A DNA stretch of 17,359 nt, taken from contig WREB01000003.1 of NCBI GenBank assembly GCA_009779525.1, forward strand, positions 1 to 17,359, in the 5' to 3' direction. Position numbers and translations under genes: made by a program. Under the pieces are notes generated by a model. That model made no database searches. It was not told where the DNA came from and saw only the letters and a list, made by a program, of their open reading frames with translations. Of the stretch, positions 1-17,359 are shown piece after piece. Position 1 is the first letter of the stretch. Every line of letters starts with the position of its first letter. This stretch comes from Defluviitaleaceae bacterium. GTDB lineage: Bacteria > Bacillota_A > Clostridia > Lachnospirales > WQUN01.

Positions 1-1
1 C

Positions 2-937
2 GAATTAGCGGCAATAACGGCGCTAACGCCTACGCCCGAAGCGCCGGCGATAACTAAACTTACGCCCGCCGAGGCGGCGGTTAACGCGCAAGCGCCGATG
101 GCGCAAATCGAACCGGCGCGGCAAGGCATCGTGCCGCCAAATTCGGAAGCCGCAGCGTCCGCGGTTTTTCCCGCCGCTATAAACGAAACGCCAAATACCC
201 GAGACGGAGCCGAAACCGCGCTAAGGCTGCTCGTCGACGTGCTAACAAGGATGGACGTGTTGCAAAACAATGCCGGGACGCGCCGGCAAAGCGAAGCGCC
301 GGGCCGGGCGGATTTGCAAAAAATCGGCGCGGGTTTAGCCTTCAGGCTGAGGGGGAGCGTTCCGGGCGATATAGAACGTTTCGTCAACTCGATGCGCGAA
401 GCGCTACAAACCGCGAGGCAAACGCTCGCCGAAACGCGCGCCGAAACCGCCGGGGCCGGCGACTCGTCGCGCTTCGCGCGCGCCGCCTGGCAATTGACGC
501 AGCACCTCGATTTTATTTCGCAATTAAAAAATCACCTTTACGTGCAGCTTCCCCTCCACGTCGACGGGCGCGAAACGCTCGCGGAGCTTCACGTCTTCAA
601 AGACGCGAAAAAAGATAAAAAAAGCCAAGGCGGCGCGAAAAGCGCGCTAGTCGCCCTCGACACCGCCTATTTGGGACATTTCGAGGCGTTCGTGCTAAAA
701 AACGGCGAATCGATCGGCTGCCAGTTCAGGCTTCGGGACGAAGCCGTCGAAAGGCTCGTCAAAAACAATTTGGGCAAACTCGAAAAATCGCTTCGCGGCT
801 GCGGCCTATCGCTCGACTCTTTTTCGTTCTTGCCGAACGGTGAGCCCTACCGGCTTCCGAGTCCGCCGCCCGCGGCCGACGGAAACCGCGCCGCGCCGGC
901 GGTAAAAAGCAAACTCGGAATCGACGTTAAGGCGTAG
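2..937 (+). CDS. FliK-like flagellar hook-length control protein, C-terminal part (5' end outside window)
   Basis: The reading frame is open back to the first bases of the window, so the gene very probably begins upstream; the ATG at 98 is only an internal candidate start. The visible protein has an Ala/Pro/Glu-rich low-complexity N-terminal stretch. About the last 110 residues read as a folded domain: LPLHVDGRETLAELHVFKD, then a Lys-rich linker, then a segment where DTAYLGHFEAFV leads on to GCQFRL. This pattern (polar-ligand beta strands, 'ELHVFKD', 'LGHFEA', a C-terminal 'L..CGLSLDSFSF') resembles the Flg_hook C-terminal domain of clostridial FliK-like proteins, which measures hook length and triggers the export-specificity switch. 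The family call is from motif resemblance only. The gene converges on the sugar-binding protein gene, with 9 bp between stop codons. I see no terminator in that gap. Confidence 0.6.
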   Translation, partial: ELAAITALTPTPEAPAITKLTPAEAAVNAQAPMAQIEPARQGIVPPNSEAAASAVFPAAINETPNTRDGAETALRLLVDVLTRMDVLQNNAGTRRQSEAPGRADLQKIGAGLAFRLRGSVPGDIERFVNSMREALQTARQTLAETRAETAGAGDSSRFARAAWQLTQHLDFISQLKNHLYVQLPLHVDGRETLAELHVFKDAKKDKKSQGGAKSALVALDTAYLGHFEAFVLKNGESIGCQFRLRDEAVERLVKNNLGKLEKSLRGCGLSLDSFSFLPNGEPYRLPSPPPAADGNRAAPAVKSKLGIDVKA

Positions 938-946
938 ACAACTTTT

Positions 947-2026
947 TTACCCCTCGATTTCCGAAATTTCGTAGTAGCCGCTGTCGACGAGCACCCTCTT
1001 GTAGTTATCGGCGGTGACTAGCACCGGCTTGCATATGTACGAGGGCACGATCTTGATGTTGTTGTGGTACGTCCTCGAATCGTTCGTCTCCGTCGTGTTC
1101 TTTATCAACAAGTCGTCGATCATTCTGAACGTGCGGTCCGCGAGCGTCCGCGTATCCTTGAAGACCGTCATCGACTGCTCTCCGGCGATTATCGCGCGGA
1201 TGTTAGGTATGTCGCTGTCCTGGCCGGTCAAAATGGGAAACGGCTTTCCGTCCCCGCCGTACCCGCCGTCTTTAAGCGCCCCGATTATGCCCGCCGCCAG
1301 TCCGTCGTTCGGCGAAAGCACCGCGTGGAGCTTTGTCCCGTCGCCGTAATGCTTCTCGAGCAGCCCGCCCATCCTCTCGCGCGCGAGTTCGGGCCGCCAT
1401 TCTGCGATCGCGACGTCGGTCCGCTCCCTTTCGCCGCTTACGACTCTAAGCCTGCCGCTGTCGAGGTACTTTCCAAGCACGCTAAGCGCTCCGTCGTAGA
1501 AAAATACCGCGTTGTTGTCCGTCGGCGCGCCCGCGAACAGCTCGATGTTAAACGGGCCTTCGTTTGCTTCCAGGCCAAGCGCGTCCCTGATATATTCGCC
1601 CTGGAGGACGCCCACCTCGAAATTGTCGAACGTGACGTAATAGTCGACGTTCGGGCTGTCCATTATTAGCCTGTCGTACGAAATGACCCTGATGTTTTTA
1701 TCCGCGGCCCTTTGAAGCGTGTCCTTAAGCCTCGAGCCGTCGATCGCGGCGATAACCAGTATGTCGTAATTGTCGTCTATCATCGCCTCGATCTGGCTTA
1801 TCTGCAGCTCCACGTCGTCCTCGGCGTTCCTAGTCTCGACGTGGTAGTCCTTCGCCTGCAGTTGGCGCATTAGGCTGTCGCTGTCCTGCAGCCAGCGCGT
1901 CTCGTTCTTCGACGGCATGAATATGCCGATCTTCTTGGCGCCCCCGCCCATCCCAATGCAGCCGCATAGCGAAATCGCCGCCGCGGCGCATAAGATGATG
2001 AGGCATGACCTTATAATTTTATTCAT
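947..2026 (-). CDS. ChvE/XylF-like sugar-binding lipoprotein (periplasmic-binding-protein family)
   Basis: A 359-residue protein with a lipoprotein signal peptide: a basic N-terminus, a hydrophobic core, and lipobox LCGC with Cys23 as the likely lipidated residue. The mature part starts with KIGIFMPSKNETRW, then a QISQIEAMI segment, DILVIAAIDG and VISYDRLI, and later a LSPNDGLAAGII stretch and LTGQDSD. These are the alternating strand/helix signatures of type-1 sugar-binding proteins close to ChvE (multiple monosaccharides) and XylF (xylose). An excellent ribosome binding site (AAGGAGGT on the minus strand, 2031-2038) supports the ATG at 2026. The gene lies 44 bp downstream of the hybrid kinase gene on the same strand and is probably cotranscribed with it. 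No sugar-ABC ATPase or permease lies next to it. Its likely role is therefore ligand presentation to the kinase, as ChvE does for VirA, or service to a transporter encoded elsewhere. The exact sugar cannot be read from the sequence. Confidence 0.85.
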   Translation of the reverse strand: MNKIIRSCLIILCAAAAISLCGCIGMGGGAKKIGIFMPSKNETRWLQDSDSLMRQLQAKDYHVETRNAEDDVELQISQIEAMIDDNYDILVIAAIDGSRLKDTLQRAADKNIRVISYDRLIMDSPNVDYYVTFDNFEVGVLQGEYIRDALGLEANEGPFNIELFAGAPTDNNAVFFYDGALSVLGKYLDSGRLRVVSGERERTDVAIAEWRPELARERMGGLLEKHYGDGTKLHAVLSPNDGLAAGIIGALKDGGYGGDGKPFPILTGQDSDIPNIRAIIAGEQSMTVFKDTRTLADRTFRMIDDLLIKNTTETNDSRTYHNNIKIVPSYICKPVLVTADNYKRVLVDSGYYEISEIEG

Positions 2027-2070
2027 CGCAACCTCCTTGACCGTAAACTACTCTACAACTTTACCCATAT

Positions 2071-4692
2071 TTATTTCGCCTTCCGGCTTTCGCTAACCTC
2101 GCACCAGCGCGATACCTTTTGGATGCATGTCTCGAAATCTATAGGCTTCGCTATGTGGTCGTCCATGCCCGCGGAAAGCGCCTGCTCTATGTCTTCCTTA
2201 AGCGCGTTCGCCGTCATCGCGATCACCGGGACGCCGCTGTCGGAGCGTCCGCTGCCCCTTATTGCCGCGGTCGCGGAATAGCCGTCCATTTTGGGCATCT
2301 GCACGTCCATCAGCACGCAGTCGAAATAACCCTCCCGCGAGCCGGAGAAAAGCCCGAACGCCTCCGCGCCGTCGCGCGCCTCGGTTATCTCGACGCCCGT
2401 CCCTTCGAAAACCTCAAGCATTATCACCCTGTTAATCTCGATGTCGTCGGCCAAAAGCAGCCGCTTTCCCTCAAGGGAAACTTCGCGCGCGCTCTCCTCG
2501 CCTTGTTCGTGCGGTAAAATTGAATCGGAAAGGCCGAACGGAATCGTGAAGTCGAACCTGCTGCCCTTGCCGAGCTCGCTTGTCACCGTCATTTCGCCGC
2601 CCATGAGCCCCGCGAGGTTATAGCTTATCGAAAGCCCGAGCCCCGAGCCGACGTGCCTCCTGCTTAAAAAGGTGTCTTCCTGCTCGAACGGCGAGAATAT
2701 CTTTTCGAGGAATTCATTCGACATCCCGATCCCGGTGTCCTCGACCGAAAACGATACCTCGCACGAATCGGCCCCGCGCTCCTTGAGCATGACCTCAAGC
2801 GAAACGCTGCCCTCCTGCGTGAACTTAACCGCGTTCGAAAGCAGGTTTATCAATATCTGCTTGATCCTGAAGCCGTCGCCCGTCAAGACCTCCGGAAGCT
2901 CGGGGTCGATGGATTGGACCAGCTCTATTCCGCTTTCCCCGGCGCGGATGGAAAGCAGCTCGACGCAGTCCATCGCCACCCGTTTAAGGTTTAACGGCTC
3001 GCTTTTTATTTCCATCTTGCCCGACTCTATTCGCGACATTTCGAGGACGTCGTTTATTATGTCCGAAAGGTGGCTGGACGAAGAGACGATCTTCTTGAAT
3101 CGCTCGGAGCTTTCCTCAAGCAGCTTGTCCGTAAGGCCGAGCTTCGCCATGCTTAATATGACGTTAAGCGGCGTCCTGAGTTCGTGGCTTACCCTAGATA
3201 AAAACTCGCTTTTCGCCTTGTTCGCCGAAAGCGCTTTATCTTTCGCTGCGACAAGCTCGGTCGAATCGGTCACGACTATTATCGCGCCGTTCGCCTTGCC
3301 GTCGCGCGTCACGAGGCTGCACAAAAACGAAAGGCAAAACTTACCCTCCGGAAGCGCGAACCATATTAAAACAGAAAAGCCCCCGTCGGCCAGGCGGTCC
3401 GCCAGCCTATTCTTAAGCTCAAGCATATCGCAGGCGTCGTCCGTCTCAAGCATCGAACGGTAGACGGCCGCGTCCTCAATCCCGGCGAACGTCTCGCTGA
3501 ACAGTTCGTTTTTGAAGACGATATCGTAATCCGCGTTTAAAATAGCGAGCGCGCCGGGTATGTTGTCGAAATAGCCGCCGATGACGTCGAGCGTATCGTT
3601 TATCTTGTCGGCCGCCTGACCGAAAAAGCCTCCGAGCGCCGAGGGGTCGCCCCTCGCGCCGAGCCTGCCCGACATCGCCGCCTCAAAAAGCGCGTCGTTT
3701 TTGCCGAGCATCTCGCGAAGCGCCTCGCTCATCGAGGCGAAGGACTTTCCTAAGATTCCCATCTCGTCTTTCCTGTTGATAAGCCATTCGGGGATCTCGC
3801 CCTCGATGTTTCCGGTTGAAATCTCGCTTGAGATCGCGGTGAGCTTTTGAATCGGCCGAACGACGAAGCCGCGGAGCGCGAAATACATGACGAAAAGCAG
3901 CGAAAACGAGCCGATCACGATAATCGTGACGCTCGTGTACAAAAACGACCTAAGCTGGGTCTCGAGCGACTGCATGTTGATGTCCGTACCGATGATTGCG
4001 ACGACGTCCCCGTACTCGTCCTTGATAGGCGTGAAGGAATACGTGTTCTCCGAATGCTCGTGCCTCGGGTCGTTCAGCACGACGACCGGCTCGCCCGTCC
4101 TGAAAATCCGCTCGGCCTCCGTGTAGCTTGATTTCGGCACGGGAATCCCGAAATCTTCGTCGAAGAAACTCGTCCCTCCGCCCTGAAACGTAGCGTCGAA
4201 CACCAGAAAATACATGTCGGGGCATCCCAGGTCCGCGAAGATATAAAAATACGCAAGCCCCGTCCCAACCCTGAGTTCGAGCATGCGCCGTTTTATCGTA
4301 AAATATTTTTCGTCCTTAAGCTCGGTCAGCGACTCGACGTAGTCGCCCAGCCACTTCTTCGCCGCGTGGTATTCGTCCGGAAAATCCCTTCCCTCGCGGT
4401 TCGCCTCCGCTTCCAAAACCAGGCTCCGGTTGGCGAGAAACGCCGGCGCGTTCTCTGTGATCCAGTCCCTTTCTCTAAGCCTGTCGACGTACGGAAGGAT
4501 ATCTTTATAGGTGTACTGCGCGAGGAAAATGCTCCCCGGCGTCTGCAGCCTGTCCTCGTAGCGCATCTGGAACGACGACCTGATCATCGAGCTGCTGAAG
4601 AAGACGAGCAGCGCCGTGGCGGTAACGACTCCTGCGAAGTTTATTAAAAGTATCTTTGCGTTTATCTTATTTTTGATGCCGTTAAAAAGCAT
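2071..4692 (-). CDS. Membrane-bound hybrid sensor histidine kinase (sensor-HAMP-PAS-like-HisKA-HATPase-REC)
   Basis: The frame can be extended to a TTG at 4731 (886 residues), but the ATG at 4692 has GAGGTG six bases upstream and gives 873 residues. I prefer it. Numbered from the TTG: membrane helix about 27-49; extracellular Cache-like sensor about 50-264, including YSFTPIKDEYGDVVAIIGTD; second membrane helix about 265-288; HAMP about 289-345; PAS-like segment about 385-490; HisKA with phospho-acceptor His516 in SHELRTPLN; HATPase_c with N-box Asn629/Asn633, G1 box DTGIG from Asp665 and G2 box GSGLGLSI; and a receiver domain with Asp762/Asp763, phospho-acceptor Asp809 in LMDVQMPKMDG, and Lys862. 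No output or Hpt domain is present, so phosphate must pass to a separate partner not seen here. The sugar-binding lipoprotein gene follows 44 bp downstream, suggesting the extracellular domain may read its ligand-bound state. The domain calls are secure; the partnership is inferred. Confidence 0.92.
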   Translation of the reverse strand: MLFNGIKNKINAKILLINFAGVVTATALLVFFSSSMIRSSFQMRYEDRLQTPGSIFLAQYTYKDILPYVDRLRERDWITENAPAFLANRSLVLEAEANREGRDFPDEYHAAKKWLGDYVESLTELKDEKYFTIKRRMLELRVGTGLAYFYIFADLGCPDMYFLVFDATFQGGGTSFFDEDFGIPVPKSSYTEAERIFRTGEPVVVLNDPRHEHSENTYSFTPIKDEYGDVVAIIGTDINMQSLETQLRSFLYTSVTIIVIGSFSLLFVMYFALRGFVVRPIQKLTAISSEISTGNIEGEIPEWLINRKDEMGILGKSFASMSEALREMLGKNDALFEAAMSGRLGARGDPSALGGFFGQAADKINDTLDVIGGYFDNIPGALAILNADYDIVFKNELFSETFAGIEDAAVYRSMLETDDACDMLELKNRLADRLADGGFSVLIWFALPEGKFCLSFLCSLVTRDGKANGAIIVVTDSTELVAAKDKALSANKAKSEFLSRVSHELRTPLNVILSMAKLGLTDKLLEESSERFKKIVSSSSHLSDIINDVLEMSRIESGKMEIKSEPLNLKRVAMDCVELLSIRAGESGIELVQSIDPELPEVLTGDGFRIKQILINLLSNAVKFTQEGSVSLEVMLKERGADSCEVSFSVEDTGIGMSNEFLEKIFSPFEQEDTFLSRRHVGSGLGLSISYNLAGLMGGEMTVTSELGKGSRFDFTIPFGLSDSILPHEQGEESAREVSLEGKRLLLADDIEINRVIMLEVFEGTGVEITEARDGAEAFGLFSGSREGYFDCVLMDVQMPKMDGYSATAAIRGSGRSDSGVPVIAMTANALKEDIEQALSAGMDDHIAKPIDFETCIQKVSRWCEVSESRKAK

Positions 4693-4737
4693 TCGGGTCA
4701 CCTCGAAGCCGACAACACGTATTTTACTCAATTTTAT

Positions 4738-4778
4738 GAAAAAATTAAAGGCTTTCGAGCCTGCCCCGAAAGCCTTTT
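4738..4778 (-). terminator. Rho-independent terminator of tRNA-Thr
   Basis: On the minus strand an 11-bp perfect stem (4767-4777 pairing with 4747-4757, AAAGGCTTTCG/CGAAAGCCTTT) with a 9-nt loop is followed by a T-rich run (AATTTTTT). It lies directly downstream of tRNA-Thr and only about 45 bp upstream of the kinase start codon. Confidence 0.8.
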
Positions 4779-4785
4779 GGCATGA

Positions 4786-4858
4786 AGCTAATGGCGGGAC
4801 TCAAACCCGCGACCTGCTGATTACGAATCAGCTGCTCTATCGGCTGAGCTACATTAGC
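4786..4858 (-). tRNA. tRNA-Thr (anticodon CGT)
   Basis: A cloverleaf can be drawn by eye on the minus strand. The 7-bp acceptor stem is GCTAATG/CATTAGC, the D arm begins TAGCTCAG, and the anticodon stem GCTGA/TCAGC encloses loop TTCGTAA with anticodon CGT (codon ACG, Thr). The T arm carries GGTTTGAGTCC. The gene is 73 nt including the discriminator T; CCA is not encoded. A strong promoter lies just upstream (4881-4909) and a terminator just downstream. Confidence 0.94.
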
Positions 4859-4880
4859 GAAACCGCCGCGCGACCCGCGT

Positions 4881-4909
4881 AATATAGCAAATAGCCCAAT
4901 CGGTGTCAA
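4881..4909 (-). promoter_or_regulatory. Sigma-70/SigA-type promoter of tRNA-Thr
   Basis: Minus strand: -35 TTGACA (4904-4909, perfect consensus), 17-bp spacer, -10 TATATT (4881-4886). The tRNA 5' end is 22 bases downstream of the -10 box. Confidence 0.8.
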
Positions 4910-4977
4910 ACGGACGTTCCGACCGTCGTCGGCCTCGCGTTAAAAATTGCTACCGTTTGCCTCGCGCAAAATTGTTG

Positions 4978-5006
4978 TTGCCATGCGCCGCGCGCCGTGG
5001 TATATT
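4978..5006 (+). promoter_or_regulatory. Sigma-70/SigA-type promoter of tRNA-fMet
   Basis: Plus strand: -35 TTGCCA (4978-4983), 17-bp spacer, -10 TATATT (5001-5006). The mature tRNA begins at 5023, leaving a short 5' leader. Confidence 0.7.
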
Positions 5007-5022
5007 CGTCGGGCTAAACCGG

Positions 5023-5096
<74 letters not shown>

Positions 5097-5098
5097 TC

Positions 5099-5132
5099 AA
5101 AAGGCCGCCTGTAAAGACAGGCGGCCTTTTTT
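5099..5132 (+). terminator. Rho-independent terminator of tRNA-fMet, probably bidirectional
   Basis: A perfect 14-bp stem (AAAAGGCCGCCTGT, 5099-5112, with 5117-5130) closes a 4-nt loop AAAG and runs into TTTTTT on the plus strand. On the minus strand the same hairpin is followed by a T4 run and lies immediately past the stop codon of the GH31 gene (5135), so it probably serves both genes. Confidence 0.88.
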
Positions 5133-5134
5133 AG

Positions 5135-8100
5135 TTATTCCCATTTCGCGAACAGCTTGACGTTTGCGGTAACCATGTCGCAATCAAAATCCCAAATGCG
5201 GAAAAAATCGGCGTCCTTGTACCAGCCCGCGAACGTTTCGCCCTCCTTGGAGGGTTCCGCCGGCGCGGGTATCCTGCTAAGCGGGGCGACCCCTTCGATT
5301 GCCGCGGTTTCGGCGCCGCCGTTCGAATCGAACGTAACCGTATGCGTCGCGTCGGGCGAAAACTCCCACATCCTGAAGTCGTCGAAATAAACCGTTTCGC
5401 CCGACACGTTGTAAACCTCTATTTTCGCCCGCCTAAAGTCGCCCGTCTTAAACACGACCGCGACCGTCGTATACAAATCGCCGTCGGACTCGACCGAGAC
5501 ATATTCGCCGTCGCTCCCGCCGAACCCGCTTACCTTAAGCGCGCCGTGCCCGCGTATTTCGGCCTTTACGATGTAAGCCGTAGCGGGATTTAACTTGTTA
5601 AACTGAATGTACCCGCCCCCGCCCGGCGGCGCCATGATCGCCCTGCTTCTCCGGTCCACGACGTAGTCGGGGTCCTGCGCGACTGCCGCGCCTCCGTAAA
5701 GCGCGTTCGGGCCGCGCAGCCAATCGGAATAATCGTCGGCGTAGTTGATTATCTGGCTGGAATTATAGTTGTTGTAATCCATCGTGACCGAGCAGTCCCT
5801 AAACGAAGCGGCTCCGACCCCCGAGGCGTTTACCAGCCGTATCGCGACAGGCAGCCCTGACGGCTCCGTCTTCATCGCGGTGAACGTCATTTGCACAAGC
5901 TGCCAGTCGCCGCCGCCCGGTTCGCTCTTCGCAATTTTTTTCCCGGGCAGGATTCGGGAAGTGTAGGATTCTCCCTTTATCCGCTCCTCGTCCACGCAGT
6001 TGAAAATCTCGACGGTCCCTTGCGAGCCGCCATAATTTTTTACCCAACACGAAAACGTATACCTTGCCGTCGCGAAGATATCGTCGATCGTCTGCCAAAC
6101 CCAGCCGGTCGAAACGTTAAACGCTCCGGGTTCGTTAGCGGCCGCCGCGGCTTCGCCGATAAACTGCCACGCCTCAAAGCCCGGATCCCTTATGTAATTG
6201 ACATTGAAGGAACCGTCGGTAACCACGCAGTCGTCGAAGCAGACGGAACCGTTTTCGCCGGAGAGCGAAAGCGTCGCGGCCAAAAACGAGCTTCCCGTCG
6301 TAAATTCGATTACGACGAGCTCCCAATCCGTTCCTCCGGAACTTTTCCCGACGGCTTCGCTTCCGCCGTGGCCGGTTATTGTGATTAACCCCGCGGCGCC
6401 CGGATCGATCGACCTGACGTATACCGCGGCGATATAGTCCGTATTCGGGAGCAGGCCCCGGATTTCCTGCTTCGCTCCGCCTCCGCCCCCGGCCACTAAG
6501 GTAACCGCGCCGTAGCCGCGCGATTCAAACTCCGCCGATACGTAGCCTCCGTCGAACTCCCAGTCGCCACCCAAATAACCCTTTTCGATCAGTTCGTTGG
6601 TTCCCGATACATTCGCCGCGTTCGGGACGTTCGCGTCGTTTCGTCCGGTCCGCGCTGTTTGATCCTTGATGATTTCGGCGGGGGCCGTTATCGCTATTTC
6701 CGTCTTGACCGAAATTGTTTCCCACGAAGGCGGGACGCTTACAACGGCCCTGTTTCCGTCCATATACCAGTCGCTTGCCTCAGCGCCGTCGACTGCCACG
6801 CTAGATACGGCGTCCACCCCGTAGACGAGCAAGTACTCGCGGTTCGTGTCGCCCGAAGCCGAGATGGTGAAGCCGCCCTGTCCGGGCGTAAGCGCGTAGT
6901 CGACGAAAACGCCCTTTTGCTCCCATACCCGCGTCGAAACGGCTTCGACGTACGGAGGCGTCACATAAAGGGCGCCGACGCTTCCGCGCGTCATCGATTC
7001 GCCCATTTTTAGCGACGGGGCAAAATTCATCGGAATGACCGAACCCGACCGCACGTATACGGCTTTCTCGTCAAGCTCCCTGTATACTTCCAATTCGCAG
7101 TTCGTGGACGCGGCAAGCTCGCCGGTAAAAAAATCCGTCCACCTGTCGTACGGGAACACGACGTTTTTTGTCATGCTCCTTTCGATTATCGGCGAAACCA
7201 TCATCGCCGGCCCGAACATGTACTGCGCGATTATTTCGTAATACGAATCGTCCTCCGGAAACGCCACCGGAAGCGACCTTACCATCGGTATCCCGGAAAA
7301 ACTCGCCTCGACCGCGCAGCCGTACACGTAGTCGAGCATGTTTTCGCGCAGCCAGTTATAATATTTATACGTTTCGGTCGTCTGCTCCGGGTTTTCGTAA
7401 TACCACGGCTCGCGGCCAAGGCCGCGCATCTCCTGCCCGTGGTAGCGCATAAGCGGGGAGAACGCCCCGAACGACATCCATCTCAAATATACGTCAAGGT
7501 CCCGCTGCCCTATGTAGCCGCCTATATCCGAGCCCCACGTGGAAAATCCCGACGCGCTGATGTTAATTAGCGCGTTCATCGCCTCGCGCATCCCGTTGAA
7601 CGAAGACGGCTGGTCGCCCCCGAATTGGCACGCGAAGCTTTGCGAGCCCGCGCAGCCCGAGCGCGAAAACAAGACGAAGTCCTCTCCCCTTAATTCGGTA
7701 AACACCTCGTTGATGGTCTTGTTGTAATAATACGGATACAGGTTGTGCATCTCGTCGCCGGTCCTGCCGTCATGCAAAACGGAAGCCGGACCGAGCGATT
7801 CGCCGAAATCCACCATCGTTCCGAACGCGCCGTAGCCCGTCTCAATGAAAGGGGTGTAGTAGTCGAGCCATGCGGCGAAGGCGTCCGGATGAGTGAAGTC
7901 CGTATAGCGGCTGCCCGTCAGCGACGGCTGCTCGACAAACGGGCATTCGGGTTCCGTATCGCGGCGGGGCGACATGTCGGTCCATAAAAACGGGCGTACC
8001 GAGTGCCCCTCTTCCTCAAGCATATTGAACAGATCCGCGTACCAGATATCGTCGCTCCAGCTATTAAAACCGTCCTCGACGTATATCGCGGAGTGCGGGA

Positions 8101-9187
8101 TGTCAAGCTCCGCGAACCTGCGTATGACTCCCATCGCCATCTCCGCCGCGTTTTCCCTGCCTTCGTATCTCCAGCGGGTGCCGCCGGCGCCCGCCCAGCA
8201 TTGGAACGCCCATTTGGGCGCGAGTATGTGGCTTCCGGTGAGTTCGGTGTATGAGCCAAGCGCGTCAAGCGGCTTTGCCGGCCATACGTAGATATCCATC
8301 AGCGGCGCTTCCCACGCGAAGCAGTAGCGGTTGGCTTCGGTAAAGCCTATGTCGGCCGTGATCCTGTGCGTGACGTTTATGAACATCGAGTAGCCGGACG
8401 AAAAATGCGCGAGCGGTACGCTCTTGTACGTCGCGAAATTGTCCGACCACTTGTCGTCGATCCATATTTCAAATTGCTTGCCTCGCTGGTTGAAGTCGTC
8501 GTGGCGCTCGCCGAAGCCGTAGACGGCCTCGGTTTCGGTCAGGTCCCCGAAAACGGCCGCCTTCCGCACCGACCCGTCTCGGTCGAAATACAAAACTATG
8601 TCGCCAAGATTAATCGCCCAAAGGAGTTCTCCCCGCGCGTTTTTGACCGTGACTGAAAGGCTCGAATTGTCGATTTCGATCGTTTGGATTATGGCGGATG
8701 ATTGGAGGGTCCATCCAAATTCCGACTCGGAAACGGAGAGCCCAAAAACAGGCTTCCCGTATTCGAAGAAACCCTTTTTCTCAAGCCTCAAGCGCACGCA
8801 TTCGTCGGCAGGGACGGACAGGTACAGCTCAACCCGGCTGCCGCCCGCCAAACAATTGAGCACCGCTACGCCGCTTACGACCGAAACATCCGTTATTGAG
8901 GAAATTTGAAGGGGCGTCGCCGCGTTCCGTTCATAGCGCGCGGCCATGTCGGCAAGGATTATTCCGTCTATCGCGAGTTTTACGGCCGAAGTTTGATTGA
9001 TTGAATCGTCCCCCGCTTGCGGATCGGAGGCCGCGCCGGTTTCGGATTCGCCGGGTTCCGCTTCCCGGCTTTCGGTAAAATCCGCCGCAACCTCCGGCGC
9101 TTCGTCGCTTTTTTTGCCGCAGCAAACTAAAATTAACAGACCGAACGCAAGCGCGCATGTCGACATAATTATGTAAATTTTTTTCAT
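5135..9187 (-). CDS. Secreted lipoprotein GH31 alpha-glycosidase with C-terminal carbohydrate-binding-like modules and InlB-type repeat
   Basis: A 1350-residue protein. Its N-terminus is a lipoprotein-like signal (hydrophobic 4-21, then VCCG with Cys22/23; the lipobox is atypical) followed by an acidic linker. About 90-300 is the GH31 N-terminal beta-sandwich (VYGFGER, 'W.DDKWSDNFATYKSVP'). About 320-690 is the catalytic barrel with nucleophile candidate Asp460 in MVDFGES (YicI-like DFGE) and acid/base candidate Asp525 in QFGGDQPSSF, preceded by FSRSGCAGSQ. About 690-840 is the usual C-terminal beta region. Residues about 865-990, 1000-1137 and 1145-1275 look like three beta-sandwich binding modules ('DPGFEAWQ', 'WQLVQMTFT', 'VYFDDFRMWEF'). 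Residues 1282-1350 match a Listeria-Bacteroides repeat (HTVTFDSNGG, FAGWYKDADF, LFAKWE). Family members hydrolyse alpha-glucosides or alpha-xylosides; the substrate cannot be told. A promoter is seen at 9249-9277, and an AAGGGG ribosome binding site precedes the ATG at 9187. Confidence 0.9.
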   Translation of the reverse strand: MKKIYIIMSTCALAFGLLILVCCGKKSDEAPEVAADFTESREAEPGESETGAASDPQAGDDSINQTSAVKLAIDGIILADMAARYERNAATPLQISSITDVSVVSGVAVLNCLAGGSRVELYLSVPADECVRLRLEKKGFFEYGKPVFGLSVSESEFGWTLQSSAIIQTIEIDNSSLSVTVKNARGELLWAINLGDIVLYFDRDGSVRKAAVFGDLTETEAVYGFGERHDDFNQRGKQFEIWIDDKWSDNFATYKSVPLAHFSSGYSMFINVTHRITADIGFTEANRYCFAWEAPLMDIYVWPAKPLDALGSYTELTGSHILAPKWAFQCWAGAGGTRWRYEGRENAAEMAMGVIRRFAELDIPHSAIYVEDGFNSWSDDIWYADLFNMLEEEGHSVRPFLWTDMSPRRDTEPECPFVEQPSLTGSRYTDFTHPDAFAAWLDYYTPFIETGYGAFGTMVDFGESLGPASVLHDGRTGDEMHNLYPYYYNKTINEVFTELRGEDFVLFSRSGCAGSQSFACQFGGDQPSSFNGMREAMNALINISASGFSTWGSDIGGYIGQRDLDVYLRWMSFGAFSPLMRYHGQEMRGLGREPWYYENPEQTTETYKYYNWLRENMLDYVYGCAVEASFSGIPMVRSLPVAFPEDDSYYEIIAQYMFGPAMMVSPIIERSMTKNVVFPYDRWTDFFTGELAASTNCELEVYRELDEKAVYVRSGSVIPMNFAPSLKMGESMTRGSVGALYVTPPYVEAVSTRVWEQKGVFVDYALTPGQGGFTISASGDTNREYLLVYGVDAVSSVAVDGAEASDWYMDGNRAVVSVPPSWETISVKTEIAITAPAEIIKDQTARTGRNDANVPNAANVSGTNELIEKGYLGGDWEFDGGYVSAEFESRGYGAVTLVAGGGGGAKQEIRGLLPNTDYIAAVYVRSIDPGAAGLITITGHGGSEAVGKSSGGTDWELVVIEFTTGSSFLAATLSLSGENGSVCFDDCVVTDGSFNVNYIRDPGFEAWQFIGEAAAAANEPGAFNVSTGWVWQTIDDIFATARYTFSCWVKNYGGSQGTVEIFNCVDEERIKGESYTSRILPGKKIAKSEPGGGDWQLVQMTFTAMKTEPSGLPVAIRLVNASGVGAASFRDCSVTMDYNNYNSSQIINYADDYSDWLRGPNALYGGAAVAQDPDYVVDRRSRAIMAPPGGGGYIQFNKLNPATAYIVKAEIRGHGALKVSGFGGSDGEYVSVESDGDLYTTVAVVFKTGDFRRAKIEVYNVSGETVYFDDFRMWEFSPDATHTVTFDSNGGAETAAIEGVAPLSRIPAPAEPSKEGETFAGWYKDADFFRIWDFDCDMVTANVKLFAKWE

Positions 9188-9248
9188 ATAAACCGCCCCT
9201 TCGACAATTGTTTTGCGAAATCAAGTATCATCTGAAGTACCTTAACCG

Positions 9249-9277
9249 AATATAGCAAACCGCCTTGTGATAGTAAA
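9249..9277 (-). promoter_or_regulatory. Probable promoter of the GH31 gene
   Basis: Minus strand: -10 TATATT (9249-9254) and -35-like TTTACT (9272-9277, four of six consensus) with a 17-bp spacer, about 60 bp upstream of the start codon. The 11 bases TTTGCTATATT ending the spacer and covering the -10 are identical to those of the tRNA-Thr promoter. Confidence 0.55.
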
Positions 9278-9332
9278 GCGCCGGTCCGCGCGTTTATCGG
9301 ATCAGCTTAGCGTAATCCGCGCCCGCCAATGG

Positions 9333-9338
9333 TATAAT
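9333..9338 (+). promoter_or_regulatory. Possible -10 box of the ABC operon
   Basis: A perfect TATAAT lies 26 bases before the ATG of the ATPase gene and is followed by GGGAGAGG as ribosome binding site. No convincing -35 is found at 16-18 bp spacing, so this could be an activator-dependent or weak promoter, or chance. Confidence 0.4.
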
Positions 9339-9364
9339 TTCGCAAAACAAGGGAGAGGTGCCGT

Positions 9365-10270
9365 ATGGAGCCTGCGGCGCTGCGGACGGACAACTTGACG
9401 AAGAGGTACGGCGAGGCGTACGCGCTAAAAGATTTTTCGATCGCCGTGCGTCAAAACGAAGTATACGGCCTCGTCGGGCGCAACGGCGCGGGCAAAACGA
9501 CGTTTTTCAAATGCGTCGCGGGAGTCGCCGCGCCTCAGGCGGGCACGGTCGAGCTGTGCGGCGAGCCTCCAAACCGGCGCGCCGCGCGTAAGCGCATGGG
9601 GCTTATGATAAACCCGTCCTTTTTTTCATACCTCGGTCCTTACGAAAACTTAACTTATATGGCCCGCGTCAAGGGAGTCGGCGCCAAGGGCGAAGTCCGC
9701 CGCCTGCTTAGCCTTGTCGGGCTTGAAGGCGTGAGGAAACCATTCAAAGCGTTCTCGCTTGGAATGAAGCAGCGGCTGGGCATCGCCGGGGCGCTTTTGG
9801 GTTCGCCGCAGCTAGTCGCGCTGGATGAGCCGATTAACGGACTGGACCCAAAGGGGATCGTCGAAATCAGGGAACTGGTAAAAGAACTCCATGCGAACTT
9901 CGGCACAACTTTCGTCATATCGTCCCACATACTGAGCGAACTCGACTTGGTTGCGACGCGCTTCGGGTTTATCGAACAAGGCTCGCTTGTCGGCGAAATA
10001 ACGCGCGAAGAGCTCCACCGGCAAACCGGAAGCGTATTGGAAATAGAAGCCGGCGACATCAAAGCCGCGCTGTCCGCGCTCGAATCCATCGGGATTACCG
10101 GGGCGGAGGCAGCAAACGGACGGATAAGGCTGCGCGAGCAAATCGATCAGCCCCACCGGATCGCGCGCGCGCTGGTCGAGGCGGGCGTCGAGGTCCGCGA
10201 CTTGCACCGGAAGGAAACCATGCTGGAAGAATACTTCCTGCGGCTAATCGGGGGCGGCGCGAGTGATTAG
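9365..10270 (+). CDS. ABC transporter ATP-binding protein (BcrA/CcmA-like exporter type)
   Basis: A 301-residue nucleotide-binding subunit. Walker A is GRNGAGKTT (Lys44), the ABC signature is SLGMKQRL (131-138), Walker B is LVALDEP with Asp154 and Glu155, and the D-loop is NGLDP. The H-loop His188 is in ISSHILSELD. The C-terminal extension after about residue 215 is typical of BcrA-like drug or antimicrobial-peptide exporters. The start codon follows a GGGAGAGG ribosome binding site. Its stop overlaps the GTG start of the next gene by 8 bp, so the two subunits are translationally coupled and should form one transporter. The transported substrate is unknown. The YxeA-like gene downstream suggests a role in peptide-antibiotic or envelope-stress handling, by analogy with the Bacillus yxd/yxe locus. 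Confidence 0.93.
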   Translation: MEPAALRTDNLTKRYGEAYALKDFSIAVRQNEVYGLVGRNGAGKTTFFKCVAGVAAPQAGTVELCGEPPNRRAARKRMGLMINPSFFSYLGPYENLTYMARVKGVGAKGEVRRLLSLVGLEGVRKPFKAFSLGMKQRLGIAGALLGSPQLVALDEPINGLDPKGIVEIRELVKELHANFGTTFVISSHILSELDLVATRFGFIEQGSLVGEITREELHRQTGSVLEIEAGDIKAALSALESIGITGAEAANGRIRLREQIDQPHRIARALVEAGVEVRDLHRKETMLEEYFLRLIGGGASD

Positions 10271-10991
10271 GCTTATGCGCGGCGAGTTCTACAGGCTGCT
10301 TCGCAAAAAAAGCGCGTACGCATATTTCGGCGCGCTTGCCGCGGCATACTTCCTCGCCGCGTTCGTCCGGTCGGGCGGGTTCGGCGCAGAATCCGCGCTA
10401 AGGGACGCGTCAAATTTCTTCTTGTTCCTTCCGCCTGTCGCGGGCGGATTCGTATTCGCTTCGGTATATGTCGACGACTTAAACTCGAAAACCCTGACCG
10501 CGCTGGTCGGCGCCGGGGTGGGCAAGGCGCAAATAGTTTTAACGAAACTCGCCGTCGCTTTATGCTTAAACGCGGCCGTCTTCGTCCTTGCGCCGCTTTT
10601 CCATCTGGCCGCGTACGCGACGCTTGGGGCGGGGGCGGACGCGCAGGCCGCGGCGTCCGTTTTCATCGAGTCGTTAAGATATTTTTTGATGAGCGCCGCG
10701 TATTCGGCCATGTCCGGCGTCGTGGTCTACGGCCTGCAGCGCGCGACGTTCGCCGTCGCGGCTTATTTGCTGCTATCGTTCGGCGTTGTGGGCGGCCTTA
10801 TAGCCGCGGCGTTTCGCCAGTTCGCGCCCGGCCTTGCCGACTATTTAGTACCTGGCGTCGTAAACAAATTAATTTCCGCGATCGCCGAAGGGACGCCGGC
10901 GCTTATGCCGTTCGCCATATACGCGCTGTATTTGGCAGCGGCGGCCGCGGTCTCGGTCGCCGCGTTCGAAAAAAAGGAAATGGAGTTTTAG
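10263..10991 (+). CDS. ABC-2-type transporter permease subunit
   Basis: A 242-residue, very hydrophobic protein with about six predicted membrane segments (near 18-36, 52-70, 92-118, 136-156, 162-184 and 212-234). It starts with the cytoplasmic MRGEFYRLLRKKSAY motif common in permeases of this class. The GTG at 10263 overlaps the ATPase stop; an ATG at 10275 is an alternative start four codons later. It ends one base before the ATG of the YxeA-like gene. Membrane partner of the ATPase upstream. Sequence divergence in this class is high, so the call rests on hydrophobicity, size and position. Confidence 0.85.
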   Translation: MIRLMRGEFYRLLRKKSAYAYFGALAAAYFLAAFVRSGGFGAESALRDASNFFLFLPPVAGGFVFASVYVDDLNSKTLTALVGAGVGKAQIVLTKLAVALCLNAAVFVLAPLFHLAAYATLGAGADAQAAASVFIESLRYFLMSAAYSAMSGVVVYGLQRATFAVAAYLLLSFGVVGGLIAAAFRQFAPGLADYLVPGVVNKLISAIAEGTPALMPFAIYALYLAAAAAVSVAAFEKKEMEF

Positions 10992-10992
10992 G

Positions 10993-11403
10993 ATGAAACC
11001 GAAGGTTCTTTTTACCGCGCTTCTCGTCTGCGCCGCCGCGGCCGTCGTTGCGCTGGCTCTCTGGGGCAGGAATTATTACGCTAACCGCTACGTCGGCGCC
11101 GATTACTACGCGATGGTCCCGCTGGATTACGACGTCGCGCAAGTACAGATGCGTTCGATGAACGGCGAGCCTATCGGCGAAGGGGTCGCGTATTCGCTCA
11201 CCGCGTACGACGAAACCGGGAAGCCCAAAGAAGTATCCTTCACCGTCTACAGCCCCGAAAGCGGCCTTTCGCGGGGCGAAGTCCAGCCTATGCCAGGCGA
11301 ATTTTTATGGATAAGCGCGAGCAGCCAAATCGTCCTCAGATGGCGGCTGGCGGAAGCGGAATCGATTCCGCCCGCCGCGATGGAAAAAATCGGGGGGCGC
11401 TGA
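10993..11403 (+). CDS. YxeA-family (DUF1093-like) membrane-anchored or secreted protein
   Basis: A 136-residue protein with an N-terminal hydrophobic segment (about 5-24), which may be a signal peptide or single anchor, then a small extracytoplasmic domain. Motifs of the YxeA family are visible: YAMVPLDYDV, the core YSLTAYDETGKPKEVSFT and a C-terminal IPPAAMEKI. In Bacillus, yxeA sits with the YxdLM ABC transporter that responds to cationic peptides; here it likewise ends a BcrA-like ABC operon. GGAG at about 10983-10986 precedes the ATG, which lies one base after the permease stop. The family's molecular function is unknown, so I assign only an accessory role to the transporter. Confidence 0.72.
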   Translation: MKPKVLFTALLVCAAAAVVALALWGRNYYANRYVGADYYAMVPLDYDVAQVQMRSMNGEPIGEGVAYSLTAYDETGKPKEVSFTVYSPESGLSRGEVQPMPGEFLWISASSQIVLRWRLAEAESIPPAAMEKIGGR

Positions 11404-11410
11404 CCATTTG

Positions 11411-11461
11411 CCGCGCGCATGGCGAATTTCAACCATGCGTTTGCGCGGCGATTGCAAACGC
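11411..11461 (+). repeat. Two mutually exclusive hairpins after the ABC operon
   Basis: CCGCGCGCATGG (11411-11422) can pair with CCATGC plus GCGCGG (11433-11438 and 11443-11448, with a four-base bulge). GCGTTTGC (11437-11444) can instead pair perfectly with GCAAACGC (11454-11461). The two stems share bases. Neither is followed by a T tract, so a plain intrinsic terminator is unlikely. Confidence 0.45.
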
Positions 11462-11491
11462 CGCAACGGATGTGCGAAGTTAAGATCCGCG

Positions 11492-11513
11492 TATAATAAT
11501 GTTTTGCTTGACA
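11492..11513 (+). promoter_or_regulatory. Ambiguous promoter elements of the MFS leader
   Basis: A perfect TATAAT (11492-11497) lacks a good -35. A perfect TTGACA (11508-11513) lacks a good -10 at normal spacing (GCATAC about 19 bp downstream is the best). One of them probably starts the structured leader, but the sequence does not decide which. Confidence 0.35.
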
Positions 11514-11515
11514 CG

Positions 11516-11724
11516 CCGCGAGTTTCGTGCGAGCATACGCGGACCAAGAAGCGGGGAAGATCATGAACCGTAGCTTTAACGTCATCGGCATCATAATTAT
11601 TAGCGGCGCCGCCGTAAAGGGCGACGCTTCGCATAACCATGCCGATGGCTGAGTCATGATTTAAAGCGCTGGCTTTAAGGGGCTTCGTCGGCATACCGGC
11701 GAGGCCCCTTTATATTTTAGGAGG
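11516..11724 (+). promoter_or_regulatory. Candidate cis-regulatory leader RNA (attenuator or riboswitch) of the MFS transporter gene
   Basis: The stretch from the YxeA stop to the MFS start (about 330 bp) holds no convincing gene. Its downstream two-thirds can form nested and competing stems. CCGCG (11516-11520) pairs with CGCGG (11538-11542). CATCGGCAT (11583-11591) pairs perfectly with ATGCCGATG (11639-11647). GCTTTAA (11573-11579) pairs with TTAAAGC (11661-11667). ATCATGA (11560-11566) can pair with TCATGAT (11654-11660), as a pseudoknot if the previous stem is formed. A second GCTTTAA (11672-11678) and a second TCGGCAT (11688-11694, inside the terminator hairpin) can compete for the same central complements. 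This is a switch-like arrangement. I considered TPP, SAM, cobalamin, ZTP, THF, fluoride, c-di-GMP and T-box consensus elements and recognised none. A free-standing small RNA ending at the hairpin is the main alternative. Confidence 0.6.
11677..11718 (+). terminator. Terminator-like hairpin directly before the MFS ribosome binding site
   Basis: A 15-bp stem (11677-11691 with 11696-11710, two wobble pairs) with loop CATA begins AAGGGGC and ends GCCCCTT, then TATATTTT. The ribosome binding site AGGAGG (11719-11724) follows at once. The position fits a regulated terminator (attenuator) better than the end of the previous operon, whose last stop is 270 bp upstream. Confidence 0.72.
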
Positions 11725-11732
11725 TTTTGGAA

Positions 11733-12983
11733 ATGGAACAAAAACGTGGATTTGCGGTGGTCGCTGCTTCGATAGCGATACAGCTTACGCTAGGCACCGC
11801 GTACATCTGGAGCGTCTTCCAGACGGGCATCGCCAACAGCCTTTTTGGCGGCGACAACGCGGCCGCGGGCCTGACGTTTTCGCTGCTTCTCGCGATGCTT
11901 GCGGTCGGAAGCGTCGTGGGAGGGAAGCTGACGACCGTCTTCACGACGCGCAGGGTGGTTTTTTTCGGCGGGATCGTGCTGGGGCTTGGCTTCATGCTCG
12001 CTTCGCTTGCGAAGGCGGAGTACGCGTGGCTCCTTTGGCTGACCTACGGCGTGATGGGCGGGCTCGGCATGGGCTTCTCGTACTCGACCACGATCGCGTG
12101 CGCCCAAAAATGGTATCCCCACAAGAAGGGTTTCGTCACCGGGATTATCGTTTCGGCGATAGGGCTTGGAGGCGTGCTGTTCACCCCGATCGTCGAAAAG
12201 CTGATCGTCGTCTTCGGCGGCAGGGGCTTCGGCGAGCCCAAGACGTTTCTCGCGCTTGGCGCGTCGTTTCTCGTCGTCTGCGGGATAGGCAGCGCCTTCA
12301 TGAAAAACCCGCCCGAAGGGTACAAGGCGGGCCAGGCCGCCAGGGGCGGCGCTAAACTTGACATAAAAAGCCTTACTTCCTCTGAGATGCTTAAGACCCC
12401 GCAGTTTTACCTCGCGACATTCACGCTGATGCTGGCCTGCATGGGCGGGCTTATGATGATCGGCTTCGCCAAGCCCATCGCCGAGGCGAAGGGTCTCGCC
12501 GAGACCGCGACGGTCGGCGTGCTTGCGATTTCGCTCACCAATTCGATGGGAAGACTGCTTTGGGGGATGATTTCGGACAAGCTCGGCAGGATCAACACGA
12601 TACTGATTCTTTTGGCCGGCACCGCGCTTTTATCGCTTCTGGTAAACGCCGCCGCGGGCCCGCTCGTCTACGTGCTGATCGCGTTCATAGGGTTTTTCTA
12701 CGGCGGAATCATCGGAACGTTCCCGTCGCTTACCGCGGATTTGTTCGGGCCAAAGCACATGGCGACCAACTACGGGCTCGTGCTCCTGGGCTTCGGCTGC
12801 GGCGCGATAATTTCGTCGCAGATCGCGGGCTATTATAAGAACCTCGCGACCAAAAACATCGACCTGATGTTTCCGGCGTTCGTTATCGCGTCGTGCTGCG
12901 CGGCCGCGGGAATAATAATGATGCTGATCGTCAGGGCGATTGTTCGCGCGAAGAGGAAACCCGTCGGAACGCCCGCGGATTGA
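11733..12983 (+). CDS. MFS transporter, OFA (oxalate/formate antiporter) family
   Basis: A 416-residue integral membrane protein with about twelve membrane segments in two halves. OFA-family features are visible: the N-terminal GFAVVAASIAIQLTLGTAYIW segment, 'GGLGMGFSYSTTIACAQKWYPHKKG' (loop and helices 4-5), NSMGRLLWGMISDKLGR after helix 8 (the MFS-type loop motif repeated in the second half), and GPKHMATNYGLVLLGFG. The chosen ATG has AGGAGG eight bases upstream; a TTG six bases earlier sits too close to that site. Family members exchange oxalate/formate or carry other small carboxylates; the substrate here is unknown and there is no oxalate-degradation gene nearby. Expression is probably controlled by the structured leader and hairpin in front of it. 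The stop codon overlaps the next promoter. Confidence 0.9.
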   Translation: MEQKRGFAVVAASIAIQLTLGTAYIWSVFQTGIANSLFGGDNAAAGLTFSLLLAMLAVGSVVGGKLTTVFTTRRVVFFGGIVLGLGFMLASLAKAEYAWLLWLTYGVMGGLGMGFSYSTTIACAQKWYPHKKGFVTGIIVSAIGLGGVLFTPIVEKLIVVFGGRGFGEPKTFLALGASFLVVCGIGSAFMKNPPEGYKAGQAARGGAKLDIKSLTSSEMLKTPQFYLATFTLMLACMGGLMMIGFAKPIAEAKGLAETATVGVLAISLTNSMGRLLWGMISDKLGRINTILILLAGTALLSLLVNAAAGPLVYVLIAFIGFFYGGIIGTFPSLTADLFGPKHMATNYGLVLLGFGCGAIISSQIAGYYKNLATKNIDLMFPAFVIASCCAAAGIIMMLIVRAIVRAKRKPVGTPAD

Positions 12984-13007
12984 CCGAATCGATTTTAAAT
13001 ATATAAT
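12980..13007 (+). promoter_or_regulatory. Strong SigA-type promoter of the small-protein/purC operon
   Basis: -35 TTGACC (12980-12985) overlaps the MFS stop codon; the spacer is 16 bp and the -10 is a perfect TATAAT (13002-13007). Predicted transcription starts near 13014, about at the ribosome binding site, so the leader is nearly absent and no riboswitch can fit. Confidence 0.75.
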
Positions 13008-13030
13008 ACTGTCGAAGGGGGGCGGCCTGC

Positions 13031-13246
13031 ATGAAAAGGTTCGTGCCGCGCGACAAGTTGAGCAAGAAGGCGAGGAAGGAGCTTTACGGCAAGGAAAGGG
13101 GAAGCTGGGGCGGAGTGAATCCCGTGACAAAAATCCTCGAAAGCAAGAAGCTCTACGACCGCAAGAAAGCCCGGATGGCGTTTGACCGAAACGATCCGGG
13201 CTTTCGTCCTTATAGACCGAAAATAAACCATAGAGGAGCCGCATGA
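13031..13246 (+). CDS. Small basic conserved hypothetical protein
   Basis: A 71-residue, strongly basic protein (KRFVPRDKLSKKARKELYG, then GSWGGVNPVTK, then YDRKKAR) with no signal peptide or membrane segment. The 'FVP..KLSKKA...L...R..WG..NPVTR..' pattern recalls short uncharacterised proteins common in Clostridia. Function is unknown; the charge would suit binding to RNA, DNA or ribosomes, but this is a guess. An AAGGGGGG ribosome binding site stands eight bases before the ATG. It is the first gene after a strong promoter and overlaps purC by ATGA, so it is translationally coupled to that gene. Confidence 0.75.
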   Translation: MKRFVPRDKLSKKARKELYGKERGSWGGVNPVTKILESKKLYDRKKARMAFDRNDPGFRPYRPKINHRGAA

Positions 13247-13932
13247 CGCCGATGAAGCATATCTACGAGGGAAAGACGAAGACCGTTTACGAGCTGGAAA
13301 ACGGTAACTATCTGCTTAAGTTCAAGGACGACGCGACGGGGACCGACGGCGTGTTCGACCCGGGTTCGAACACCGTCGCGCTGTCGATCGAAGGCCTTGG
13401 CAAGGGCGGACTTAAACTTACGGCGCATTTTTTCGCGATGCTCGCCTCAAACGGGGTCAGGACGCATTTCGTGCGCGCCGACTTCGACGCCGCCGAAATG
13501 GAGGTGCTTCCCGCGACTTCCTTCGGCGACGGAGTCGAGGTCATCTGCCGCTTTAAGGCGGCGGGCAGCTTCGTCAGGCGGTACGGCGGCTACGCCGAAA
13601 CCGGAATGGAGCTTGACGCGCTAGTCGAGGTGACGCTTAAGGACGACGCGCGCGAGGACCCGCCGATAACCAAGGACACGCTTGCGATGCTCGGCATCCT
13701 TTCGAACGGCGAATACGAATCGCTTAAGGCGCAGACGCAAAAAATCAGCAGGCTGCTTAAGGCGGAGCTCGAGCGCTTCGGCTGCGACCTCTACGACCTT
13801 AAACTCGAGTTCGGGCGAAACGGCGGCGAGGTGATCTTAATCGACGAGATTTCCGCGGGCAACATGCGCGTCTTTAAAGACGGCAGAAGCCTCGAGCCGC
13901 TCGAACTTGCAAGTATCGTGACGGGCGGATGA
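13243..13932 (+). CDS. purC: SAICAR synthase (phosphoribosylaminoimidazole-succinocarboxamide synthase), short clostridial-type form
   Basis: A 229-residue cytoplasmic enzyme of de novo purine synthesis that joins CAIR and aspartate with ATP to give SAICAR. Recognisable motifs are YEGKTKTVYE (N-terminal nucleotide-binding hairpin), LLKFKDDATG, VICRFKAAGSFVRRYGGYAE, VEVTLKDDAREDPPI, DLKLEFGRNGG and LIDEISAGNMRV. The C-terminal motif ISAGNMRV differs from the usual ISPDTCR of Bacillus/E. coli PurC, but this version is, to my knowledge, seen in a short clostridial subgroup. The start overlaps the previous stop (ATGA) and has GAGGAG just upstream. No other purine gene is in the window, so purC stands apart from a pur operon. 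A lipoprotein gene follows 34 bp later without an obvious terminator. Confidence 0.92.
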   Translation: MTPMKHIYEGKTKTVYELENGNYLLKFKDDATGTDGVFDPGSNTVALSIEGLGKGGLKLTAHFFAMLASNGVRTHFVRADFDAAEMEVLPATSFGDGVEVICRFKAAGSFVRRYGGYAETGMELDALVEVTLKDDAREDPPITKDTLAMLGILSNGEYESLKAQTQKISRLLKAELERFGCDLYDLKLEFGRNGGEVILIDEISAGNMRVFKDGRSLEPLELASIVTGG

Positions 13933-13966
13933 CGTTAACTAACATAAATCGCAAGGGAGTTTTCAA

Positions 13967-15154
13967 ATGAACAGATACCGTTCGATTCTGATAATCGCAT
14001 CGTTTTTATTAGCGCTTTTCCTGTCCGGCTGCGGCGGCGCCGAAACGCCGCAGCCAAACGCGACCCCCGAGGCGCCGCCATCACCGACCCAATCCGCCGA
14101 TTACGAAGCGATCGCCGCGCCGGACGATGCTCCAACAAGCGAGCCTGCTTGGCCCGAAGACGAGCCGGACATCGCGGCCGAAACTATCGAGCGGCCTGAA
14201 AACCTGTTCACGAGGACGTACCCGGACTTTTATGAAAACGACCTGCTCGAGCTGGCGAGCTGGAGGCTCGGCGGCGACGAGGAAAACCCTAACCTGACCG
14301 TCGAATGGGACGGCGCGCGCCCGGGCGGTGAAAGCTTCACGCTTCGCCTCGGCAGCCGCAGCGGCGAAAAGGAGCACATAATAATACCGATGGCCGAGGT
14401 GCTGGCGCACCACGGGCCGGGCTACTACTACCTCGAGTATTACGCGAAATCGGCCGCGCCCCAAACGCTGCTCTACGAAATGCTCGGCGGCTCGACCGGC
14501 GCGGGCTGGTACTGGCGCTGGGGCCGCGCCGCGGATATTAACGACCGGGGTTATACAAGGCGCGGCACGGTGTTTAACCTCAACTACCGGGGCACGTTCA
14601 CCTACTACGGGCTCTACATCGAGGGCTTCACCGAAGACGTTTGGCTGGACGGGCTTTCATTCTATTGGATGGGGATTGGCGACGACGATTTTCTGTTGAT
14701 TAACCCGGACTTCGAGGAAACCAACATGCGGCGCGTCGAGCCCGAAACCGTCGTCCGCTACAAAAGCAACAACGGCGCGGACGTCGTCGACGCGTGGCGC
14801 GTGCCCGACGGGTCGCTTGAGTTTGACGTGACCGAGGCGCTAAAGGAAGCCGGGAGCGGCGAGTACTACGCGGTGGCGGTCGTTTGCATAAACGGCGAGG
14901 AGACCAAGCCCGCGACGCTGTCCATAATTTATGCCGACGACGAGGGCGAAAAAACCGAGACGGTCGATTTCGAAATACAGACCAAATACCCGAACAAGGG
15001 CGACTACTACGACATGAACTACAAGGACCACGGCGGCTTCTTTGATATCGTGATCGTCGGGACGCTTAAGTCGGCTTCGCTCGTGCTTGAGTGCCATGGA
15101 GACGATCCGGAGTTTTTGATCGGGGACATGCGGTTGGTCAGGATGCCGTTTTAA
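13967..15154 (+). CDS. Lipoprotein of unknown function with two jelly-roll-like domains
   Basis: A 395-residue protein with a clear lipoprotein signal (hydrophobic 6-20, lipobox LSGC, Cys22). A disordered Pro/Glu/Ala-rich linker runs to about residue 75. An N-terminal region (about 80-235) is rich in aromatic strands (YYYLEYYAKSA, GWYWRWGR, YYGLYIEGF, VWLDGLSFYWMG). A second region (about 245-395, starting LLINPDFEE) ends FLIGDMRLVRM. Both look like beta-sandwich carbohydrate-binding folds ('extra strand and terminal D.L.F'), similar in style to the C-terminal modules of the GH31 protein. I recognise no catalytic motif. AAGGGAG lies eight to fourteen bases before the ATG. It ends just before a terminator and may be the last gene of the promoter-12980 operon. 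The binding function is inferred from strand patterns only. Confidence 0.7.
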   Translation: MNRYRSILIIASFLLALFLSGCGGAETPQPNATPEAPPSPTQSADYEAIAAPDDAPTSEPAWPEDEPDIAAETIERPENLFTRTYPDFYENDLLELASWRLGGDEENPNLTVEWDGARPGGESFTLRLGSRSGEKEHIIIPMAEVLAHHGPGYYYLEYYAKSAAPQTLLYEMLGGSTGAGWYWRWGRAADINDRGYTRRGTVFNLNYRGTFTYYGLYIEGFTEDVWLDGLSFYWMGIGDDDFLLINPDFEETNMRRVEPETVVRYKSNNGADVVDAWRVPDGSLEFDVTEALKEAGSGEYYAVAVVCINGEETKPATLSIIYADDEGEKTETVDFEIQTKYPNKGDYYDMNYKDHGGFFDIVIVGTLKSASLVLECHGDDPEFLIGDMRLVRMPF

Positions 15155-15156
15155 TT

Positions 15157-15180
15157 AAAACTGCGGCTGCCCGCGTTTTT
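15157..15180 (+). terminator. Rho-independent terminator after the lipoprotein gene
   Basis: AAAAC (bulged T) GCGG pairs with CCGC GTTTT across loop CTGC, and T5 overlaps the 3' arm. The stem is short but GC-rich at its tip, and it starts two bases after the stop codon. Confidence 0.6.
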
Positions 15181-15202
15181 AAACTGTATAAAATAGGTAA
15201 GG

Positions 15203-15212
15203 AAAACGTTTT
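15203..15212 (+). promoter_or_regulatory. Candidate LacI-type operator palindrome
   Basis: A perfect 10-base palindrome AAAACGTTTT with a central CG lies inside an imperfect 21-base inverted repeat (15196-15216, GGTAA...TTACC). It sits just downstream of a TATAAA (15187-15192) and 30 bases before the solute-binding-protein start. The position and centre fit LacI-family sugar regulators. No -35 box is visible. Confidence 0.35.
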
Positions 15213-15242
15213 TACCAATCCATTTAATTAAGTGGGAATACG

Positions 15243-17050
15243 ATGGCAAACCCTGCCCGCCCGAATAAATTATCCGTATTATTTTTATTGGCCGCGTCAT
15301 TAACCATAACTTTTTATATTTTTGGCTGCGGCGCGTCGGGCGAGCCCGGCGCGGCCAATAATGAAGACGCCGCGCCAAGCGCCGAAACTATAGCGACTGT
15401 CGATGAGCCTACGCCGAAAGAAGTCGCCGACTACGCCGACTACGGCGACATCGCCTCCGGCGAATTTGATTATTCGACGGAGTTTTTGCCGATCGTCTGG
15501 GGAATACATTCAATGAACAAGACTTCCCCCATCGCTTACCCGGATGCCAGTAAAATCGCGGAAACAATAAACAAACGCTTTAACGTCGGAATCGACACCC
15601 TACTGATAAGCTCATATGATTTTTTACCGTTAATGATCGAGGAGGGCCGCCTCCCCGACATTTTTTATAACCGCGGCATCAACCTAAGTGATTTGATAAA
15701 AAGCGGCGCGGTAAAAAAAGTCCCGTGGGATTTGATAAAAAAATACGCGCCGCGCTATTACGCGCTGCTTGGCCAAAAAAGGAAACGCCGGGCAAATACG
15801 AAAACCCGACGAACGAAGAAAACGCGTACAAGCTGCCGAACATCGTCTATCAGGGTGACGCGCTCGAGTATTATTCCGTCTACCGCTACGACTGGCTCGA
15901 CGAGATAGGATTCGCGCCGAAGGGCGAAGTGGTTGAGATCGGCGACAGGATCTACTTCACCGAAACGCCGTTTGACAGCTACGAGCTCGAGGCGATACTC
16001 GGGTTGTTCGCCGAAATGAAGGGCGGAAAAAGCAACCCCAATGTGCCAGTAAATACCAATTCGCTATACCAGCAGGCGATGGTGATTACGGGAAATTTGA
16101 TTTACGACAGCGCGAACCTCGACTCCCTGATGCGGATGTACGGGATCCGCTCGATCAACATGGAGCAGGACGGCGAGGCGGTGGCGTGGTTCGCGAGCTA
16201 CGCCTTTAAAAAATTCTTATCGTTTATGGCCGGCTTGGTTAAAAACGGAAGCTGCTTCGTCGAAAGCAGGCAATATTATACGCAAATATACATAAGCAGC
16301 TGCATTGTGGGCCGCGCAAGCATGCGGTTTGATTCGATGTTCGGCGAAAATAATTATTTGCCGGGCTACATCGAGAGCGCCCTCTTTCACGCCGACAACG
16401 CCGATATAAAATTTTTGCTGACCCCGCCCGAAATCGGCCCCGAAGGTAAGCAGGGGTCGATGCGCCCAAGGGCCGCCGGCGCGGTTGTAAATGATTACAT
16501 GTTTTTTCTCTTAAACGCGGATTTAACCGACGAAAAGCTAATCCGCATCCTGCAGATATTCGACGAAATTTCCTTCGATCCCGAGCTGTACGTGACAGTC
16601 AACCACGGCTTCGAAGGCGCCGACTTCGAATGGGGCGGCGCGCCCTACGATTCGGCGATCCTCCCTCATAAAAACACAATCGAACCCGTCGGGGTGTTTT
16701 CGACGTTTATCAAGGACGGAAACGCCGGAAGGGAAGCTTACCTGTACCCGTCGGACGTCCTTTATAAGTACGCGACGGGCCCGGGCGCGTCGCTTTACAA
16801 AGATCCGTATAAAACGGACCCGGAAGGCTTGTTCGAGGACGAGCGCAGGGCGCTAAGCGGGACATACCCGTTCGCGTCACTGACAAGCGCGAAGTGCTTG
16901 CAAAAAATTGCGGACGATTTCTACCGCGACGTGATCGCAGGGACAAAAGACGCGGAGCAAGACTGGGACGCCTATATGGACGCGCTTCGCGCGAACGGGC
17001 TCGATGTGTGGAACGAATTCTTCAACAAGCTGCCGGCGACCAATAAATAA
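15243..17050 (+). pseudogene. Extracellular solute-binding lipoprotein (sugar ABC type), interrupted by a -1 frameshift
   Basis: One gene in two frames. The first (from 15243) gives a lipoprotein signal with lipobox FGC (Cys29), an acidic linker, then DIASGEFDYSTEFLPIVWG, and is good to about 15772, after which it turns into a basic nonsense tail. The second frame takes over at the A6 run (15775-15780) with KKETPGKYENPTNEE and continues without a stop to 17050, with RYDWLDEIGF and a long binding-protein-like C-terminus. Restoring one A gives 602 residues, a normal length for large clostridial solute-binding proteins that deliver oligosaccharides to an ABC importer. No permease or ATPase is adjacent. 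The break could be a real mutation, an assembly error at the homopolymer, or slippage on A6; the downstream half has clean codon use, so decay, if any, is recent. The GTG at 15725 is not a real start. Confidence 0.8.
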
Positions 17051-17060
17051 AAGAAACGGT

Positions 17061-17359
17061 ATGATCGAATCTAATAAATATATATTTATCTGGCCGGTTA
17101 TTTTTTTGTTGTTTTTGGCGTCCGGCTGCGGCGCGCCGAAAGGACCAGTCGACGAAGGCAACGGCAGTTTCGAGCCGGGGCTTGACGCAAGCAGCGGCCA
17201 AAATCATTCGGGCGGCGGCTCGGCGGACCTTGATAACGTTAACAACGAATATGCCGACATCGCCTCAGGCGATTACGATTATACGTCGGAATTTTTGACG
17301 ATCGTCTGGGGCCTGCATTGGCTTAACCCAAACAGGGCGGTTATCTACCCTGCCAAAAG
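17061..17359 (+). CDS. Extracellular solute-binding lipoprotein, tandem paralog (3' end outside window)
   Basis: The frame from the ATG at 17061 is open to the last base (99 codons). It has a lipoprotein signal (hydrophobic about 8-20, lipobox ASGC, Cys23), a Gly/Ser/Asn-rich linker, then YADIASGDYDYTSEFLTIVWG, which matches the preceding gene's DIASGEFDYSTEFLPIVWG nearly residue by residue. It lies 10 bp after that gene's stop, with only a weak ribosome binding site (AAGAAACGG), so it may depend on translation from upstream. A tandem duplicate of the same binding-protein type; ligand unknown. Confidence 0.82.
   Translation, partial: MIESNKYIFIWPVIFLLFLASGCGAPKGPVDEGNGSFEPGLDASSGQNHSGGGSADLDNVNNEYADIASGDYDYTSEFLTIVWGLHWLNPNRAVIYPAK

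Follow-up and report, generated by a model that had tools for sequence, protein, structure and literature searches.

The window analysed here, 17,359 nucleotides of a Defluviitaleaceae bacterium (contig WREB01000003.1), contains a leader at positions 11560-11724 that is very probably a classical ribosome-mediated attenuator, which would sense isoleucine through the charging of tRNA-Ile and control the OFA-family transporter gene 3' of it. The layout of the leader, with an ORF, a run of Ile codons, pairing arms, a stop codon and a terminator (Table 1), is the anatomy of the trp/ilv/leu-type attenuators, a family of leader-peptide attenuators. The mechanism is textbook; the unexpected part is the target gene, a transporter.

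Table 1. Positions of the leader elements, the transporter gene and the nearby promoter-like site in the window.
Feature	Position	Strand	Remark
Shine-Dalgarno-like GGGGAAG	11553-11559	+	belongs to the leader ORF; putative function, from its sequence
Outer stem, ATCATGA	11560-11566	+	pairs with TCATGAT at 11654-11660; nested around stem 1:2
Leader peptide ORF, MNRSFNVIGIIIISGAAVKGDASHNHADG	11563-11652	+	29 codons; stop codon 11650-11652; relatives have Ile/Leu/Val-rich ORFs in the same place
Arm 1, CATCGGCAT	11583-11591	+	partner is arm 2
Four Ile codons in a row, ATC ATA ATT ATT	11590-11601	+	a fifth Ile codon at 11584-11586
Arm 2, ATGCCGATG	11639-11647	+	partner is arm 1 or arm 3; ends just 5' of the leader-ORF stop codon
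Small hairpin, TTAAAGC/GCTTTAA	11661-11678	+	common to the antiterminator and terminator folds of the truncated leader
Intrinsic terminator hairpin	11677-11710	+	15 pairs, -28.5 kcal/mol
Arm 3, CGTCGGCAT	11686-11694	+	antiterminator partner of arm 2; within the 5' half of the terminator
T-rich tail, TATATTTTA	11711-11719	+	directly after the terminator hairpin
OFA-family MFS transporter gene	11733-12983	+	416 codons; Shine-Dalgarno AGGAGG at 11719-11724
Promoter-like TTGACC-16-TATAAT	12980-13007	+	at the end of the transporter gene; a consensus match

Within the leader, GCTTTAA occurs at 11573 and 11672 with its complement TTAAAGC at 11661, and TCGGCAT occurs at 11585 and 11688 with its complement ATGCCGA at 11639. 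An earlier note on this DNA had named these words together with ATCATGA and TCATGAT, and all of them were found where it had placed them. Two such 7-mer sets of copy, complement and copy are present in 11560-11724, and two are reached by only 6 of 20,000 dinucleotide shuffles (110 of 20,000 have at least one); the duplicated arms around a shared central complement are real and beyond chance. The stretch 11540-11730 reaches -77.5 kcal/mol on folding; its shuffles average -58 kcal/mol (z -4.69), and none of 200 came as low. Arm 2 can pair with arm 1 over 9 bp or with arm 3 over 9 pairs including one G-U, and folding gives mutually exclusive structures, 1:2 with 3:4 or 2:3, with the intrinsic terminator 5' of the gene. 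The 1:2 duplex of the window is stronger than shuffles of its own region (p 0.017). The 2:3 duplex by itself is no stronger than such shuffles (p 0.34). Folded in isolation into 2:3, the stretch 11606-11700 has only a small advantage over its shuffles, of which 19 of 200 reached as low an energy (z -1.42). The pairing of ATCATGA with TCATGAT, which had been suggested to form a pseudoknot, is nested around stem 1:2, and a pseudoknot is not needed.

The earlier note had overlooked a short ORF within the leader. This ORF follows a Shine-Dalgarno-like word and, judging from its sequence, is probably translated; its run of Ile codons adjoins arm 1, that is, codons for the regulating amino acid lie beside the arm that a stalled ribosome would cover. 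Since the Ile-rich frame is placed as in the trp/ilv/leu-type attenuators, what the translating ribosome senses is most likely the charging of tRNA-Ile, and this speaks against the small-molecule switch of a new kind that the earlier note had implied.

The growing transcript was folded in three ribosome states: with no ribosome, with 11563-11612 hidden by a ribosome on the Ile codons, and with 11636-11665 hidden by one that has reached the stop codon. With no ribosome, 1:2 formed first and then 3:4. In the stalled state, transcripts ending at 11694, 11700 and 11704 formed 2:3 (9 pairs). Once the end reached 11708, the terminator became the fold of lowest energy and stayed so in longer transcripts; at full length it had -45.6 kcal/mol versus -28.2 kcal/mol for the antiterminator. 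With the ribosome at the stop codon, 3:4 formed. Separate folds of the truncated leader agreed with the three-state folding. The attenuation logic of the earlier note, in which one central segment chooses between the upstream arm and the terminator, is right. Because the full-length fold in the stalled state is the terminator, the escape must be kinetic, with 2:3 forming first. Kinetic escape from the terminator is also found in known attenuators.

We propose the following mechanism, in line with the principle of ribosome-mediated attenuation as outlined in PMC1183508. When charged Ile-tRNA is scarce, the ribosome would stall on the Ile codons and cover arm 1; with arm 1 hidden, arm 2 would pair with arm 3 before the 3' half of the terminator is made, and RNA polymerase would read into the transporter gene. 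When isoleucine is plentiful, the ribosome would reach the stop codon and cover arm 2, and the terminator would form. In the leader that is not translated, arms 1 and 2 would pair and the terminator would form as well. The transcript presumably starts at a promoter upstream of the leader. A scan of 11000-11560 on the + strand found no promoter-like site 5' of the leader at the scan threshold; a perfect TATAAT at 11492 and a perfect TTGACA at 11508 are present, and their mutual spacing is not proper. The same type of consensus scan found a promoter-like site (9/12 match) at 11688-11716, over the terminator.

Contigs were scanned for OFA relatives, which gave 79 loci. These loci are mostly from MAGs of Bacillota and Spirochaetota, with a few from Bacteroidota, Fibrobacterota, Elusimicrobiota, Planctomycetota and Methanimicrococcus; in many cases the isolate codes are probably those of termite-gut MAGs, and two are named 'labiotermitis'. 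A composite test was applied to the 320 nt upstream of 78 OFA genes, namely that of the window and those of 77 loci in which 150 nt or more of upstream sequence were present. It required a Shine-Dalgarno word, an ORF of 14-50 residues in which I, L or V make up at least 6 of 10, and a terminator hairpin after the ORF; its thresholds were chosen after the leaders had first been inspected. The combination was found in 16 of the 78 upstream regions, one of them doubtful, and 62 failed, while 3 of 1,560 shuffles passed, or 0.15 per set. With stricter I/L/V content, 12 regions passed versus 0.1 for shuffles at 7 of 10, and 6 versus 0 at 8 of 10. When the test was run with nine other amino-acid sets, eight gave 0 and the set GAS gave 3. 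Examples of the leader peptides are MKNRVFANIIDSIIGIIIIIILKISVSDVSKPAIV (L033), MIPTNALVIFISIIILSDNVILRCAE (L041) and MNNRIRRVILILSIIGLIILIYRLSAGKRQN (L009). The doubtful case, L065, has a peptide that looks like a lipoprotein signal; it counts among the 16, was given a negative label in the tree, and is omitted from the sums over 14 leaders described below. Of the two positive controls from E. coli, leuL was found and ilvL was missed, and therefore the test is not fully sensitive.

Among other genes in the fetched loci, 2 of 238 passed the composite test, a count in which some genes may appear twice since the loci partly overlap (L080-L097 with L098-L109). One of the two is the leuA gene heading the leuA-ilvB-ilvC-ilvD-leuA-leuC-leuB cluster of genome G010; a like leader thus heads a leuA-ilv operon in a genome whose OFA gene (L041) has one too. 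Two tandem Ile/Leu/Val-rich leader ORFs (L098, 4775-4861 and 4937-5065, + strand) precede this cluster. A shared regulon, with like leaders on the ilv/leu operons, was found for G010 only: the ilv/leu operon of G005 has a weaker leader candidate (5 of 10 I/L/V) and that of G006 has a T-box, and the other ilv/leu regions inspected, in which the first genes of the operons were not all identified, had no convincing leader. In a wider whole-genome sample, OFA matches were found in 6 of 295, 10 of 391 and 5 of 241 genomes at the limits used, or 21 loci, of which 4 passed the composite test, all of them genes already counted. For three of these loci (L119, L125 and L130), the test was not aligned to the start of the gene, which is why L119, the gene of L041, was missed.

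The pairing of the arms was then compared across the leaders with 400 shuffles per leader, taking as the 2:3 duplex the stretch after the stalled ribosome with the 5' half of the terminator, and as the 1:2 duplex the start of the leader with the stretch after the stalled ribosome. Fisher sums for the 16 leaders versus shuffles were 2.5e-10 for 2:3 and 4.1e-9 for 1:2; for 14 leaders, omitting the near-duplicate L070 and L065, they were 7.1e-9 and 5.9e-9, and since some leaders are related, the leaders in these sums are not fully independent. In six related leaders (L002, L004, L009, L025, L026 and L034), the 2:3 register paired in 48 of 53 cells, and the slid registers paired in 8 of 47 (-2), 21 of 53 (-1), 17 of 48 (+1) and 9 of 42 (+2). 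Between sub-groups of leaders, the primary sequence and the stems differ and the make-up of the peptide is kept. The design of the window's leader recurs on related genes.

The leader trait (15 rows) needs 14 changes on a tree of 80 OFA proteins, and shuffled labels need 13.9 on average; the starred branches force at least 6 changes. A single inherited attenuator is not supported by this scatter, and the 14 changes indicate that leader control was gained, lost or missed many times. We take it as pointing to function that Ile/Leu/Val sensors were used repeatedly on a single clade; frequent loss from an ancestral state, or missed cases, would fit as well.

Two other explanations of the leader itself can be weighed against these results. 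In one, the leader is a riboswitch of a new kind, which binds a ligand and acts through an expression platform of the attenuation type, and the short ORF is accidental. The strong alternative folds would suit it, and so would the competition of the upstream arm and the terminator for one segment, which is seen in many riboswitches. A scan of the window with the Rfam 15 covariance models (matches up to E 5) had no match in the leader; all 6 matches, two tRNAs and four weak ones, were between 4645 and 5205. The two tRNA genes lie on opposite strands, tRNA-Thr (cgt) at 4786-4858 (-) and tRNA-Met (cat) at 5023-5096 (+). The earlier note had recognised no known class, and had counted a match to one among the grounds against its own reading. 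The absence of a fitting Rfam class stands, but the leader-peptide attenuator is a known class and it fits; to our knowledge, Rfam covers leader-peptide attenuators for single operons only. The recurrence of Ile/Leu/Val frames with a Shine-Dalgarno word and a terminator far above the shuffle expectation, and the conservation across sub-groups of peptide make-up with no aptamer, make a riboswitch highly improbable. In the other explanation, the hairpin ends a free-standing small RNA or a transcript from upstream, and the transporter has its own promoter. The promoter-like site over the terminator would provide one, and the TATAAT and TTGACA upstream of the leader could hint at a start for the RNA despite their spacing. 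However, transcription from 11688-11716 would start at or inside the Shine-Dalgarno sequence of the transporter gene, and relatives show frame, arms and terminator arranged in the same way, leaving this explanation with very little probability. A BLAST search of 11480-11735 against plasmids gave no match. As this case shows, riboswitch-like leaders in general should first be checked for a leader peptide.

Some relatives of the transporter gene have a T-box instead. T-box leaders were found upstream of the OFA genes in L005 (66.8 bits, E 3.4e-13) and L050 (76 bits, E 1.4e-15), with scores under the RF00230 gathering score of 93. From their sequences, we read the putative specifier of both as AUC, Ile, using a specifier-finding rule that we presume to be the accepted one. 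The same rule applied to the T-box of L134 gives UAC, Tyr, which fits the adjoining gene of the tryptophanase/tyrosine phenol-lyase family. In a scan for T-box motifs upstream of the OFA genes, up to 2 mismatches gave none besides L005 and L050, and up to 3 mismatches gave weak matches at ten further loci. A further short ORF with a Shine-Dalgarno-like word is present between the T-box terminator and the OFA gene in L005 (MDVAAVIGRFRF) and L050 (MTVADLIDILSR). The T-box of L134 (3920-4204) lies directly 5' of the tryptophanase/tyrosine phenol-lyase family gene (4271-5716, +), which is convergent with the OFA gene of G009; the presence of a starvation sensor on an enzyme that usually works in catabolism suggests that this one may serve synthesis.

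The proteins closest to the window transporter share 92% and about 75% identity with it. The nearest curated model is NF049980, the SfMCT L-lactate transporter (314.3 bits, a near miss of the cut-off of 320), and among solved chains the protein matches OxlT with E 5e-29 and SfMCT with E 2.7e-32; all three belong to the same MFS family. OxlT binds the two carboxylates of oxalate with Arg272 and Lys355, as described in PMC10070484. Arg272 is kept in the window protein as R274, and the position of Lys355 is F354; both residues are invariant in 19 aligned relatives. The replacement of Lys355 makes oxalate unlikely as the substrate.

The neighbours of OFA genes may offer a clue to the substrate. 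An acyl-CoA ligase gene (L007, L025, L026, L040 and L057) or a CoA-transferase gene (L074) lies within 150 nt of the OFA gene on the same strand, and in L033 a ligase gene is one gene further away. In L063, from a Chitinispirillia MAG, leuC and leuD homologues (4349-6210, +) lie directly 3' of the OFA gene, and a gene of the acyl-CoA dehydrogenase family lies 5' of it. Of the loci with ligase, CoA-transferase or leuCD neighbours, L025, L026 and L033 have a leader peptide. By tblastn over all 80 loci, ligase homologues were found in 7 of 80 loci, a count without a 22%-identity match in L054, versus 0 of 12 ilvB regions. The neighbour proteins scanned with profiles were picked by hand (28 different and 8 more), and most other neighbours have unrelated functions; the ligase context is only suggestive as a clue to the use of branched-chain acids. 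IOR alpha scored over the cut-off in all 12 leader-bearing genomes searched, from which the L076 genome was left out, versus 2 of 14 control genomes, which were not matched anaerobes. In G005, the genome of L026, about 8 kb separate the OFA-ligase pair from a gene group with IOR alpha/beta and a PaaK-like gene.

The OFA gene of the window has no acyl-CoA ligase gene beside it. The promoter-like site at the end of the transporter gene indicates that the genes 3' of it are probably another unit. The stretch 13031-13932 (+), which has a good promoter-like site 5' of it, holds a small basic ORF and then a short purC-like gene (92 bits, cut-off 189.9). Upstream of the leader, 9365-11403 (+) holds an ABC ATPase (best NCBIfam match lantibiotic protection, under the cut-off), a permease-like ORF that had no match, and a YxeA-family protein that narrowly exceeds its cut-off; this is possibly a peptide-antibiotic protection cluster. 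Further downstream, two overlapping frames (15243-15908 and 15725-17050, +) look, in their sequence, like one solute-binding-type lipoprotein broken in two.

According to PMC7356843, branched volatile fatty acids serve rumen bacteria as starting material for branched-chain amino acids: 2-methylbutyrate for Ile, isobutyrate for Val and 3-methylbutyrate for Leu. We tentatively propose, as a reading that is plausible yet falls somewhat short of an even chance, that this OFA clade of gut and other anaerobes, labelled 'oxalate/formate antiporter', is an importer of branched-chain carboxylic acids that feeds Ile/Leu/Val synthesis by activation and reductive carboxylation, and that lineages repeatedly added sensors of tRNA charging, either leader-peptide attenuators or Ile T-boxes. 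Candidate acids would be 2-methylbutyrate, isobutyrate, isovalerate or the matching 2-oxo acids. For the transporter of the window itself, import of a branched-chain carboxylic acid for Ile/Leu/Val synthesis is a possibility that we hold at a little less confidence still. To a similar degree, it may be that the attenuator is real but the substrate of the transporter is lactate, pyruvate or some other common monocarboxylate. The link to branched-chain amino acids would then reflect no more than a general response to starvation, or the provision of pyruvate for Ile/Val/Leu synthesis. The SfMCT near miss, the window's lack of an adjoining ligase gene, and the scatter of the leader trait over the tree, with most homologues either lacking a leader or having one that escaped detection, would all agree with such a substrate. 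Against it, Ile-reading leader peptides and T-boxes recur on this one OFA clade, acyl-activating genes adjoin several members, and leuC/leuD adjoin one.

Leader-peptide attenuators of branched-chain amino-acid genes are known from E. coli (ilvL and leuL) and Corynebacterium (ilvBNC). Like them, the leader of the window has a short ORF rich in the regulating amino acids 5' of the structural gene, arms 1 to 4 that pair either as 1:2 and 3:4 or as 2:3, and an intrinsic terminator ahead of that gene; unlike them, its target is an MFS transporter of the monocarboxylate type and no biosynthetic operon. With T-boxes (RF00230) it shares uncharged tRNA as the physiological signal, but the device is a leader peptide, and the Rfam scan found no T-box anywhere in the window. 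In the literature searched, no OFA transporter under leader-peptide control was found, and publication elsewhere is possible. The regulatory device is a direct clue to the substrate of a transporter clade that is labelled oxalate/formate in databases, and if uptake of branched acids is indeed regulated in this way, it would be a cross-feeding route of gut microbes that is testable gene by gene.
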